Source: Desulfosarcinaceae bacterium
Lineage (GTDB): Bacteria > Desulfobacterota > Desulfobacteria > Desulfobacterales > Desulfosarcinaceae
Length of the DNA: 64,000 nucleotides
Assembly (NCBI GenBank): GCA_030066015.1
Contig: JASJCL010000018.1
Coordinates: 1-64,000, forward strand
Direction of reading: 5' to 3'
A program made the position numbers and the translations under genes. A model generated the notes under the pieces. That model had not been told where the DNA came from. It did not search any database and worked only from the letters and a program-made list of their open reading frames with translations. Of the stretch, positions 1 through 64,000 are shown piece after piece (the stretch's first letter is position 1; each line of letters starts with the position of its first letter).

Positions 1-43
1 CATAAATTATGTGTATCTGCACAATTTTTGATTTTATAAAACT

Positions 44-55
44 AATTTGCAAATT
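44..55. promoter_or_regulatory. 12-bp AT-rich palindrome upstream of the DUF2917 gene
   Basis: AATTTGCAAATT is a perfect palindrome in an AT-rich stretch (positions 1-70) that contrasts with the GC-rich surroundings. It lies about 75 bases before the DUF2917 start, so it may be an operator or part of the promoter region. No regulator can be assigned. Confidence 0.25.
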
Positions 56-131
56 TATTGCTCATAGATGGCGCCTTCCGCTATCATCACCTCAGAAAAC
101 AAAGAGAAACCTCACCACGAGGGAGCCGGCC

Positions 132-473
132 ATGCGATATAGCCTCGCCCAAGATCAGGTCATCTGGGTCCAGCCGGGCCGCAGCGGGGTCTCGGTCCGC
201 TGTTTGCGCGGAAAAATATGGTTGACAAAAACAGCCGATCGCCGGGATTATGCCGTGGCCCAGGGCGATCGCCTCCATGTGGAAGCCGGCGTAAAGGCGG
301 CTCTCATGGCTGCTGCCGATTCCCGTCTCATCATTGAGGGGCGGCGGTTTCGTTTGTTTGAGTTGCGAATGGGCGATGGTCCGCGACAGATCCACCAGAT
401 CGAGGTCCGGCAATCGGGTGAGCCCGCCCGACCGTACCCGCGTAAACGGCACCCTGCTGGCAACGCCGCCTGA
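132..473 (+). CDS. DUF2917 domain protein
   Basis: A 113-residue protein of the DUF2917 type: a short beta-rich domain with the usual pattern of a 'G.IWLT' strand near residue 28, a D-Y turn and a 'GDRLHVEAG' strand near residue 45. The family has no known biochemical role. The start at 132 was chosen because GAGGGAG lies a few bases upstream and the domain begins right after it; the open frame extends further upstream without a recognisable domain. The last 20 residues are Arg/Pro rich and look like a tail rather than a fold. It ends just before the EamA permease on the same strand, so the two may be co-transcribed. Confidence 0.75.
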   Translation: MRYSLAQDQVIWVQPGRSGVSVRCLRGKIWLTKTADRRDYAVAQGDRLHVEAGVKAALMAAADSRLIIEGRRFRLFELRMGDGPRQIHQIEVRQSGEPARPYPRKRHPAGNAA

Positions 474-507
474 AACGGCCAGCGCCACCGCACATCAAAT
501 AGCCCCC

Positions 508-1443
508 ATGCCTCTGCAGCGACCACCTGCCGCCCTCTCCTGCGATCCTGCCCCGCCTCGTGCAAGCGGGGACCGGCTGCCGGTGGCGGCTGGATTGCTG
601 CTCGGCCTGCTCTGTTTCCTCTGGGGCGCCAACGCGGTGAGTATCAAGTTCAGCAATCAGGGGGTGCCCCCCCTCATGGCAGCGGCGATCCGATCGCTGA
701 TCGCCGGTGGGCTGGTCTGGGCCTATGCCCGCCGAAAGGGTCACCGGGTGGTCTTTCCGCCGGGAACGCAGATTCACGCCCTGGTGATTGGCGCGCTCTT
801 CGGGCTGGAGTTTCTCTTCCTCTACTGGGGCTTGGCCTTCACGCCCGCCTCGCGCGCGATGATCTTCCTCTATACCCACCCCTTCTGGGTCGCCCTGGGG
901 GCCCATCTCCTCATCCCCGGTGACCGTCTGCGCCTCACCCAAGTGATGGGCTTGATCCTGGCCTTCGGCGGCATTTTAGCCGTATTCGGCGCCCGCTCGC
1001 CGGCATTGCCGCCCCGCTACTGGCTGGGAGACCTCATGGAGTTGGCGGCCGCCCTCTTCTGGGCGGCCAACACCCTCTATGTCAAGCGCATCACCGTGAC
1101 GGTGAAGCTGGACCACTATCAAAGCCTCTTCGCCCAGCTCATCTATGGCTTCCCGGTGTTGGCCATCGGATCTCTGATTTTTGAGATGCCCAGCCCGGTG
1201 CACCTGACCGCAACCGTGGTGGCCGCCTTGCTCTACCAGAGCGTCGTGGTGGCCTTCGCCTCGTACCTGGCCTGGTTCTGGCTGATCTGCCGTCACCCGG
1301 TCAGCCGCTTGGCGGCCTTCACCTTCATGGCGCCCTTGTTCGCCGTAATTCTGGGGGGATGGATCCTGCAGGAGCCGGTGACCGCGCTGATCTGGGTCGG
1401 ATTGGGCTGTGTGGCGCTGGGCGTCTACGGGGTCAACCGCTAA
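508..1443 (+). CDS. EamA (DMT) family transporter
   Basis: A 311-residue inner-membrane permease with about ten hydrophobic segments arranged as two EamA repeats. The first repeat opens with LLCFLWGANAVSIKF and the second with LAAALFWAANTLYVKR, the two-fold internal duplication typical of the drug/metabolite transporter superfamily. Substrates in this family are diverse (amino acids, metabolites) and cannot be predicted here. The start at 508 is the first Met before the first membrane segment. The frame continues upstream to 334 but overlaps the DUF2917 gene there and codes for no recognisable domain. No strong ribosome binding site is visible, so translational coupling to the gene before it is possible. 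Confidence 0.85.
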   Translation: MPLQRPPAALSCDPAPPRASGDRLPVAAGLLLGLLCFLWGANAVSIKFSNQGVPPLMAAAIRSLIAGGLVWAYARRKGHRVVFPPGTQIHALVIGALFGLEFLFLYWGLAFTPASRAMIFLYTHPFWVALGAHLLIPGDRLRLTQVMGLILAFGGILAVFGARSPALPPRYWLGDLMELAAALFWAANTLYVKRITVTVKLDHYQSLFAQLIYGFPVLAIGSLIFEMPSPVHLTATVVAALLYQSVVVAFASYLAWFWLICRHPVSRLAAFTFMAPLFAVILGGWILQEPVTALIWVGLGCVALGVYGVNR

Positions 1444-1523
1444 GCGCAGCGGCCGGCGCTGCCCTGGCGACCGTCGGGATCTGCCCCGCCGCAGCACCGA
1501 TCCCTTCCGCGGCATCATACAAA

Positions 1524-1548
1524 GGGCCTCGCCAGTGCGGCGAGGCCC
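1524..1548. terminator. Bidirectional hairpin between convergent genes
   Basis: A perfect 10-bp inverted repeat (GGGCCTCGCC / GGCGAGGCCC) with a 5-base loop lies between the convergent EamA and SBBP-repeat genes. On the minus strand it is followed by TTTGTATG, so it best serves as terminator of the SBBP gene, which ends 32 bases away. The T-run is short. Confidence 0.65.
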
Positions 1549-1579
1549 CTGCTCATGGGTGATGGCAGTTTATTGCACT

Positions 1580-4108
1580 TCAGTGCCCATAGACCACCAC
1601 GTAGTTGCCACGGCCTTCGGTGGAAGATCCCGGCCCGTAGTTGCCGCCCAGGTCGACGCACTCGCCGGCTGCGTAGCGTTTGCGGAAAACCTTGAGATAG
1701 GGCTGTCGGCTCAAAGAGGTGCGGATTCGCAAGTTGCTGCGCAGTTCCCAGCCGCTCAGCCAATCGGGAATGTCGATCGAGCGGCTGTCGAACAACACGT
1801 ACACCCACCAGTCGACGGGGTTGATGAAGCGAAGATAGCCGCTGGCCGAGGTGTCGCGGCGCTCGGCATTGGGGGTTTGAATCAGCATGCGCCCCACCAT
1901 CCACCTGGGAATACCGCCGGTGACGGTGAAGTTGCGATCGGTGTAGAGATATTCCCCAACGCCCATGGTGCTCTCATCGAAGCGAGCGTCCAACTGGCAG
2001 TGCGCCGGGATATCCCGTTCAATCTTCATCACGAAGGCGTCGGAGGGACCGCTCAGATGGGGCTGGTAGGGATTTTGATTCTCCACCGCCTCGCCGGGAA
2101 AATAGGTCCATCGCACCTGACCGGTGAGGTAGGCGTGGCCCGCATGGTCCACGGCCACAGCGTGGCCGATGTCGCGCAGAAAACCGCTGGAGAGGGCGGT
2201 GGCATACTCCCCCAAGCCGTTGGCGTCGAATTGCTGGAAGAGGATATCGTTGCTGGTGTGGCTGCCGGTAATGGTGGGGCGGTTCAGCGCGTCGACGGCG
2301 ACGGCGAGGGCCTGAACCCCGTCGGTCTGGGTCGCGTATACGACGGCGGTGGCGTCATGGGTGAGCTTGGCCAGCACGGGTGCGGAGAAGGCCCCGACCG
2401 GACTGCCGATCGTAATGGGAAAGTCGGGGGAGTTGGTGTTGCCGACGATGTAGATCTCACCGGCGTCATCCACCGCCACACCCTCGCCAAAATCGTCCTG
2501 ATCCCCGCTGCCGCCAAGATAGGTGGCGAAGCTGAGGCCGGTGCCGGTCTCATCGATCTGGTAGAGGAAGATCTCCTCTCCGTTGGGGTTCTTGGCGGGC
2601 TGGATCACCCCGGGTGTGGTGGGGATGTCGGTGTTACCGGTGAAGCCGACCAGGGTAAGGCGCTCACCGGCGAGGGCCACGTCACGCACGAAGGCGAAGG
2701 CATCGGAGCCCAGCAGGGTCGCGTAGGCAAAGTCACTCCCACTGGGGTCGAGCTTGAAGGCATAGGGCCCAGGACCGGTGGTGTCGAAGGCGCCCGCAGT
2801 GGTGGGAAAATCAGTGGATTGAGTGGTCCCCCCGACATAGGCGGCGCCCATGGCGTCGACGGCGATGGCGGGGATGTCGTTGTCGGTATCCGCCCGGTCA
2901 TCCATCTGCCCCCCCACATAGGTGGAGTAAATCAAACTGGCGCCGTCGGCGGCAACTTTGGTGACGAAAAGGTCGGCACCGCCCGCGCGCTGGGACTGCC
3001 GCCCCCCGACAACGGGAAAATCGTCCGAAAAAGTGGTACCGACCACGTAGGCATTGCCGGCGTCATCGAGGTCGATGCCGAATCCGATGTCGGTATCCGA
3101 GCCGGCGAGGTAGGTGGCGTAGATCAGATTTTCGCCAGCGGCATCGAGTTTGGCGACGAAGGCGTCGGTGTTGGCGCCGCCCTGGGTGTTGTACGCCCCT
3201 TGGGTTGTCGGGAAAGCGCCGCTGGTGCTGCCGGTGATATAGGCGTTGCCCTGCCCATCCACGGCGATGTCAAAGGCCTCGTCACTGCCGGTGCCGCCCA
3301 GGTAGGTGGCGTAGCGGTTGATGGGATCGATCACCAGGGGCAGGGAGGGGTCGTAGGCCCCGACCCAGAATCCGAAATGGCCGTCGCTGCGCAGTTCGAA
3401 CCGTCCGGCCACGTGCCTGCGGCCCCCTTCGTGCTCCTGGTAGAGCACCGGTGCCAGCAGGGTGATTTGGGCGTCCCCGGCGCTGATGACCATTTCGCCC
3501 AATTCGTCGATGCGAACCAATTCGGCGCCGTCAATGGTGAATTCGATACGACCGGGATCTGTTCCGGGCGCAACGATGTAGTCGTGCTCCATCAGGTTGC
3601 CCTGGGCATAGACCTGCCAATCGACGCCCTCCAGAAGGGCCCGGTAGAAGACGCCTCGAAAGTGGGCCGCCCGCTGTCGCTTCGTGCCGCTGAAGATGTG
3701 TGTGGCGCTGTTGAGGCGCTGACGCCCCTCTCGTACGGCTTCCCGGTTGGCCCCCAGCACGCGCAGCCGAATCGTCCGCTCCGTGGCGAGGCTGCCCGAG
3801 GGAAACCGCAGCCAGATTTCACCGGCTGCGATGGCGGCAGTATGCCCCGCAAGGCGGGCGACGTAATCAAAATGGGGATCTGTCTGGCCCCGGTTCTCTT
3901 CGAAGATCAGGGGATGAACCTTGTTGAACGCGGCGCTGGGTACGCTGGCCTCTAAGCCGGTCTGCCCTGCGAAAACGCCGAGAAGGGCTAAAAACCCCAT
4001 TCGTAGGAAGCGGATGGGGGCGAAACGCTTGGATTCACTGGGCGTCGCAGTTCTCTTCAATGGATCGGCCATCGGATCTTCAGCTCGACTGAGTAGGTGA
4101 TTCATCAT
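1580..4108 (-). CDS. SBBP-repeat beta-propeller exported protein
   Basis: An 842-residue protein with an N-terminal signal-like hydrophobic segment (FLRMGFLALLGVFAG, about residues 34-48), then the domain opening FEENRGQTDP that typically precedes SBBP repeats. At least six repeats of about 55 residues follow (about residues 260-680), each with a YATYLGG-type strand, a 'VD..GNAYI.G.T' turn and 'FP.T.GA'. This is the seven-bladed-propeller-like pattern of the family. The C-terminal 150 residues form a separate unrecognised Trp-rich domain with two Cys. It is probably extracellular or periplasmic, with a binding or scaffold role. GGAGAGA precedes the two adjacent ATG codons (4108 and 4105). A hairpin terminator follows the stop. 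Confidence 0.85.
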   Translation of the reverse strand: MMNHLLSRAEDPMADPLKRTATPSESKRFAPIRFLRMGFLALLGVFAGQTGLEASVPSAAFNKVHPLIFEENRGQTDPHFDYVARLAGHTAAIAAGEIWLRFPSGSLATERTIRLRVLGANREAVREGRQRLNSATHIFSGTKRQRAAHFRGVFYRALLEGVDWQVYAQGNLMEHDYIVAPGTDPGRIEFTIDGAELVRIDELGEMVISAGDAQITLLAPVLYQEHEGGRRHVAGRFELRSDGHFGFWVGAYDPSLPLVIDPINRYATYLGGTGSDEAFDIAVDGQGNAYITGSTSGAFPTTQGAYNTQGGANTDAFVAKLDAAGENLIYATYLAGSDTDIGFGIDLDDAGNAYVVGTTFSDDFPVVGGRQSQRAGGADLFVTKVAADGASLIYSTYVGGQMDDRADTDNDIPAIAVDAMGAAYVGGTTQSTDFPTTAGAFDTTGPGPYAFKLDPSGSDFAYATLLGSDAFAFVRDVALAGERLTLVGFTGNTDIPTTPGVIQPAKNPNGEEIFLYQIDETGTGLSFATYLGGSGDQDDFGEGVAVDDAGEIYIVGNTNSPDFPITIGSPVGAFSAPVLAKLTHDATAVVYATQTDGVQALAVAVDALNRPTITGSHTSNDILFQQFDANGLGEYATALSSGFLRDIGHAVAVDHAGHAYLTGQVRWTYFPGEAVENQNPYQPHLSGPSDAFVMKIERDIPAHCQLDARFDESTMGVGEYLYTDRNFTVTGGIPRWMVGRMLIQTPNAERRDTSASGYLRFINPVDWWVYVLFDSRSIDIPDWLSGWELRSNLRIRTSLSRQPYLKVFRKRYAAGECVDLGGNYGPGSSTEGRGNYVVVYGH

Positions 4109-4596
4109 ATTATCTCTCCAAATTCATTTTCATGGTGATGTTCCCGCGGCCCCAATTCAGGGGGGCCCTGACGCTTATCCCGGGAGCGGGCAGCGGCGGC
4201 ATGGGGTCACTTCCGGGGGACCCCTGGTCGGTTCGTTAGCCGCCAGCAGGCGTCAGGCGCCGGGATCGAGTCGGTATTCTTCCGACGCGGGACCTCTGTT
4301 ATAGCCGACCCCGGCGAGGCGAGGATAGGTGATGGGTAACGGAAAAAAGCGTCCTAGTTACCTCTATCCATCCGCCGGCACACCGCCGGCAGGCCATGGG
4401 CGCACCGTCATACGTCTGCGGTTGCGTCCCTTCCAGTTCTCCGGGATGGAAGCGCATCGAATGGTGTTGACAACGTGCCAGCGGCGGTGTTTAGGGGGGC
4501 GTATGGAATTGTTGCGCGGTGATGGGGAGCGTCAGTGGCGATCCGACACCGGGTCGCATCGCGCCGCCGCCGCCATATGAAGATAGCGAGGGATAT
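4109..4596. other. 488-bp divergent intergenic region
   Basis: The space between the SBBP gene (leftward) and the phosphatase gene (rightward) holds no convincing gene. Short frames here lack codon bias and ribosome sites. It must contain both promoters. One weak candidate for the rightward gene is TTGACA at 4467-4472 with TTTAGG 17 bases later, but the -10 is poor. Confidence 0.5.
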
Positions 4597-5715
4597 ATGC
4601 ACCAGCATGCCGGACGGTTGGGATCCCGAATTCAGAAGCTCAAGGAGTTCTACCGCCTGTACACCAGCGGTTTAAGCCACAAAGAGGTGGAGCAGCTGCT
4701 GAAAAAAGACACCTTGGAGGCTTTCTCCTACTACAAACGCAAGACCCGCATCCAGGAGGAGGGACTGGCCGCCGCCTCCCCGCGGAAGACCCTCTCCGTC
4801 ATCCGGGAGATCTTCATCAGTTTCATCATGCAGCTGACCCCGGCCCGGCGGCTGGTGTATGGTGTGGGGATAATCTGTTTCCTGTGGGGATTTCTCCACG
4901 GGGACTTTGGCTACATCATCGCCGCCTTCCTGTTGATCAACTTTCTGCTGGCGTTGGAGCTGGCCGACAAGTTAACCACCCGGGATGAGTTGGAGATCGC
5001 GCGACAGATCCAGCTCAATCTTCAGCCGACCCGAATTCCAGAGCTGCCCCATCTCTCCTTCGCCGCCTATTCCCAGCCGGCCCGCATCGTTGGCGGCGAC
5101 TTCTACAATGTCGTCCAGCCCAGTAAGGACAAGGTGATCGGTATCCTGGGAGACGTCTCTGACAAGGGAATTTCGGCGGCCCTCTACGCGGCATACTTCC
5201 AGAGCATGTTCGAATCCCTGGCGGACCAGAACGCCTCTCCGGCGCGTCTGATGCACCAGCTCAACGACCTCATCACCAAACGGCTCCGGTCAGGGGATTT
5301 CATCACAGCCGTGATCGCGCTCTTCGATCTCGAGAAGAATTCGGTCACCATTGCCCGTGCCGGGCATAACTGGCCCCTCTACTACCATTCCGCGACCGGC
5401 ACCATCAGCGAGCTCAAACCGCAGGGGATGAGCATCGGTATTCTCGAGGCGGAGGCGTTCTCTGAGCGGATCGAAGAGCAGCAGGTGCCCCTGGAGACGG
5501 GGGATCTGCTCCTGCTCTACTCCGATGGGGTCACCGAGGCCGCTGATCCGGACAACCGCATGTTCGCGTTGAAGGGACTCAAGCGCGTTCTTCAAGAGCG
5601 TGCCGATGAATCCAGCAGTGCCGTCATCCAGCACATCAACGTGCGGCTCGCCGATTTCCTGCGCGGCGATGAACTGGGGGATGATGCCACCATGATGGCC
5701 GTCAAGATCACCTAA
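4597..5715 (+). CDS. SpoIIE/PP2C-type serine phosphatase, membrane bound
   Basis: A 372-residue protein. Residues 1-80 are a charged, partly helical cytoplasmic region, and residues 85-120 contain two membrane segments. Residues 130-370 are a PP2C_SIG (RsbU/SpoIIE) phosphatase with the metal-binding motifs GGDFY (166-170), GDVSDKG (185-191), RAGHNWP, LYSDGVTEA and GDDATMMA. Such phosphatases dephosphorylate anti-sigma-factor antagonists in partner-switching pathways. No anti-sigma factor or antagonist gene lies next to it, so its partner is elsewhere. Start 4597 follows GAGGGA. A longer frame from 4519 adds a Pro-rich stretch with no domain. Confidence 0.9.
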   Translation: MHQHAGRLGSRIQKLKEFYRLYTSGLSHKEVEQLLKKDTLEAFSYYKRKTRIQEEGLAAASPRKTLSVIREIFISFIMQLTPARRLVYGVGIICFLWGFLHGDFGYIIAAFLLINFLLALELADKLTTRDELEIARQIQLNLQPTRIPELPHLSFAAYSQPARIVGGDFYNVVQPSKDKVIGILGDVSDKGISAALYAAYFQSMFESLADQNASPARLMHQLNDLITKRLRSGDFITAVIALFDLEKNSVTIARAGHNWPLYYHSATGTISELKPQGMSIGILEAEAFSERIEEQQVPLETGDLLLLYSDGVTEAADPDNRMFALKGLKRVLQERADESSSAVIQHINVRLADFLRGDELGDDATMMAVKIT

Positions 5716-5863
5716 TGGGATGGCGCCTGTGAGGGTGCCCATCTGCCGCTAATTGGATGGTGTGCGGTGGCGTGTGGTAAATGGGCCGCCGCCAGCGCCG
5801 CCACACCGCGGGATTTAGCGCACAGTAGACGGCCCCGCTTGCGCCATGCCGGCAGGACGCTCC

Positions 5864-6985
5864 TTAGAGCAGCCCCCGCTCTTTGGCCATATTGATATAG
5901 GTCTCAACCGTGTTTTTGGGCGGTATGTAGGCCGCCTCCGTCGATTTTGGTTCGAGGCTGAGGGCATCGCTGGGGCAGGTGGGCACGCACACCCCGCAAC
6001 CAATGCACCGGCGCGGATCGACGACGGCCACGGCAGCGTCGTCCGACCCATCCATGGAGATGGCCGCCATGTGGCATCTATCGATGCAGTCCTCGCAGGC
6101 GATGCAGTCCGCCGCCGCTACATGGGCGCGGAAGTTGCTGTGCACCATCTCGGCGGGCGCCGCCAGGGTATTGAGGTTTTTGAGCACCTGGCAGCAGCAG
6201 CCGCAGCACATGCAGATATTGGTGGGGCGCTGGGAATTGCCCGGCTGGAGCACGAGGCCGGCGTCCCGTCCCTGCGCCAGGATCTGGAGGGCCTCCGCCT
6301 GGTCGACGCTGCGTCCCAAACCGTTCTTCTCGTAGTAGTAAGCCCCGCTGCCGAAGGAGAGGCAGACCGCCATCGGAGCATCGCAGCCGCTGCCGACGAG
6401 CTGGTGCTCCTTGCGGCAGATGCAGTCCGCCACGACGATTTTGCGCTGTTTGCGGATGATCTCGTCAGCCACCTCGTAGGGCATGATGGGGTGGTCGCCG
6501 GTGCCGTCCCGTGTGGTCCCGTCGGGGGAGACAATCTCCTTGGAGATGGGGATTACGCGCAGCTGCTTGGTGTCCCCCTCCATCCACCGCTTTTGCATGA
6601 AGTGGGGCAGATATTCGTTGACATCGCGGATCAGCGCTTCATCCAGATCGTTGAGGTGGTACTCCCAGATCCCGACGACAAACTGGGCCGCCATGTAGCG
6701 CGGCGCCCCGCCCTTGTCGATGCGGAAAATCAGCCCCTTGGCGGCCATCGCCGCCAGCAGCGGCGCCAATTCAACTGGGTCCCGCTCAAGCCGCTGGGCA
6801 ATGGCGTCCGCGGGCGCCGGCATCATGGTCAGCCCCATCGCCACAGCCGCCTCTGTCGGTGTGAAGAGCCGTTTCAGAATCCGCAGTTCAACGCCGCTCT
6901 CGGTGGGGGGAAAGCCGGCCGGGAGGCTGTCCAGGTGCCTGGCCAGATCGCGGAATACGTCGGCCATCTCGGGCGTGTCGGCCAT
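5864..6985 (-). CDS. Multi-cluster 4Fe-4S protein with winged-helix-like N-terminus
   Basis: A 373-residue cytoplasmic protein with an unusually large Cys set. There is one group at C188, C190, C201 and C208, and a tight run CMCCGCCC at 258-265. Two ferredoxin-type motifs follow: CIACEDCIDRC (294-304) and CIGCGVCVPTC (327-337), each with a nearby proline or His. The first 130 residues read like a DNA-binding-like or PCI-like helical domain without Cys. The arrangement resembles uncharacterised Fe-S oxidoreductase-like proteins of sulfate reducers. It is probably an electron-transfer or Fe-S sensing protein. Start 6985 was chosen because AAGGAGAAG lies seven bases upstream. It is divergent from the AraC-type regulator gene at 7225. 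Confidence 0.8.
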   Translation of the reverse strand: MADTPEMADVFRDLARHLDSLPAGFPPTESGVELRILKRLFTPTEAAVAMGLTMMPAPADAIAQRLERDPVELAPLLAAMAAKGLIFRIDKGGAPRYMAAQFVVGIWEYHLNDLDEALIRDVNEYLPHFMQKRWMEGDTKQLRVIPISKEIVSPDGTTRDGTGDHPIMPYEVADEIIRKQRKIVVADCICRKEHQLVGSGCDAPMAVCLSFGSGAYYYEKNGLGRSVDQAEALQILAQGRDAGLVLQPGNSQRPTNICMCCGCCCQVLKNLNTLAAPAEMVHSNFRAHVAAADCIACEDCIDRCHMAAISMDGSDDAAVAVVDPRRCIGCGVCVPTCPSDALSLEPKSTEAAYIPPKNTVETYINMAKERGLL

Positions 6986-7224
6986 GGTCGCTTCTCCTTT
7001 TTCGGTTGGGGGTGATGGTACCGGAAAGGGAGTTTCGCCAGATGAACGGCGGCCCTCTCCGGACCAGGGGGAAATTTGGCGCATGGTGCCCTATAGCGCT
7101 TGAAAAAGCGGAAAGGAAGTGGCATATGTGACAAACACTGTGCAGAATATGCCATTTATCGGGGAAGGTCGCGCAATGCCCAAGTTCAGCTTCTGGGGAA
7201 GGGACCCTGTTTGCCAGCGTCACC

Positions 7225-8157
7225 ATGCTGATGGACGCCTTCGCCATCGCCAACCTCTGGCACCAGGCGTTCACCAACGACCGCAGCAAGAACTTGTTCG
7301 AAACCGAGATCCTCACCACTGACGGCGCCCCCGTCAAAGCGCTGGGCGACATCCCGGTACTTCCCCACGGCGGCATCGACTTGGCGGCGACCACGGAGTG
7401 TCTGGTGGTCGCCCCCGTCTTACCCAACGTGACCCCCATGCCGGCCGATCTGGGCATCTTGGGCGCGTGGATTCGAGAACTGCGCCGCATCAAGACGCCC
7501 ATCGCCACGGTTTGCACCGGTACCTTTATTCTGGCGGAGTTGGGCTTGCTGGACGGCAAGACAGCGACAACGAACTGGCAATATGCCCGCATGTTCCAGC
7601 GCCGCTACCCCAAGGTGAAGCTCACCCCCAACTTCATGCTCACCGAGGCGGACGGCATCCTTTGCACCGGTGCGGCCACTGCCGTCTACCATCTGGCCCT
7701 GCACTTCATCCGCATCTTCGGGTCCAATCGCCTGGCGACCACCTGCTCCAAGGCCCTGTTGGTGGATCCCAACCGCAATAGTCAGACCCCCTACGTCCTT
7801 TCGAGTCCCCTGCGAAACCACGGTGACGACCAGATTCTCATGGCCCAGCAATACATCGAGACCCATTACGCCACCATCGAGAGCGTCGACACCCTCGCCA
7901 AAACGGTTGGCATCAGCCCGCGCCACTTCAAGCGCCGCTTCAAGTCAGCCACCGGCGAACCGCCCGGCAAATATCTCCAGCGCATTCGCATCGAGGCCGC
8001 CAAGGATCGCTTGGAGACGACCCGCGACGGCATCGAGGAGATCACCTGGGCAGTGGGGTATCGGGATGTGAGCTCCTTTTCCCGGCTCTTCAAGCAGCAC
8101 ACCGAGATCTCGCCGCGGGCTTACCGCGAGAAGTTCTATCTACCTGCGGTGGGGTGA
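7225..8157 (+). CDS. GlxA-type AraC family regulator, probable 5' frameshift
   Basis: A 310-residue GlxA-like transcription factor. Residues 1-185 are a DJ-1/PfpI-like (glutamine amidotransferase-like) domain with Cys97 in the nucleophile-elbow position (ATVCTGTF). Residues 205-305 are the AraC double helix-turn-helix, ending YRDVSSFSRLFKQHT. The ATG at 7225 has no ribosome site, and the domain's first strand is missing. Upstream in the same frame the codons before it still read GTLFASVT, as expected for this family. An ATG at 7176 with GGGGAAGG before it starts MPKFSF in another frame. One net base shift between about 7191 and 7203 would join them. It may regulate the divergent Fe-S gene. 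Confidence 0.8.
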   Translation: MLMDAFAIANLWHQAFTNDRSKNLFETEILTTDGAPVKALGDIPVLPHGGIDLAATTECLVVAPVLPNVTPMPADLGILGAWIRELRRIKTPIATVCTGTFILAELGLLDGKTATTNWQYARMFQRRYPKVKLTPNFMLTEADGILCTGAATAVYHLALHFIRIFGSNRLATTCSKALLVDPNRNSQTPYVLSSPLRNHGDDQILMAQQYIETHYATIESVDTLAKTVGISPRHFKRRFKSATGEPPGKYLQRIRIEAAKDRLETTRDGIEEITWAVGYRDVSSFSRLFKQHTEISPRAYREKFYLPAVG

Positions 8158-8279
8158 TGAGCCGCCGGCATCGAACTTGGGCGAGTTGGCGGAATGGCGA
8201 CAGCGGGGGTCGCCCGTTAACGGGCAGGACGGCGTTGACCGGGCGCTTTCACCCGATCCGAGAGGCGATGAGGTGTCAC

Positions 8280-9242
8280 ATGCATAAGAGATGGAAGACC
8301 GTCGGCTGTGTTCTGTTGACACTCCTCGGCACAGTGGCAACGGCGATGGGTGCGCAACCCAAGGTGCTGGTCATTCCCAAAGGCACCGAAACCGTCTTCT
8401 GGCGTCATGTCGCCGCCGGCGCGCGCCAAGCGGGGCGTGAGCTGGACATCACCGTCACCTACCGCGGTCCCCAATCCGAAGATCAACATGCGGCCCAGAT
8501 CCAGATCATCCAATTCGGCATCCGCCAGTCGTACGACGCCATCGTGCTGGCACCCAACCATGTGGATGCGGCGGGACCGGCCCTCAAAGCGGCGGTGGCC
8601 CAAGGTGTGAAGGTCGTGCTGATCGACTCCAACATGAACCATCACTATCACGCCTGTTTCATCGAATCGAACAACCTCAAGGCCGGTCATAAAGCGGCCG
8701 ACGAGGTCGCGGCGCGCTTGGCGGGAGAGGGCGGCGTTGCATTGGTGCGGTTTCAGGAGAACCATGCCTCCACCTATGAACGCGCGAGCGGGTTTCTGGA
8801 GCGCCTCAGATCGCGGCACCCGCAAATCGTCCTGACGGCGGACGAGAGAGGCGGCGTGTCGGTGGGCTCGGCCTACCACGCCGTCTTGGCCCTCCTGACG
8901 CGGTTCCCGGAGGTGGACGCCATCTTCGCCGTCAACGAATCCACGACGATGGGCACCCTGAAAGCGCTCCGGGAGCGAAATCTCCTGGGCAAGGTGCGCT
9001 TTGTCGGTTTCGATTTTAATGCCGCGATCGAAGCGGCCATCCGTAAGGGCGAGATGAACGCCACCATCGTCCAGAACCCTTTTCAGATGGGCTACCTGGG
9101 CGTCACAACCGCCCACGCCCTGATCCAGGGAAGATCTGTCCCGGCGAAGATTTTCACCGAAACGGACCTGGTCACCACAGAGAATGTTCACACGGCGGCG
9201 ATCGTGAAGCAGTTCAAATCCGAAGGGCCGCCGACCCCATGA
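8280..9242 (+). CDS. Periplasmic sugar-binding-like protein (type I PBP)
   Basis: A 320-residue protein with a signal peptide (WKTVGCVLLTLLGTVATAMGA) and a Peripla_BP_4 fold like the ribose/xylose-binding proteins of ABC importers: VLVIPKG strand, 'DAIVLAPNHVDA', 'VVLIDSN' and 'VDAIFAVNES.TMG'. It would bind a small ligand, perhaps a sugar or autoinducer, in the periplasm. No ATPase or permease gene is nearby, so it is an orphan that may serve a distant transporter or a chemotaxis or sensor partner. Start 8280 follows GATGAGGTG. An in-frame ATG at 8268 is four codons upstream. It lies 122 bases after the GlxA-type regulator on the same strand. Confidence 0.8.
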   Translation: MHKRWKTVGCVLLTLLGTVATAMGAQPKVLVIPKGTETVFWRHVAAGARQAGRELDITVTYRGPQSEDQHAAQIQIIQFGIRQSYDAIVLAPNHVDAAGPALKAAVAQGVKVVLIDSNMNHHYHACFIESNNLKAGHKAADEVAARLAGEGGVALVRFQENHASTYERASGFLERLRSRHPQIVLTADERGGVSVGSAYHAVLALLTRFPEVDAIFAVNESTTMGTLKALRERNLLGKVRFVGFDFNAAIEAAIRKGEMNATIVQNPFQMGYLGVTTAHALIQGRSVPAKIFTETDLVTTENVHTAAIVKQFKSEGPPTP

Positions 9243-9350
9243 GAAGCCCCCTCCCCGTCCGTCCGCTTTCCCTGTACTCCCGCCGACGGGCGTGATATAG
9301 GCGCCCAACGGTCACCATCGGCCGCCAACCGCGTGCGAAGGACGCCAGCG

Positions 9351-10310
9351 ATGCCGCCCCAACATACCAAATTGCGACACAGCCTGACCATTGGGGTCCG
9401 CAAAGGGCTGCGGGGATTTTTCTGGATGCTGAAGGTCCTGATCCCCATCTCGCTGCTGACGGCCGTTCTGGTCTGGTCCGGTGTGTTGAACCGCATGGAT
9501 GGCGTCATGACACCCGTTATGGGCCTCCTGGGGCTGCCGGCCGAGGCCGCTCTGCCACTGCTCATCGGCACCACGGCCAGCATCTATGGCGCCCTGGCGG
9601 CCATGGTGCCTTTGGGGCTGAGCACGCAGCAGATGACGCTGATCGCCATCTTCCTGGTGATATCGCACAACCTCATCCAGGAGAGCGTAGTGCAGCGGGA
9701 ATCGGGATACGCCTTTTTGAAAGCCGTTCTGGCACGTTTGACGGCCTCCGTTGTGACCGTCATGGCGGTGGCCCGCATATGGGGCGAAACAGGGGCCAGC
9801 CCCCAAGCAGGTCTGGCGCCAGAATGGGTACCGCAGCCATTCGGGACGATGCTGCGGGGATGGCTGGTGGATACCGGCATCCTTTCGGTGAAGGTGCTGG
9901 TCATCATCATCGCCCTGATGGTGCTTTTGGAAGTGATGCGCAGCTACCGGTGGATCGACCGTATGGCATGGGCGATGACGCCGGTCCTGAAATTGTTGGG
10001 ACTGCGCCGGCAGTCGGGGTTCTTATGGCTGACGGCGGCGCTGTTCGGGCTTAGCTACGGGGCCGCCGTCATCGTCGAGGAGACCCGAACGGGAAAGTAC
10101 GCCCCCGCTGAACTCGAGCGGCTGCATCTCTCCATCGGCATCAACCACGCCATGGTCGAAGACCCCGCCATCTTTCTCTCCTTGGGGCTCTCCCCCTTTT
10201 GGCTGTGGGTGCCGCGCTTCGTCGCCGCCGTGGTGGCGGTGCAGGTGTTGATTCTCTTCAAGCGGGTCCTTCCCCGCAAACGGCGAGACCGGGTGGAAAA
10301 TACGCTCTGA
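9351..10310 (+). CDS. Nucleoside-recognition (Gate) domain membrane protein
   Basis: A 319-residue polytopic membrane protein with two Gate-type domains (residues about 25-150 and 180-300). Each has several hydrophobic helices and the conserved small-residue turns seen in SpmA/SpmB and in nucleoside-transporter-like proteins. TTASIYGALAAM and FGLSYGAAVIVEE are the repeated core elements. The substrate is unknown in this subgroup. The start at 9351 was chosen over a GTG at 9333 because AAGGA is eight bases upstream. It follows the orphan binding protein by 108 bases on the same strand, which may mean co-transcription, but a functional link is not established. Confidence 0.75.
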   Translation: MPPQHTKLRHSLTIGVRKGLRGFFWMLKVLIPISLLTAVLVWSGVLNRMDGVMTPVMGLLGLPAEAALPLLIGTTASIYGALAAMVPLGLSTQQMTLIAIFLVISHNLIQESVVQRESGYAFLKAVLARLTASVVTVMAVARIWGETGASPQAGLAPEWVPQPFGTMLRGWLVDTGILSVKVLVIIIALMVLLEVMRSYRWIDRMAWAMTPVLKLLGLRRQSGFLWLTAALFGLSYGAAVIVEETRTGKYAPAELERLHLSIGINHAMVEDPAIFLSLGLSPFWLWVPRFVAAVVAVQVLILFKRVLPRKRRDRVENTL

Positions 10311-10712
10311 TGCGAGGACCGGGCCGCCGACGAACCATCCCCAAGCCGCCATCCGCTGTACCATCTGTTTCCCAAGACGATCGGGGCGCTGCCGATGGGC
10401 GGCGCCGGTGGGCGACCACCTTGGATGATCGCATCGGTTGGCCAGTGCAGCTCCCGCAAGTGGCGGTACGGAAAGATCCCGTTGGAGACCCTGCCCCTGC
10501 GCCCGGTGCAACGCTGGCGAGCTGGCTGGACAGCCTTCATCTGATAATGGGCAGGGCCAGGCGGTGGCGTGCGGGGCTTTCCGGTCGCGGTGCCGTCATG
10601 GGCGCCCAACGGCGTCGATCGATCCAATCGGCTTTCTCGGCCGGGTGCATCATTGCGGCGAATCGGCGCAACCCCACCGTCGCCCCGGTGCGAAACAGCG
10701 GTCTGGGGAGGC
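10311..10712. other. 402-bp convergent intergenic region, no clear gene
   Basis: This lies between the Gate-domain gene and the convergent SDR gene. A short in-frame continuation after the 10310 stop (Met at about 10395) encodes a basic, Trp/Arg-rich stretch of about 49 codons without ribosome site or recognised family. It could be a relic, but nothing supports a call. No T-rich terminator is evident. Confidence 0.4.
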
Positions 10713-11399
10713 TCAATGGAGGGAGAGCCGCTTGCCGTTGTCGGCGGCCGACAATCCCAGCAGCAGATCTACGGCGGGAAGGGCCCAGCTTTCCGCGGAG
10801 GGAAACCGTGTGGCGCCCTCTCCCCAAACCGTTTTAAGCATGTCGGTGTTGATAATGCCGGGGTTGAGGCTCACCACGGCCAGCCCCTTGGGCACCTCGT
10901 CGGCCAGCGCCTGGGAGAGGCCTTCGACGGCGAACTTACTGGTGCAGTAAGGCACCACATCGGCGGCGCCGTGGCGGCCCCAACCGGAGCTGAAATTGAC
11001 GATAACGCCGTTACCCGCATCGATCATGGCGGGCAGAAATTGTCTCAGTACATTGGCGCTGCCAATGACGTTGATCGTCAGGACGTGGGCGAACTCCTCC
11101 GCGGAGATCTCCCAAAAGGGGGCGCCGCGGTTGATCACGCCGGCGTTGTTGAGCAGCAGGTCGGGCGGACCATTGGCCGCCACGACGGCTGCGGCCCATT
11201 CGGTTACCTGCCCGGCGTCGCTGACATCCACGCAGGCGAAGCGATGGGGGTCGCCGTGGATCTGCTGGAACGCTTCGGCCGCGCTGGCGGAGCGGCCACA
11301 GCCGCTGATGGTGTGGCCGCGATCGATGAGGGGCTGCACCAAGGCGCGGCCCAGTCCCCGGCTGGTGCCGGTGAGAACGATATGCTTGGCGGTCGTCAT
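10713..11399 (-). CDS. Short-chain dehydrogenase/reductase
   Basis: A 228-residue classical SDR. The NAD(P)-binding motif TGTSRGLG is at residues 10-17 and NNAG at 84-87. The catalytic Ser lies in NFSSGWG, and the YCTSK (Y-x3-K) motif is near residue 150. It would catalyse reversible alcohol/ketone oxidoreduction. GGAGGT precedes the start. It is the last gene of the long minus-strand block that starts with hutU and follows the Ldh2-family gene by 36 bases, so it probably belongs to the same transcript and acts on a related intermediate. The exact substrate cannot be read from sequence. Confidence 0.85.
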   Translation of the reverse strand: MTTAKHIVLTGTSRGLGRALVQPLIDRGHTISGCGRSASAAEAFQQIHGDPHRFACVDVSDAGQVTEWAAAVVAANGPPDLLLNNAGVINRGAPFWEISAEEFAHVLTINVIGSANVLRQFLPAMIDAGNGVIVNFSSGWGRHGAADVVPYCTSKFAVEGLSQALADEVPKGLAVVSLNPGIINTDMLKTVWGEGATRFPSAESWALPAVDLLLGLSAADNGKRLSLH

Positions 11400-11435
11400 T
11401 GGAAACCTCCGTCGCCTCTCGGTTGCGGTGCGGGG

Positions 11436-12449
11436 TCACTGCGTCAGGGCTGTCAAGGATGCGAGCAGGTCGGGCGCCACCGCGACCTCCCCCTTCACCA
11501 GAGCGGCGGCCAATTTCGCGTGGCCGCGGTCACCGGGCACACAAACAGGCGCATCCTTGTCGGCCGGCACCAGTGCGCGGATCTGATCCGCCATATCGGT
11601 AACGGCGGTCTTGAAGCGGGTCGGATCGGTGAAGCTGGCGATGTCCATCGCGAGGATCAGGCCGCCATACTCCTGCGGATGCCAGCCGGCCTGCTGCGCC
11701 GTGCTGAGGAGGCTGCCGATCAGGGCGCCGCTGAGCACCTCGATGAGCAGCACGATGCCGTAGCCCTTGAAGCCGCCGCCAATGGGGAGCAGATTGGCCA
11801 CGCCGTCGTCACCGAACGCCAGGGCGGCGTCGGTGGTGGGACGGCCATCGGGCCCAACGGCGACGCCGTGCCGCAGCGCAGCCCCCTGCTCCTTGGCGAT
11901 GCGGACGTCGAAAAAGGGGATCTCGGTGGTGGCCATGTCCAGGCACAGCGGTGCACCGCTGGTGGGGATGGCGTAGGCCACAGGGTTGGTCCCGAAGAGG
12001 CCCTTGCGACCGCCGTATGGAACGCAGCAGGCCGCGCCGCCGTTGAACAGGGCGATGCCGATCAGGTCCCGCGCCGCCAGGGCGTCGACCCAGAGGCCCA
12101 GGGTGACAATGCCGGCCGTGTTGATCAAACCGGCCGCGGCCATGCCGTGGCGGCGGGCCCGCCGGATCAGGTCATCGTGAATCGGCTTCAATTTGAGGGA
12201 GGGGGCCAATCCCCGCCCATCGTAGATGACGACACCCGCCTTGTCCACGACGGTCTTGATGTCGGCCCCCGGTTGCCCCTGCCAACACGTCAGATCGGCC
12301 ACCGCCTCCTGTAGGGGATTCATGCGCGGGGCCTTTTTAAAATGGGTCCTGAGGGTCTGCTTGGCAAAGTAGACCGCCGCCGCGTCGTCAACATGTTTGG
12401 CGGCCGCCGCCGTCAGCAGCCGCTCCAATTCCGCAATCGCAATACCCAT
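11436..12449 (-). CDS. Ldh2/MDH-family oxidoreductase, candidate pyrroline-2-carboxylate reductase
   Basis: A 337-residue protein of the malate/L-lactate dehydrogenase type 2 superfamily (LDH2/DpkA fold), with the hallmark stretches GLFGTNPVAYAIP and LDMATTEIPF in the middle and GFKGYGIVLLIEVL near residue 240. Family members reduce 2-oxo acids or cyclic imino acids with NAD(P)H. The DpkA branch reduces delta1-pyrroline-2-carboxylate to L-proline. Because it sits directly after both AcnX subunits, whose bacterial form makes that same imino acid from cis-3-hydroxyproline, that activity is the best inference. AGGAGGAGAT precedes start 12449. Other 2-oxo acid reductase activities remain possible. 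Confidence 0.75.
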   Translation of the reverse strand: MGIAIAELERLLTAAAAKHVDDAAAVYFAKQTLRTHFKKAPRMNPLQEAVADLTCWQGQPGADIKTVVDKAGVVIYDGRGLAPSLKLKPIHDDLIRRARRHGMAAAGLINTAGIVTLGLWVDALAARDLIGIALFNGGAACCVPYGGRKGLFGTNPVAYAIPTSGAPLCLDMATTEIPFFDVRIAKEQGAALRHGVAVGPDGRPTTDAALAFGDDGVANLLPIGGGFKGYGIVLLIEVLSGALIGSLLSTAQQAGWHPQEYGGLILAMDIASFTDPTRFKTAVTDMADQIRALVPADKDAPVCVPGDRGHAKLAAALVKGEVAVAPDLLASLTALTQ

Positions 12450-12471
12450 ATCTCCTCCTGAAAGCGACCGC

Positions 12472-12900
12472 CTATCCAATCCGTTCGATGGTGCCCGCCC
12501 GGCCGTCTACCCGCAACCGGTCGCCGGGCTTCACCAACGCGAAGATATCGGCGCTCAAATCGGTCACCGTCGGCACGTTGAGGACGGCGGCGGTGACGGC
12601 CGTGCGCGAGTCCAGTTTGGGAAACACCAGCGCCGCCGGTCCGCAGCCGGAAACCTGGGCGGCGTGGAAGAAGATCGACCATCCGTTGGAGCCCTTGCTG
12701 CCGTCGAGGATCAGTACGCTCTCCTTGATGCTGAGACCTTCCAATGGGTGGCCGGGCTCCACCACGATGCCGGTGCGGATGTCGATTCCCCCCCAGCCGG
12801 TGATGGTCTGCCGGCTGATCATGGCCGGCCCCTCGGCGATACCGCCGAGGGCGCCCCGTCCGCGGATGATGCGTGGCCGCTGCGTGTTGAGCGCATTCAT
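12472..12900 (-). CDS. Aconitase X small (swivel) subunit
   Basis: A 142-residue protein of the DUF126 / AcnX swivel-domain family: RGRGALGGIAEGPAMIS at the start, 'KESVLILDGSKGS.GWS' in the middle, and 'AVLNVPTVTDL' near the end. It forms the small subunit of a two-chain aconitase X and completes the active site of the large subunit encoded just upstream. The start at 12900 overlaps the stop of the large-subunit gene by four bases (ATGA), with a G-rich ribosome site, indicating translational coupling. A few longer in-frame codons upstream only repeat glycine. Separate AcnX subunits in bacteria are known as cis-3-hydroxy-L-proline dehydratases; archaeal ones dehydrate phosphomevalonate. Confidence 0.85.
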   Translation of the reverse strand: MNALNTQRPRIIRGRGALGGIAEGPAMISRQTITGWGGIDIRTGIVVEPGHPLEGLSIKESVLILDGSKGSNGWSIFFHAAQVSGCGPAALVFPKLDSRTAVTAAVLNVPTVTDLSADIFALVKPGDRLRVDGRAGTIERIG

Positions 12901-14174
12901 ACCCCCCCCTCCCATCTCCCGCTGAGGGCCGATGCGAGACAGACCTGGCGCGATCCATAGAACTTGACGGCGTCGGTCTCCTGTTCGGCCGAATGACGCT
13001 GCTTGACGCTGTCGTAGGCCACGGTGCGAACCCCGTCCGGATATCCCCGGGTGGAGGGACAGCTGCCCGTCAACACGCGGCCACCGGCCGCTTCGATGGT
13101 GGCGGTGTAGCCCGCCCGATCCGCCATATACTTCATGGGACCGGTCGTCCAGATGTCCACCCGGGTATGGGCATGAAACCGACGCCCCGCCAGGAAGTGG
13201 GCGATCTTACGCAGCTCATCGATGTGGTAGTGGGGACATCCCAGGGTGACATAGTCGATCGGCTGGCCCGGATGGGGGTTGAGGGCCTCCAGGGTGGCCA
13301 CCATCTCCCGCGGACCGACGCGGAGATTCCCGCTGGCCGGTCGCCCGCCAAAGGCGGCCGCGCGCGTCGGCGCCTCGGGCGTCATTCCCACAAAATGGGC
13401 CATCTCGGTCCCCGCGGCGCAGGCCAGGGCGGCGAAGAAGGCTTTGAGCTGAATGGTGTTGGGGCGCGCAAAGTCGCCCACAATGACGGGCACGCTGTGT
13501 GCTGGCAGCCGGCTGCCGATGCTGTAGCCGAGAAGGTCCCAGTCGTGAACGGAGCGCGGCGCGGCGGCGATCTCCACCTGATGCGTGCCGAACCGGTTTT
13601 GCGGCAAGTGCATACCGGCCGCGGGGGTCCTCCCGCAAACGGCAGCGCAGAAGCTGGCCTCGATACCGTCCCCGTTCCCGCAGGCGCCCCAGAGGCTGTT
13701 CATGAAAAGCACGGCGCTGGATTCACAGCTGACGAAGTGCTCTCCCATCGCGGGGATGAAGCCGGTGAGATAGGGAATGCAATTGCCGCTGAGAATCACC
13801 CCGGCGTCCACGAAGCGGTTCAACAGGTCGCGATTGTGGGCCTGCTTGTCGGCGTCCATCAGCATCTCGGCGGGCACCTCGCTGCAATCCGCCTCCACAC
13901 CAGAGTAGCACACGCAGCCCTGGTCCATCTGGGCGAGGGAAACCGTCTCATCCGAGCAGAGGGACATTTTGGAGAATAGCGGGTCGAAATCGCGGGTCTC
14001 GGCCACCTGGAGATAACCGTGGGCGCCGCAGAAAAGATCGGCCCAGGTGACCCGGCAGAGGCGCTCGGCAGCGATCACTTCCCCGTAGCGCACGATGAGT
14101 TCCAGGGCCTTCTGGCGCACGGCCCCTTGCCGACCGTCCAGGATCTGTTTTTCTTCTTCCGTCAGTGTCAACAT
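12897..14174 (-). CDS. Aconitase X large (catalytic) subunit
   Basis: A 425-residue AcnX catalytic-domain protein (DUF521), full length for a separate large subunit. Recognisable features are the N-terminal LTEEEKQILDG, the Cys-rich segment DQGCVCYSGVEADC, the central GNGDGIEASF, and the C-terminal TGSCPSTRGYP. With the small subunit it would dehydrate a hydroxylated acid, most plausibly cis-3-hydroxy-L-proline to delta1-pyrroline-2-carboxylate, given the Ldh2-type reductase two genes on. Phosphomevalonate dehydratase is the alternative but no mevalonate gene is near. It lies 136 bases after ftcD on the same strand. Confidence 0.85.
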   Translation of the reverse strand: MLTLTEEEKQILDGRQGAVRQKALELIVRYGEVIAAERLCRVTWADLFCGAHGYLQVAETRDFDPLFSKMSLCSDETVSLAQMDQGCVCYSGVEADCSEVPAEMLMDADKQAHNRDLLNRFVDAGVILSGNCIPYLTGFIPAMGEHFVSCESSAVLFMNSLWGACGNGDGIEASFCAAVCGRTPAAGMHLPQNRFGTHQVEIAAAPRSVHDWDLLGYSIGSRLPAHSVPVIVGDFARPNTIQLKAFFAALACAAGTEMAHFVGMTPEAPTRAAAFGGRPASGNLRVGPREMVATLEALNPHPGQPIDYVTLGCPHYHIDELRKIAHFLAGRRFHAHTRVDIWTTGPMKYMADRAGYTATIEAAGGRVLTGSCPSTRGYPDGVRTVAYDSVKQRHSAEQETDAVKFYGSRQVCLASALSGRWEGGV

Positions 14175-14310
14175 GGCTCATCTGTCATTGAAGCAGTTAG
14201 CGTTGTTGGTGTTGGCGTGATTGGCAGCATCGTCGAACCCGCAAAAGGGCCGAGACGACCCGCCGCATGGCGAGCGATGGAGGGATTCACCGGAAGGCGG
14301 TGTTGACCCA

Positions 14311-15927
14311 TCATCCATCCGCCAGTATCGCTAGCACCTCGGCGCACTTCTCCGTCGCCCTCGCCATGATCCCTTCGGCCTCGGCCAGAATCTCAGCCTT
14401 GAAGGCCTCGTCCGTGATGCCGGTCATGTTGATGAGGACATTTTGATAGGCACCCCAGATACCGGTCTCCAGGGCGCGGGCCCCCACCTGAACGTCGGAG
14501 CTGGAGGCTGGATTGCCAAAGCGGGCCGTCTCGCAGAGGGGGTCCCACGCCTGGTCCCCCAGTTGCATGGTCTTGAGCGGCACCCGGATGGCGGTTTTGA
14601 GCCCACTTTGCATCTTCTCCTGTCGCGCCGCTTTCTCCGCATCGGTTCCCCGGGGCATGCGCAGCCCCTCCATGTACTCGCCAAAGGCATCGGTGTCGGC
14701 GTCCACCATGGGAATCAGCGCCTGGGTCAGCGCCTGCAGGGGCGGAATAACGGCCCGCATCTGGGCATCGCGGTCCTCGAATTTGCGCACGCCGTAGGTG
14801 AGCTTGGCCACCATGGCCCCCAGCCCGGTCCCCAGAGCGGCCAGGGCGGCGCTGACGCTGCCGCCGCCGGGGGCCGATGTGCGCGCCGCCACCGCCTCGA
14901 TGAAGCCGCGCAGGCTCATTCCGGCCAGCGGTTCGTCGGGAGGCTCGGCCACGCGGTATTCGATGATCTTCTCCTCTGGATCGAAGCGGGCCACCGAGTT
15001 GAGCCCCAACCGTTCGACGGCCAGACGCACCTTCTGGTCCTCCGCGATGATGAAGAGATTCTCCTTCTCGATGTAGTGGTCGGCGGCCATGAGGATGGCC
15101 TCCAGGGGCACGACCCCCACGATCTCGGAACCGGCCACCCCCACATTGAGAGCGGTGGCCTCCTCCTTGACTGCCTCGAAGAGGGTGTGGATGGCGGTGA
15201 CCCGGAAGTCGTTAAGGTTCACCGTCACCTGGGCCATGTTGTACTCGTCTACGAACCAGCCCATCCCTTTGACATCCTTGAGGCGCCCGGGCTGGTCCTC
15301 GCCGCGCCCCGCTTCGCGCAGGTTGAGGGCGATGCGGTGGGCCTGGTTGGGCGTGCCCAGGATGTTGACGTTGTAGGCGATGAGAAACATGCGCGCCCCG
15401 GTGGCGGTGGCCCCCCACTCGGGAACGAAGGCCGTTGGCCCGTAGTCCGGCTTCCAGTCCGGGTCCTTGAGCCGCCCGGCCAGGCCCTCGTATTCCCCCC
15501 GGCGCACGTCGGGTAGCTTGCGGCGGTAGTCGTGCTCGGCGGCCTCCTCGTAGAGGTAAATGGGGACCTGGAGCTCCTCCCCGGCCCGGCGGCCAAACTC
15601 CCGCGCGGCGGCCACACACTCCGCCATGGTGGCGTTGGCGACGGGGATGAAGGGGCAGACGTCCATGGCGCCGAAACGGGGGTGCTCGCCGCTGTGGGAG
15701 CGCATATCGATGCGGTCGCGGGCCACTCGGGCCGCTGCCAGTGCCCCTTCGACCACGGCTTCGGGGTCGCCCACGAAGGTGTAGACGGTGCGGTTGGTGG
15801 AGGCGCCCGGATCCACGTCCAGCAGGGTGCAGCCGTCGGTCCTGCGGATCGCCTCGGCGATCGCCTCAATGGTGTCGGAGTTGCGCCCTTCGGAGAAGTT
15901 GGGCACACACTCGATAATCTTCCTCAT
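14311..15927 (-). CDS. ftcD: Bifunctional glutamate formimidoyltransferase / formimidoyl-THF cyclodeaminase
   Basis: A 538-residue fusion. Residues 1-300 are the formiminotransferase (opening IIECVPNFSEGR, with the folate-binding and C-terminal subdomains). About residues 335-535 are the helical cyclodeaminase (ISLRGFIEAVAARTSAPGGGS-type opening, given here only as its key APGGGS turn). It moves the formimino group of N-formimino-L-glutamate to tetrahydrofolate, releases glutamate, then deaminates to methenyl-THF. This completes histidine breakdown begun by hutH, hutU and hutI upstream on the same strand and explains the absence of hutG or hutF. AAGGGGG precedes the start. Confidence 0.93.
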   Translation of the reverse strand: MRKIIECVPNFSEGRNSDTIEAIAEAIRRTDGCTLLDVDPGASTNRTVYTFVGDPEAVVEGALAAARVARDRIDMRSHSGEHPRFGAMDVCPFIPVANATMAECVAAAREFGRRAGEELQVPIYLYEEAAEHDYRRKLPDVRRGEYEGLAGRLKDPDWKPDYGPTAFVPEWGATATGARMFLIAYNVNILGTPNQAHRIALNLREAGRGEDQPGRLKDVKGMGWFVDEYNMAQVTVNLNDFRVTAIHTLFEAVKEEATALNVGVAGSEIVGVVPLEAILMAADHYIEKENLFIIAEDQKVRLAVERLGLNSVARFDPEEKIIEYRVAEPPDEPLAGMSLRGFIEAVAARTSAPGGGSVSAALAALGTGLGAMVAKLTYGVRKFEDRDAQMRAVIPPLQALTQALIPMVDADTDAFGEYMEGLRMPRGTDAEKAARQEKMQSGLKTAIRVPLKTMQLGDQAWDPLCETARFGNPASSSDVQVGARALETGIWGAYQNVLINMTGITDEAFKAEILAEAEGIMARATEKCAEVLAILADG

Positions 15928-15939
15928 GGATTCCCCCTT

Positions 15940-16244
15940 TCAGTTGGCCAGGCGCATGGCGCTGAAATCGCCGACCACCTTCTCGATGTGGGTCTCTATC
16001 GCGGCGTCGATGGCCAGCGGTTGATGGTTCTCCAATATCCCCGTCAGTTTGGTGTGGGCCCGCTGCAGGCGGTTGGTGCGGCCGAAGTCAAGGTAGCCCA
16101 CGTCATGAGGTTGCTGCCGATCCAGACCGCCATGGCGGCCTCAAGGCCCGCTTCGAAGGAGGCCTGTCCGTCGGGGATCTTCTGCTTGTCGTCGTCGCTC
16201 AGAAATTGCAGTTTTGGTGCGAAGCCAATCTCGATCTCAGTCAT
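15940..16244 (-). pseudogene. Remnant of a trimethylamine-methyltransferase (MttB) family gene
   Basis: From a good ribosome site (GGGAAG) the frame starting at 16244 encodes an MttB-like N-terminus (FLSDDDKQKI). It then jumps to the internal PDGQASFEAG segment and stops at 16044. The other frame continues the homology from about 16106 as VGYLDFGRT, then the family's C-terminal ILENHQP.aID..IE segment, to a stop at 15940. Intact family members have about 480-500 residues and about 100 codons remain here, so large internal deletions plus a frameshift near 16107 have occurred. It sits between AOR and ftcD. The family demethylates methylamines or glycine-betaine-like substrates with a corrinoid partner, and none is nearby. 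Confidence 0.75.
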
Positions 16245-16443
16245 CTTCTTCCCTTCAGATTATCGAATTCCGAATCCACCCGAAATGGGTCCTCGCCGTA
16301 CCGGCCATAGGAACACGCCATATCTGCGTGCATGGGACGGGAGGTTGATGGCGCCGCGCGGGTCGCTGACGCAGCCGCGTGACGCGACCGGACCTGCGCA
16401 TCATCCCTACTGCCGTGTGCTGCATGGCAGCACCCCGATCCCC

Positions 16444-18321
16444 TTACGCCGCCGGCAGAACGGGCAGCAGGGCCGCCGCGCTGCGGATCGCTTCCTTGGA
16501 TGGGCGCCCCCCTGCGTCCCAATCCATGGCGGCGTAGAACTCCTGCACCATTTCCAAAAAGCGGCCGCGATCCAGCCGGTGGGGACCCTCCTGGAAAAAC
16601 ATCTCCGGCAGGTCGTCCTGCTCCGGGTCCAGCCCCTGCGCCAGATTGACGCAGCGTTCCAAGTGGGCCACGCGGGTGCCGACGGTGAAGAGATCGGCGG
16701 CCGTCACGTTCCAGCCGGTGAGGGCGGCGGTGAGGAAAGCTTCGGGAACCAGATCGAAGGTGCCGATCATCGAAAGGACGGGCACCTTGCAGATCCCCAG
16801 CGAGTCCACGATGATGTTGACCAGCACGGCCCGATGGATGAGGCGCCCCTTGCCCGCGTAGGAGCGACGGTCTAAGGCCTTGGCCGTCCCAAAGGCCTGC
16901 CGGGCCTGCTCGGCGGTCCAACGATGCTCCAAGGAGGCGTAGACATTGTTGTAGTCGCCGCCGCGGCTGGAGACGGCATACCCCAGCGCGGAGCCGAGCA
17001 GGGCGGCCGGATGGTAGGCGGTCAACTCCAGCCCTTTGACATGGGCGGCGTAGGGCATGGTGTCCGGGCCCAGAGCCAGCGCCGCCGCGCGAACGCCGCT
17101 CCCCAGCAATCCGCCCAGCCCCTCCATCGCCGCCATCTGGCGAATGAGGATCTCCATGCTGGCGCTGTTGCCCCAGCTCAGGTCCAGCCCACCGCGGCGG
17201 GCTTCCGGCAGCAGACCGCGCTGGGCCAGATCCATGGCGAAGGCGATGGCGGTGGCCGCAGAGGTAGAGTCCAACCCCAGACGGGTGCAGAGGTTGTCCA
17301 GATGGATCACCGCCTGAAGGTCGCTGAGACCGCACTTGGCCCCCAGGTTGATCATGGGTTCGAACTCGGGCCGGTAGCTGGTGCGGCCCTTGAGGCGCCC
17401 CTCGGCAAACCGGAGAATCGCCTTGCATTTGACCGGACAGCCCTTGCAGCCCCGCTTGCCCGCGACGGCCGGACGGATCTCGGCGCCGTCCAATGCCCTG
17501 CCCTCGGCGAAGGTGACCGCGCTGTAATTGCGGGTACTCATGAGCCCCTGTTCATGGGCCCAGCGCACGTAGCCCGCCCCCCCGAGTTCGGCGAACGGCC
17601 GGTAATCGGGCGAGTCGAGAATCTTTTGGAAGTAGGCGTTGACAATGGGGCGGCTGCTCTTGGGATAGCGCCCCGGTGCCCGGCCGGCGGTGGCGCGAAG
17701 CACAATGGCCTTGAGCCGTTTGCAGCCCATAACGGCCCCCAGTCCGGTGCGTCCGGCGGCATGGTCCCGATCGGTGACGATGCAGGCGAAGCGGGTCAGA
17801 CGCTCGCCGGCCGGCCCGATGGTCAGGCTCTCGATGTGTTCATCCGGATTCGCCGCGCACAACGCCGCATGGGTGGCGTGGGTGTCCAGCCCCCAGAGGG
17901 TATCGGCGGGGCGGATGCGGACGCGGTCCCTGGAGATCTCGATGGTCACCGGCGTCGGTGCCGCCCCTGTCACCACTACTGTGTCGAAGCCGCATTCGCG
18001 CAGACGAGGGGCGAACCGGCCGCCCACGTTGGAGCTGCCCAAAAGGCCCGTCAGGGGGCTGATGGCGTTGATATGCAGCCGGGCCGCCGACGGTGCCGGA
18101 GAACCCACCAACAGCCCGGCCGAAAAGAGCAAGGGATTTTCCGGGCCCAGGGGATCGATGGGCTTGCCCACCAGGCGGCTCAGGAGCGCCACGTTGATGG
18201 CGCGCCCGCCCAGCCAGCGGCGCAGATCCGTCCGGCCGAGGGAGATGCTGCGGATGCGTCGGGAGGTGAGGTCGACCTCCAGCAGCCGACCCGCTTCCAC
18301 ACGGGACACCATCGCCGTCAT
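16444..18321 (-). CDS. Aldehyde ferredoxin oxidoreductase (tungstopterin AOR family)
   Basis: A 625-residue AOR-family enzyme. The N-terminal domain carries the cofactor-binding stretches GGRAINVALL and ISPLTGLLGSSNVGG. The 4Fe-4S ligands CKGCPVKC are at 292-299 with a fourth Cys in SLGICK near residue 515. The family oxidises aldehydes to acids using ferredoxin with a tungsten bis-pterin. The start ATG overlaps the hutC stop by four bases (ATGA) with GGGGGAGG upstream, so translation is coupled to the hut operon. Why an AOR belongs there is unclear: it may consume an aldehyde or use low-potential electrons linked to histidine or formimino-group metabolism. Confidence 0.9.
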   Translation of the reverse strand: MTAMVSRVEAGRLLEVDLTSRRIRSISLGRTDLRRWLGGRAINVALLSRLVGKPIDPLGPENPLLFSAGLLVGSPAPSAARLHINAISPLTGLLGSSNVGGRFAPRLRECGFDTVVVTGAAPTPVTIEISRDRVRIRPADTLWGLDTHATHAALCAANPDEHIESLTIGPAGERLTRFACIVTDRDHAAGRTGLGAVMGCKRLKAIVLRATAGRAPGRYPKSSRPIVNAYFQKILDSPDYRPFAELGGAGYVRWAHEQGLMSTRNYSAVTFAEGRALDGAEIRPAVAGKRGCKGCPVKCKAILRFAEGRLKGRTSYRPEFEPMINLGAKCGLSDLQAVIHLDNLCTRLGLDSTSAATAIAFAMDLAQRGLLPEARRGGLDLSWGNSASMEILIRQMAAMEGLGGLLGSGVRAAALALGPDTMPYAAHVKGLELTAYHPAALLGSALGYAVSSRGGDYNNVYASLEHRWTAEQARQAFGTAKALDRRSYAGKGRLIHRAVLVNIIVDSLGICKVPVLSMIGTFDLVPEAFLTAALTGWNVTAADLFTVGTRVAHLERCVNLAQGLDPEQDDLPEMFFQEGPHRLDRGRFLEMVQEFYAAMDWDAGGRPSKEAIRSAAALLPVLPAA

Positions 18322-19091
18322 GAGCGGCCTCCCCCGGCGAGCCGGCGGGGCGATGGGTTGGCGGAATGGACCACCGGTGTGAAGCGCCCCCCGATGCGGT
18401 ATCGCGAACCGGGATAGGTGAACCGGCTGTGGGTGCTCACCAGGCGGGCATTCCAGGTTTGGCGGTGGAGCACCAGGCAGGGTTCGTCCGCGCCCATCTC
18501 CAGCAGCCGGCAGGTCTCCCCGTCGGGCCGCACCGCTTCAATGATGTGCTCCACCTTGGTCACCGGGGCCACCTTGAGGAGGTAGTTGGTGGGGGTGATG
18601 CGGGTGAAATCCTGATTGAGGTAATCGGGTGCCACCACCGGGTTGACATAGCGGTCGCCCAACAGCACCGGTCGTCCCCGGTCGCGGTGGACGATGATGC
18701 TGTGAAAAATCGGGGCGCCGACGGGAATGCCCATGGCGGCGGCCAGCTCGGGATAGGCGCGCTCCTCGGCCAGCAGATGGATGTCGCAGGTGTAGACGCC
18801 GCCCCAGCCCCGCACTTCGTCGTCAATGCTTTGAATCTCGAAGAGCGTGGTCACCGGCTTGGGCCGGGCCACGAAAGAGCCGACCCCCTGGACGCGCACC
18901 AGGCGGCCTTCCGCAGCCAGCTCCCGCAAGGCGCGGTTGACCGTCATGCGAGAGACGTTGAGGTCGTCCACCAGCTGGTTCTCGGAGGGGATGCGTTCAT
19001 CCGGCTGCCACTCGCCCGAATCGATGCGGGCGAGAATGTACTCCTTGACCTGGATGTAAAGCGCCCGTGGGGCCTGGTCGGGGGAGATCAT
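18318..19091 (-). CDS. hutC: Histidine utilization repressor, GntR/HutC family
   Basis: A 257-residue GntR regulator: winged helix at residues 8-75 (ALYIQVKEYILARI, then SENQLVDDLNVSRMTVNRAL), the HutC-typical linker GSFVARPKP, and a UTRA ligand domain at about 95-240. HutC proteins repress hut genes and release DNA when urocanate is bound. The gene overlaps hutH upstream and AOR downstream by four bases each. A TTGTATATACAA palindrome at the hutU promoter matches the dyad described for HutC operators, supporting the call and implying autoregulation. Confidence 0.92.
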   Translation of the reverse strand: MISPDQAPRALYIQVKEYILARIDSGEWQPDERIPSENQLVDDLNVSRMTVNRALRELAAEGRLVRVQGVGSFVARPKPVTTLFEIQSIDDEVRGWGGVYTCDIHLLAEERAYPELAAAMGIPVGAPIFHSIIVHRDRGRPVLLGDRYVNPVVAPDYLNQDFTRITPTNYLLKVAPVTKVEHIIEAVRPDGETCRLLEMGADEPCLVLHRQTWNARLVSTHSRFTYPGSRYRIGGRFTPVVHSANPSPRRLAGGGRS

Positions 19092-20722
19092 CGCCCCTCC
19101 TCGGCCGCCACTGCCGTATCGGCGCCGATCGCCAGCCGATGACCGCCGGACGGTGCATCCCCGGTGCCGTTGAGCGGACCGACAGCCGCCTCGACGGCGG
19201 CGACGAGCTCACCGGAACGCACCACCCGGACCATGGCCGCGATATCCCGGTACAGGTCGCGGTCCCGCTCCAGGTAGGGTACGTGGCGTCGGATCACCTC
19301 GAACGCACGCCGGGTGCCCCGTCCGCCTCGCAAGCGCCGCTCCGCACCGATGAGGTCATAGGCCTGGGCGGCGCAGAGCAACTCGATGGCCACCACGTTT
19401 TCCACGTTCCCCAGGATTTCACGGGTCTGACGGATGCCGATGGTGCCCATGCTCACATGGTCCTCCTTGTTGGCCGAGGTGGGGATCGAATCCACGCAGG
19501 CCGGATGGGCCAGGACCTTGTTCTCGGAGACCAGGGCGGCGGCGGCGTACTGGCCGATCATATAGCCCGAATTGAGTCCGCCGCTCTCCACCAGGAAGGC
19601 GGGCAGTTCACTGAGCTGGGGATTGACGAGACGTTCAATGCGCCGTTCGGAGACCGAGCCCAGCTCGGCGAGCCCCATGCTGAGGTAATCGGCCGCCATG
19701 GCCACCGGCTGGCCGTGGAAGTTGCCTCCCAGGCGAACCTCACCGGTGTCGGCGAAAATCAGCGGATTGGTGGTGGTGCTGTTGATCTCGATTTCAACCA
19801 CCCGCAGGGCGTGGGCCACGGCATCCTTGCTGGCCCCGTGAATCTGCGGCGAACAGCGCAGGGTGTAAGCGTCCTGGACGCGGGTGCAGCCTGCGTGGGA
19901 TGCGATGATCTCGCTGTCGGCGGTGAGGCGGCGCATGTTATCGGCCGTGGCGATCTGCCCCGGGTGGGGGCGCACCAGATGGATGCGCGGATCGAACTCG
20001 GAGCGGCTGCCCATGAGGACTTCAAGGGTCATGGCGCAGGCGATATCGGCGGTTTTAGAGAGCCGCAGGGCGTCATGCACCACCAGCGCCCCGATGGCCG
20101 TCATCACCTGGGTGCCGTTGATGAGGGCCAGCCCCTCGCCCGCTTCCAAAGCAAGGGGTGGTAGGCCGATCCGCTCCAGGGCCAAGCGACCGGGGATGCG
20201 CTCGCCCTGGTGGAGCGCTTCTCCTCGGCCGATGAGGACCAGCCCCAGGTGGCTGGTGGGGGCCAGATCTCCGCTGGCCCCCACCGACCCCTTCTCGGGG
20301 ATGAGGGGTGTGACCCCCTCGTTGAGAAAGGTCAGCAGGTAGCGCAGGGTCTCCATGCGACAGCCGGAATAGCCCAGGGAAAGATCGTGGACCCGCAGCG
20401 CCATGACGGCCCTGGATTCCGCCTCGGAGAGCGGGTTTCCGATCCCGGCGGCATGGCTCATGAGGATATTTTCCTGCAGCTGGTGGGTGTCGTCGGCGGA
20501 AATGGTGACGTTGCAAAGGGCGCCGAAGCCGGTGGTAATGCCGTAGATCACGCGACCCTCCGCCACCCATTGGTTGATCAGGGCGCTGGTGCGCGCCACG
20601 CGGGCTCGACCCGCTTCTGAAAATGCCACCGGCGCCCGGTGCCGGGCCACGCTGACAAGATCGGCGATGGTGATGGGGTGTTCGTCGAGGGAGATGGGAT
20701 CCATTTTCGTCATTTCATGCAA
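19088..20722 (-). CDS. hutH: Histidine ammonia-lyase
   Basis: A 544-residue histidase with the MIO-forming Ala149-Ser150-Gly151 in GSVGASGDLAP, the active-site YGITTGFG loop (residues 60-67) and the conserved 'GNFHGQP' and 'QDAYTLRCSPQ' segments. It deaminates L-histidine to trans-urocanate. Length is slightly above the usual 500-510 because of a C-terminal extension after the last helix. The start at 20722 lacks a clear ribosome site and an ATG three codons later (20713) is equally possible. It overlaps hutC by four bases (ATGA). A 172-bp gap separates it from hutI and may hold a second promoter. Confidence 0.95.
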   Translation of the reverse strand: MHEMTKMDPISLDEHPITIADLVSVARHRAPVAFSEAGRARVARTSALINQWVAEGRVIYGITTGFGALCNVTISADDTHQLQENILMSHAAGIGNPLSEAESRAVMALRVHDLSLGYSGCRMETLRYLLTFLNEGVTPLIPEKGSVGASGDLAPTSHLGLVLIGRGEALHQGERIPGRLALERIGLPPLALEAGEGLALINGTQVMTAIGALVVHDALRLSKTADIACAMTLEVLMGSRSEFDPRIHLVRPHPGQIATADNMRRLTADSEIIASHAGCTRVQDAYTLRCSPQIHGASKDAVAHALRVVEIEINSTTTNPLIFADTGEVRLGGNFHGQPVAMAADYLSMGLAELGSVSERRIERLVNPQLSELPAFLVESGGLNSGYMIGQYAAAALVSENKVLAHPACVDSIPTSANKEDHVSMGTIGIRQTREILGNVENVVAIELLCAAQAYDLIGAERRLRGGRGTRRAFEVIRRHVPYLERDRDLYRDIAAMVRVVRSGELVAAVEAAVGPLNGTGDAPSGGHRLAIGADTAVAAEEGR

Positions 20723-20753
20723 TGGTGACTTCGTCGATTGGTGACAGGGCCAA

Positions 20754-20782
20754 ATCGTAATTTCTTACTTTCTTCTGTTCAA
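20754..20782 (-). promoter_or_regulatory. Possible internal promoter for hutH
   Basis: On the minus strand TTGAAC (20782-20777) is followed after 17 bases by TACGAT (20759-20754), 4/6 matches to each sigma70 element. It lies in the only sizeable gap inside the hut operon. No HutC-like palindrome is next to it. Confidence 0.35.
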
Positions 20783-20894
20783 CTATTCGGGCATTCGTGC
20801 CTTCGTACCGCCGCTGGGGCGATCCTTCGGGTTCGTCAAACTTGATGCACGCTGGCCTCGAGGCAGGAAGGGTCTGCGCATCCGTCAGACCGAA

Positions 20895-22154
20895 TCATCG
20901 CCCCTCAGCCCCGCTGACCAACTCCCCGCGCTTATACACCGCCACCACCGGTGACACACCGGCGTGATAGGCCAATATGGCGGGGGATTCCCCATCTAGG
21001 AGGAGAAAATCGGCCTGTTTGCCCACCGTCAGGCTGCCCACCCGATGGGCCAGACCAAGGCTGTAGGCCGCGTTTAGGGTGGCGGCCGTCAACGCCTCGG
21101 CCGGCGTCATCATCATGTTGAGGACCGCCAGCCCGATCACGAACGGCATGGACTCGGTGAAGCTCGAACCCGGATTGCAGTCGGTGGCCAAGGCCACCGG
21201 CAGGCCCAGCGCGATCATGTCGCGTGCCCGGGCATAGGGCTTGCGCAGGCTGTAGGCGGTGGCCGGCAGAAGATTGGCCACCACGCCCGCTTGGGCCATC
21301 CGCTGGAGGTTGGCGTCGTTGACCGCCAACAGATGATCGGCCGATGCAGCCCTGAGGTCGGCGGCCAGACCGGCGCCGCCCAGGTCATTGACCTCATCGG
21401 CGTGGAGCTTGACTTCAAAGCCGAGATCCTTTGCGGCGCGGAGGATACGACGCCCTTGCGCCACGCTGAAGACCGCCTCTTCGCAAAAGACATCGCAGCC
21501 GGTGGCGATCCCCTGCGCCTTGACGGCCGGCAGCATCTCGGTGATCACCAGTTCCACGAAATCGTCCGGATTCTCCGCGTAATCGGCCGGAAAGGCATGG
21601 GCCCCCAGGAAGGTCGCCACCACATCCATGGGCGATGTGGCGGCGGCTCGGCCAATGGCGGCCAGCATTTTGAGCTCACTGGCGGTATCCAGTCCATAGC
21701 CGCTCTTGATCTCCACCGTGGTCGTGCCCAGGCGCAGGGCTGCGTCCATATGGCGGCGGGTCTGGCGGTAAAGCTGGTCCTCTGCCGCCGCACGCACCGA
21801 TTTAACCGAACTGAGAATGCCCCCGCCGCGTTTGAGGATCTCCAGGTAGGGCGTGCCGGCAATCCGCTGCTCGAATTCGGCCTCGCGCCGACGGGCGAAG
21901 CACATGTGGGTGTGGGGGTCGACGAAGCCCGGAATCAGGCAGCGTCCGCCGCAGAAGATCTCCTGATGGACGGTTTCGGCGGCCACCTCGGCGAGAACCG
22001 CGCTCTCCTCGCCAATGGCGGCGATCTGGCCGTCACGAATGGCCATAGCGCCGCGATCGAATTGGCGGAGGGTATCCTGGTCGGCACCACCGCGGGCGTT
22101 GCCCTCATCCTGCGGGGTGAAGATACGGGCGTTGCGGATCAGCTTCAACGTCAT
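20895..22154 (-). CDS. hutI: Imidazolonepropionase
   Basis: A 419-residue metal-dependent amidohydrolase that opens the imidazolone ring to N-formimino-L-glutamate. It shows the metal-binding GFVDPHTHMCF, the 'RGGGI.SSV' substrate loop, 'EIKSGYGL', the 'KLHADE' histidine, and LATDCNPGSS near the C-terminus. The start at 22154 overlaps the hutU stop by four bases (ATGA) and has AAGGAG upstream. Its product is passed to the FtcD encoded further down the same block. Confidence 0.95.
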   Translation of the reverse strand: MTLKLIRNARIFTPQDEGNARGGADQDTLRQFDRGAMAIRDGQIAAIGEESAVLAEVAAETVHQEIFCGGRCLIPGFVDPHTHMCFARRREAEFEQRIAGTPYLEILKRGGGILSSVKSVRAAAEDQLYRQTRRHMDAALRLGTTTVEIKSGYGLDTASELKMLAAIGRAAATSPMDVVATFLGAHAFPADYAENPDDFVELVITEMLPAVKAQGIATGCDVFCEEAVFSVAQGRRILRAAKDLGFEVKLHADEVNDLGGAGLAADLRAASADHLLAVNDANLQRMAQAGVVANLLPATAYSLRKPYARARDMIALGLPVALATDCNPGSSFTESMPFVIGLAVLNMMMTPAEALTAATLNAAYSLGLAHRVGSLTVGKQADFLLLDGESPAILAYHAGVSPVVAVYKRGELVSGAEGR

Positions 22155-24190
22155 GGGCGGACTCCTTGGGCCCTGTCGAAATGGTCGGCCACAGCTGTGG
22201 AAAGGGCGCCTTCGTCGGTCAGGTAGGGGATGGTGATATGGTCGCCGTTGGCGTTCTCCCGGTTGAAATCGGCCGCCACCGCCATGGCGTTGGGGTTGCG
22301 GGCCCAGTTGCGCCGGGCCACCCCTCCCATGACGTCCCACGTCATGGCGGAACGAATGATCCGGTCCGCCCGCTCGCTGCCGTCCAGCACCAGGCCGAAG
22401 CCGCCATTGACCGCCTTGCCGATGCCGGTGCCGCCCCCATTGTGGAGGGCTACCAGACTCATCCCGCGTGCGGCATTGCCGGCGAAACAATGGGTCGCCA
22501 TGTCGGCCGTCACATTGCTGCCGTCCTTGATGTTGGCCGTCTCGCGAAAGGGCGAGTCGGTGCCACCGGGATCGTGGTGGTCGCGCCCCAGCATGATGGG
22601 GCCCACCTCGCCGGCCCGCACCATGGCGTTGAAGCGCAGCGCGATGTCGCGGCGACCGGCAGCATCCTGATAGAGGATGCGGGCCTGGCTGCCCACCACG
22701 AGGCGATTCTGCTGGGCGTCTCGGATCCAGGCCCAGTTGTCCCGGTCGTAGGCCCGCCGGTGGGGGTCGATGCTGTCCATGGCGGCCCGATCGGTTTTGG
22801 CCAGATCCTCCGGGCTGCCGCTGAGGCAGACCCACCGGAAGGGCCCATAGCCATAGTCGAAGATGGGGCCCATGATGTCTTCGAAGTAGGAGGGAAAGAC
22901 AAAGCCGTCCTTCTCGTCGGTGCCATTTTTGGCAACGGCCGTCACCCCTGCGTCGAAGACGGCCTTGAGAAAGGCGTTGCCATAGTCGAAGAAGAAGGCG
23001 CCCTGGTCGCTGAGCCGCTGGATGAGGGCGTAGTGGTGGGTCAGGCTGCGGTCCACCAACTCCTTGAAGCGGGGTCGGTCCTCGGCCAGCAGGCGGGTTC
23101 GCTCCGCGAAACTCACCCCCTGGGGGCAGTAACCGCCGTCGTAGGCGACGTGGCAGGAGGTCTGGTCGGAAAGCAGGTCGATGGGAATGCGCCGGTCGGC
23201 CGCGTATTCGAGCAGATCGACCACGTTGCCGTGGTAGGCGATGCTGAGGGGCTCCCGGGCCGCCTTGGCCCGATCGGCGGCGGCAAACACCTCGCTCAAA
23301 TTGTCCGACACCATCACCACCCAGCCTTGGTCGTGGCGGGTCTCGATACGTGACCGATCCACTTCGGCCACAATGCTCACCGCCCCGGCGATCTCGGCCG
23401 CTTTGGGTTGGGCCCCGCTCATGCCGCCCAGGCCGGAGCTAACGAAGAGCAGACCGGCCAAGTCCTCCTCGGCAGATACCCCGCACTCCTTGCGGCCGGC
23501 GTTGAGCAGGGTGTTGTAGGTCCCGTGGACGATTCCCTGGGGGCCGATGTACATCCAGCCGCCGGCCGTCATCTGGCCATAGGCGGAAACCCCCATCTGG
23601 GCGGCGATCTCCCAGTCGGCGGGATTGTCATATTGGCCCACCATGAGGCCGTTGGTAATGATGACCCGGGGATCTTCGGGACCGGAGGCGAAGAGCCCCA
23701 GGGGATGTCCCGATTGCATTACCAGGGTCTGGGTTTCGGTGAGCTGCTCCAGATACAATTTGATCAGACGGTACTGCATCCAGTTCTGACAGACGCTGCC
23801 CGTCTCGCCATAGGTGACCAGTTCATAGGGATAGAGGGCCACCGCCATGTCAAGGTTGTTGTCGATCATCAGCTGGAAGGCCTTGCCCGCCAGACAGCGC
23901 CCCCGGTAAGCGTCCACCGGTCGCGCCTTGATCTCGCCGGCGGGCCGGAAGCGGTAGCCGTAGATCCGGCCCCGGGAGCGCAGTTCCTCCAGAAACTCGG
24001 GAATCAGCGCGCGGTGGTGCCGTGGGTGAATATAGCGCAGGGCGTTTTTCACGGCGGTTTCGGTCTGCGCGCGGGTCAGCCGAAAGCCGCGATTGGGTGC
24101 CCGACGGATTCCCGCCTGAAAAACCGGATCGGGCGGCAATTCCCCCGCCAAGCGAATCTTCATTGCATCCTGGATCTCACGGTTCTCCAT
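22151..24190 (-). CDS. hutU: Urocanate hydratase
   Basis: A 679-residue urocanase converting urocanate to 4-imidazolone-5-propionate with tightly bound NAD+. It is the long form (about 675-680 residues, as in animals and several anaerobes) rather than the 550-560-residue Pseudomonas form. Diagnostic segments include SSGLGGMSGAQPKAA, 'DQTSCH' with the active-site Cys, and the C-terminal NGGGTGIGKAVNGGFG. AAGGGGGA lies before start 24190, and the frame continues upstream to 24358 only through the promoter region. It is the first gene of the hut block, directly behind the promoter and HutC-like operator. Confidence 0.95.
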   Translation of the reverse strand: MENREIQDAMKIRLAGELPPDPVFQAGIRRAPNRGFRLTRAQTETAVKNALRYIHPRHHRALIPEFLEELRSRGRIYGYRFRPAGEIKARPVDAYRGRCLAGKAFQLMIDNNLDMAVALYPYELVTYGETGSVCQNWMQYRLIKLYLEQLTETQTLVMQSGHPLGLFASGPEDPRVIITNGLMVGQYDNPADWEIAAQMGVSAYGQMTAGGWMYIGPQGIVHGTYNTLLNAGRKECGVSAEEDLAGLLFVSSGLGGMSGAQPKAAEIAGAVSIVAEVDRSRIETRHDQGWVVMVSDNLSEVFAAADRAKAAREPLSIAYHGNVVDLLEYAADRRIPIDLLSDQTSCHVAYDGGYCPQGVSFAERTRLLAEDRPRFKELVDRSLTHHYALIQRLSDQGAFFFDYGNAFLKAVFDAGVTAVAKNGTDEKDGFVFPSYFEDIMGPIFDYGYGPFRWVCLSGSPEDLAKTDRAAMDSIDPHRRAYDRDNWAWIRDAQQNRLVVGSQARILYQDAAGRRDIALRFNAMVRAGEVGPIMLGRDHHDPGGTDSPFRETANIKDGSNVTADMATHCFAGNAARGMSLVALHNGGGTGIGKAVNGGFGLVLDGSERADRIIRSAMTWDVMGGVARRNWARNPNAMAVAADFNRENANGDHITIPYLTDEGALSTAVADHFDRAQGVRP

Positions 24191-24238
24191 GATGTCCCCC
24201 TTGTTGCAAGGATCCCGAGGCGTCCGGGTCATCCTGAC

Positions 24239-24250
24239 TTGTATATACAA
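24239..24250. promoter_or_regulatory. HutC-like operator
   Basis: TTGTATATACAA is a perfect 12-bp palindrome 49 bases upstream of the hutU start. It lies just downstream of the -10 element and overlaps the expected transcription start. It closely matches the CTTGTATGTACAAG dyad known for Pseudomonas HutC. hutC itself is in the operon, so this would be the urocanate-relieved autoregulatory site. Confidence 0.75.
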
Positions 24251-24251
24251 C

Positions 24252-24280
24252 CATATATCGCAATCGCGCCCTTTGGTCAA
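24252..24280 (-). promoter_or_regulatory. hut operon promoter
   Basis: On the minus strand TTGACC (24280-24275) and TATATG (24257-24252) are separated by exactly 17 bases, a good sigma70 promoter. The HutC-like palindrome follows immediately, so a bound repressor would block initiation. Confidence 0.65.
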
Positions 24281-24332
24281 GCGTGCGCTGATCCCTGTCA
24301 ACCGCCGGATCTCAACATCGCCGACCCCCCGG

Positions 24333-24361
24333 TTGACAGGGGCGACGCCAAATGCCATCTT
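24333..24361 (+). promoter_or_regulatory. Possible promoter of the B12-sensor operon
   Basis: TTGACA (24333-24338) is followed after 17 bases by CATCTT (24356-24361). The -35 is perfect and the -10 weak. It points toward the cobalamin-binding gene at 24420 and is divergent from the hut promoter. Confidence 0.35.
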
Positions 24362-24419
24362 AACTTAAACGCTCAAGAAGTCTAACCCCATCGAATTGCT
24401 CAGAAACAGGGAAATTTAG

Positions 24420-25100
24420 ATGCGCATCGACGAGCTGGGACTGAACCGCTTTTGCGAGGCCCTCATGGCGGGCCAGCGGGGGCGCTGCGCCGCCATGCTG
24501 GACCATTACATCAGTCGGCGGACGCCCGTCCTCGATCTTTACGAGCAGCTCTTCCAGCCGGCCCTCTACCGGATCGGCGAACTCTGGGAGACCAATCAGA
24601 TCTCGGTGGCCACCGAGCATATGGCCACGGCCATCGTAGAGGGTCTGATGAACGAGCTCTATCCCCGCCTGCTGCCCAGGCAGCGGCGCGCTCTGCGGGC
24701 GGTGATCGCCTCCGTGGAGGGCGAACTGCACCAGGTGGGGGCCAAAATGGTGGCCGATATATTCGAGATGAACGGCTGGGATGCCCACTACCTGGGCGCC
24801 AACATGCCATTGAGCGAACTGCTGCGCATGATCCAGCAGGTTCAGCCGCATGTGGTGGGCTTGTCGCTGAGCGTCTACTTTCACATGAATCTGCTGGTAA
24901 AGGCCCTGGATGTGCTCCACAGCCGTTTCCCCAAGCTGATCCTGCTGGTGGGCGGTCAGGGCTTTTCGCGGGGGGGCGCAGCCATCATTGACAAGTTTCC
25001 CAACGCCCGCCTCATCGACTCCCTCCACCAGTTGAACGAATTCGCAGCGCAATACACGCCGGAGGACCTGGAGAGCGCAGATACGAAAGGAGCATCATGA
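24420..25100 (+). CDS. CarH-like adenosylcobalamin-binding (B12) sensor protein without DNA-binding domain
   Basis: A 226-residue cytoplasmic protein with a helical B12-binding cap (residues 1-88) and a Rossmann-type cobalamin domain (90-205). The cap has W56, nine residues, then E66-H67: the Wx9EH signature of CarH/LitR adenosylcobalamin photoreceptors, where the Trp covers the adenosyl group. The cobalamin domain has E102-x-H104-x2-G107 (lower axial His), 41 residues, SLS (149-151), 26 residues and GG (178-179), matching the CarH spacing. The MerR DNA-binding domain of CarH is missing. The residue after W56 is Glu, not the His that ligates cobalt after light in Thermus CarH. The stop overlaps the next gene (ATGA), and a PAS kinase follows. 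Ligand sensing without light is an alternative. Confidence 0.8.
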   Translation: MRIDELGLNRFCEALMAGQRGRCAAMLDHYISRRTPVLDLYEQLFQPALYRIGELWETNQISVATEHMATAIVEGLMNELYPRLLPRQRRALRAVIASVEGELHQVGAKMVADIFEMNGWDAHYLGANMPLSELLRMIQQVQPHVVGLSLSVYFHMNLLVKALDVLHSRFPKLILLVGGQGFSRGGAAIIDKFPNARLIDSLHQLNEFAAQYTPEDLESADTKGAS

Positions 25101-25567
25101 AGGTAGCCGATTTGGTGGCGTCCGCGACAGCGTTTCAGTCGATCCCCTCCGAGGCGTTGGCAGAGTTCGACGCCAAGCGGGAGATCCTGGTGGCCCGCAT
25201 CAATGAGCGCATGCTGCAGCGACCCGACCTCGATGCCCTGGTGGGCGCGGGCAATCAGCAAATGATGAAGGACAATCATGCCAACCACGCCCTGTTCATG
25301 TCCGCCGTGCTGGGCAACTACCACGCGCAGGTATTGGTGGACACCATCCTTTGGGTATTCCGGGCGTATCGATCACGGGCGTTTCACCCGAACTACTGGG
25401 CGGCCCAGCTCAACGCATGGGTGGACATTCTCAAACAGGAGCTCTCGCCGGAAAGCGCGGGCGCCATCCTGCCGCTCTATCACTGGATGATCGTCCATAT
25501 CCCCCAGTTCAGCCAGCTCACCGACGGTGCCGCGGGCGGCGCGATCACCCAGAAGGCCGCCCAATGA
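25097..25567 (+). CDS. Unknown helical protein of the B12-sensor operon
   Basis: A 156-residue protein of no family I recognise. It is predicted all-helical, without signal peptide or membrane segment, and is rich in His, Trp and Tyr in the middle (residues about 70-130, including HPNYWAAQ and LYHWMIVHIP). It overlaps the cobalamin-binding gene by four bases (ATGA), so the two are translationally coupled and probably interact. The histidine kinase gene follows 58 bases later. It may be a partner that relays the state of the B12 protein to the kinase; a globin-like or RsbR-N-like fold is conceivable but unsupported. Confidence 0.7.
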   Translation: MKVADLVASATAFQSIPSEALAEFDAKREILVARINERMLQRPDLDALVGAGNQQMMKDNHANHALFMSAVLGNYHAQVLVDTILWVFRAYRSRAFHPNYWAAQLNAWVDILKQELSPESAGAILPLYHWMIVHIPQFSQLTDGAAGGAITQKAAQ

Positions 25568-25624
25568 CGCCGGAAGAATAGCGGGCCGCCTCACCATTCA
25601 GCGAATCGACAACGGAGCTCCACC

Positions 25625-27187
25625 ATGCCCGACACACCATGGAAACCCGATTGGCAATCCGAATTGGATGCCGCGGTCCAAACCGCCACCGCCCTGCCTG
25701 CCGGCATCTTCACCCTGGATGGCGAGATCATCTGGCTCAATCAGGGGATGCGCTTGCTCCTGGGAATGGACCAGGAGAATACGGACCCCCTGGCGTGGTT
25801 GATCAATCCAAGCTTCGAACAGCTCCGCGAACTCGCGACCAATGAGGGACTTGCCTTTGACGGCCTGCTGACCGCCGGCGATGGCCAACTGCTCAGCCGC
25901 AGTGTGCGTGCCAGCGTGTATCGCAAAAGGGATCGTCTGCTGGTCGTCTCGGAGTTCGAGGCCCTCCAGCTCGATCACCTCAATCGCCAGATGTCCCAGC
26001 TCAATCAAGAGATCTCCAATTTGCAGCGGGAGCTGCTAAAGGAGCGCAACTCCCTCCAGGAAACCCTCAAGGAGCTGAGCGTCAGCGAGGCCAAATATCG
26101 GCGCTTGTTCGAGGGAGCCGTCCTGGGAATCTTCCAAAGCAGCGAAGACGGCCGGCTCCTCAAAGCCAACCCGGCCTTCGCGGAGACCTTCGGCTACGCG
26201 TCACCGGATGAGCTGATGCAGTCTGTCTCCAACCTGGCCCAGGATCTCTATGACGATCCTGACCGCTTTGCCTCAAGCGCCCGCCAGGCCATCGATGAGG
26301 ACCGCGCCGTGCGGGTCGAGGAGCGCTTCCGCCGCCGGGACGGCAGCAGCTTTCTCGCCAATCTGCGCAAATGGGCTGTTCGCGGCGACGACCAACTCCC
26401 CGTTTACCTGGAAGGCTTCGTGGAAGATATCGAGGAGCAGAAGCGCTCCGAAGCCGCCTTGGTGCAAGCCCGCAAGATGGAGTCGGTGGCCGTGCTGGCC
26501 GGTGGCATCGCCCATGAATTCAACAACGCCCTGGCCAGTCTCGTGGGCTACATCGATCTGCTCCAGCTCTCCTTCCCCAATGAGACCACAGCGGCGGGCT
26601 ATTGCAACTCCATGCACACCTGTTCCCAGCGCATGGTGGATCTCGCGCGCCGCTTGCTGGCCTATGCCAAAGGCGGCAAATATCAGCCCCGGCTGCAATC
26701 CATGTCGAAACTGGTGGAAGATACGCTGGCGGAGACGCGTACCACGGCATCCGCCGGCATCGGCTGGGATACCAGAATCGCGCCCCGGACACGGCCGGTG
26801 ATGGCGGACGCGACCCAGCTAAAAATGGTGATCAGCATCCTGTTGGAAAACGCCATAGAAGCCCTGGAACCGATGGACAAAACAGGCCGCGTAGCGGTGA
26901 CGCTCGCCGAGACCCACCTGGACGCCGAAGCACTGCCGCACGCCAGTATGCGACCGGGCGACTATATCAGGTTGCGCGTGGCGGACGACGGCGTCGGCAT
27001 GCCGTCCGATGTGCGCGAACGCATCTTCGAGCCGTTCTACACCACCAAATTCCAGGGCCGGGGCATGGGGATGGCGGCCGCATACGGGATCGTCAAGAAC
27101 CACGATGGGTGGATTTTCGTGGACTCCACGCCGGACGAGGGGACCCAGGTCCAGATCCTGATGCCCGTGGCCAGCGAATCGGTTTAG
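25625..27187 (+). CDS. PAS-domain sensor histidine kinase
   Basis: A 520-residue soluble kinase. It has an N-terminal degenerate PAS domain (about 15-112), a coiled coil (115-152), a second PAS domain (153-275), then HisKA with phospho-acceptor H297 in GGIAHEFNN. The HATPase domain has the N box LLENAIEAL, G1 DDGVGM, F box and G2 GRGMGMAAAYG. No membrane segment is seen, so it senses a cytoplasmic signal. No response regulator is encoded alongside. Given the two upstream genes it probably receives the cobalamin-protein signal. The start has a weak GGAG-type site. Confidence 0.88.
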   Translation: MPDTPWKPDWQSELDAAVQTATALPAGIFTLDGEIIWLNQGMRLLLGMDQENTDPLAWLINPSFEQLRELATNEGLAFDGLLTAGDGQLLSRSVRASVYRKRDRLLVVSEFEALQLDHLNRQMSQLNQEISNLQRELLKERNSLQETLKELSVSEAKYRRLFEGAVLGIFQSSEDGRLLKANPAFAETFGYASPDELMQSVSNLAQDLYDDPDRFASSARQAIDEDRAVRVEERFRRRDGSSFLANLRKWAVRGDDQLPVYLEGFVEDIEEQKRSEAALVQARKMESVAVLAGGIAHEFNNALASLVGYIDLLQLSFPNETTAAGYCNSMHTCSQRMVDLARRLLAYAKGGKYQPRLQSMSKLVEDTLAETRTTASAGIGWDTRIAPRTRPVMADATQLKMVISILLENAIEALEPMDKTGRVAVTLAETHLDAEALPHASMRPGDYIRLRVADDGVGMPSDVRERIFEPFYTTKFQGRGMGMAAAYGIVKNHDGWIFVDSTPDEGTQVQILMPVASESV

Positions 27188-27509
27188 CGCATGGGGTGCC
27201 GGCAGTGAAGCGGATCGATCCCCGTCGGGGAGAAAGCGCTTGCCCGCTGGGGCGCTTCCTGATTTAATACCAGTTGCCCCGGCAACCTTACCCTTGCCGC
27301 GATCGTCGCCGGCCGGCAGTTGACGGCTGCCAGGTTGCCGCGTCTAGCCATGGTTTGCCCACCCAATTCGCGCGATACGCCGCCGGATCGCAATGCGGTA
27401 CCCGACCACCGTCGGGCGACCCCCGCGTGGTGGTCAATCCGGAGCGCACATGCAATGCGACCCGCCGCAGCAGCAGGCGAGCTACATGAAATCCATAGGG
27501 AGGTGCTGA
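27188..27509. other. 322-bp region upstream of sdhA, no gene
   Basis: No coding frame here has a ribosome site or a hydrophobic profile, so the expected SdhC/FrdC anchor is absent. A small hairpin (GTTGCC/GGCAAC, 27273-27286) lies 86 bases after the kinase stop. Confidence 0.5.
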
Positions 27510-29246
27510 GTGATCCATCAATTCGACACGGTTATCGTGGGATCGGGGGGCGCCGGTTTATACGCCGCGCTGGAGGCCAGCGAACGATCCAAAACCGCTG
27601 TGCTGTCCAAGCTGTACCCCATCCGCAGCCACACCGGCGCCGCCCAGGGGGGCATCAGCGCCGCGCTGGGCAACGTCGAGGAGGATAAGGCCGAGTGGCA
27701 TGCCTTCGACACGGTGAAGGGGGGCGACTACCTCGTGGACCAGGCGGCGGCCAAAATCCTCACCGAGGAGGCGATCCAGGCCGTCTACGACCTGGAGAAC
27801 CGAGGCCTGCCCTTCAACCGCACCCCCGAGGGCAAGATCGATCAACGCCGCTTCGGCGGGCATACCCGCAACTTTGGCGAGGGGCCGGTGCGCCGGGCCT
27901 GCTACGCGGCGGATCGCACCGGCCACATGATCCTGCAGACCCTCTACCAGCAGTGCATCAAGAACGAGGTCGCCTTTTTCGACGAATTCCAGGTGGTGGA
28001 TCTGATCATGACCGACACCACCTGCAATGGGGTGGTGGCGGTGGAGTTGGCCACCGGCGAGCTGCACCTCTTCGCCGCCAAAGCCGTGCTCTTTGCCACC
28101 GGCGGCTTCGGACGGATGTTCAAGATCACCTCCAACGCTTACGCCAATACCGGGGACGGGCCGGCCGTCTGCGCCCGCAAGGGCATACCGCTCATGGATA
28201 TGGAGTTCTTCCAATTCCACCCCACCGGGATCATGGGCTTGGGCATCCTCATCAGCGAGGCGGTCCGCGGAGAGGGGGGCATCCTGCGCAATCGCGACGG
28301 CCACCGCTTCATGGAAGACTACTCCCCGACCCTTCTGGATCTGGCCCCGCGGGACATCGTGGCGCGCTCCATGCTCACCGAGGTTCGGGCTGGCAAGGGG
28401 ATCCGGGGCGACCGCAAGATCGACGACTACCTGCATCTGGATGCAACCCATCTCGGCAAGGAGACGCTCACCACCAAGCTGCCGGACATCTCCAGTTTCT
28501 GCCAGACCTACCTGGGTATCGATCCAGCCGACAGCCCCATTCCCGTTTTGCCCACCGCCCACTACGCCATGGGGGGGATCCCCACGGACGTCCACGGACG
28601 CGTCATCTGCGACGGACAGGGTACCATCGTGAACGGCCTTTACGCCGCCGGCGAATGCGCCTGCGTATCGGTGCACGGCGCCAATCGATTGGGAACCAAT
28701 AGCCTCTTGGATTTGGTGGTGTTCGGAAGACGGGCCGGCATCCACATCGGTGACTACGTTAAGCAGATCGACATGCCACAGGTCAGTGCTGCGGATGCAG
28801 CGGATGCCCAGAGCTGGATGGCCCGCCTTACCGACGGCAGCCCCGGCCCCCACGGCGGCCGCATTTCCGAGGAGATGCAAACCCTGATGATGGAGAAGGT
28901 GGGCATTTATCGCACGGCCAGCGAGATGGCGGCCGCGGTGGATGCGCTGCAGGCGCTTCGGGAGCGCTATCAGACGGTGCGGGTCCAGGACAGCGGCAAA
29001 CAATTCAATACCGATCTCCTAGAAGTGATCGAGCTGGGCAATCTCTTGGATCTCTCTCTTATAACGGCCGCTTCGGCCCTCAACCGTCAAGAGAGTCGAG
29101 GTGCCCACAGCCGGGAAGACTTTCCCGAACGGGATGATGACCGGTGGCTCAAGCACACCCTCGCCCAATTGGCGGGGGATATCGTCCGCCTCAGCGACAA
29201 GCCCGTGGATACCTCCATCTGGGAGCCGAAGCCGCGGACCTATTAA
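27510..29246 (+). CDS. sdhA: Succinate dehydrogenase / fumarate reductase flavoprotein subunit
   Basis: A 578-residue FAD subunit that interconverts succinate and fumarate. It has the dinucleotide fold [16 protein letters not shown], the flavin-linked H41 in [10 protein letters not shown], the active-site 'FHPTGI' and '[14 protein letters not shown]' motifs, and the C-terminal [13 protein letters not shown]. It starts at a GTG (27510) with AGGGAGG upstream. sdhB follows after 18 bases. No membrane-anchor gene flanks the pair, so the complex must use an anchor encoded elsewhere or act as a soluble two-subunit enzyme. Direction (oxidation or fumarate respiration) cannot be told from sequence. 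Confidence 0.93.
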
Positions 29247-29264
29247 TCTCTCAAGGAGTGGCTC

Positions 29265-29996
29265 ATGAAGATCGTCCTCAAGGTAGAACGCTTCAACCCT
29301 GAAAGCGACGCAGCGCCATATTACCAAAGCTATGAAGTGGACGCCGAACCGAACGAGCGCTTGCTGGACGCCCTGATGCATGTCAAGCGCTTCCTGGACG
29401 GCAGTCTGGGTTTCCGCAAGAGCTGCGCACACGGCGTGTGCGGTTCCGACGCCATGCGCATCAACGGCAAGGATGGCCTGGCCTGCAAGACGCTGATCAA
29501 AGATGTGGCCCAGGAAGATGGCGACACGATCACGGTCCAGCCCCTCCGCTACCTGCCGGTGCAGCGGGATTTGATCGTCGATCAAGACGCTTTCTTCAAG
29601 AAATACCGATCCATCAAACCCTATCTCATCAACACAACGCCCGTCGACCAGGGGGAGCGGCGGCAATCCCAGGCGGAGCGCGGCAAATTTGACGACACCA
29701 CCAACTGCATCCTGTGCGCCTCCTGTTATTCCGCCTGCCCGGTATTGGGGGAAAACGCCGCTTTTCTGGGGCCCGCGGCCATCGCTCAAGCCTACCGCTT
29801 CATAGCGGACACCCGGGATGAAGGCTTTGCCGATCGGCTGCCGGTCCTGGACGCGCCCGATGGCGTGTGGCCATGTCAGAACCATTTCAAATGCACCCAA
29901 AGCTGCCCGCGCAGCATCCTGATCACCAAGCGGATCAATCAGGTCAAGCGCATGATCGAGAAGCAACGCGACGCGGGGGACACGCCCTCCGATTGA
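29265..29996 (+). CDS. sdhB: Succinate dehydrogenase / fumarate reductase iron-sulfur subunit
   Basis: A 243-residue electron-transfer subunit. The 2Fe-2S ligands are C54, C59, D62 and C74; Asp at the third position is normal, as in E. coli SdhB. The 4Fe-4S motif is C148-C151-C154 with C214. The 3Fe-4S motif uses C158, C204 and C210, written CQNHFKCTQSC. AAGGAG precedes the ATG. The C-terminus is slightly longer than usual with a charged tail. It pairs with sdhA. Confidence 0.93.
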   Translation: MKIVLKVERFNPESDAAPYYQSYEVDAEPNERLLDALMHVKRFLDGSLGFRKSCAHGVCGSDAMRINGKDGLACKTLIKDVAQEDGDTITVQPLRYLPVQRDLIVDQDAFFKKYRSIKPYLINTTPVDQGERRQSQAERGKFDDTTNCILCASCYSACPVLGENAAFLGPAAIAQAYRFIADTRDEGFADRLPVLDAPDGVWPCQNHFKCTQSCPRSILITKRINQVKRMIEKQRDAGDTPSD

Positions 29997-30008
29997 GCCG
30001 ACAACGCG

Positions 30009-30028
30009 GGTTGGCGTCGCCGCCAACC
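30009..30028 (+). terminator. Hairpin after sdhB
   Basis: An 8-bp perfect stem (GGTTGGCG / CGCCAACC) with a 4-base loop lies 13 bases after the sdhB stop. There is no T-run, so it may act as an mRNA-end stabiliser or a Rho-dependent end rather than a classical terminator. Confidence 0.35.
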
Positions 30029-30092
30029 TCGCACTGCGGGTGGCGATAGGGAACAGCAGAGCAACTTGGAATGCGGATGGATAGGAAGATCC

Positions 30093-30614
30093 CTAATGGG
30101 GCGTATCAAAGGCGTCTAACAGCATTTCGGAGTGGTCCGCCTCAAACTCCTTCACCTCCGGGTGGGTGTTGATGATGCGGGCGCATGAGTTCCAGCGCAG
30201 CACCGCGTCCTGGTTATTGGGGTCGCAGCTGGAGAGCGCCTCGCCGTAGGCCTTCAATGCTTTGGTAAACCAGTCATAGGCCACCGCACCGGAACCCGGC
30301 CCCTCCTGTTTGAGATGGTACTTGGCCCGTCGCTCGAACACGATGCCGCCATAATAGGATTTACAATAGGCGTCGGAAAGCCGCTCGACGACCTTGAGGG
30401 CCTCTTCGTAGGCCGGCTTGAGACCATCCTGATCAAACTTGTCGGTGAGCGCCAGCAGCAGCGTGATCAGCGCTTCCTGGTGATCGCCATCCACCGCGAG
30501 AATGTCCAGGCAGATGCTTTCCGCTTCATGGGGTTCGTTGAGCAGCCGGTAGCGCTTGGCCATTTCCAGAGCGCCGGGAACCGCTTCGGCCGTGATGGTT
30601 TTGAGTTCAACCAT
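30093..30614 (-). CDS. Helical-repeat (TPR-like) protein of unknown function
   Basis: A 173-residue soluble protein with TPR-like helix pairs: ALEMAKRYRLLNEPHEAESI (residues 15-34), then further helices around 45-75 and 105-140. No catalytic motif is seen. Proteins of this kind are widespread and serve as interaction scaffolds. GGGAGGT lies before the ATG. It is convergent with sdhB and divergent from the flavin monooxygenase gene, so it is probably a single-gene unit. Confidence 0.7.
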   Translation of the reverse strand: MVELKTITAEAVPGALEMAKRYRLLNEPHEAESICLDILAVDGDHQEALITLLLALTDKFDQDGLKPAYEEALKVVERLSDAYCKSYYGGIVFERRAKYHLKQEGPGSGAVAYDWFTKALKAYGEALSSCDPNNQDAVLRWNSCARIINTHPEVKEFEADHSEMLLDAFDTPH

Positions 30615-30769
30615 GAATACCTCCCTTCATGCAGTGCTGTCTTCGGAGCTGGGTGGATGGACACTTTAAGGCTAAGCAGTATTGGTTGGTTTTCAAGAGA
30701 CCCGCGCGACGGGGGCGCGCGGCGGCGCCGTCCCAACGCGGCCAACATTCGCGCCCCATTGGTGGCCCC

Positions 30770-32626
30770 ATGAGGGAACGCCAGCAAACGGAGGTGGTCA
30801 TCATCGGTGCCGGTCCCATCGGGTTGACCACCGCCCTGCTTCTCGATCAGTTCGGCGTGGACCATTGGCTGGTGGAACAGCGCAACGCCCCCAGCCGACA
30901 TCCCCAGGCCCACTTTATCAGCACCCGCAGCATGGAGATCTTCCGCGATGTTCCCGGACTGGAAGCCGCCATTCGGGCGCAGGCACCCCCGCTGGAGCAA
31001 TGGCGGCGCTATATCTACTGCACCGATCTCTATCACCTGCCCCAGGTGGACACAACGGATGGTGCGCCAAAGGGGTCGCTGCTGGGAGCACGCGATCATT
31101 TCCCCAACGGTCCCGACCAAGAGCTCAGCGCCACCTGGGAGTGTCACCTGCCCCAGCACGCGCTGGTGACCACCCTGAGGCGGTTTCTCTCCCGGAGCGC
31201 GAAGGCCAGACTGATGCAAGGCTATCGGGCCGCGGTGACGGCGACCGATGGGATGACGGTCACCCTCACCAGCGAAGACGGCAAGGCAGCCCGGGAGGTG
31301 CACTGCCGCTATGTGGTGTGCGCCGATGGCGCCCACGGCGGCTGCCGCCCCTCCCTCGGCATTCCCCACCATACCAGCGCCACCGATGAGCAGGTGTTCA
31401 TCAGCATTCACTTCTTCAGCCCGGAGCTCAGCGAATTGCTGGCCCAGCGGATCTTGGGGATGCTCTACTTCATCTATTCGCCGGCGGGCGTCGGGGTCCT
31501 CGTCAGCCACGACCTCGCTGCCGGCGAATTTGTCCTCCAGCTGCCGCTCTTCCCCCCCCACCAGGCAGCCGACGCATTCAGCAAGTCGGTCTGCGCCGAA
31601 TTGATCGACCGGTTGACGGGGGCACCCGTTTCGGCCGCAGTCCGCAGTGTTCGGCCATGGCGCCTGGGCGCCTGGGTGGCGGCGCGCTACCAGTCGGTCG
31701 ACGGCCGCGGCTTCATCGTGGGCGATGCGGCGCACGAGTTTCTACCGGCCGGCGGATTCGGCCAGAACTGCGGTATCGCCGACGCACACAACCTGGCCTG
31801 GAAGCTGGCCGTGGCCCTGAAAACCGCACCCGCCGCGGCGGACAGCACCCCCCCCTTGCTGGCCACCTATACCAGCGAGCGCCGGCCAGTGGCAAAGACG
31901 CTTCTCGCCCTGAGCGGTGCCGGGTACCAGCAAACCCTGGCCGTAGCGGCCGCCATCGGACTGGACAAACAGCTCGCGCACTGGCTCGACCTCCTGATCC
32001 GCGTACTCCCGCTTCCCGCCGGCCTTGGCCGACGTCTGTTCACCATGGGGATGCGATTGGGGCTTCGCCAGGTGGCGCTCCTGGGCGGCCGGAACCCGTT
32101 GTCCCAGATGCGTTGGCGGCGTCTGGCACGCTTGTTCGCCGACCCGAGCGCCAATCTGGCGATGCGCTATCCGCGGCAGGATCTCGGCGCGGTGTATGAC
32201 CGCGGATGGTTCGCGTCGGCGGCAACGGCCGATGCGGCGGCCCGTGACGGCACCGGTGGCGACACCGGGATCGGGTTCACCCCCGCCCTCGTCAACGGGG
32301 GCCGCCTGCCCCACTTCTGGCTGCTGCCCTGGGGGGCGGATCGGGCAACACCGCTGTCCTCCCTGGATTTGCCGAGTCTGATCGCCAGGCGCCATGGATC
32401 TCCCGTCCATCTGCTGCTGATGATCGATATCGCCGCCAAGTTGGGCCGCCGCCTAGCGGCGTTGCAGCGCCAGCAATATGGCGAGATAGAGAGGGTGGCG
32501 ATCCGCACCGACGCCGAAACGACAGCGCCCGCCGACTTTGTGCTTCAGACAACCGGCGGAGGATACCGGCCCCGGCAGGGTGCGATCTTGGTCAGACCCG
32601 ACGGCGTTGTGGCCTGGCGCTGGTAG
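30770..32626 (+). CDS. FAD-dependent aromatic-type monooxygenase
   Basis: A 618-residue class A flavoprotein monooxygenase: N-terminal FAD fold VVIIGAGPIGLTTALLL, the middle DG motif CADGAHGG, and the second FAD motif GDAAHEFLPAGGFGQN, followed by a thioredoxin-like C-terminal domain (about 480-618), as in phenol-hydroxylase-like and polyketide hydroxylases. It would hydroxylate an aromatic or polycyclic substrate with NAD(P)H and O2. That is unexpected if the host is a strict anaerobe, so it may be acquired or serve oxygen protection. The start at 30770 lacks a good ribosome site. The frame extends upstream to 30629 without added homology. Confidence 0.85.
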   Translation: MRERQQTEVVIIGAGPIGLTTALLLDQFGVDHWLVEQRNAPSRHPQAHFISTRSMEIFRDVPGLEAAIRAQAPPLEQWRRYIYCTDLYHLPQVDTTDGAPKGSLLGARDHFPNGPDQELSATWECHLPQHALVTTLRRFLSRSAKARLMQGYRAAVTATDGMTVTLTSEDGKAAREVHCRYVVCADGAHGGCRPSLGIPHHTSATDEQVFISIHFFSPELSELLAQRILGMLYFIYSPAGVGVLVSHDLAAGEFVLQLPLFPPHQAADAFSKSVCAELIDRLTGAPVSAAVRSVRPWRLGAWVAARYQSVDGRGFIVGDAAHEFLPAGGFGQNCGIADAHNLAWKLAVALKTAPAAADSTPPLLATYTSERRPVAKTLLALSGAGYQQTLAVAAAIGLDKQLAHWLDLLIRVLPLPAGLGRRLFTMGMRLGLRQVALLGGRNPLSQMRWRRLARLFADPSANLAMRYPRQDLGAVYDRGWFASAATADAAARDGTGGDTGIGFTPALVNGGRLPHFWLLPWGADRATPLSSLDLPSLIARRHGSPVHLLLMIDIAAKLGRRLAALQRQQYGEIERVAIRTDAETTAPADFVLQTTGGGYRPRQGAILVRPDGVVAWRW

Positions 32627-32714
32627 GCCCTGAGGACCCGCCGGGATACCCACTTGATAAGTGCCCCGCAGCGATTATGTTCATGCCATAACCCTTCAGG
32701 GTGAGGAGGTCACC

Positions 32715-32894
32715 ATGAAACACACCTATAAATATGAAACCTTCCGCGCCGACGCGGGAGATTTTGATAAGCAGTTCACCACCTATCTCAACGAGCGCTC
32801 CTCGGAGAATTGGCGCGTCAAGCATTGCAACTACTGCCATGGCTCTACGGATGGCAAGCTGTACGCGTCGTGCATGTTCGAGCGAGAAACCTGA
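32715..32894 (+). CDS. Small Cys-containing protein, 59 residues
   Basis: A 59-residue protein starting MKHTYKYETF with a very strong ribosome site (GAGGAGGT, four bases upstream). It has three Cys, including CNYC and a later C in ASCMF. The fold looks like a short DUF4177-type alpha-beta protein ('LNERSSENW.V'). No function is known. The Cys pair could bind metal. It follows the monooxygenase by 88 bases but has its own good start. Its small size and clean ribosome site make it likely real. Confidence 0.65.
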   Translation: MKHTYKYETFRADAGDFDKQFTTYLNERSSENWRVKHCNYCHGSTDGKLYASCMFERET

Positions 32895-33230
32895 AGCCAC
32901 GGGGCGCCCGCTCGCCCGCAGGGCACCGATCCTCCGCCATCGATCGGATCGGACACGGCGGGCAGGCGTTGCCACCGCTGCGACCACCCTGGCAGGCGGT
33001 TGATGGCCGCCTGCCAGCTCCCCAGATGCTGACGGGTTGTAAAGTGATCGCCCCGATCGGTCGATACCGGTGACAGCGACCCGGTCAGCATCGACCTTCC
33101 CGACCTTCTCACGGCTTTCCCATTGGACCCGGTCCAAGTGCAACGACCCCGCGCCCAAGCCGCCAACGGGCGTGACAGGACAATGATGCCCCTGCAGCAG
33201 CGTTAAAACGCGCAACACAATGGGAACACC
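32895..33230. other. 336-bp intergenic region, nothing recognised
   Basis: GC-rich sequence between the 59-residue protein and the membrane protein at 33231. No frame with a ribosome site and no clear promoter or terminator was found. Confidence 0.45.
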
Positions 33231-33770
33231 ATGGCACAGACCCTTATCAATTGTGGCTTGATTCTAACGGCGGCCGCCATCCTGCTCTATAGTCTGGTGA
33301 AAAACAGCCAGGTGCAGGCGGCCGTGCATCTGGTGCGCCGGGAACAGCAACGCCCGCTGCGGCGCTATCTGCTGCTCCACCACGGCCTGATCGTTTTTTT
33401 CCTCTTCGGCTACCTGCTGGAGGTTGTCGCGATTCTCTGCGGCCTCACCTGGGTCAGTGAGACCTTCGTCAGCATCATCTTCTTCTTCGGCGCCCTCTTC
33501 GTGTTTATTGGGATCGACCTGAAGACACGCCTTCTCGGGGAGGTGCAATCCACCCTGCACGGCATTCTGCCCATCTGTGCCAGATGCAAGAAGATTCGTG
33601 TGGCGGATGCGGGTGAGGCGGGGCGGGAGTCGTGGGAAAATATCGAGTGCTATATCTCCGAGAAGGCAGCGGTCTCCTTCTCGCACGGATTCTGCCCCGT
33701 CTGCTTCGCGGTCGAGATGCGTCAGGTCGAGGCGCTGCAGGGGGCCGAACGGCGGCCGATGGGCCACTGA
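33231..33770 (+). CDS. Membrane protein with C-terminal Cys-rich (LPICARCKKIR) module
   Basis: A 179-residue protein with three membrane helices (about residues 8-22, 48-70 and 78-96). A soluble C-terminal module (about 112-165) reads ILPICARCKKIRV and then SFSHGFCPVCF. That module, two CxxC pairs around an 'IE.YI....AVSFSHG' helix, is commonly the tail of PAS or response-regulator proteins in Desulfobacterota and Geobacter-like bacteria, where it probably binds zinc. Here it is attached to a membrane anchor instead of a sensor. The function is unknown; it could be a redox or metal sensor. Confidence 0.75.
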   Translation: MAQTLINCGLILTAAAILLYSLVKNSQVQAAVHLVRREQQRPLRRYLLLHHGLIVFFLFGYLLEVVAILCGLTWVSETFVSIIFFFGALFVFIGIDLKTRLLGEVQSTLHGILPICARCKKIRVADAGEAGRESWENIECYISEKAAVSFSHGFCPVCFAVEMRQVEALQGAERRPMGH

Positions 33771-33789
33771 CCGCCGTTGCCACCGCCGC

Positions 33790-34833
33790 TCAACCGATGT
33801 GAACCCGCACCCCGTGTTCGTGGACCCCGTTGTTCCCGTAACCGAGCACGTTCCAATCGGCATCCATGGGCTGCCGGCGGCCATCCACAGCAGACGCCCG
33901 CGCCAGGAGGGTATAGTCACCCGGTGCCGTCGGCCGCCAGATGTGACGCCATTGGCGCCAGCTGAACGGTTCCCGGGGTCCGATGAATTCGGTCGGCTGC
34001 CAGCTGCGGCCGTTGTCGCTGGAGAAGGCCACGTCAGCGATCTCAAGCTCACCGGCATAGGCTGCGCCCAGAACAAGGATCTCGCCCAGAGGGAGCTGAT
34101 CACCGTCCAAGGGCTGGGTGATGATCGATTTCAACGTCAGCCCGGTAACCACGGTGCCCTCTTCCGGCGCCATCCCCTTTTGGAAGACGCGGTAGACCTT
34201 GTCCATGAAAAAGCCCTCATGGGGGTGGGCCAGCACGCGGATGCGATGCAGCCACTTGACGCAGTTGGCGCCGGTCCAGCCCAGCGCCAGGGAGCGCAGG
34301 GGAAATCCGTGCGCGGGCGGCAGGGGCTCGCCGTTCATCTCGTAGGCCAGGAGGGTCGCGTCGAGCGCCTTTGCCAGGGGAATGCTGCGGATGAATTTGA
34401 TCTGGGCCTTGCCCGTCGGGGTGTCCAGCCCCTCGAAGGCCACATGCTTGGCCGACGCCTTGAGGCCGACGCGCTCCAGCAGATGGCGAAGCGCGACACC
34501 GCCCCAGACGGCGTTGCCCACCCCCCCGATGGTCCAGGGATTGCCGGCAGCCTTGGACTTCAGCAGAGAGCGGCTGTTCCCCGAGCACTCCAGGGTGTTG
34601 GCCACCGTATCTTTCGGCATGCCCAGAAGATCGGCGTAGCTGAACGTATGCGGGGTGACAACCTCTCCCTCAATGCGGAGCGACCAGGTCTCCACATCGA
34701 TGGGCGGATCGGGCTGGAGTCCCTGATTCCGTTCGAAGAAAGCGTCGTTGGGGGTCAGCCAGGATCGCAGCTGCGTCGCCGGGGTTTCGGCGTTGCGCGG
34801 TTTTACCGTCATTACGCGTTTGGCGTCGGTCAT
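33790..34833 (-). CDS. Sulfite-oxidase-family molybdopterin enzyme
   Basis: A 347-residue protein: molybdopterin-binding sulfite-oxidase domain (about 30-215) with the Mo-ligand Cys83 in NTLECSGNSR, then an Ig-like dimerisation domain (about 225-345) ending in WNVLGYGNNGVHEH. There is no haem domain and no signal peptide, so it resembles cytoplasmic SorA/YedY-like or plant-type sulfite oxidases rather than periplasmic ones. It would oxidise sulfite or a related substrate, or act in reverse on sulfoxides. No cytochrome partner is adjacent. GAGGAGG is nine bases before the start. It is convergent with the membrane protein, with 19 bases between them. Confidence 0.88.
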   Translation of the reverse strand: MTDAKRVMTVKPRNAETPATQLRSWLTPNDAFFERNQGLQPDPPIDVETWSLRIEGEVVTPHTFSYADLLGMPKDTVANTLECSGNSRSLLKSKAAGNPWTIGGVGNAVWGGVALRHLLERVGLKASAKHVAFEGLDTPTGKAQIKFIRSIPLAKALDATLLAYEMNGEPLPPAHGFPLRSLALGWTGANCVKWLHRIRVLAHPHEGFFMDKVYRVFQKGMAPEEGTVVTGLTLKSIITQPLDGDQLPLGEILVLGAAYAGELEIADVAFSSDNGRSWQPTEFIGPREPFSWRQWRHIWRPTAPGDYTLLARASAVDGRRQPMDADWNVLGYGNNGVHEHGVRVHIG

Positions 34834-34893
34834 GAATGGGGCCTCCTCATCGGTGGGTTCCGGCGGCCGTCGCCGATTCCCCGTCCGCAGCCG

Positions 34894-37344
34894 TCAACTG
34901 GCATCTGCCAGGCAGCAGCGTTTGTACTTCTTGCCGCTTCCGCAGGGACAGGGAGCATTACGGCCAACTTTTTCGCTCCGCAGCACCGGTGGCTCGGCGC
35001 CCTGCAGCAGATCGGAGAGATCGGGTGCCGGCTGGTCCAGGCGGTCCAGCAAGGTCCGATACAGCGCCACCACCTGATCGCGGCTGATCTCGGCGCTCTC
35101 CAAGAGGCGGGGCGCCGCCAGATAAGCGTCGCCGCGCCGCAACTGGGTGAGGGCATCGGCGGCGGCACCCTCGTCGATGGCCATTTGGGCCAGCATCAGA
35201 TAGGCCTCGATGGCGTCGGGAGCGAGAGTGACGACCGCTTCATAACAATGTCGCGCCTTGGAGCGATGGTCGAGGGTGACGTACATATTGCCAAGGGCCA
35301 AGAGGGGCGCCGGGTCTTCCGGCTGTCGCCCGATCTCCTGGCGGCAGCGCGCCAAGGCCGCTTCGATACGGGTCTCACCGCCATAGGTGACGATGCGGGG
35401 CAGGAATTCAAAGGGGCTTTGGGTCAGCAGCCGCTCATAATCCGCCTCGTCAGCGGCGAGGTTGAATCCCATCAGATGCATGCCGAGGGACAGCCGCCCA
35501 GGCTCGGTGAGCCTAAAATCCGCCAACTGATGGCACGCCAAACAGGCGAACTCTTCGGCCGGGTAGTAGTCGCCCCTGGCATTGGGATTGATCCAGATGC
35601 GCGCCAAGCGATAAACAAAGGACGCGCCGCAACTGCGGCACGCCAATTCCAGCGCCGGATGCGCGGGCATCGCCCCGGTCTCGCCACCAGATGCCGCCCC
35701 GTCAAGCCGATCCGCCACGGCGGCCTGGTGGATGTTCAACAGGGCGTCGACGGTTTCGGATCGGTCACCGTGCAGCAGAGCGAGGGTCAACCACGTCTCG
35801 TCCACCAGCGGCTGGTGTTTGCGCACATAGGGCTCCAGGTGACGACGACAGTCGACGCCCAGCAGGGGGCATAGCGTCAGCAGGCGTTCGCGGTCCAGGT
35901 GCCAGTACGCTTCGAAATGCGCATCGATCAGGGGCGCCGCCTGGGGATGGAGTGTGTCGCCGGCGATGCGCAGCGCCATCAGGCGCTTCGGCTCGCTCAA
36001 GGCGTCCCACCGACGCGCCACCGCATCGAAGTAGCGTCCTCCCGCCTCACCCAGTGCGTATTCGAGGGCCGCTTCGTAGGCCTCATCGGCGGCGGCTTCA
36101 GAGACCCCGTCGGTGAGATCCTCCAAGGGCAAGGCCAGCAGGCTGTCCACCAGCCGTTCATCCCGCAGCCGGCCGGCCAATTGAATGATGCCTTGGGGCG
36201 GTGGCCCTCCCGTTGCGGCCGCCAGGCGGTGGAGAAGTCCGTTGGCGACGGCGTCTGGATCCCGATCCATCAGCCAGGCCTCCAGTGCCGCCTGGTTGGG
36301 CAGCAGGGTGGCGCCGCTGCCGACAATGTCCAGGGCCGCTTCGGTGGAAAGGGCCCTGAAATCGGGCGCCTCCCGCCGCTGGGAACGCAATAAAAGCGCG
36401 ATGATCAAGGCATAGAGATAGGGGCGCTGCCGCTTCGGTAGCAGCTGGCCCAAGCGGGAGGTGTCCTTCACCCAGTGGGACAATAGCGAGGCCAGGCGCC
36501 GATCGGCCATGGTGAGCGCATAGGCGGCCACCAGCGCTGGCACACCCGTGTAACGGCGCAGCCGCACGCGCTCCAGCTCCGCTTCGAAATGGTCCAGGTC
36601 AACCGACGGATCGTAAAAGGGCACAAGGGTTCTCAGATCGGGGACGCCCCGCTTTTCCAGCCGATCGCAGGCCATGTGAAACTCGGCGGCCGCATCTCCC
36701 AATTCGAAGGCCAACCGAAAAAGGTGCCATGGCATCTGGTGCCGCTCCGCCCCCCCATCGGCGGCGATATAATTTTCGATGTAGTCCACCGCCCGCGGGT
36801 GATCGAATCGCCAGGCCAGTTGGAAGATCATCTCGGGCACCGCTGACCTTTGGACGGCATCCAGCGGGTCGACCGTTTCGTAGTCGGCCATCAGGGCATG
36901 CGCCAGGGCGTGCGCATCCTCACCATGAAGGTCTCGGAGGGCATCGACGATCTCGGGCAGTTGGTGGCGTCGGTCCTCATCGCGAATGGCCGTTTCGAAT
37001 AGCGGCGCGGCGCGCTCGGGCGTCACCTTGGCCAGCACCCGGGCCAGACCCCACAGATGCTCCGCCGTGTCCCCCGCCATCTCCCAGCGGTGGACCAGCT
37101 GGTCCACCATGGGGCGGAAACAGGCGGCGGGCAGTACAGCGAGGGCCTTGGAAATCAGGTTGGTATCCGACGCGGCGAACACGGCCGCCAGGAACTCGGG
37201 CGTTATCAAGCTGGCGATGAGGGCGTCCCCTTCTCCAGGATCGGCCGCGACGCTCATTACATCGATCAGATCCAGCGCCCAGCGCTGGAGGAGGGGTTCA
37301 CGTGGATCGAAGTTCTGGAGGCAGGTTTCCAGGTAGGCACGCAT
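34894..37344 (-). CDS. Large helical-repeat protein with SEC-C zinc motif
   Basis: An 816-residue soluble protein. Most of it (1-550) is HEAT/TPR-like helices. Around residues 570-620 is a Cys4 zinc-ribbon-like segment (CRSCG ... CLACH), followed by TPR repeats (about 655-740). The SEC-C motif [18 protein letters not shown], as found at the end of SecA, sits at the extreme C-terminus. SEC-C binds zinc and often mediates ribosome, SecB or protein contacts. A chaperone-like or translation-quality role is a reasonable guess but not shown. The start at 37344 has only a weak ribosome site. Confidence 0.75.
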
Positions 37345-37753
37345 TGGGACCGCCTGACTCAGGTGCGGGTGATGGCAAAACCAGCGCGTCGGCCAGATAT
37401 GGATCGGGGGGCCCGCCGCGCAGGTCTGGCCGGAAGCCTAATGCATATCAGACATTGCGGTCGACAACAATTGCCGTGATCAGCCGCGGGGCGCCCTTGA
37501 AGGGCCCTGGGATGATGAGAAACCATATGGGAGGGCGAATCCCCCGGCGGCAGCGCGTCTCTAAACGCCATCTCTGGGAAGGCCGCGAAGCGCAGCTAGC
37601 CCCGCGCTCCCTGGGGAAGGGTGTGTCTGACCATGGAATGGAGGGGAGGGGTAAAATGGCGGCGGCCGGCCACCTGGCTCGGCCCAGGCGCCTGCCGGTA
37701 CACCACTGGTGACACCTCAGTTGGGCCAAATGACCGGGTGAGGGCGGAACGGA
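37345..37753. other. 409-bp intergenic region
   Basis: It lies between the SEC-C protein start and the end of a small gene, both on the minus strand. It must hold the SEC-C promoter. No convincing gene, promoter pair or terminator was found. Confidence 0.4.
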
Positions 37754-37945
37754 TCACCAGAGCTCGCAGGTATCCGATTCCCTGCGCTTTTTGCAGCGGC
37801 GATCCATCCAACCCACCATCGAGATGTAGGTGTATCCTTCGCATTTCTCGATCCGCCGTTCCCTCTTGCGGCGGTTGGGGGCCGCTTCCACCGAAGCCTG
37901 CGCCTCTTTCGGCTCGGGTTGCGGGGTACGCTCTTTCGTCGGCAT
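37754..37945 (-). CDS. Small basic protein, 63 residues
   Basis: A 63-residue protein with strong ribosome site AGGAGGTG before the ATG at 37945. The first 25 residues are Pro/Glu/Ala rich. The rest is basic with a short Cys-containing core (RRIEKCEGYTYISMVGWM), and two further Cys follow. No family with known function is recognised. It may be a nucleic-acid-binding or metal-binding micro-protein. It is divergent from the phasin operon across a 420-bp region. The longer upstream frame has no ribosome site. Confidence 0.6.
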   Translation of the reverse strand: MPTKERTPQPEPKEAQASVEAAPNRRKRERRIEKCEGYTYISMVGWMDRRCKKRRESDTCELW

Positions 37946-38189
37946 GGCCCACCTCCTGTTGGTGTCACAACGCACAGGAAACACCCCATGCGCCGATCGA
38001 CGGGGTGAATAAAACCACTGCGGAGAGGACTCGGCGGGGAGCCCACTCGGGGAGAATTCAGTATCACTGCGGACAATTACGTGGGAATCGTGCGGTGATG
38101 CGAACTGGCAAGAGGACATAAGTACGCAGGGTTCGAAATCACTCTACCCGATTTGCGGCGCGCAGTGCAAGCTGAAAATGGCGCATATG

Positions 38190-38217
38190 CCCGCTGAAGC
38201 TGGGGCAGTTCAGCGGG
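38190..38217. repeat. Perfect 9-bp inverted repeat
   Basis: CCCGCTGAA and TTCAGCGGG are separated by 10 bases. The repeat lies 42 bases upstream of the phasin -35 element and between divergent genes, so it is not a terminator of either. It could be an operator for an unknown regulator. Confidence 0.45.
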
Positions 38218-38238
38218 AGGGTGCCCAGCAAAAAAATG

Positions 38239-38249
38239 TTGCATTGCAA
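38239..38249. promoter_or_regulatory. PhaR-like box upstream of the phasin promoter
   Basis: TTGCATTGCAA contains TGC-N3-GCA, the form of site bound by PHA repressor PhaR in alpha-proteobacteria (TGC-rich dyads). It ends nine bases before the -35 hexamer of the phasin promoter. Confidence 0.55.
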
Positions 38250-38258
38250 AATTCTAAC

Positions 38259-38286
38259 TTGACACTATCTGCTGAAGTAATATTAT
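38259..38286 (+). promoter_or_regulatory. Phasin operon promoter
   Basis: TTGACA (38259-38264) and TATTAT (38281-38286) are separated by 16 bases, a strong sigma70 match. It is followed by the first phasin gene and flanked by two PhaR-like boxes. Confidence 0.7.
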
Positions 38287-38313
38287 GTGGCGCAAGAGAG
38301 AAATGACATATTT

Positions 38314-38324
38314 TTGCATCGCAA
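38314..38324. promoter_or_regulatory. Second PhaR-like box, downstream of the phasin promoter
   Basis: TTGCATCGCAA repeats the TGC-N3-GCA pattern about 20 bases after the expected transcription start, a position suited to repression together with the upstream box. Confidence 0.5.
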
Positions 38325-38365
38325 CATTAGGTATCATCAAGGCAGGCGTAGGGAGGCGAATGGAA

Positions 38366-38716
38366 ATGACACCCAGAGAGTTGACACAACAGGTGATGGA
38401 CTACCAGCAGCAGGTTCTCGACAGTTGGAACGGGGCGCTGGCGCTGGCCGAGGACCAAACGGCGGCGTCGGTCCGATGGCTCTTCGATACGGCGAGCTGG
38501 CTGCCCGAGGAGGGCCGTCGGGCCATGGAGCAGTGGGTGGCCGTCGGCCGCGGCGAGCGCGAACGGCTCAAAGCCCATCTGGACCAGGGCTTGGCGACGG
38601 TCGAGAAACTGCTCGCGGTAGCGCCGGCGCAAGCACCGGCAGCCTCAAAAGCACCAAAAGCACCAAAAACCACCACAAAGAAACAGAAGAAGGAGACCCA
38701 AAATGAAACCGACTGA
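38366..38716 (+). CDS. Phasin-like PHA granule protein with Lys/Ala tail
   Basis: A 116-residue protein. Residues 1-85 are amphipathic helix with the phasin-like pattern TQQVMDYQQQVLDSW and the shared motif ASWLPEEGRRAMEQW, which recurs in the neighbouring small proteins (ATWMPDEGRKA and ATWLPEEGRKA). The last 30 residues are Ala/Pro/Lys rich. It probably coats PHA granules. Start 38366 is nine bases after GGGAGG; a Met two codons upstream is possible. The end overlaps the next phasin gene by 14 bases. Confidence 0.7.
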   Translation: MTPRELTQQVMDYQQQVLDSWNGALALAEDQTAASVRWLFDTASWLPEEGRRAMEQWVAVGRGERERLKAHLDQGLATVEKLLAVAPAQAPAASKAPKAPKTTTKKQKKETQNETD

Positions 38717-38960
38717 GCTGCTCAAACAGGCGATCGACTTTAACCAGACCACCTTTCAAAACGCCTATGATGCCGGCGTTCTTTTCCAGGACCAGGTGGA
38801 GCGCATGGCCACCTCGATGCTGGACCAGGCGACCTGGATGCCCGATGAGGGCCGCAAGGCGATCGACAACTATGTGGACGCCTACAAAAGCGGGCGCGAG
38901 CAATTGAAGCTGTACGTGGATGACAGCTTCAAAAGAGCGGAAGAGATCCTGGTAAAATAG
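38703..38960 (+). CDS. Phasin-like PHA granule protein
   Basis: An 85-residue helical protein starting MKPTELLKQAIDFNQTTFQN, with the family motif DQATWMPDEGRKAIDNYV at residues 40-57. It is clearly paralogous to the proteins at 43405 and 38366. It has no signal peptide or membrane segment, so it is a surfactant-type granule coat protein. It overlaps the preceding gene by 14 bases and is followed by an imperfect long-loop hairpin (38977-39007). Confidence 0.75.
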   Translation: MKPTELLKQAIDFNQTTFQNAYDAGVLFQDQVERMATSMLDQATWMPDEGRKAIDNYVDAYKSGREQLKLYVDDSFKRAEEILVK

Positions 38961-39231
38961 ACGCGCCAACCACAATCGCAGCGCCCGCTTACCGCGTCCG
39001 CTGCGAATAGAGGGCGGATTCCGGTGGGGTAGACCCGTCGCCGTATCGGGCGGCTACCCTGCCATCTCCGTCGGTACGACCCCGCAGCAACCCCCATTTC
39101 CGTCGCCGCGCCAAGCCGCAGGCGGCAAGCATTTAGGCGATCCGTCAGCCCCCTCCACAGCACCGGTCACGCCCCCGCCAGCGCCGCCGCGCAGACCATC
39201 AGACAGATCCCGCGTCAGGCCGTGAGAGCGG

Positions 39232-40278
39232 CTAGAACCAGCTGCGGTGACTCCACACGTCGGCTTCGAGGGCCTTTTGGTCCTCCTTGAGCTTCAGGTA
39301 CATGGAGGCGTTCTGAATGGCCAGGCCGCCTTGATGGGCCAAGGCTTGGACCAGCGTGATGACGTCCTGGGGGTATTTGCGTTTCACCGGGCTGTAGAGC
39401 CGCAAGATGCCGATCACCTCGTCACGGGCGGTGATGGGGGTGATGATCATCGAGCCGACCCCCTCCTGTTCCAGCTCCGCCTTGAAGCGGGTGCGCTCGT
39501 CACTGAGGGCATCGGCGACGGTGACGGTTTCACCCTTGAGTGCGGCGGCCGTGGTGGCGGTGTCGGTGTGCTGGCCGACGTTCAAAATGGTGTCACTGAG
39601 CCCGTGGCTGGCCACCAGCTTCAGTTCTCCCGATTCGTCATCCAGGAGGCGGATGGTCACCCCTTTCATCCCCAAGCTCTCGCTGACCTTCACGGTCAAG
39701 TTGTGCAGCACTTCGTTGATATCGAGGGTCGAGTTGATCGCCGAAGCCAGGTCCAGGAAGAGCAACGCGTTCTTCTCGATGCGTTCCAGCAGGCGGCTTT
39801 TCTCGATGGCCATGCCGCCTTGCTCGGCAAGAGCGCAGAGGAATTCGATCTCCTCGGAGGAGAATTGGCGATGCTCGGCGGTGTAAAGGGAAAGGACGCC
39901 GATGGGCCGCTCCCTGACCACCACCGGCACCGTGAGAAGACTGGCGATCCCTTCCCGTTTTTTGGCCGCATGATGTTCGAGGCGGGGATCGCTGGTGGCG
40001 TCCTCAAACACCAGATGCCCCTTATCAACGAGGGCCCGGACAATTTCTTGCGCCTTCATGGGATTGGCGTGAAGATAGTTGTCCGACAGCCCCTTCTGCG
40101 CCATGGGCACGAAGACATCTCTGCGCTCGTCGGCCAGAAATAGGCAGGCGGCCTTGCCCCCCATCGCGTCGATGGCGCTCTGAACCACCAGATCGAGGAG
40201 CTCCTCCTGACTGGCGGCGGTGCCCAGCGCTCGGCTGATGGTGCAAAATGGTTTAAAATAATTGTTGGAATCGGTCAT
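39232..40278 (-). CDS. Tandem GAF-domain protein
   Basis: A 348-residue cytoplasmic protein made of two GAF domains (about residues 10-160 and 175-325) without kinase, cyclase or DNA-binding output. The first GAF has AACLFLADE and VPVVVRERPIGVLSLY, and the second repeats the pattern with ITARDEVIGILRLYSP. GAF domains bind small ligands (cyclic nucleotides, haem, fatty-acid-like molecules). AGGAGG precedes start 40278. It is the last gene of the minus-strand phaC/phaE group, 62 bases after phaC, so it probably senses a signal related to carbon storage. Its partner is unknown. Confidence 0.8.
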   Translation of the reverse strand: MTDSNNYFKPFCTISRALGTAASQEELLDLVVQSAIDAMGGKAACLFLADERRDVFVPMAQKGLSDNYLHANPMKAQEIVRALVDKGHLVFEDATSDPRLEHHAAKKREGIASLLTVPVVVRERPIGVLSLYTAEHRQFSSEEIEFLCALAEQGGMAIEKSRLLERIEKNALLFLDLASAINSTLDINEVLHNLTVKVSESLGMKGVTIRLLDDESGELKLVASHGLSDTILNVGQHTDTATTAAALKGETVTVADALSDERTRFKAELEQEGVGSMIITPITARDEVIGILRLYSPVKRKYPQDVITLVQALAHQGGLAIQNASMYLKLKEDQKALEADVWSHRSWF

Positions 40279-40340
40279 GTCGGCCTCCTGGGCAGAAAAA
40301 GGGTCCAATCCTAATGTGTCACGAGTTGGCGTCGACCAGT

Positions 40341-41510
40341 TCAGGGCGTGGCGGTCGCCTTCGCCCGGGCGCGACTGCTTTGGGCGCGGGGGGACGCCGC
40401 TCCCCGCGGTTTGGCCTTGGGACGGCGGCGCTGCGCGTCACGCTCCGCCAGCCAGGCGGCGATCTTGGGCGCGAACTCACGTTGGCACTTGCTGCTGACG
40501 TAGATGCCGATATGCCCGGTACGCAGGCAGATATCCTCCGTGTCGGTACTGCCCACCGCCTGGGTCAGGCGTTCACAGGCCTCGGGGGGCACGAGGTGAT
40601 CATACTGCCCGTAGATATTCAGCAGGGGCATGGTCAAATTCTTAAGCAGTACCGGGCGTCCGCCGACCTGCAACTCGCTCTTGATAAGCAGATTGCGCTG
40701 GTAGCAGTCACGGATGAATTTGCGGAAGACGGCGCCCGGCAGATCCGGGCTGTCGAAGATCCACTTCTCCATGCGAACGAAATTCTCGACAAAATCCTTG
40801 CTGTCCATGTGCTCCATGAAGCCGACATATTTGTCGATCATCAGCCGAGCGGGATTGAGCAGCAGGAAGCCGAAATTCATGACGTCGCCGGGGAGATTGC
40901 CATAAGTGTTCACCAGGGCGTCGGGGTCGATGCGCTTCATCCATTGGTGCAGGAGACCCTTATCGGTGTCGAAATAGGTCGGTGTTACGGTGGTGACCAG
41001 ATTTTTGATCTTCTCCGGGTGGAGGGCGCTGTAAATCACACTGAAGGTGCCCCCCATGCAGATGCCCATCAGGTGGATTTGGTTGAGTTGGTGTCGATTC
41101 CGGATAAAATCGACCACGTTGTCCATATAGCCATTGATGTGGTCGTCGAATCCCAGGAAACGGTCTTTGCGCTTGGGATAGCCCCATTCGATCATGTACA
41201 CCTCCAGCCCGTGGGCCAGCAGGGTTTCGACAACACTGCGGCCTGGCTGAAGATCCAACATGGTTTCCCGGTTGATGAGGGCGTAGACAACCAGCAGGGG
41301 GGTTTTGTATTTGGGTTTTCCCTCTGGCCGGTAATACTTTAGTTTGACGCGGTCTTCACGATAAACCACCTCGTAAGGGGTGGCGGCAATGCGCGTGTCG
41401 AGATCTTCCAGCAGCACTTCCGGCCCTTTCTGGGCTTTCTGTTGGGCTTTCTCGGAAGCCTCGGCCAGCTTGGACATTATCAGGTCGACGGGGACTTTAA
41501 ACTGGGTCAT
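40341..41510 (-). CDS. phaC: Class III polyhydroxyalkanoate synthase subunit PhaC
   Basis: A 389-residue alpha/beta-hydrolase-fold synthase that polymerises hydroxyacyl-CoA. The lipase-like box GICMGG puts the catalytic Cys at residue 151; the Asp lies in NIYGQYDHLVPP and the His in LRTGHIGIYVS. Length and the adjacent phaE identify the two-subunit class III type. The C-terminal 35 residues are an Arg/Ala/Lys-rich extension absent from usual PhaC, perhaps granule- or DNA-binding. GGGGAGGT precedes start 41510. Confidence 0.93.
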   Translation of the reverse strand: MTQFKVPVDLIMSKLAEASEKAQQKAQKGPEVLLEDLDTRIAATPYEVVYREDRVKLKYYRPEGKPKYKTPLLVVYALINRETMLDLQPGRSVVETLLAHGLEVYMIEWGYPKRKDRFLGFDDHINGYMDNVVDFIRNRHQLNQIHLMGICMGGTFSVIYSALHPEKIKNLVTTVTPTYFDTDKGLLHQWMKRIDPDALVNTYGNLPGDVMNFGFLLLNPARLMIDKYVGFMEHMDSKDFVENFVRMEKWIFDSPDLPGAVFRKFIRDCYQRNLLIKSELQVGGRPVLLKNLTMPLLNIYGQYDHLVPPEACERLTQAVGSTDTEDICLRTGHIGIYVSSKCQREFAPKIAAWLAERDAQRRRPKAKPRGAASPRAQSSRARAKATATP

Positions 41511-41562
41511 AGCGTACCTCCCCTCAGCCGGTATCTTGGATTCAGGTGTACCGCTCTCATCC

Positions 41563-42462
41563 TCATGATTGCTTCTCCAGATCGCGCACACGGCGCTTGA
41601 GGCGGTGGATCTCCTCGTACAGATCGTCTATCTCGCTCTGGGTGGGTATCGGCAGCCCTTGGAGCAGGTCTTCGATGACGGCGTTGCGGGCAGATCGAAA
41701 CGCCGCCAGGCTGCTGAGGGTCTGGGACAGGGCCTCCATGTATTCGGGCGTCTGGAAGAGGGTCATGTAATGCCCCTCCAGGACCTTGATCCACAGATCG
41801 TAGTAGGCCTTGCCCTCTTCGGGAAGATCGCCATCCTCCGCGAGGGCGGCGATCTTTTCCTGGAGGACGGAAAAGGAGCGTCCTATAGGCAGGGCGAGCA
41901 GTCGCAGGAATTCCGACAAGGTGGCTTGATAGCGATGATAGGCGTCGGCGGCCTTGGCGGCGCGCTCCTGATACTCACGGGTAAGGCCGAGAGCGGGCAC
42001 TTGAAAATAGCGGCTGAACTCCTTTTCATAGAGCAGCGTCCAGGAGCGAAAGAGATTTTCATCCACGTCACTGAAACTATACGCGTCAACATGCTGGCCA
42101 AGCTTCCCGACCCGCTCCAAGGTCTTTTGTTGCATCTCCATGTAGCCGGTAAGCGTGCTTCGCGATAAATTGGCCAGCGTCTCCGGCATGGCGCCGACGC
42201 CCTTGAACAAGGAGAGCATCGACTCGGGGGCCGACATGGCGGCTGCGATGGACTGCCAGTTCTTCAGCGCCGCTTCGGTGGCCGCGCCCATGCGCTCGGC
42301 CGTGCCGCCATGCCCGGAAGCGCCCGGCGTCGCCTTGCCGTCGGCGGCCGCCGCGGGCGGGGTCCACCACTTGAGCATCTCGCCCCATGCCTCGGTCATC
42401 GATTGGCTCCACTGGGAGAATAGCTCCTCGCCGTGGGTGCCGTGAGAATTCTTCTCAGTCAT
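41563..42462 (-). CDS. phaE: Class III PHA synthase subunit PhaE
   Basis: A 299-residue helical protein typical of PhaE: N-terminal QWSQSMTEAWGEMLKWW, a central Asp/Tyr-rich region, and a C-terminal coiled coil (SEIDDLYEEIHRLKRRV) that activates PhaC. It lies 52 bases upstream of phaC in the same direction. Start 42462 follows GAGG; a GTG directly upstream is an alternative. Its low sequence conservation is normal, and the identification rests on composition, size and position. Confidence 0.88.
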   Translation of the reverse strand: MTEKNSHGTHGEELFSQWSQSMTEAWGEMLKWWTPPAAAADGKATPGASGHGGTAERMGAATEAALKNWQSIAAAMSAPESMLSLFKGVGAMPETLANLSRSTLTGYMEMQQKTLERVGKLGQHVDAYSFSDVDENLFRSWTLLYEKEFSRYFQVPALGLTREYQERAAKAADAYHRYQATLSEFLRLLALPIGRSFSVLQEKIAALAEDGDLPEEGKAYYDLWIKVLEGHYMTLFQTPEYMEALSQTLSSLAAFRSARNAVIEDLLQGLPIPTQSEIDDLYEEIHRLKRRVRDLEKQS

Positions 42463-42570
42463 CACCTACCTCGTGGACATTTTTTCTGGTGAAGCCGCGC
42501 GGGCAGAGCCTGGCGACCAGTATGGGTCCGGGATCCGTTGGCGCGGAAGCGAGCGCAGCGGGTCGGTGCT

Positions 42571-43068
42571 TCAGGTGTGGTCGGTGTTCGAATCGTCGGA
42601 CGAATCGTCGGGTGTGTCGATCGCAGCGAAACTTTGCATTAATTGATCGAAGGCCTGGGTTTGATCGGTGATCAGATTGTGAAACCGGGTCATCAGCGCG
42701 CTGTGCCCCAAGCCCTTTTTGGCCAGTAGCGCATCGAGTTGCGAAATGATCCGTTCCTGCTCGGCCAGCTTGCTCTCCACCTGGGCTAGTTTTCGCTTGA
42801 GGCGGTCGTAGCGCGCCAGCGGAACCCAACCCCACAGGGGTGCGTAGGCGTTCAGGGCGTCCGTGAACTCGCCGGTGACCTTCTGCCACTGGCGGCGACT
42901 GATCTGCTCCGCTGAGGGCAGGCCATAACAGCGGCGGAAAAGATCGGCCAGGGCGGCACCGGGCGGACAACCGGATGAGATCCAGTCCGCCATCGCCGCC
43001 GCTTGCCGCTGCCCTTCGGACGATTGCCGCATAAATTCGGCCCAAAATTTCAAGAAGGCATCGCTCAC
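42571..43068 (-). CDS. Second PhaE-like / phasin-like protein
   Basis: A 165-residue helical protein with C-terminal coiled coil (YDRLKRKLAQVESKLAEQ), the same end-type as PhaE, and a Cys/Pro-containing N-terminal half. The start is taken as GTG at 43068, nine bases after TGAGG; a TTG at 43083 is less likely. It lies 108 bases upstream of phaE. It may be an accessory synthase subunit or granule protein. Sequence alone does not settle which. Confidence 0.65.
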   Translation of the reverse strand: MSDAFLKFWAEFMRQSSEGQRQAAAMADWISSGCPPGAALADLFRRCYGLPSAEQISRRQWQKVTGEFTDALNAYAPLWGWVPLARYDRLKRKLAQVESKLAEQERIISQLDALLAKKGLGHSALMTRFHNLITDQTQAFDQLMQSFAAIDTPDDSSDDSNTDHT

Positions 43069-43404
43069 GGATATTTGCCTCAAGCGCAGGGTGTGAAGGC
43101 CATGGCGCGCGCGTAACGCGGATCGCTTGCGGATCGCTTATCGATCGCCAGCGTGACGGGAACGGCATGCTCGGTCATTTTTGCCCGCTGATGGGGCCCA
43201 CTGACGGGCGGCGGCCCGGAGACGAACCGCTAACGGCGCACCCACCGGTTGGCAGTGGTAAGGCAAACCGCGACCCCCGGGTGTCCATGCCGTAGGGCAA
43301 CGGGCGGGTGCCTGCCTTTGGCCGCATGGGGGATCGCGGCGCGTTCTGCCGCAGTTGGAGGGGCCGCATGCCGGACCGCTCGCCGAGGGTCAGCGGATCC
43401 AGCC
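43069..43404. other. 336-bp gap inside the PHA gene group
   Basis: No gene, promoter or strong hairpin was recognised between the phasin at 43405 and the PhaE-like gene. All flanking genes read leftward. Confidence 0.4.
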
Positions 43405-43671
43405 CTACTCGGTCTCCTCAAAAAACGCTTCGACCCGGGCGTAGTTTTCATCCACCTGTGATTTGAAGGTCTCACAGCCCTTTTTGTAGGACATGGTCCA
43501 ATCCTTCAACGCTTTGCGACCCTCCTCGGGCAACCAGGTGGCTTGGCCCAAGAACGCTTCCAGCATCTTCTCGTTTTGCTCGTAGACCAGCGTCATGGCC
43601 TTAAAGCTGTTGTCGAAAGCGGTCTTGTTGAACTGAATCATCTGTTTGGCGATCTGCTTGTGGTCCATCAT
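43405..43671 (-). CDS. Phasin-like PHA granule protein
   Basis: An 88-residue helical protein (MMDHKQIAKQMIQFNKTAF) with the shared motif GQATWLPEEGRKALKDW near residues 40-56. It is paralogous to the 85-residue phasin at 38703. AGGAGG lies nine bases before the first of two consecutive Met codons; the second (43668) is equally possible. It lies 61 bases downstream of the next phasin-like gene on the same strand. Confidence 0.75.
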   Translation of the reverse strand: MMDHKQIAKQMIQFNKTAFDNSFKAMTLVYEQNEKMLEAFLGQATWLPEEGRKALKDWTMSYKKGCETFKSQVDENYARVEAFFEETE

Positions 43672-43732
43672 CTCCAATTTCCTCCTTTTGGTGGTGATGT
43701 GGTTCAAAATAGGTGCATCCGCCGGCAATGGG

Positions 43733-44011
43733 TCACTTTCTGCTTTTGCCAGGGATCAGCACGCCCTCCATTATGTCGAAATAGGTATCGATCGTCGATT
43801 CGACGGCCTGGCGGCCGGCACGTCCCGCTTCTGCCCAGCCTTGCCAGATCTGTTGGGATTCACCGTCGGTGGTATCCTTTGGTGTGAAAAAAGATCGGGT
43901 TAATTGTTCGCTTCGCTCCTGCAGCAACGCCAAGGTTCGAAATCCATTCCGCGTCAGCGTTTTCTGAATCGCCAGAACCTGCCTCGTCACCTCGCTTCCA
44001 GTATGCATCAT
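43733..44011 (-). CDS. Phasin-like protein, divergent member
   Basis: A 92-residue helical protein (VTRQVLAIQKTLTRNGFRTL) with a weaker version of the phasin pattern and the helix QQIWQGWAEAGRAGRQAVE. AAGGAG precedes the start. It is the first gene of the leftward PHA group and is divergent from phaR; the shared spacer carries a PhaR-like box. Confidence 0.65.
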   Translation of the reverse strand: MMHTGSEVTRQVLAIQKTLTRNGFRTLALLQERSEQLTRSFFTPKDTTDGESQQIWQGWAEAGRAGRQAVESTIDTYFDIMEGVLIPGKSRK

Positions 44012-44102
44012 CGTATAGCTCCTTCTATTTCCGCGTGATTATGGGGGTGACCCAACAATTTATCAAACCTATAGAGCGATGCGGGCATCGTCAAGCTATT
44101 TT

Positions 44103-44111
44103 TGCATTGCA
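44103..44111. promoter_or_regulatory. PhaR-like box between phaR and the divergent phasin gene
   Basis: TGCATTGCA (within TTGCATTGCACAA) repeats the TGC-N3-GCA pattern. On the minus strand it lies eight bases before TTGACG, a likely -35 of the phasin/phaE/phaC group (a TATAGG follows after 15 bases). This supports repression of the leftward genes, and perhaps of phaR itself. Confidence 0.5.
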
Positions 44112-44239
44112 CAATACGATTAGTGGCCCCCTATCCTTCCCCTTTGGAAAGTTTTGCGATATAGTCGATCGTCGGATTGGCCATTGCGCCATCGGAATGG
44201 CCATTGCGCCAAATGACGCTGCCCGAAAAGGAGAACGGC

Positions 44240-44686
44240 GTGGATAAACCGCTCATCTATAAAAAGTATGCCAATCGGCGCATTTACGACACTAGCAGCA
44301 GCACCTATGTCACCCTCGAAACAGTGGCCGAAAAAATCCGCCAGGGCCGGGAAGTCCAGGTGGTCGATGCCAAAACCAAGACGGATGTGACCGCCTTCAT
44401 CCTCACCCAGATTGTCCTCGAACAGGCCAAACGCAACAACGCCCTGCTGCCGGCACCCGTCCTGCACCTGATTATCCGCTATGGGGACAACGTGCTGATG
44501 GAGTTCTTCGAATCCTACCTACAGCAGATCGCCACCAACTATATCGACTACAAGAAGGCTGTCGACAGCCAATTCAAGCGCTGGCTGGATATGGGCATGG
44601 GAATGGGTAACGGGTCGCAGAGAGAGGGCAACCCCTTCAGTGCCTTTTTTTCCGCTCCGGCCACTAAATCCGAAGAAGAGATCTAA
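44240..44686 (+). CDS. phaR: Polyhydroxyalkanoate synthesis repressor PhaR
   Basis: A 148-residue repressor with the PHB/PHA accumulation regulator DNA-binding domain at the N-terminus (IYKKYANRRIYDTSSSTY, residues 6-23) and a downstream helical domain that binds PHA (DVTAFILTQIVLEQ). The start is GTG at 44240, six bases after AAGGAG; longer upstream in-frame codons lack a site. PhaR binds nascent PHA and so releases phasin promoters. The TGC-N3-GCA boxes in this island are its likely targets. Confidence 0.9.
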   Translation: MDKPLIYKKYANRRIYDTSSSTYVTLETVAEKIRQGREVQVVDAKTKTDVTAFILTQIVLEQAKRNNALLPAPVLHLIIRYGDNVLMEFFESYLQQIATNYIDYKKAVDSQFKRWLDMGMGMGNGSQREGNPFSAFFSAPATKSEEEI

Positions 44687-44762
44687 ACCCACCTCACCCG
44701 CCAAACACCACGCCATCGCGACGTCGCCGCAGTTGTCGCTAACACCGCCGGAACGCCCGGCA

Positions 44763-44840
44763 CCGCCAGTGCGGACTATCCCGCCAGTGCGGGACCTATC
44801 CCGCCAAAGCGGGACCTATCCCGCCAAAGCGGGACCTATC
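44763..44840. repeat. Tandem 20-bp hairpin repeats (3.9 copies)
   Basis: Three contiguous 20-bp units (44781, 44801 and 44821; consensus CCGCCAAAGCGGGACCTATC, the first with GT for AA) follow a degenerate 18-bp copy at 44763. Each unit-to-unit junction can fold as CCCGC-loop-GCGGG. The array lies between convergent phaR and the SDR gene, and its last copy contains the SDR stop codon. It may work as a terminator or mRNA-end structure for both genes. Confidence 0.8.
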
Positions 44841-45621
44841 CTTTGGATCCCAGCCGCAGGCCGCCGTGGATGAAGAACACATCTCCCGCCAGTGCCTCGT
44901 TGCGATACAGGTCGCCCACCAATGCGGCCACCTCTTCGGGTTCAATCAATCTACCGATGGGCACCTGCGCGACAATGCGGTCGAGTGCTTTCTGATTCAT
45001 TCCTTTGACCATAGCGGTCCCCACGTATCCCGGCGCAACGGCCACGCAGCGGATCCGGTCGGCAAGCCCCCTGCGGAAGAATTCGGCGGTGATGACCTTT
45101 GGCATAACCGACATGGCGGCTTTGGTGGAGGCGTAGTTGATCTGGCCGGCCGTGCCCAATGAACCGGTGGAGGAGACCAGACAGATCAGCCCCCTGCAAT
45201 CGTGGTTGATCATGCGTTCGGCACACTCCCGCACGGTGAGGAAAACCCCCGTCAGGTTGATGTCGATCACCGCTCGGAAATCGTCCAGCAGCATTTTTTT
45301 CGTGACCTTGCCGGTTTCTCGGTCCGGCGCCACCATGAGTCCATCCTTGATGATGCCGGCGAAGGGAGCCACCAGGTTAATCTGACCGAACGCCTCGATG
45401 GCGGCGTCGGCCAGCCGGGCGCAGTCCGCCTCATTGGTGACGTTGCAGGGCACGGTCACCACATCGCCCGGCAAGGTGGCCGCGGCTTCGGTCAGCGCAG
45501 TTTCGACCACGTCACCGATCACCACCTTGCCACCGCTCTCCAGCCAGTGTTTGGCCAGGGCGAACCCGATGCCACTGGCGCCGCCGGTAATCACGGCCAC
45601 AGATCCTTTGATATCCAGCAT
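44836..45621 (-). CDS. SDR, likely acetoacetyl-CoA reductase (PhaB)-like
   Basis: A 261-residue classical SDR: NAD(P) motif GGASGIG at residues 12-18, the Ser in VSSTGSLG, and the YASTK catalytic pair. The NNAG motif is replaced by APFAG. Its position in the PHA island suggests reduction of a 3-oxoacyl-CoA to the (R)-3-hydroxyacyl-CoA monomer, but PhaB-specific residues cannot be confirmed. The C-terminal end differs from classical PhaB, so another 3-hydroxyacyl dehydrogenase role is possible. AAAGGAGG precedes the start. The stop codon lies inside the tandem repeat. Confidence 0.8.
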   Translation of the reverse strand: MLDIKGSVAVITGGASGIGFALAKHWLESGGKVVIGDVVETALTEAAATLPGDVVTVPCNVTNEADCARLADAAIEAFGQINLVAPFAGIIKDGLMVAPDRETGKVTKKMLLDDFRAVIDINLTGVFLTVRECAERMINHDCRGLICLVSSTGSLGTAGQINYASTKAAMSVMPKVITAEFFRRGLADRIRCVAVAPGYVGTAMVKGMNQKALDRIVAQVPIGRLIEPEEVAALVGDLYRNEALAGDVFFIHGGLRLGSKG

Positions 45622-45800
45622 TGTTCCTCCTTTGGTATCCTATCCGCACGTGGCGTATGCGCCCGCCGATTCACGGGATAGGGGGAGATATGTATCGCCC
45701 AAGCACGCCGCCCCGTCCGGCGGATCGGTGCGGCCGACCCGGTGCGGGGCGCTCTGGTGATGGGCCTGATCTTGACATCCGCCGTGCCGCGGGTAGCGGC

Positions 45801-47576
45801 TTAGCGCTTGGGTGACCGCCCCTTTTTCGAGGGAGCAGCAGCGCTCTTGGGTTTGGCAGCAGTGCGGGTCCGTTTTGCCGTGGCCCCCTTGCCCTTGCCG
45901 CTGCCCGGAGTTTTACCGCCGCGCGTCTGCTTCGCGGCCGTTTTTGAGGCGCTTTTGTCACCGGTCGCCGCTGCTTTGCGTTTCGGGGCCCGCTTGCGCG
46001 GTGCTGCGGCCGTGGCCAGGGCGGCATCCAGATCCATGTGAAAGCGAACCGGTCCGCGGTAGTTCCCCTCTCCGAAGCGGGTATGCAGCCCACACGCCGA
46101 ATCGGGTGCGGACCAGGAGGTGGCGATGGCGACATGCCCTTTGGGGAACGGGGTCACCTCGACCTCGAGATGGTCGCAGGGTGCCAGGGCAGTCTCCTTC
46201 TCCACCAGATCATCATGGATGCCGTAACAGATCAGCCAGGGGATTTGTTTCTCCTTCAGCCGTTTCAGATTAAGCGGCTTGCCGAAGAGACGCACCGGCA
46301 GGGTGCCGTCGGCGGAGATGGGGACGTTGTAGGAAGCATGGCTGATGCGGGTAATCGCCAGCGGCAGATCAAAGCGTTCATTCTGGAGCCAGTAGTTCAA
46401 AGCGGCTGCCGTTTTACTGATCTCAAAGCCACCGTCGGATGGGCGGTTTCCGTTGGTTTGGCGGGCAAACATCATCAGATCCCGGAAGAAGGCGGCCGCC
46501 GGAATCTCATGCTCGATGCTTTTGAGCTTGTAGACCCACCCCATGAGCTGCCCGTCGGCCACGCGGTTGCCGTTGGGCAATCGCTTCGTCCCATAGTCCA
46601 GATCGTTGAACCGCGGGGGCAGGCGATGCAGGAAGCGGGAAAGCCCTTTGCTGCGCGTCCCGTCCATGGGGGAGACACAGGTGATAAAGGCATCCACCAG
46701 GCCGTCCAATTGGCCGCTGAGCAGATTGCACAGGGCATTAAATCCCCCTTGGCAGTAACCATTCAGGGTGATCGGTTGCCCATGGGCCTTCAAAATGGCC
46801 TCGCAGAAACGACGGGTATCGAGCGCATCGTCCTCGCCGGTCATGGTCTGGAGAGCGGGGGTGGTATCGATCTCTTTGAGCACCCGAATATAGGTGGGAA
46901 ATCCCTGGTTGGCGAAGCTATGGGCATAGCTGCGCTGCTCACCGGGTAGAAAGGCGAGGATATTGGCACCCAGAACGTAAGGGGGCAAAATGAGAATCGG
47001 TTTTGCATCGCTGCGCAGTTGCACACCCTTGAGCGTGGGCGCCACGCGATAGAGGCGAAATCGGTCGGTCTCGTCCAGCAGCACGTGCTCGCCGCGTTCG
47101 AAGTGAAAGCCGAACTCGGGCGCTATGGCCGCGATCGCCTCGGGATACCCATGGGCGATCTGATCCATCAGCTCCGCCTGACGCCGGAAGTAGCCGGCCA
47201 GCGCCGCAGGGGTCTTGTCGGCACAGCTTTGATCCCAAGCAGCGTTGAAGGCGTCCAGTCCCACCTGTGCATAGGCCATCAGCATTTTGGACGCCCCGTC
47301 GAGGCTGCGATCCATCAGCTCGATGTTGTTATCGAGCAGCCCCAGGTAGGACTTGTAGGTGTTGGCGGGCGTGGCGGCCAGCATACGATCGGCCTCCGTC
47401 CGCTGAAAATAGTGGCTGGAGAGCAGAAACGGAATGAAGAAGTCGGTCGTGTAACGCGACATGCCGGCAGCGTAGCTCTGGGTGGCCGTGAACAGATCCA
47501 TTAAAATGGAAAGGCCATCGCGGACCTCTTCTGCGGTGCCTCGGTGCTCTGACGGGTACTGCTGTGAAGCTGCCAT
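45801..47576 (-). CDS. Second PhaC-like protein with histone-H1-like tail
   Basis: A 591-residue protein. Residues about 160-510 form an alpha/beta hydrolase of the PHA-synthase superfamily with the box GYCQGG (catalytic-type Cys275) and late HDDLVEKE (Asp) and PKGHVAIAT (His). The N-terminal 150 residues are helical, as in class I/II synthases. About 75 C-terminal residues are Lys/Ala/Arg/Pro rich and look like a histone H1-type DNA-binding tail. The start at 47576 was chosen because GGGAGGG lies just before MAASQQ; an upstream Met at 47600 has no site. Whether it polymerises or depolymerises PHA is not decided by sequence. Confidence 0.8.
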   Translation of the reverse strand: MAASQQYPSEHRGTAEEVRDGLSILMDLFTATQSYAAGMSRYTTDFFIPFLLSSHYFQRTEADRMLAATPANTYKSYLGLLDNNIELMDRSLDGASKMLMAYAQVGLDAFNAAWDQSCADKTPAALAGYFRRQAELMDQIAHGYPEAIAAIAPEFGFHFERGEHVLLDETDRFRLYRVAPTLKGVQLRSDAKPILILPPYVLGANILAFLPGEQRSYAHSFANQGFPTYIRVLKEIDTTPALQTMTGEDDALDTRRFCEAILKAHGQPITLNGYCQGGFNALCNLLSGQLDGLVDAFITCVSPMDGTRSKGLSRFLHRLPPRFNDLDYGTKRLPNGNRVADGQLMGWVYKLKSIEHEIPAAAFFRDLMMFARQTNGNRPSDGGFEISKTAAALNYWLQNERFDLPLAITRISHASYNVPISADGTLPVRLFGKPLNLKRLKEKQIPWLICYGIHDDLVEKETALAPCDHLEVEVTPFPKGHVAIATSWSAPDSACGLHTRFGEGNYRGPVRFHMDLDAALATAAAPRKRAPKRKAAATGDKSASKTAAKQTRGGKTPGSGKGKGATAKRTRTAAKPKSAAAPSKKGRSPKR

Positions 47577-47703
47577 CCAGCCCTCCCTTCCCTCTGTCAT
47601 TAACGTCTTGCCGTGGTCACTGTGGCATTCAATGCTTCTCGGCCCGCGGTCACCAATAGGGGCTGTGGGGCCCAGCGAACCCGTAGGCGGTGGTTGGGCC
47701 CTA

Positions 47704-47731
47704 ATATTATGCGCTCAGTTTGGCTTGTCAA
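47704..47731 (-). promoter_or_regulatory. Promoter of the PhaC-like gene
   Basis: On the minus strand TTGACA (47731-47726) and TAATAT (47709-47704) are separated by 16 bases, a very good sigma70 match, about 130 bases before the gene start. Confidence 0.65.
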
Positions 47732-47740
47732 TGATAATAT

Positions 47741-47755
47741 TTGTGCACTGCACAA
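47741..47755. promoter_or_regulatory. PhaR-like palindrome at the PhaC-like promoter
   Basis: TTGTGCACTGCACAA is a palindrome with 7-bp arms and one central base, containing TGC-ACT-GCA. It ends nine bases before the -35 element, the same position as the box at the phasin promoter. Confidence 0.55.
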
Positions 47756-47924
47756 TGTGGTGCGACGAGAATTGACAATGCCTCAGGACCCATAGTCTCG
47801 TAGGGAAAGGGACCTTCCCAATGATAGTCTGTTGCAATGCGCAATTCGGAACGGTGGAACTGGGCCGTGCCCATGGGCGTCATTTGGCCGTCATGCGCTG
47901 CGTGCCGATGGCGGCGACGCCGGC

Positions 47925-48803
47925 TTAGACAATTGCCTCGGCATTGAAGAGAATGCGGTGCACCGAGTTGAGATCCGGCCGGATCCCGCAGGAGATGGTG
48001 CCATTGCCGCTCAATTGCATGATATCACGCCGTAAGAAGGTGACCGCACCGCTGCTGTCGGTGACAAAAGTGCCGTTGCTGCTGTGATCCTGGAGGAAAA
48101 ATTTGCCCTGTTTGCTTTCGATAGTGGCGTGACGCCGGGATACGACTTGATCGTCGACGATGAGACCGCAACCCGCGTGGCGGCCGATCACGAGAGAGCC
48201 CGTGGCGGCTTTGAGTTGCATGGCGCGACCGGCATATTCCAGTTCGAGGAGGACGGGTGCCGTGGCGAGAGGGTCGAAAGCTTTCCCGATGATGGTCTCG
48301 TCCGGTGCGGAGTGGGCACAGAGAAAAACCGACATCAGCTCGGTCTTGCCCTTCACGACGACGGGCCCCAGGGAGCGGATGCCGAACCGCGTCGCGCTGG
48401 GCAGGGCGTCGTAAGCATCCTGGGAGAGCATGATTTCGTTGGCCTTGGCCAGATCAGCCATCCGGGCGGCCACGTTGACCGTATCGCCGAAAATGGCGTT
48501 GCCGGCCAACAGGGTTGGTCCCAAATGGATGCCGGCATGCACCGAGAGGGGTCTCGCAAGGGTACTTTCACGAATCGCCCGCGCCGCCATGAGGCCGGCT
48601 TCGGCCGTTTCGAAAGTGGCCAGAATACCGTCGCCGCGAACCTCGATGACGGTTCCCTCTTGTCGCAGGATGCAATTCTCCATCTCCTGGAGGCAGGATG
48701 CCGTCATCGTCATGGCCTGACGATCACCGGCATTCTCATAGAGACGGGTGCTGCCGCAGATATCGGCGAACAACACAGCTATCGTCTGGGTCGACGGTTC
48801 CAT
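47925..48803 (-). CDS. Class III adenylate/guanylate cyclase with FHA domain
   Basis: A 292-residue protein: class III nucleotide cyclase (residues about 5-165) with metal-binding Asp in VLFADICGST and VRGDGILATF, then an FHA phosphothreonine-binding domain (about 200-285) with GRHAGCGL, SRRHA and SSNGTFV. It is cytoplasmic, with no membrane segment. It would make a cyclic nucleotide in response to a Ser/Thr-phosphorylated partner, an unusual order (cyclase first, FHA last). The start at 48803 has only a weak site. It may feed the nearby tandem-GAF protein, but that is speculation. Confidence 0.82.
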   Translation of the reverse strand: MEPSTQTIAVLFADICGSTRLYENAGDRQAMTMTASCLQEMENCILRQEGTVIEVRGDGILATFETAEAGLMAARAIRESTLARPLSVHAGIHLGPTLLAGNAIFGDTVNVAARMADLAKANEIMLSQDAYDALPSATRFGIRSLGPVVVKGKTELMSVFLCAHSAPDETIIGKAFDPLATAPVLLELEYAGRAMQLKAATGSLVIGRHAGCGLIVDDQVVSRRHATIESKQGKFFLQDHSSNGTFVTDSSGAVTFLRRDIMQLSGNGTISCGIRPDLNSVHRILFNAEAIV

Positions 48804-49097
48804 GATCCATTGAGCCCCTGATCTCAATGTGGTCGCTGCGGGAGCGAGTTTGGCCCGGTATCGCAGGCGGATACTGATATGGGGCAGCCCGTCGCACGTT
48901 CTCCGCCGGCTGTCACCTACAAGATTAAATATAATCGAAATCTAGGCGCCTGTCGACCGTATCCGGCAGGCGATGCGATTGGGGCGCGCTTTCGGGAGCG
49001 GTCGACAGTGGCCTGCCGATGGGAAGACGGTCGGGCGCCGCGGAGAAATTCGCGCCGCGGCGGGCGGCGGCGGTGGAGCGGCGGAGCGGCTGAAGTG

Positions 49098-49126
49098 TTG
49101 ACAGCCGTTGACCTGCGGAATATAGA
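49098..49126 (+). promoter_or_regulatory. iclR-type regulator promoter
   Basis: TTGACA (49098-49103) and TATAGA (49121-49126) with a 17-base spacer, close to consensus. Transcription should start near 49133, right at the shared operator-like element. Confidence 0.65.
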
Positions 49127-49133
49127 CAAATGC

Positions 49134-49144
49134 GTTACTATTTT
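49134..49144. promoter_or_regulatory. Shared operator-like element (copy 1)
   Basis: GTTACTATTTT, identical to positions 50258-50268 before the HisD-like gene. It sits at the expected transcription start of the IclR gene, suited to autorepression. Confidence 0.5.
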
Positions 49145-49210
49145 GCGATATCTTTTACGATAAATGAACTTCAGCGCCGCCGCCGGGGCACGGCGTAGGA
49201 CCCATCCATC

Positions 49211-49993
49211 ATGACCAAGGGCAGCGATCCCTATTTCTCGAAGACCATCGAGAAGGGGCTGATCATCCTAAACCTGTTCGACCGCGACCACACCAGCCGG
49301 CGTCTGTCGGAAATCGCCAAACTCACTGGCATCAACAAGACATCCGTTTTCCGGTTCGTCAACACCCTGGTCAAACTGGGCTACCTTCGCAAAAGCACCC
49401 ACAACAATCTGCTGCGTCTCGGCCCGCGCGCCTTTGTCCTGGGGCAGAACTTTTTCCACGGCTTCGACATTCTGCAAAGCGTCAAACCCATCATCGACAA
49501 GACCTTTCTGGAACACGGGATCTCCATCGATTCCGCCATTCTCCATGAGAACTCCCTCATCTCCCTCTATCGGCGGGAGGTGCCCAACATCATCTTTCTG
49601 CGATTGCCCCTCGTCATGGACGATCTGTACGCCCGCGCCATGGGAAAGGCCGTCCTGGCCCATCTTGAAACCGAGGATTTAAGAGGTTTCCTGGACCAAA
49701 TCGAATTTCGTCAGCTGACGCCGAATACGGTTGTCGACCGCGAGGCCCTCATGGCGGAACTGGCCCAGGCCAAGGAGCAGGGCTATACCCTCAACGACGA
49801 GGAATATGTAAAGGGCCTCACCTGCATCGGTGCGCCGGTATTCAACTACAATACCCACCAGGTGGCCGGTGCGGTCAGCCTCGATTTCCCGTCCGCCGAT
49901 TACAGCGTCGATCAGATCCTCAGCACCTACGCCGGGATTCTCACCAAACTGGCCAGCGAGATGTCGGAGATATTCACCCTCGGGGATCTCTGA
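49211..49993 (+). CDS. IclR family transcriptional regulator
   Basis: A 260-residue regulator with an N-terminal winged helix (residues 10-72; IAKLTGINKTSVFRFVNTL is the helix-turn-helix) and a C-terminal GAF-like effector domain (about 85-250) with the family's late DLYARAMGKAVLAH and ANSLDFP-like VSLDFPSADY segments. It likely controls the hisD-like, degT, ridA and thrC-like genes downstream. A hairpin (50002-50022) and a fresh promoter separate it from them. The shared GTTACTATTTT element at both promoters supports this control. Confidence 0.88.
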   Translation: MTKGSDPYFSKTIEKGLIILNLFDRDHTSRRLSEIAKLTGINKTSVFRFVNTLVKLGYLRKSTHNNLLRLGPRAFVLGQNFFHGFDILQSVKPIIDKTFLEHGISIDSAILHENSLISLYRREVPNIIFLRLPLVMDDLYARAMGKAVLAHLETEDLRGFLDQIEFRQLTPNTVVDREALMAELAQAKEQGYTLNDEEYVKGLTCIGAPVFNYNTHQVAGAVSLDFPSADYSVDQILSTYAGILTKLASEMSEIFTLGDL

Positions 49994-50001
49994 GCGCGGA
50001 T

Positions 50002-50022
50002 GGCCGCCGGCTGCCGGCGGCC
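50002..50022 (+). terminator. Hairpin after the IclR gene
   Basis: A 9-bp perfect stem with a 3-base loop lies eight bases after the iclR stop codon. No T-run follows, so termination strength is uncertain. Confidence 0.4.
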
Positions 50023-50210
50023 CGCCAGTGAACGCTTTCCTTCACAGACGCACCCATCTAGTGCGCCCCCCTGATTGTTTCGCGCCACCACCGCCCGAAC
50101 CTACAGTGGCATCGGACATCTGAGACGGCATGGGCACCTGGCGACGGGAAGCCCCTCCGCCGAGGATGGTGACGACCATCGGCGGCACCCGAATCCGTCG
50201 ACTTTTTTGC

Positions 50211-50239
50211 TTGACAAGGCGTTTGGAGGCGGATATTTG
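50211..50239 (+). promoter_or_regulatory. Promoter of the HisD-like operon
   Basis: TTGACA (50211-50216) and TATTTG (50234-50239) with a 17-base spacer, followed by an operator-like dyad and then the HisD-like gene. Confidence 0.55.
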
Positions 50240-50257
50240 CATTTAAATGTTAATGGT

Positions 50258-50274
50258 GTTACTATTTTAGTATC
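50258..50274. promoter_or_regulatory. Shared operator-like element (copy 2), near-palindrome
   Basis: GTTACTATTTTAGTATC forms 7-base arms (6 of 7 paired) around TTT, about 12 bases after the expected transcription start. Its first 11 bases repeat exactly at 49134-49144 in the IclR promoter, as expected for an IclR-family operator. Confidence 0.55.
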
Positions 50275-50329
50275 ATAAGTTTAAAAATTGCAATTGGGGA
50301 TGGACCCCATCGGTTAGGGAGAAAGGTTT

Positions 50330-51640
50330 ATGGCGACCTACTTGAAACGGGCGAATGCCCCTGTGGCGGAAAAGGATTCCCGTACCCGCCAGATCGTGGA
50401 GGAGATCCTCACCGACATCCGCCAGCGCGGAGAAACCGCCGTCACCGAGTTGGCGGCGAAGTTCGACAACTGGACGCGGGAGTTTGTCCTCACCAGAGAG
50501 GCACTCGACGCCCTCATAGCCACCGTCCCCGAACAGACCAAGGCCGATATCCGCTTCGCCCACGAGCAGGTGTACGGGTTTGCCCTCAAACAGCGCGACA
50601 GCATGCAGGCGTTCGAAACCGAAGTCACCCCAGGCGTCACCCTGGGCCAGCGGCTGGTCCCCTGCCAATGCGCCGGCTGCTATGTGCCCGGCGGTCGCTT
50701 CGCCCACGCCGCCTCCGCGATCATGAGCGTGGCCACCGCCAAGGCCGCCGGCGTGCCCTTCATTGTCGCCTGTACGCCGCCCCGGGGGGAGAGTATCAAT
50801 GCCACGGTGGCCTACGCCCTCACCCTGTCCGGAGCGGATGTAATTCTGGCCATGGGGGGCGTTCAGGCGGTGGCCACCATGGCCTTCGGCCTCTTCACCG
50901 GGCGAGCCGCGGACATCATCGTGGGGCCGGGCAACGCATTTGTGGCCGAGGCCAAACGGATGCTGTTCGGTGAGATCGGCATCGACGTGTTCGCCGGCCC
51001 CACCGAATCCCTCATCATCGCCGACGATACCGCCGACCCCATGATGGTGGCGGTGGATCTGGTCAGCCAGTGCGAACACGGCTACGACTCACCGGTATGG
51101 CTGCTCACCGATTCCAAGGCCCTGGGGGATAAGGTGATCGAGATCATGCCCAAGGTGATCGCCGATCTGCCCGACCCAGAGGTGGCCGCCTCCGCCTGGC
51201 GGGACTATGGCGAGGTGGTCCTCTGCACGGATCGCGAGGAGATGGCCGAGGTGAATGACGCGTACGCCGCAGAACACGTTCAGGTCATCGCCGACGATCT
51301 GGACTGGTACCTGGATCATTTGAAAAACTACGGCTCCCTCTTTCTCGGGGAAGCCTGTACGGTTTCCTACGGCGACAAGACCTCGGGTACCAACCACATT
51401 CTACCCACCAAAAAAGCGGCCCGCTATTCCGGCGGCCTGAATGTGGGGAAATTCATCAAAACCCTCACCTACCAGAAACTCACCCCCGAGGCGAACCGCA
51501 CCATCGCCGCCGTCGCCTCGCGCATCTCGCGCTACGAGGGGATGGAGGGCCATGCGCGCGCGGCGGATTTCCGCCTGCGCAAGTACTTTCCCGACGACGA
51601 TTTCGACTTCGACGTCTACCGCCAAAAAACCTATCTTTAA
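50330..51640 (+). CDS. Histidinol dehydrogenase paralogue, HpsN-like
   Basis: A 436-residue member of the HisD fold. It keeps the catalytic E315-H316 (EHVQV), zinc-ligand-type residues Q247 and H250 in SQCEHGYDSP, and VGPGNAFVAEAKR. It lacks company from other his genes. Its segments (CYVPGG, IDVFAGPTES, GTNHILPTKKAARYSGGL) follow the catabolic subgroup that includes sulfopropanediol dehydrogenase HpsN, which oxidises an alcohol to a carboxylate using two NAD+. The likely role is oxidation of a primary alcohol to an acid; the substrate is unknown. GAAAGG lies before the start. It is first of four genes under the IclR-linked promoter. Confidence 0.85.
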   Translation: MATYLKRANAPVAEKDSRTRQIVEEILTDIRQRGETAVTELAAKFDNWTREFVLTREALDALIATVPEQTKADIRFAHEQVYGFALKQRDSMQAFETEVTPGVTLGQRLVPCQCAGCYVPGGRFAHAASAIMSVATAKAAGVPFIVACTPPRGESINATVAYALTLSGADVILAMGGVQAVATMAFGLFTGRAADIIVGPGNAFVAEAKRMLFGEIGIDVFAGPTESLIIADDTADPMMVAVDLVSQCEHGYDSPVWLLTDSKALGDKVIEIMPKVIADLPDPEVAASAWRDYGEVVLCTDREEMAEVNDAYAAEHVQVIADDLDWYLDHLKNYGSLFLGEACTVSYGDKTSGTNHILPTKKAARYSGGLNVGKFIKTLTYQKLTPEANRTIAAVASRISRYEGMEGHARAADFRLRKYFPDDDFDFDVYRQKTYL

Positions 51641-51646
51641 ATCGCG

Positions 51647-52876
51647 ATGGAAAGCGACGTCATGCGCCAGTCTGACCAAGAACCGATTCGGTTCACCAAA
51701 GAGTTTACCCGCCAAGAAGCGATCCCCGAGGCGGGAATCCGGCGGGCGATCGAAGTGATGCAGTCCGGCCGCCTGCACCGCTATAACACGGCCGCCGGCG
51801 AGACCGCCGAAGTGGCCCTGCTGGAAGCGGAGTATGCCGCCTACGTGGGTGCCCGCTATTGTGTGGGAATCTCTTCCTGTGGCAGCGCCCTGTACATCGC
51901 CCTGAAAAGCGTGGGCGTGAAGCCGGGGGATCGGGTGCTCTGCAACGCCTTCACCCTGGCGCCCGTGCCCGGTGCCATCGAGAACGCCGGCGCCGTGCCG
52001 GTGTTCGTGGAGATCGACGCGGACTACCTCACCGACCTGGCCGATCTGCAGCGGAAGGCCGAAGCGTCCAAGGCCCAATTCCTGCTGCTCTCCCACATGC
52101 GGGGTCACATTGTCGATATGGAGCGGGTGACCGCCATCTGCCAGCGGCTGGGCATCACCCTCATAGAGGACTGCGCCCACACGGTGGGTGCCCGTTGGGG
52201 AGACACCTTCACCGGCCGCTTCGGCAAAGTGGGCTGCTACTCCTGTCAATCCTACAAGCACATGAACGCCGGGGAGGGTGGACTTCTGGTGACCGACGAT
52301 GAAGATGTCATCGCCAAGGCCATCCTCTACTCGGGCTCCTACATGCTCTACGAGCGCCACCTCTCGCGGCCCGACCTGGCGGTCTTCGAGCAACACAAAA
52401 AGCGGATCCCCAACTTCAGTCTGCGCATGTCCAACCTGGTGGCGGCCATGCTGCGACCCCAACTGGCCGACCTGGACAACCAGTGTCAGCGCTGGAATCG
52501 GCGCCATGACCTCTTGGCCGAAGCGCTCTCCGACGCGCCCCATATCCGTATCCCCCATCGGCCGGCCAAAGAGGGTTATGTGGGCTCCTCGTTCCAGTTC
52601 TCCTTGGTCGGAGTGGATTTGGCCGCGGTGGAACGCTTCCTAAAAATCTGCTCCGAAAGGGGGGTCGAGATCAAGTGGTTCGGCTCGCGCGAACCGGTGG
52701 GTTTCACCAGCTCCTGGGAGAGCTGGCAATATATTGAGGGGGTGCAGCCATTGCCCAATACCCGTAAAATCCTCGATTTCATGTGCGACTTCAGGATCCC
52801 CCTGACCTTCAGTCTGGAGGATTGTCGCGCCATCGCGGCGGTGATTCGCCAGGTCGCCGCGGAAGTATTCGACTGA
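51647..52876 (+). CDS. DegT/DnrJ/EryC1/StrS-family aminotransferase
   Basis: A 409-residue PLP enzyme. The Schiff-base Lys is K204 in CQSYKHMNAGEGG, D175 is in LIEDCAH, and SSCGSALYIAL is the phosphate-binding loop. The family usually aminates keto-sugars, but here no sugar-nucleotide gene is present, so it may act on a small hydroxy- or keto-acid in the catabolic cluster. It starts six bases after the hisD-like stop; an ATG five codons later is possible. The strong linkage suggests use of a product of its neighbours. Confidence 0.85.
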   Translation: MESDVMRQSDQEPIRFTKEFTRQEAIPEAGIRRAIEVMQSGRLHRYNTAAGETAEVALLEAEYAAYVGARYCVGISSCGSALYIALKSVGVKPGDRVLCNAFTLAPVPGAIENAGAVPVFVEIDADYLTDLADLQRKAEASKAQFLLLSHMRGHIVDMERVTAICQRLGITLIEDCAHTVGARWGDTFTGRFGKVGCYSCQSYKHMNAGEGGLLVTDDEDVIAKAILYSGSYMLYERHLSRPDLAVFEQHKKRIPNFSLRMSNLVAAMLRPQLADLDNQCQRWNRRHDLLAEALSDAPHIRIPHRPAKEGYVGSSFQFSLVGVDLAAVERFLKICSERGVEIKWFGSREPVGFTSSWESWQYIEGVQPLPNTRKILDFMCDFRIPLTFSLEDCRAIAAVIRQVAAEVFD

Positions 52877-52936
52877 CCCTTCCCGTCGGGTGTGAACGGC
52901 CCGACGCCACTCAGACACCACCCAAGGAGAAGCATC

Positions 52937-53332
52937 ATGAGCAACACCGCCCCTCGCCGCAGCATCGTCGCCACCGATAAGGCCCCCGGCGCCATCGGGC
53001 CGTACTCCCAGGCGGTCCGAACCGACAGCATGGTCTATGTCTCCGGCCAGCTGGCCCTCGACCCCGCCACGGGTGAACTGGTCACCGAAGATATCCAGGC
53101 CGAGACCCGCCAGGCCATGCGCAATCTCACGGAGATCCTGACCGCCGCCGGCACCCGCCTTGAGAAGGTGGTCAAGACCACGCTCTATATTAAGGAGATG
53201 GATGATTTCCCCAAGATCAACGCGGTCTATGGCGAGTTTTTTCCGCAAGCACCGCCGGCGCGCGCCTGTGTGGAGGTTGCCCGCTTGCCCAAGGACGCCA
53301 ATTTTGAAATCGAAGCCGTGGCCCTGCTCTAG
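52937..53332 (+). CDS. RidA family enamine/imine deaminase
   Basis: A 131-residue RidA/YjgF protein with the family's N-terminal APGAIGPYSQAV (residues 16-27), VYVSGQLALDP, and the C-terminal ARACVEVARLPKDANFEIEA carrying the substrate-binding Arg. It hydrolyses reactive enamines and imines released by PLP enzymes. Standing between a DegT enzyme and a threonine-synthase-like enzyme, it implies that one of them makes a 2-aminoacrylate- or aminocrotonate-like intermediate. AAGGAG precedes the start. Confidence 0.92.
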   Translation: MSNTAPRRSIVATDKAPGAIGPYSQAVRTDSMVYVSGQLALDPATGELVTEDIQAETRQAMRNLTEILTAAGTRLEKVVKTTLYIKEMDDFPKINAVYGEFFPQAPPARACVEVARLPKDANFEIEAVALL

Positions 53333-53358
53333 ACGCGGCCTGGCCGGAGGAGACCGCC

Positions 53359-54561
53359 ATGTTTGTCACCCATCTGTCTTGCCCCAAATGCAGCACCACC
53401 TACCCCAGTGAACGGCTGACCCAGCTGTGCGCCTGCGGCGCCCCCCTGCTGGTGGCATACGATCTGGATCAGGTCGCGGCCGCCCTGAAAAAAGAGCGGC
53501 TCAAGGAGAGAGCGCCCACGCTCTGGCGCTACCTGGAGCTGCTGCCCGTCCGGGACAGGGCCAACATCGTCAGCCTGGGCGAAGGGATGACGCCGCTGCT
53601 GCCCCTGCCCCGCCTGGGACGAAAACTCGGCATGCCCCAACTATACCTCAAGGATGAGGGCATCATCCCCACGGGCACCTTCAAGGCCCGAGGAGCGGCC
53701 GTGGGCGTCTCGCGCGCCAAGGAGCTGGGCGTGAAGACCCTGGCCATGCCCACCAACGGCAACGCCGGCGCCGCCTGGGCCGTCTACTGCGCCCCGGCCG
53801 GGATCGAAGCCGTCATCGTCATGCCCGAAGACGCGCCCCCCATCCCCCGGGGCGAATGCGCCATCAGCGGCGCCACCCTCTATCTGGTGAAGGGACTGAT
53901 CTCGGACGCCGGCAAGATCGTGGCCCAGGCGGTGGCCGAGCACGGCTGGTTCGACGCCTCGACCCTCAAGGAGCCCTACCGGATCGAGGGCAAGAAGACC
54001 ATGGGTCTCGAACTTGCCGAGCAGTTCGATTGGGAGATGCCCGACGTGATCCTTTACCCCACCGGCGGCGGCGTGGGGATCATCGGCATCTACAAAGCCC
54101 TCACAGAGTTGAAACAGATGGGGTGGGTCTCGGGTCCCCTGCCCCGTCTGGTGGCGGTTCAGGCCACCGGCTGCGCCCCCATCGTGAAAGCCTTCGAGCA
54201 GAAGCAGGCGGCCTCGGAATTCTGGGAAGGCGCCCAAACCTGCGCTTTCGGCATCACCGTGCCCAAGGCCCTTGGGGATTTTCTCGTCCTGGAAGCGCTC
54301 TACAAGACCGAGGGCACCGCCATCGCCGTTTCGGACGAAGAGCTGCTGGAGGCCTCGGCGCTGCTGGCCAGCACCGAAGGCACCTTCATCTGCCCGGAGG
54401 GCGCCGCCAATTTGAGCGCCGCCGTTAAATTACGCAAATCGGGCTGGATCGGGGCCAATGATCGCGTCGTTCTGCTCAACACGGGCAGCGGCCTGAAGTA
54501 TCCGGAAACCGTCACGGTGCAACCGCCGGTGCTGATGCCCGGAGACACCCTGCCGGCATGA
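53359..54561 (+). CDS. Threonine-synthase-like PLP lyase
   Basis: A 400-residue fold-type II PLP enzyme of the threonine synthase group: N-terminal zinc-ribbon-like Cys (8, 11, 24, 26), PLP-binding K109 in PTGTFKARG, the N-loop MPTNGNAGAA, and the glycine loop PTGGGVGIIG. Biosynthetic threonine synthase is possible, but its place behind RidA in a catabolic operon suggests a beta- or gamma-elimination role, as in threonine dehydratase or cysteate-type lyases. GGAGGAG precedes the start. A clear hairpin terminator (54616) follows. Confidence 0.82.
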   Translation: MFVTHLSCPKCSTTYPSERLTQLCACGAPLLVAYDLDQVAAALKKERLKERAPTLWRYLELLPVRDRANIVSLGEGMTPLLPLPRLGRKLGMPQLYLKDEGIIPTGTFKARGAAVGVSRAKELGVKTLAMPTNGNAGAAWAVYCAPAGIEAVIVMPEDAPPIPRGECAISGATLYLVKGLISDAGKIVAQAVAEHGWFDASTLKEPYRIEGKKTMGLELAEQFDWEMPDVILYPTGGGVGIIGIYKALTELKQMGWVSGPLPRLVAVQATGCAPIVKAFEQKQAASEFWEGAQTCAFGITVPKALGDFLVLEALYKTEGTAIAVSDEELLEASALLASTEGTFICPEGAANLSAAVKLRKSGWIGANDRVVLLNTGSGLKYPETVTVQPPVLMPGDTLPA

Positions 54562-54967
54562 TCGCCGGTGCGGATCGGCGGCATCCGACCCGCGCCATCG
54601 CCACCGCCTCCCTCCATGGGGGCCAGCGCGCCACTGGCTGGCCCCCATTTTCCTTCTCGCCTGGTCCCGCCGCCCGATCCATCCCCGACCGCATGCGGCC
54701 CCCTTGCCGCCCATGACGCCTTTCCCGGGACCGCCTTGAATCCACTCTTCGATTATGACACAATCGTTACTTATGGGACTTCTTTCTTACACTTTTGCAG
54801 CACCGCCGCCGTCACCGTCGCTGAACCATCGGCATCCCTGAAAGCGGCGTCGTTCGCCGGTGCACGCCGGAGATGCCGCGAGAAACGATGCCCCCTGGCG
54901 GCCTGGTTTACGAATTGCAGTTGGCAGCAGTATCGCGTCCACCGTATCGAAGAAAGCAACACGCCTC
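54562..54967. other. 406-bp region between the IclR-linked operon and gltB
   Basis: The left part holds the operon terminator. The right part becomes less GC rich and must hold the gltBD promoter. No clear -35/-10 or sigma54 (GG-N10-GC) pair could be assigned. An open frame overlapping gltB's 5' end in another phase is not convincing. Confidence 0.45.
54616..54652 (+). terminator. Rho-independent terminator of the HisD-like operon
   Basis: An 11-bp perfect stem (ATGGGGGCCAG / CTGGCCCCCAT) with an 11-base loop is followed by TTTCCTT. It is 55 bases after the threonine-synthase-like stop. Confidence 0.75.
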
Positions 54968-57900
54968 ATGGCCGGCACCCTCATGACCACTACCCAGCCC
55001 CCAACCTCCCAGGGACTCTACCGCTCTGCCAGCGAACATGATGCCTGCGGCGTTGGCATGATCTGTCAGATCGACAATGAGAAGAGCCACCAGCTTATCC
55101 AGGACGCGCTGAACATCCTGGTGAACCTTACCCATCGGGGCGCCTGTGGCTGCGACGAGACCACCGGCGACGGGGCCGGCATCCTGCTTCAGAAACCGGA
55201 CGCCTTTCTGCGCCGGGCGGCCGCCGCAGCGGGGCTGACCATTGCCCGGGGAGAACCCTACGCGGCCGGATTGGTCTTTCTGCCCCAGGAGCGCGACCGC
55301 CGCAACCAGATCAAGTCGATTGTCAAGGCGGCCGCCAAGGCCACCGGCCTGCGCCTCATCGGCTGGCGCCGGGTTCCCGTGAATCCAGATGCCACCGGTG
55401 ATCTGGCCCGCCAGGTGATTCCCGCCATCGAGATGGTGTACGTGGGGATGCACCAGATGCAGGTCGATGACGCCAGCGGTCCGGCGAGTGATCCCGAAAG
55501 TGCGGCGGATCTCCTTGAGCGCCAGCTCTATCTGTTCCGCAAGCGGGCCGAGAACCAGGTCCGCCGTCAACCCGACCTGGCGGGGATCCCTTTTCACGTA
55601 GTCAGCCTCTCCGCGCGCACCATCGTGTACAAAGGGATGCTGCTGGCCGATCAAATGACGGCCTTCTACCCCGATCTCAGCGATCCCGCCATGGTCAGCG
55701 CTCTGGCCCTTGTTCACCAGCGCTACAGCACCAACACCTTCCCCTCCTGGGAGCTGGCCCAGCCCTTCCGCTACCTCTGCCACAACGGGGAGATCAATAC
55801 GGTGCAGGGCAATGTCAATTGGATGCGGGCCCGGGAACCCCTGTTCGCCTCGAAGCGCTTTGGCGAGGCGGTTACCGAGCTGAGCCCGGTGATCGTGCCC
55901 GCCGGCAGCGACTCGGCCTGTCTGGACAACGCCGTCGAACTGATGCTGCACACCGGCCGCCCACTGGCCCAATGCATGATGATGCTGATCCCCGAAGCAT
56001 GGCAGCACCACCGCACAATGACGCCGGACAAAAGGGCCTTCTATGCCTACAACGCCTGCCTGATGGAACCCTGGGACGGTCCGGCGGCCATCGCCTTCAG
56101 CGACGGTCGCAGCGTGGGGGCCGTGCTGGACCGCAACGGCCTGCGTCCCAGCCGCTATACGGTCACCAAAGACAATCGCCTCATCATGGCATCGGAGACC
56201 GGCGTTCTGCCCATCGCCCCGGAAATGGTGGCCTCCCATGGCCGGCTGGAACCCGGCCGTATGCTCCTCATCGATCTGACGGTCAATCGCATCATCGGAG
56301 ATGCGGAACTCAAGCGCACCATCGCGGCCCGGCAGCCCTACGGCCGGTGGCTGGACGCCCATCTCCTGCAGCTGAATGACTTGCCCCCTGGGGAGCCGCC
56401 GACGGTGTTGGCGGGGCCGGCATTGATCGATCGCCAACGACAGTTTGGCTATACGCAGGAGGATAAGAAGCTGATCCTGGCCCCCATGGCGCAAACGGGC
56501 GCCGAACCCACCGGCTCCATGGGGGACGATATCCCCCCTGCCGTACTTTCCAAGAAACCGCGCCTGCTGTACGATTATTTCCGTCAACGCTTCGCCCAGG
56601 TGACCAACCCACCGCTGGACGCCATTCGCGAGCAACTGGTGACCGCTCTCTCCACCACCATCGGCAGAGAGGGCAACCTCTTCGAGGAGCGGCCCCAGCA
56701 CTGCGCCCAGCTCTACCTGGAGCAGCCCATCCTCACCCCCTCCGAACTGGCGGCCATTCAAAGTGCGGACCATCCAACCATCGGTGCGAAAACCCTGACC
56801 ATGGGCTGGGAGCCGGCTTTGGGCGGCGAGGGCCTAAGGAGCGCACTGGCGCAGCTCTGCACCGCCGCCAGCGAAGCGGTGGCGAGGGGCACGCGCCTGC
56901 TGATCCTGTCGGATCGCGAGATACCGGAGGAGCGGGCCCCCATACCGGCGCTGCTGGCGACGGCGGCCGTCCATCACCACCTTATCCAGGCTGGCCGGCG
57001 GGCCCGCTGCGGCCTCATCGTGGAGACTGGCGAGGCCCGCGAAGTTCACCACTACTGCTGTCTCCTGGGATATGGGGCTGGCGGCGTAGTGCCCTGGCTG
57101 GCCATGGCGACCGTGGCCGATCTGGTGACAGACGGGCGGGTGACGGCGGGCTCCGTCAGCGAGGCGCTGACCCGCTATATCCAGGCGATCAACAAAGGCA
57201 TCCTCAAGGTGATGTCCAAGATGGGCATCTCCACCCTTCAGAGCTACCGCGGGGCCCAAATATTCGAGTGCCTTGGACTGGACGCCGCGGTGGTGGACGA
57301 GTGGTTCCGCGGCACCGTCTCGCGCATCGGCGGCGCGGACCTTGCGACCCTCGCCAGAGAGACCGCCGCCCGCTGTGTCCGGCCAGCTGAATCGATCGAT
57401 CCGGCTATGGACGGATTGCTGCCCCTGGGCGGCCACTACAAATGGCGCCGCGAGGGCGAGGCCCACCAGTACACCCCCGAGACCATCCCCCTCCTTCAGC
57501 AGGCGGTTCGCCAGGATGACACCTCCTCCTGGCAACGGTACCGAGAGGCCGTCGAACGCCTCAATCGCGACGAGGGCCTGATACGCGGTCTGCTGCAGTT
57601 CAAAACCGAAAGAGACCCCGTCCCCCTGGATGCGGTGGAGCCGTGGACCAGCATCGTTAAACGGTTCAAGACCGGGGCCATGTCCTATGGTTCCATCAGC
57701 AAGGAAGCCCACGAGGCCCAGGCCATCGCCATGAACCGTCTGGGGGGCAAGAGCAACAGCGGCGAAGGGGGGGAGGATGCCGACCGCTTCGATCCCGACC
57801 CCAATGGCGAGTGGCGCAACAGCGCCATCAAACAGATCGCCTCGGGCCGCTTCGGGGTCACCATCTCCTATCTCGCCAGCGCGGTGGAACTGCAGATCAA

Positions 57901-59548
57901 GATGGCCCAGGGGGCCAAGCCCGGCGAGGGCGGCCAACTGCCCGGGGAAAAAGTCTACCCCTGGATTGCCAAGACCCGTCACGCCACCCCCTATGTGGGA
58001 CTGATCTCGCCCCCACCCCACCACGATATCTACAGCATCGAGGACCTGGCACAGCTCATCTACGACCTCAAGTGCGCCAACCCCAAGGCGCGCATAAACG
58101 TCAAGCTGGTCTCCGAAGTGGGGGTGGGGACAGTGGCCGCCGGGGTGGCCAAAGCAGGGGCCGACGTGATCCTGATCAGCGGCGAGTCGGGGGGCACCGG
58201 CGCCGCGCCGCTCACCGCCATTCGCTACGGCGGCCTGCCCTGGGAGCTGGGCCTGGCCGAAACCCAGCAGACCCTGGTACTCAACGGGCTGCGCGACCGG
58301 GTGACCCTGGAATGCGACGGCCAGCTCAAAACCGCGCGCGACGTGGCGGTCGCCTGTCTTCTGGGGGCCGAGGAGTTCGGTTTCGGCACCATCTCGCTGG
58401 TGGCGTTGGGGTGCGTCATGATGCGGGTCTGCCATCTCAACACCTGCCCGGTGGGCATCGCCACCCAGGATCCGGAACTGCGCAAGCGGTTTGCCGGCGC
58501 GCCGGAGCACCTCGAACGGCTGATGCGCTTCATCGCCGAGGATCTGCGCGGCATCATGGCGCGTCTGGGCTTCCGCAGCATCGAGGAGATGCAGGGGCGC
58601 GTGGACTCGCTGGACGGACGGCCCTTGGTGGACCACTGGAAGGCCAGGGGCGTGGACCTGAGCCCCATCCTCCACCATCCGCAGCCCGCCGACCACATTC
58701 GCCAGCTCTGCATGCCCACACGCCTGGAGGCGAAGTCGACGTCACCCGATGAAGCGCTCATCGCGGCCGCCGACCCCGCTCTGGAGACGGGCCGACCGGT
58801 CACCATCACCACCGCTGTCACCAATGTTCGCCGCACGTTGGGGACCCGCCTCTCCTATGCCGTGGCGCGCCGCTATGGCGAGGCCGGCCTGCCCCCGAAC
58901 ACCATCACCATCGACGCCAGGGGCAGCGGTGGCCAGAGTTTCTTCGCCTTCGGCGCACCAGGGATCACGGTCCATCTCCACGGCGACGCCAACGACTATT
59001 TCGGCAAGGGGCTCTGCGGCGCCGTCCTCGCCGTCCGGCCACCGGCAGCCGCCACCTTCGCCGCCGAGAAGAACGTCATCATCGGCAATGTGGCCCTCTA
59101 CGGCGCCACCGCCGGCCAGGCATACATCCGGGGGCTGGCCGGAGAGCGCTTCGCCGTTCGAAACAGCGGCGCCGAGGCGGTGGTGGAGGGGGTCGGCGAC
59201 CATGGCTGCGAGTATATGACCGGGGGACGGGTGGCGGTCCTGGGGCCCACCGGGCGCAACTTCGCAGCGGGCATGAGCGGTGGCGTGGCCTATGTTCTGG
59301 AGGACGCGGCGGGAGATTTCGGCAAGCGCAGGTGCAACCGGGAGGCGGTGGACCTCGAGCCGCTGACTGCGGCGGATAGGACCACCCTCCTGGCGATGCT
59401 GACGCGCCACCACACGCTGACGGACAGCCCGCTGGCGGCGGGCATTCTGGCCGATTGGGAAACGCACCAAAGCGCCTTCGTCAAGGTGATGCCCAAAGAG
59501 TACAAAGCCGCGCTAAAACGCCTGCAAAAGGAAGCACAAGATGGGTAA
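54968..59548 (+). CDS. gltB: Glutamate synthase (NADPH) large subunit
   Basis: A 1526-residue GOGAT alpha subunit: class II glutamine amidotransferase with catalytic Cys27 in EHDACGVGM (a short propeptide is removed to expose it), a central domain, the FMN-binding synthase domain with the 3Fe-4S cysteines CHLNTCPVGIATQ, and the C-terminal GXGXG beta-helix domain. It transfers the amide of glutamine to 2-oxoglutarate. Start 54968 fits the propeptide; an ATG five codons later is equally possible, and upstream frame codons lack homology. The end overlaps gltD by eight bases. Confidence 0.95.
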   Translation: MAGTLMTTTQPPTSQGLYRSASEHDACGVGMICQIDNEKSHQLIQDALNILVNLTHRGACGCDETTGDGAGILLQKPDAFLRRAAAAAGLTIARGEPYAAGLVFLPQERDRRNQIKSIVKAAAKATGLRLIGWRRVPVNPDATGDLARQVIPAIEMVYVGMHQMQVDDASGPASDPESAADLLERQLYLFRKRAENQVRRQPDLAGIPFHVVSLSARTIVYKGMLLADQMTAFYPDLSDPAMVSALALVHQRYSTNTFPSWELAQPFRYLCHNGEINTVQGNVNWMRAREPLFASKRFGEAVTELSPVIVPAGSDSACLDNAVELMLHTGRPLAQCMMMLIPEAWQHHRTMTPDKRAFYAYNACLMEPWDGPAAIAFSDGRSVGAVLDRNGLRPSRYTVTKDNRLIMASETGVLPIAPEMVASHGRLEPGRMLLIDLTVNRIIGDAELKRTIAARQPYGRWLDAHLLQLNDLPPGEPPTVLAGPALIDRQRQFGYTQEDKKLILAPMAQTGAEPTGSMGDDIPPAVLSKKPRLLYDYFRQRFAQVTNPPLDAIREQLVTALSTTIGREGNLFEERPQHCAQLYLEQPILTPSELAAIQSADHPTIGAKTLTMGWEPALGGEGLRSALAQLCTAASEAVARGTRLLILSDREIPEERAPIPALLATAAVHHHLIQAGRRARCGLIVETGEAREVHHYCCLLGYGAGGVVPWLAMATVADLVTDGRVTAGSVSEALTRYIQAINKGILKVMSKMGISTLQSYRGAQIFECLGLDAAVVDEWFRGTVSRIGGADLATLARETAARCVRPAESIDPAMDGLLPLGGHYKWRREGEAHQYTPETIPLLQQAVRQDDTSSWQRYREAVERLNRDEGLIRGLLQFKTERDPVPLDAVEPWTSIVKRFKTGAMSYGSISKEAHEAQAIAMNRLGGKSNSGEGGEDADRFDPDPNGEWRNSAIKQIASGRFGVTISYLASAVELQIKMAQGAKPGEGGQLPGEKVYPWIAKTRHATPYVGLISPPPHHDIYSIEDLAQLIYDLKCANPKARINVKLVSEVGVGTVAAGVAKAGADVILISGESGGTGAAPLTAIRYGGLPWELGLAETQQTLVLNGLRDRVTLECDGQLKTARDVAVACLLGAEEFGFGTISLVALGCVMMRVCHLNTCPVGIATQDPELRKRFAGAPEHLERLMRFIAEDLRGIMARLGFRSIEEMQGRVDSLDGRPLVDHWKARGVDLSPILHHPQPADHIRQLCMPTRLEAKSTSPDEALIAAADPALETGRPVTITTAVTNVRRTLGTRLSYAVARRYGEAGLPPNTITIDARGSGGQSFFAFGAPGITVHLHGDANDYFGKGLCGAVLAVRPPAAATFAAEKNVIIGNVALYGATAGQAYIRGLAGERFAVRNSGAEAVVEGVGDHGCEYMTGGRVAVLGPTGRNFAAGMSGGVAYVLEDAAGDFGKRRCNREAVDLEPLTAADRTTLLAMLTRHHTLTDSPLAAGILADWETHQSAFVKVMPKEYKAALKRLQKEAQDG

Positions 59549-61001
59549 GCCCACGGGGTTCATGGAGCATGACCGGGAGTTGCCCGACCGCCGGCCAGTC
59601 GCGGAGCGGTTGGGCGACTTCAGGGAGATCTACCAGCCTTTTCCGGCGGAGAAATTGATCGCACAGGCCTCCCGCTGCATGGACTGCGGTGTCCCGACCT
59701 GCCATGCCGGCTGCCCCCTGGGCAACCGCATTCCCGACTGGAACGACGCCGTCTACCACCAGCGCTGGGAGGAGGCCTACCGGCAGCTCAGCGCCACCAA
59801 TAACTTCCCCGAATTCACCGGTCGCCTCTGTCCGGCCCCCTGCGAGGAGGCCTGCGTCCTCGCCATCAATGCGCCGGCGGTCACCATCGAGGAGATCGAA
59901 AAGGCCATCATCGAGCACGCTTTCGCGGCCGGCTGGGTCCGGCCGATGCCACCGCCGACCCGCACAGGGAAACAGGTCGCGGTGGTCGGCTCCGGCCCGG
60001 CCGGGCTGGCCTGCGCGGCACAGCTCAACACGGCCGGCCACCGGGTCGTCGTCTATGAGCGGGATCCCCAACCCGGCGGTCTCCTGCGCTATGGCATTCC
60101 AGATTTCAAGCTGGAGAAGAAAATCCTCGACCGGCGGTTGGACCTCATGGAGCGGGAGGGCATTCGCTTTGCGACCGGCGTCCACATCGGCGTGGATCTC
60201 ACCGCCCAAGAGCTGATCGCGACCGCAGATGCGGTGGTGATCTGTTCCGGCGCCACCCGCCCGCGCGACCTGCCCATCGCGGGGCGTGAATTGAGCGGCA
60301 TCCATCAGGCGATGCCGTTCCTCAAGGGGCAAAACCAGGTGCTGGCGGGCGAGCTCGCCGCGGCCCCCATCTCGGCCAAAGGCCGGCACGTGGTGGTGAT
60401 CGGTGGCGGGGACACCGGCAGCGACTGTATCGGCACCTGCCATCGCCAGGGGGCGGCCTCGGTGACCAATTTTGAGCTGCTGCCCAAGCCCGGCGAGGGG
60501 CGTCCCCGCGGCACCCCCTGGCCGTTGTGGCCCATGCGCTTGCGGACCAGCAGCTCCCATGAGGAGGGGGGTGAACGCCATTGGGCGGTCCTCTCCAAAC
60601 GCTTTACGGGGGACGCCGCGGGGCGCATTCAGACCATAGAGACGGTAGACCTCCGCTGGATCGAGGCATCGGACCGACCCAGCCGGTTCGAAGAGGTCAC
60701 CGGCTCAGAGAAGCACTGGCCCGCGGACCTCGTGCTTCTGGCCATGGGGTTCAGCGGACCGGAAACCGATACCCTGGTGGAACACCTGGATCTGGAACTC
60801 GATGCCCGGGGCAACATCCGCACCCACGACTACCAAACCTCGGCGGCCAACATCTTCGCCGCCGGCGACGCCCGCCGGGGACAGTCCCTCATCGTCTGGG
60901 CCATCAGCGAAGGACGCGAGGCGGCCCGCGCAGTGGACCGCCACCTCATGGGGCGAACCGCTCTGCCGGAGAAACCCTGCTGCGACCTGCCTCCGCCGTA
61001 A
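59541..61001 (+). CDS. gltD: Glutamate synthase small subunit
   Basis: A 486-residue beta subunit: N-terminal double 4Fe-4S region (CMDCGVPTCHAGCPLGN and CPAPCEEACV), FAD fold VAVVGSGPAGLACAAQL, NADPH fold VVVIGGGDTGSDC, and the closing AAGDARRGQSLIVWAI. It passes electrons from NADPH to GltB. It overlaps gltB by eight bases, so the subunits are made in step. Together they assimilate ammonia, including that released by histidine catabolism, into glutamate. Confidence 0.95.
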   Translation: MGKPTGFMEHDRELPDRRPVAERLGDFREIYQPFPAEKLIAQASRCMDCGVPTCHAGCPLGNRIPDWNDAVYHQRWEEAYRQLSATNNFPEFTGRLCPAPCEEACVLAINAPAVTIEEIEKAIIEHAFAAGWVRPMPPPTRTGKQVAVVGSGPAGLACAAQLNTAGHRVVVYERDPQPGGLLRYGIPDFKLEKKILDRRLDLMEREGIRFATGVHIGVDLTAQELIATADAVVICSGATRPRDLPIAGRELSGIHQAMPFLKGQNQVLAGELAAAPISAKGRHVVVIGGGDTGSDCIGTCHRQGAASVTNFELLPKPGEGRPRGTPWPLWPMRLRTSSSHEEGGERHWAVLSKRFTGDAAGRIQTIETVDLRWIEASDRPSRFEEVTGSEKHWPADLVLLAMGFSGPETDTLVEHLDLELDARGNIRTHDYQTSAANIFAAGDARRGQSLIVWAISEGREAARAVDRHLMGRTALPEKPCCDLPPP

Positions 61002-61096
61002 AACACGCTGCAGCCGCGCGGCACATCGACAGGGGGGCTGGCCAGATCCGGAGGGCACGTCAACGTATGACGGGTATGCCTAACTAGAGAATCGTG

Positions 61097-61741
61097 ATGC
61101 GCTTAAAAAGAGGGTATCTGGCCGTCGAGTGCGCCCTGCTCTTCTTCATCGCTCCGGCGGCCTTGTACTTCATCCGCTTCGCGGTGGCCTTCAAAATCAT
61201 CCCATTGGTGATGGGGGTCGCGCTGATCTGCGGATACTACCTGGTCAGATACTGCGGCTACGGTCGCAGGGAGTTGTGGCTGCCCCAAAATTGGGGGCGC
61301 CAATTGGCCGGGGTCATCGTCACCTTCATCCCCCTGGCCACCTTGCTCACCCTCCTGGCCTGGTACCACATCCCTGGAAGATTCTTCGCCTTCCCCCGCC
61401 ACACGCCCCACATCTGGGCCGCTGTGATGATCCTCTACCCGGTGCTGGCCGCCTATCCCCAGGAGCTCTTCTACCGGGCGTTTTTCTTCGAGCGCTATCG
61501 CCCCCTCTTCGGCAGCGCGGGCCGGATGATCCTGTTCAATGCGCTCAGTTTTGGTGTCGGCCATGCGCTCTACGGCAATTGGATTGCACCGGTGCTGTCC
61601 ACTCTCGGCGGGCTGCTGTTCGCCTACCGCTACTGGCGATCCGGTTCCACCTTCGTGGTGGGCGTCGAGCACGCGCTGTGGGGGAACCTCATCTTCACGA
61701 GCGGTTACGGCTGGTATTTTTACAGCGGCGCCATCCAGTAG
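61097..61741 (+). CDS. CPBP-family intramembrane protease-like protein
   Basis: A 214-residue protein with about six membrane helices and the CPBP (Abi) signature: PQELFYRAFFFER at residues 121-133, FGVGHALYG with H156, and EHALWGNL with H192. The first motif is normally EExxxR. Here Gln122 replaces the first Glu, while E123 and R127 remain. It is either a protease with a variant site or an inactive homologue. A GTG one codon upstream is a possible start. It follows gltD by 95 bases. Confidence 0.82.
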   Translation: MRLKRGYLAVECALLFFIAPAALYFIRFAVAFKIIPLVMGVALICGYYLVRYCGYGRRELWLPQNWGRQLAGVIVTFIPLATLLTLLAWYHIPGRFFAFPRHTPHIWAAVMILYPVLAAYPQELFYRAFFFERYRPLFGSAGRMILFNALSFGVGHALYGNWIAPVLSTLGGLLFAYRYWRSGSTFVVGVEHALWGNLIFTSGYGWYFYSGAIQ

Positions 61742-61817
61742 CGAACCCTATCGACAGCGGTGCCAACCCAAGCACGGCGTGGCCGGCGATTGGTGGGGTG
61801 GACGCCCTCAGAAGCGC

Positions 61818-64000
61818 CTATGGGCCAGCGCCGTCATCGTCCGGCATCGTGATCCGTTGGGGCGAGACCTGCCATATCTCTTGACAATACTCGCGAATCG
61901 CGCGGTCCGAGGAGAACTTGCCCATGCGGGCCGTGTTGCGGATGGACATGCGGTGCCAGTGGTCCGGCGCCAGAAAGGCCCGCCCGACCCGCTCCTGACA
62001 GGCGATGTAGCTGGCATAGTCGGCCAGCAGCATGAAGGGGTCGTGATTCAGGAGGGATTCGGTCAGCGGATGAAAGAGGTCGGGCTGCCGCGGGAGAAAA
62101 ACGCCGCTGGCGATCTGGTCCACGGCGGTCTTCAACTCCGGTTCCTGGTCATAAACGCGCCGCGGATGGACCCCTTCCGCCTGTCTTTGCTTCACCTCGC
62201 CGGCGGTGAGTCCGAACCGGAAGAAGTTGTCCGCGCCCACCTCCTCGCGAATCTCGATATTGGCCCCGTCCAGGGTGCCGATGGTCAGGGCCCCATTGAG
62301 GGCGAACTTCATGTTGCCCGTTCCAGATGCCTCCATCCCGGCGGTGGAGATCTGTTCGGAGAGGTCGGCCGCCGGATAGATCATCTGGGCGTTGGTCACG
62401 TTGAAGTCGGGCAGAAAAACCACCTTGAGCCGGTCTCCGATGGCCGGATCGGCGTGGATGGTGTCGGCCACGGCGTGGATCAGGCGAATGATCAACTTGG
62501 CCTGTCGATAGCCGGGGGCGGCCTTGCCGCTGAAGATGCACACCCGAGAGGGAGCATCCCCGGCGGTATCCTGGCGCAGACGATTGTAGAGGGTGATGAT
62601 GTGCAGCAGGTTGAGGTGCTGGCGCTTGTACTCGTGCAGCCGCTTGACCTGAATATCGAACAGGGCCGTCGGGTCTACCCGCATGCCCAGGCGGGCGTGA
62701 ATCAGCTTGGCCAGGCGGGTCTTGTTGTGCCGTTTCACCGTCGCCCACTGCTGCACGAAGTCCGGGTCCTGTGCAAGGGCTTCCAGCTTGCGCAATTGCG
62801 CCAGATCGGTGATCCACCCGTCGCCGATACGATCGGTGATCAGTCCGGCCAGTTCGGGATTGCTGAGCAGTAGGAAGCGTCTCGGGGAAACGCCGTTGGT
62901 TTTGTTGTTGAATTTCTCGGGATTGAGGGCGTAGAAATCCTGCAAGACCCCGGAAGTGAGCAGGTCGGTGTGCAGGGCCGCCACGCCGTTGATGGAGCGG
63001 CTGGCCACACATGCCAGGTGGGCCATCCGGACCTGGCGCTCGGGCCCCTCCTCGATGAGGGAGAGGCGTGCGACCCGTGCCGTGTCGTCGGGGAAGCGCA
63101 CCCGCACCTCATCCAGAAACCGCTGGTTGATCTCGTAAATGATCTCCAGATGGCGGGGCAGTAAATGCCCAAAGAGGGAAAGGGGCCACTTCTCCAACGC
63201 TTCCGGCATGAGGGTATGGTTGGTATAGCCGAAGCACCCTTGGGTGACCTCCCAGGCGGTCTCCCAGGGAAGCGCGTGGACGTCCACCAGCAGGCGCATA
63301 AACTCCGCCACCCCCACGGCGGGATGGGTATCGTTGAGTTGTATGAAGAACTCGTCCGCGAAGCGTCGCAGATCAATGTTCTTCTGAAAGAAGAGCCGCA
63401 GGAGATCCTGGAGGGCGCAGCTCACGAAGAAATACTGCTGCTTGAGTCGCAGGGCTTTGCCGGCCAGCTGCTCGTCGTTGGGGTAGAGGACCTTGGTGAT
63501 GTTCTCCGAATTGACCTTGTCCAGGACGGCCTGGTAGTAGTCGCCGCGGTTGAACAACTGAAAGTCGAACTCCTCCACCGCCTCGGCCTTCCAAAGCCGC
63601 AGGAGATTGACCGTGTTGACCCCATAACCGGCAATGGGGGTGTCATAGGCCATGCCGCGCACCACCGTTTCGGGGATCCAGCGCACCCGGTACGCCCCGT
63701 CCGGAGCCCCTGTATCGATCTCGGTGTGGCCGCCGAACATGACGTCAAAGACAATCTCGGGTCGGGCGATCTCCCAGGGGTTGCCCAAGCGCAGCCACTT
63801 GTCGGCCCGTTCCACCTGCCAACCCTCCACGATCTCCTGAGCGAAGATCCCGAACTCGTAGCGGATACCATGACTGATGGAGGCGATCTCCAGGGTGGCC
63901 ATGGAGTCCAGATAGCAGGCGGCCAGCCGTCCCAGGCCGCCGTTGCCCAAGCCCGGCTCCTGCTCCTGGGCCAGGATCTCGTCAAACTCCAGGCCGAGCA
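61818..64000 (-). CDS. glgP: Glycogen/starch phosphorylase, 5' end beyond the window
   Basis: About 726 residues of a phosphorylase that releases glucose-1-phosphate from glycogen. The frame is open to the right edge (upstream of GLGNGGLGRLAACYLDSMA), so roughly the first 100 residues lie outside. Diagnostic segments: the PLP-lysine site SGTGNMKFALNGALTIG, VFLPDFNVTNAQ, NKTNGVSPRRFL and the maltodextrin-binding 'FIQLNDTHPAV'. It ends in IWQVSPQRI and a short tail. It is convergent with the CPBP gene. No other glycogen gene is visible here. Confidence 0.95.
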   Translation of the reverse strand, partial: LGLEFDEILAQEQEPGLGNGGLGRLAACYLDSMATLEIASISHGIRYEFGIFAQEIVEGWQVERADKWLRLGNPWEIARPEIVFDVMFGGHTEIDTGAPDGAYRVRWIPETVVRGMAYDTPIAGYGVNTVNLLRLWKAEAVEEFDFQLFNRGDYYQAVLDKVNSENITKVLYPNDEQLAGKALRLKQQYFFVSCALQDLLRLFFQKNIDLRRFADEFFIQLNDTHPAVGVAEFMRLLVDVHALPWETAWEVTQGCFGYTNHTLMPEALEKWPLSLFGHLLPRHLEIIYEINQRFLDEVRVRFPDDTARVARLSLIEEGPERQVRMAHLACVASRSINGVAALHTDLLTSGVLQDFYALNPEKFNNKTNGVSPRRFLLLSNPELAGLITDRIGDGWITDLAQLRKLEALAQDPDFVQQWATVKRHNKTRLAKLIHARLGMRVDPTALFDIQVKRLHEYKRQHLNLLHIITLYNRLRQDTAGDAPSRVCIFSGKAAPGYRQAKLIIRLIHAVADTIHADPAIGDRLKVVFLPDFNVTNAQMIYPAADLSEQISTAGMEASGTGNMKFALNGALTIGTLDGANIEIREEVGADNFFRFGLTAGEVKQRQAEGVHPRRVYDQEPELKTAVDQIASGVFLPRQPDLFHPLTESLLNHDPFMLLADYASYIACQERVGRAFLAPDHWHRMSIRNTARMGKFSSDRAIREYCQEIWQVSPQRITMPDDDGAGP

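Follow-up and report, generated by a model that had tools for sequence, protein, structure and literature searches.

The window, that is, the whole 64,000-nucleotide stretch of Desulfosarcinaceae DNA that was analysed, carries on its + strand three adjacent genes which are read here, with moderate confidence, as a sensor hub that resembles photocobilins but is divided between two genes (ORF1 and ORF2), together with a dedicated output kinase (ORF3). Other bacteria carry the trio too, so that it resembles a light or B12 sensor of photocobilin type whose parts are encoded as individual proteins, and it would connect B12 photoreception to two-component signalling through those proteins. No description of a B12-protein/globin/kinase trio was recognised in the literature outside subscription journals and the photoglobin paper; photoglobin, attributed to Schneider et al. 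in 2022, is said to be a globin associated with a B12-binding light-sensor domain and with signalling domains.

ORF1 (24420..25100, + strand; 226 aa) is assigned by Pfam, PDB and motif comparison as a stand-alone cobalamin-binding domain composed of a helical cap and a Rossmann part, with the Pfam domains B12-binding_2 (residues 9-80) and B12-binding (93-183). No other Pfam domain, including MerR HTH and other DNA-binding domains, was found in it up to E 1. The preliminary description of this DNA had attributed to the protein the cap and cobalamin motifs of CarH/LitR photoreceptors and had seen no MerR DNA-binding domain; both statements hold, and all residues and spacings are in place: W56, E66-H67 and E102-x-H104-x2-G107, followed after exactly 41 residues by SLS149-151 and after 26 more by GG178-179. 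The light-responsive cobalamin signature GxxW / EH / GxxH / GxxxP (SignatureFinder), derived from a contrast with decoy cobalamin domains according to the accessible part of PMC11796333, is complete in ORF1 (G53-W56, E66-H67, G101-H104 and G126-P130). In a PDB search, the top four matches are B12 photoreceptors, with CtMerR the best (8jbs, E 2e-17), followed by SasPcob (8j2x and 8j2w, E 2e-15) and AbPcob (8j2y, E 2e-14); CarH ranks lower (E 2e-10), beneath several methionine synthases. Among 90 related B12 proteins, W-x9-EH is found in 88, [ED]-x-H-x2-G in 87 and GxxxP in 85, and H104, W56, E66 and H67 are each kept in 88/89. The Gly of GxxH occurs in 15/89 and hence is not general; since it is not conserved in the family, a signature pattern demanding it does not match 81/90 of the B12 proteins.

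The residue next to the cap Trp56 is Glu57, and Glu occupies this position family-wide (87 of 88 readable relatives), which makes a bis-His light state like that of CarH improbable, as had been suspected beforehand. Glu57 is not unusual, because SasPcob, AbDPcob and CtMerR likewise lack that His and have Gln, Tyr and Arg, respectively, in the accessible part of PMC11796333. A corrinoid methyltransferase subunit with coincidental neighbours is scarcely credible as a reading of ORF1: the protein has weak NCBIfam similarity to the MtbC, MtaC and MetH models, but all of these scores are far under the cut-offs, on which ground the candidate was rejected; moreover, the Trp and Glu-His motifs are present, the trio is kept with signalling genes, and Pfam identifies no methyltransferase among the immediate neighbours of the window's trio. 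Two adenosyltransferase families in the window's genome could provide the AdoCbl supply. The likeliest stimulus is light, an AdoCbl-level or oxygen signal being less probable.

ORF1 and ORF2 meet in the ATGA stop/start overlap already noted in the preliminary description (25097..25100, + strand), and the two genes are likely translationally coupled through it. The partner encoded by ORF2 (25097..25567, + strand) is 156 aa long, as previously given, but it need no longer be called unknown: the model, fold comparison and conservation identify it as a globin by predicted fold, in which N60 and W86 are invariant. ORF2 matched neither a Pfam nor an NCBIfam family. The AlphaFold model, made from 55 sequences, has pLDDT 92.8 and pTM 0.86. 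VIA was used as a second fold comparison because Foldseek alone gave no match to the model below E 0.001, and it aligned ORF2 with smURFP (Z 13.8, rmsd 2.5, 128 aligned), the globin of the globin-coupled sensor DosC (Z 13.8, rmsd 2.5, 133 aligned), many allophycocyanins, which are phycobiliproteins (Z about 12-13), and the globin half of SasPcob (8j2w 227-345; Z 11.5, rmsd 2.8, 117 aligned); globins are also top-ranked for a single-sequence model. A PDB profile search with the ORF2-family globins found no relative (best E 0.13), nor does the family resemble photocobilin globins significantly in sequence (hhalign E 0.066, probability 0.8%; hmmsearch for four proteins, E 0.24-0.89), so the kinship of ORF2 with photocobilin globins is argued from the fold and from the like kind of B12 domain with which both occur. 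The match to DosC also suits a haem or oxygen sensor partner, yet this is a very improbable role for ORF2: none of 13 family members has a Pfam globin match, and the 94 globins compared (excluding L036, L038 and L039, in which the globin match is broken or cut) have no invariant His column, which led to rejection of the haem sensor. At positions 61 and 64, 85/94 have His and the other 9 have Asn and Phe, and at position 94 His occurs in 54/94; haem ligation by ORF2 is unlikely.

Full photocobilin function, in which the globin would bind an imported bilin, or one produced by an unrecognised pathway, and the response would extend to red light, is quite improbable. Such a function would suit the closeness of the ORF2 fold to smURFP, allophycocyanins and SasPcob, as well as the separately encoded BBAG-2 globins adjoining B12 genes, which bind biliverdin according to the accessible part of PMC10151467; against it, the bilin anchor Asp270 of SasPcob aligns with Asn60, invariant in 94/94 globins. 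The corrin contact Trp296 of SasPcob is kept as W86, likewise in 94/94, and for both positions the underlying sequence match is not significant; the register is the same in hmmsearch and hhalign and fits the VIA range offset (17 to 227). AbDPcob, with His at the Asp270 position, is still classed as a photocobilin in the accessible text on it. Cys is found at position 97 in 0/94 globins and in no column above 15/94; the residues R94-A95-F96-H97 of ORF2 stand where the RGMC motif of BBAG-2 would sit, a placement taken from the hhalign register. Searches for haem oxygenase gave no match in the window's genome (0/1) or in a further 14 globin-positive genomes (0/14; G401 excluded from 15 positives), and the enzyme was found in 2/48 named carrier genomes (49/80 named loci, giving 48 genomes with L045 excluded), in one of them about 1 kb from a phytochrome domain; an absent gene may reflect an assembly gap, because the carriers were reached through named loci without stated completeness. 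With the bilin Asp apparently lacking from the globin and haem oxygenase so rare, the photocobilin analogy breaks down for its bilin half, and the biliverdin antenna was rejected; the ORF2 globin is probably a lid or transmitter. The trio is in this respect a natural experiment on why, where no bilin-making enzyme is found, a B12 photosensor has a globin beside it, and if the globin is ligand-free, the photocobilin globin may have started out, or finished, in a transmitter role and not as an antenna.

ORF3 (25625..27187, + strand; 520 aa) starts after a gap of 57 bases, not 58 as first counted, and Pfam and sequence features agree with its earlier assignment as a soluble PAS histidine kinase. 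It contains a Pfam PAS domain (residues 156-270; 26090..26434, + strand), HisKA with the H-box HEFNN (residue 297) and HATPase_c (26498..27169, + strand); no run of 19 residues in it is strongly hydrophobic (maximum Kyte-Doolittle mean 1.09). Its N-terminal region, recognised by profile search (25643..26092, + strand), is module-specific and consists of a divergent PAS-like part and a coiled coil with the motif LN.E..NLQR.L.KE. With a model of this region from whose building the window was excluded, ORF3 scores 161 bits (E 4.8e-47) and is the only strong match in the assembled genome, the next-best place reaching 14.7 bits (E 0.059). The coiled-coil region recurs in the third genes of the relatives' loci (88 scanned; L029, whose ORF was called too long, and L119, which repeats L024, were left out); an Azospirillum kinase (L122), whose locus has a fused globin and which scores 18.6 and 19.7 bits against two third-gene models, was not counted. 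It is tentatively proposed that a widespread tripartite sensor exists in many bacteria from anaerobic lineages; in it, a stand-alone B12 photosensor would be read by a ligand-free globin, a haem-less and bilin-less descendant or cousin of phycobiliprotein type, which would act as a protein-to-protein transmitter towards interchangeable outputs (histidine kinase, diguanylate cyclase or zinc-ribbon-like protein) via the shared PAS-like coiled coil.

According to the accessible part of PMC10979010, the photocobilins SasPcob and AbDPcob have in common with the trio a CarH-type B12 domain and a five-helix globin, with ORF1 the W-x9-EH and E-x-H motifs and the missing bis-His residue, and probably with ORF2 the globin Trp; output via protein contact is documented there in trans, as photocobilin domains alter diguanylate cyclase activity that resides in another protein. 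Unlike photocobilins, which are one polypeptide, the B12 domain and globin are separate proteins here, the bilin Asp is apparently replaced, no haem oxygenase match came from the window's genome, the globin sequences are not significantly similar, and a kinase encoded apart from them, with an input region of its own, serves as the output. BBAG-2 resembles the trio in having a globin and a B12-binding protein in separate neighbouring genes, but in the accessible part of PMC10151467 it carries the RGMC Cys motif, is a biliverdin binder and accompanies haem oxygenase and a pre-2 bilin reductase, a description that sets apart the trio, with no such Cys, almost no haem oxygenase and a kinase instead. 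The MerR-type CarH/LitR photoreceptors share the cobalamin domain and signature with ORF1, whereas ORF1 lacks a MerR DNA-binding domain, carries Glu at the position of His132, and is partnered by a globin and a kinase. Of the original proposal of a CarH-type sensor signalling to a kinase, the missing DNA-binding domain and the association with the kinase stand, while the nearest characterised system is the photocobilin and not CarH.

We infer AdoCbl binding, the light stimulus, complex formation, the docking surface and the direction of the kinase response within the following scheme. ORF1 would bind adenosylcobalamin with His104 as the lower ligand and the adenosyl group against Trp56, and Glu66-His67 would lie at a dimer interface; the globin would dock on ORF1, with Trp86 covering the corrin edge. 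Breakage of the cobalt-carbon bond by light, or loss of AdoCbl, would shift the E66-H67 helix and the oligomeric state of ORF1, and the globin/B12 complex would relay this shift to ORF3 at its PAS-like coiled-coil N terminus, changing kinase activity. Three small soluble proteins of this kind could serve as a convenient green-light kinase switch.

The neighbourhood survey suggested in the preliminary description found the homologues to be neighbours, with the B12, globin and third genes clustered on one strand in 75/80 named loci, including two (L062 and L077) in which the third gene runs into the contig end. The order within 3 kb is B12-globin-third gene (B-G-P) in 56, B-P-G in 13 and G-B-P in 4 of the 80; the exceptions include a globin alone (L096), a locus without a B12 gene (L089), and one whose B12 gene is divergent and whose third gene is missing (L088). 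The globin scan used a profile of 13 relatives and a pattern requiring the WV[YF][RK][AST]Y[RH] core; of 150 relatives the 80 best were retained, and these counts therefore describe close relatives; a contig scan with the single ORF2 sequence found no relatives, and L037 (globin E 0.008, none on re-search) was dropped, leaving 96 loci. In the host's family, the globin has no match in 29/30 genomes, the window's own genome being the only one with it.

The carriers include Marinilabiliales, Thermodesulfobacteriota, Lutibacter and other Flavobacteriaceae, with Marinifilum breve and Lutibacter oricola among those in culture, and to our knowledge there is little work on light sensing in these lineages. 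Thermodesulfobacteriota, Marinilabiliales and many other carrier lineages are known for anaerobes, and the record labels nzgw and HGW presumably denote groundwater samples; both fit poorly with light as the signal of the trio. The same complex might instead respond to AdoCbl availability or oxidation (B12 status, oxygen), with apo or damaged-cofactor ORF1 switching the kinase. This is rather unlikely, since ORF1 keeps every element of the light-responsive signature that PMC11796333, in its accessible part, contrasts with decoy cobalamin domains; it would agree with the many carriers in anaerobe lineages, Lutibacter and other Flavobacteriaceae notwithstanding, with the AbDPcob output in the dark, which is lower with AdoCbl than in the apo form (PMC10979010, accessible part), and with phytochromes, found in 1/49 carriers searched, so that other light-sensing signs are scarce.

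For the photocobilin-like hub with its kinase, the distances of the three proteins co-vary over 85 sets (r 0.766, 0.717 and 0.766; largest of 500 shuffles 0.197). More distant relatives have the globin and B12 domain in one protein, like photocobilins: in nine loci of the host's phylum the globin is fused N-terminally to the B12 domain, followed in 7/9 by the third gene, and in Ilyobacter an ORF2-family globin is likewise fused to a B12 domain.

The three genes are arranged as the preliminary description had it: ORF1 (24420-25100, + strand; B12 sensor, 226 aa) comes first, ORF2 (25097-25567, +; globin, 156 aa) is joined to it by an ATGA overlap, and ORF3 (25625-27187, +; kinase, 520 aa) starts shortly afterwards, although the gap is 57 bases, not the 58 given there. 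A search of genome contigs with a globin profile found 150 relatives of ORF2, the best 80 of which were kept; the neighbourhood survey proposed in that description found all three genes at 75 of these 80 loci. Gene order among these best 80 of 150 was B12-globin-third in 56, B12-third-globin in 13, globin-B12-third in 4 and incomplete in 7; in the incomplete group, a contig end cuts the third gene at L062 and L077, the contig begins at or in the module at L073 and L116, where a B12 gene may fall outside the assembled sequence, and the true exceptions are L088, L089 and L096. The 80 loci carry ranked tree labels of Bacteroidota (59), Thermodesulfobacteriota (11), Pseudomonadota (2), Planctomycetota (2), Spirochaetota (1) and Elusimicrobiota (1), and four unranked ones (delta-proteobacterium, Riflebacteria, SAR324, Aminicenantes). 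Across 85 sets, the three proteins co-vary in their pairwise distances (correlations of 0.72 to 0.77; maximum of 500 shuffles 0.197), partly through shared host ancestry.

Within the host's phylum, 15 of 395 genomes gave a globin match at a cut-off of E 0.01, one of these reaching only 0.008; close relatives of the window's globin are separate proteins, while distant ones are fused N-terminally to a B12 domain at nine loci, with the third gene next in seven. In the host's family it occurs in 1 of 30 genomes, the window's own, which suggests acquisition or repeated loss; tree support is too weak for placing the window's copy. Desulfatibacillum alkenivorans carries additional copies beside its intact trio (L024:8849-9489, equal to L119:6877-7517): a B12 gene whose reading frame is broken and another third gene.

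ORF1 contains two Pfam cobalamin domains only. Its best four solved-structure matches are all B12 photoreceptors (CtMerR, SasPcob twice, AbPcob), followed by several methionine synthases and, lower down, CarH, and it has the full light-responsive cobalamin-domain signature as published with its tests (PMC11796333). The Glu first noticed after the cap Trp, Glu57, indeed takes the place of the His that forms the bis-His state in Thermus CarH; it has an equivalent in 87 of 88 relatives with a readable motif, and the His is also missing from photocobilins and CtMerR (PMC11796333). The window's genome also encodes an ordinary CarH/LitR-type regulator (L002:1078-2055; G000:C31, about 60 kb; Pfam MerR_1 and B12-binding_2) and therefore probably has a second B12 sensor.

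ORF2 has no Pfam or NCBIfam match, and Pfam globin models match none of 13 members of its family. VIA places the AlphaFold model of ORF2 from 55 sequences (pLDDT 92.8, pTM 0.86) among globin folds, with Z scores of 13.8 for smURFP, 13.8 for the DosC globin, 11.5 for the globin half of the photocobilin SasPcob and about 12 to 13 for many allophycocyanins, values below about 13 being possibly generic for helical bundles. Globin-fold proteins predominate among the 50 matches listed, and globins also rank top for a poorer single-sequence model (pLDDT 60.9). Profile comparison with five photocobilin-type globins, all from plasmids (L121, L122, L124, L125 and the SasPcob match L120, E 5e-81), was not significant (E 0.066, probability 0.8%); therefore, sequence does not demonstrate common descent. 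In the register of this non-significant comparison, N60 aligns with Asp270 of SasPcob and W86 with its Trp296, residues placed on the printed sequence by inference from their 26-residue spacing; another hmmsearch gave the same register, and the structural alignment, starting with 17 opposite 227, is consistent with it. Trp296 of SasPcob forms a hydrogen bond to the corrin ring, and its Asp270 anchors biliverdin (PMC10979010). Both N60 and W86 occur in 94 of 94 globins, the window's included; on this register, the corrin-contacting Trp would be kept in the ORF2 family and the bilin-holding Asp replaced by an invariant Asn.

No haem oxygenase was detected in the window's genome or in the 14 carriers from the phylum sample (window's included), and none was found in 46 of 48 named-carrier genomes (positives: those of L094 and L043), one genome, Desulfatibacillum, being probably in both sets. 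A phytochrome PHY domain was found in 1 of 49 carrier genomes, that of L043 (G427), where it lies on contig C90 about 1 kb from the haem oxygenase; the bilin there thus probably serves the phytochrome. The window's genome holds CobA-type and PduO-type adenosyltransferase families, which give the host a means of making AdoCbl.

Pfam assigns to ORF3 a PAS domain (residues 156-270), then HisKA and HATPase_c; the region ahead has no Pfam match at E 0.001, and relaxing the cut-off to E 1 adds a further, weak stretch of PAS_8 and PAS_9 matches somewhere in ORF3. A model of the N-terminal region, built from 27 relatives with the window left out, finds the window's kinase (E 4.8e-47, 161 bits) and nothing above 14.7 bits elsewhere in the 5.7-Mb assembly; therefore, the region is module-specific. 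Of the 88 third genes scanned (the window's included), 76 have HisKA, 74 HATPase_c, 9 GGDEF and 3 a receiver domain, so the input region is common and the output exchangeable.

It has been reported that the SasPcob globin shields the corrin edge and packs on both parts of the B12 domain, that light frees the adenosyl group, displacing the Glu-His helix and splitting the dimer, and that photocobilin domains alter a separate cyclase in trans (PMC10979010). By analogy, and most simply, ORF1 and ORF2 would be two chains that together assemble a SasPcob-like hub, whose state would be read by the coiled-coil input region of ORF3; we infer AdoCbl binding, light, the contact and which way the kinase responds. 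The basis is the ORF1 signature, the ORF2 fold, the conserved trio and the module-specific kinase region. The signature favours light as the putative stimulus; B12 status or oxygen as the signal is a real alternative because many carriers of the trio come from lineages of anaerobes.

Photocobilins with fused globin and B12 domains (PMC10979010) and BBAG-2 globins encoded separately beside B12 genes (PMC10151467), as in the window's trio, are already known, so the pairing itself is not new. Against the accessible literature, the new elements are a dedicated kinase that has its own input region, the trio's spread, and globins with neither bilin Asp nor BBAG-2 Cys in carrier genomes mostly without detected haem oxygenase; this claim is limited because the survey of photoglobins by Schneider et al. 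(2022) may include members.

Some of the third genes finish with a four-Cys, zinc-ribbon-like segment (PIC..C.KIRD...W..........HGICPEC-like), which also ends a receiver-domain protein next to one of the trios (L024:7238-7843, L025:7487-8089, L029:4394-6337 (-), L023:5621-6223 (-)); the L024 protein has no Pfam match, and the segment is a possible uncharacterised signalling output. A candidate cognate regulator is encoded at L055:7597-8331: a protein with a receiver domain, downstream of the trio and on its strand, one of 15 such ORFs in a 16-locus cluster. None stands among the immediate neighbours of the window's trio, whose four flanking genes include no response regulator and belong to ordinary metabolism (minus-strand urocanase and amidohydrolase; downstream, a succinate dehydrogenase/fumarate reductase-type flavoprotein and an iron-sulphur protein). 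On an Ilyobacter polytropus plasmid (L123:3027-5070), a fused globin-B12 protein of the ORF2 family (E 1.7e-28) is followed by a GGDEF protein with a modest N-terminal match to third-gene models (21 and 45 bits). On a plasmid of Azospirillum brasilense Sp7, a tractable organism for the sensor-kinase idea, a fused globin-like-B12 protein (L122:3039-5408) precedes a histidine kinase whose LNNELANAQRAL coiled coil is similar.
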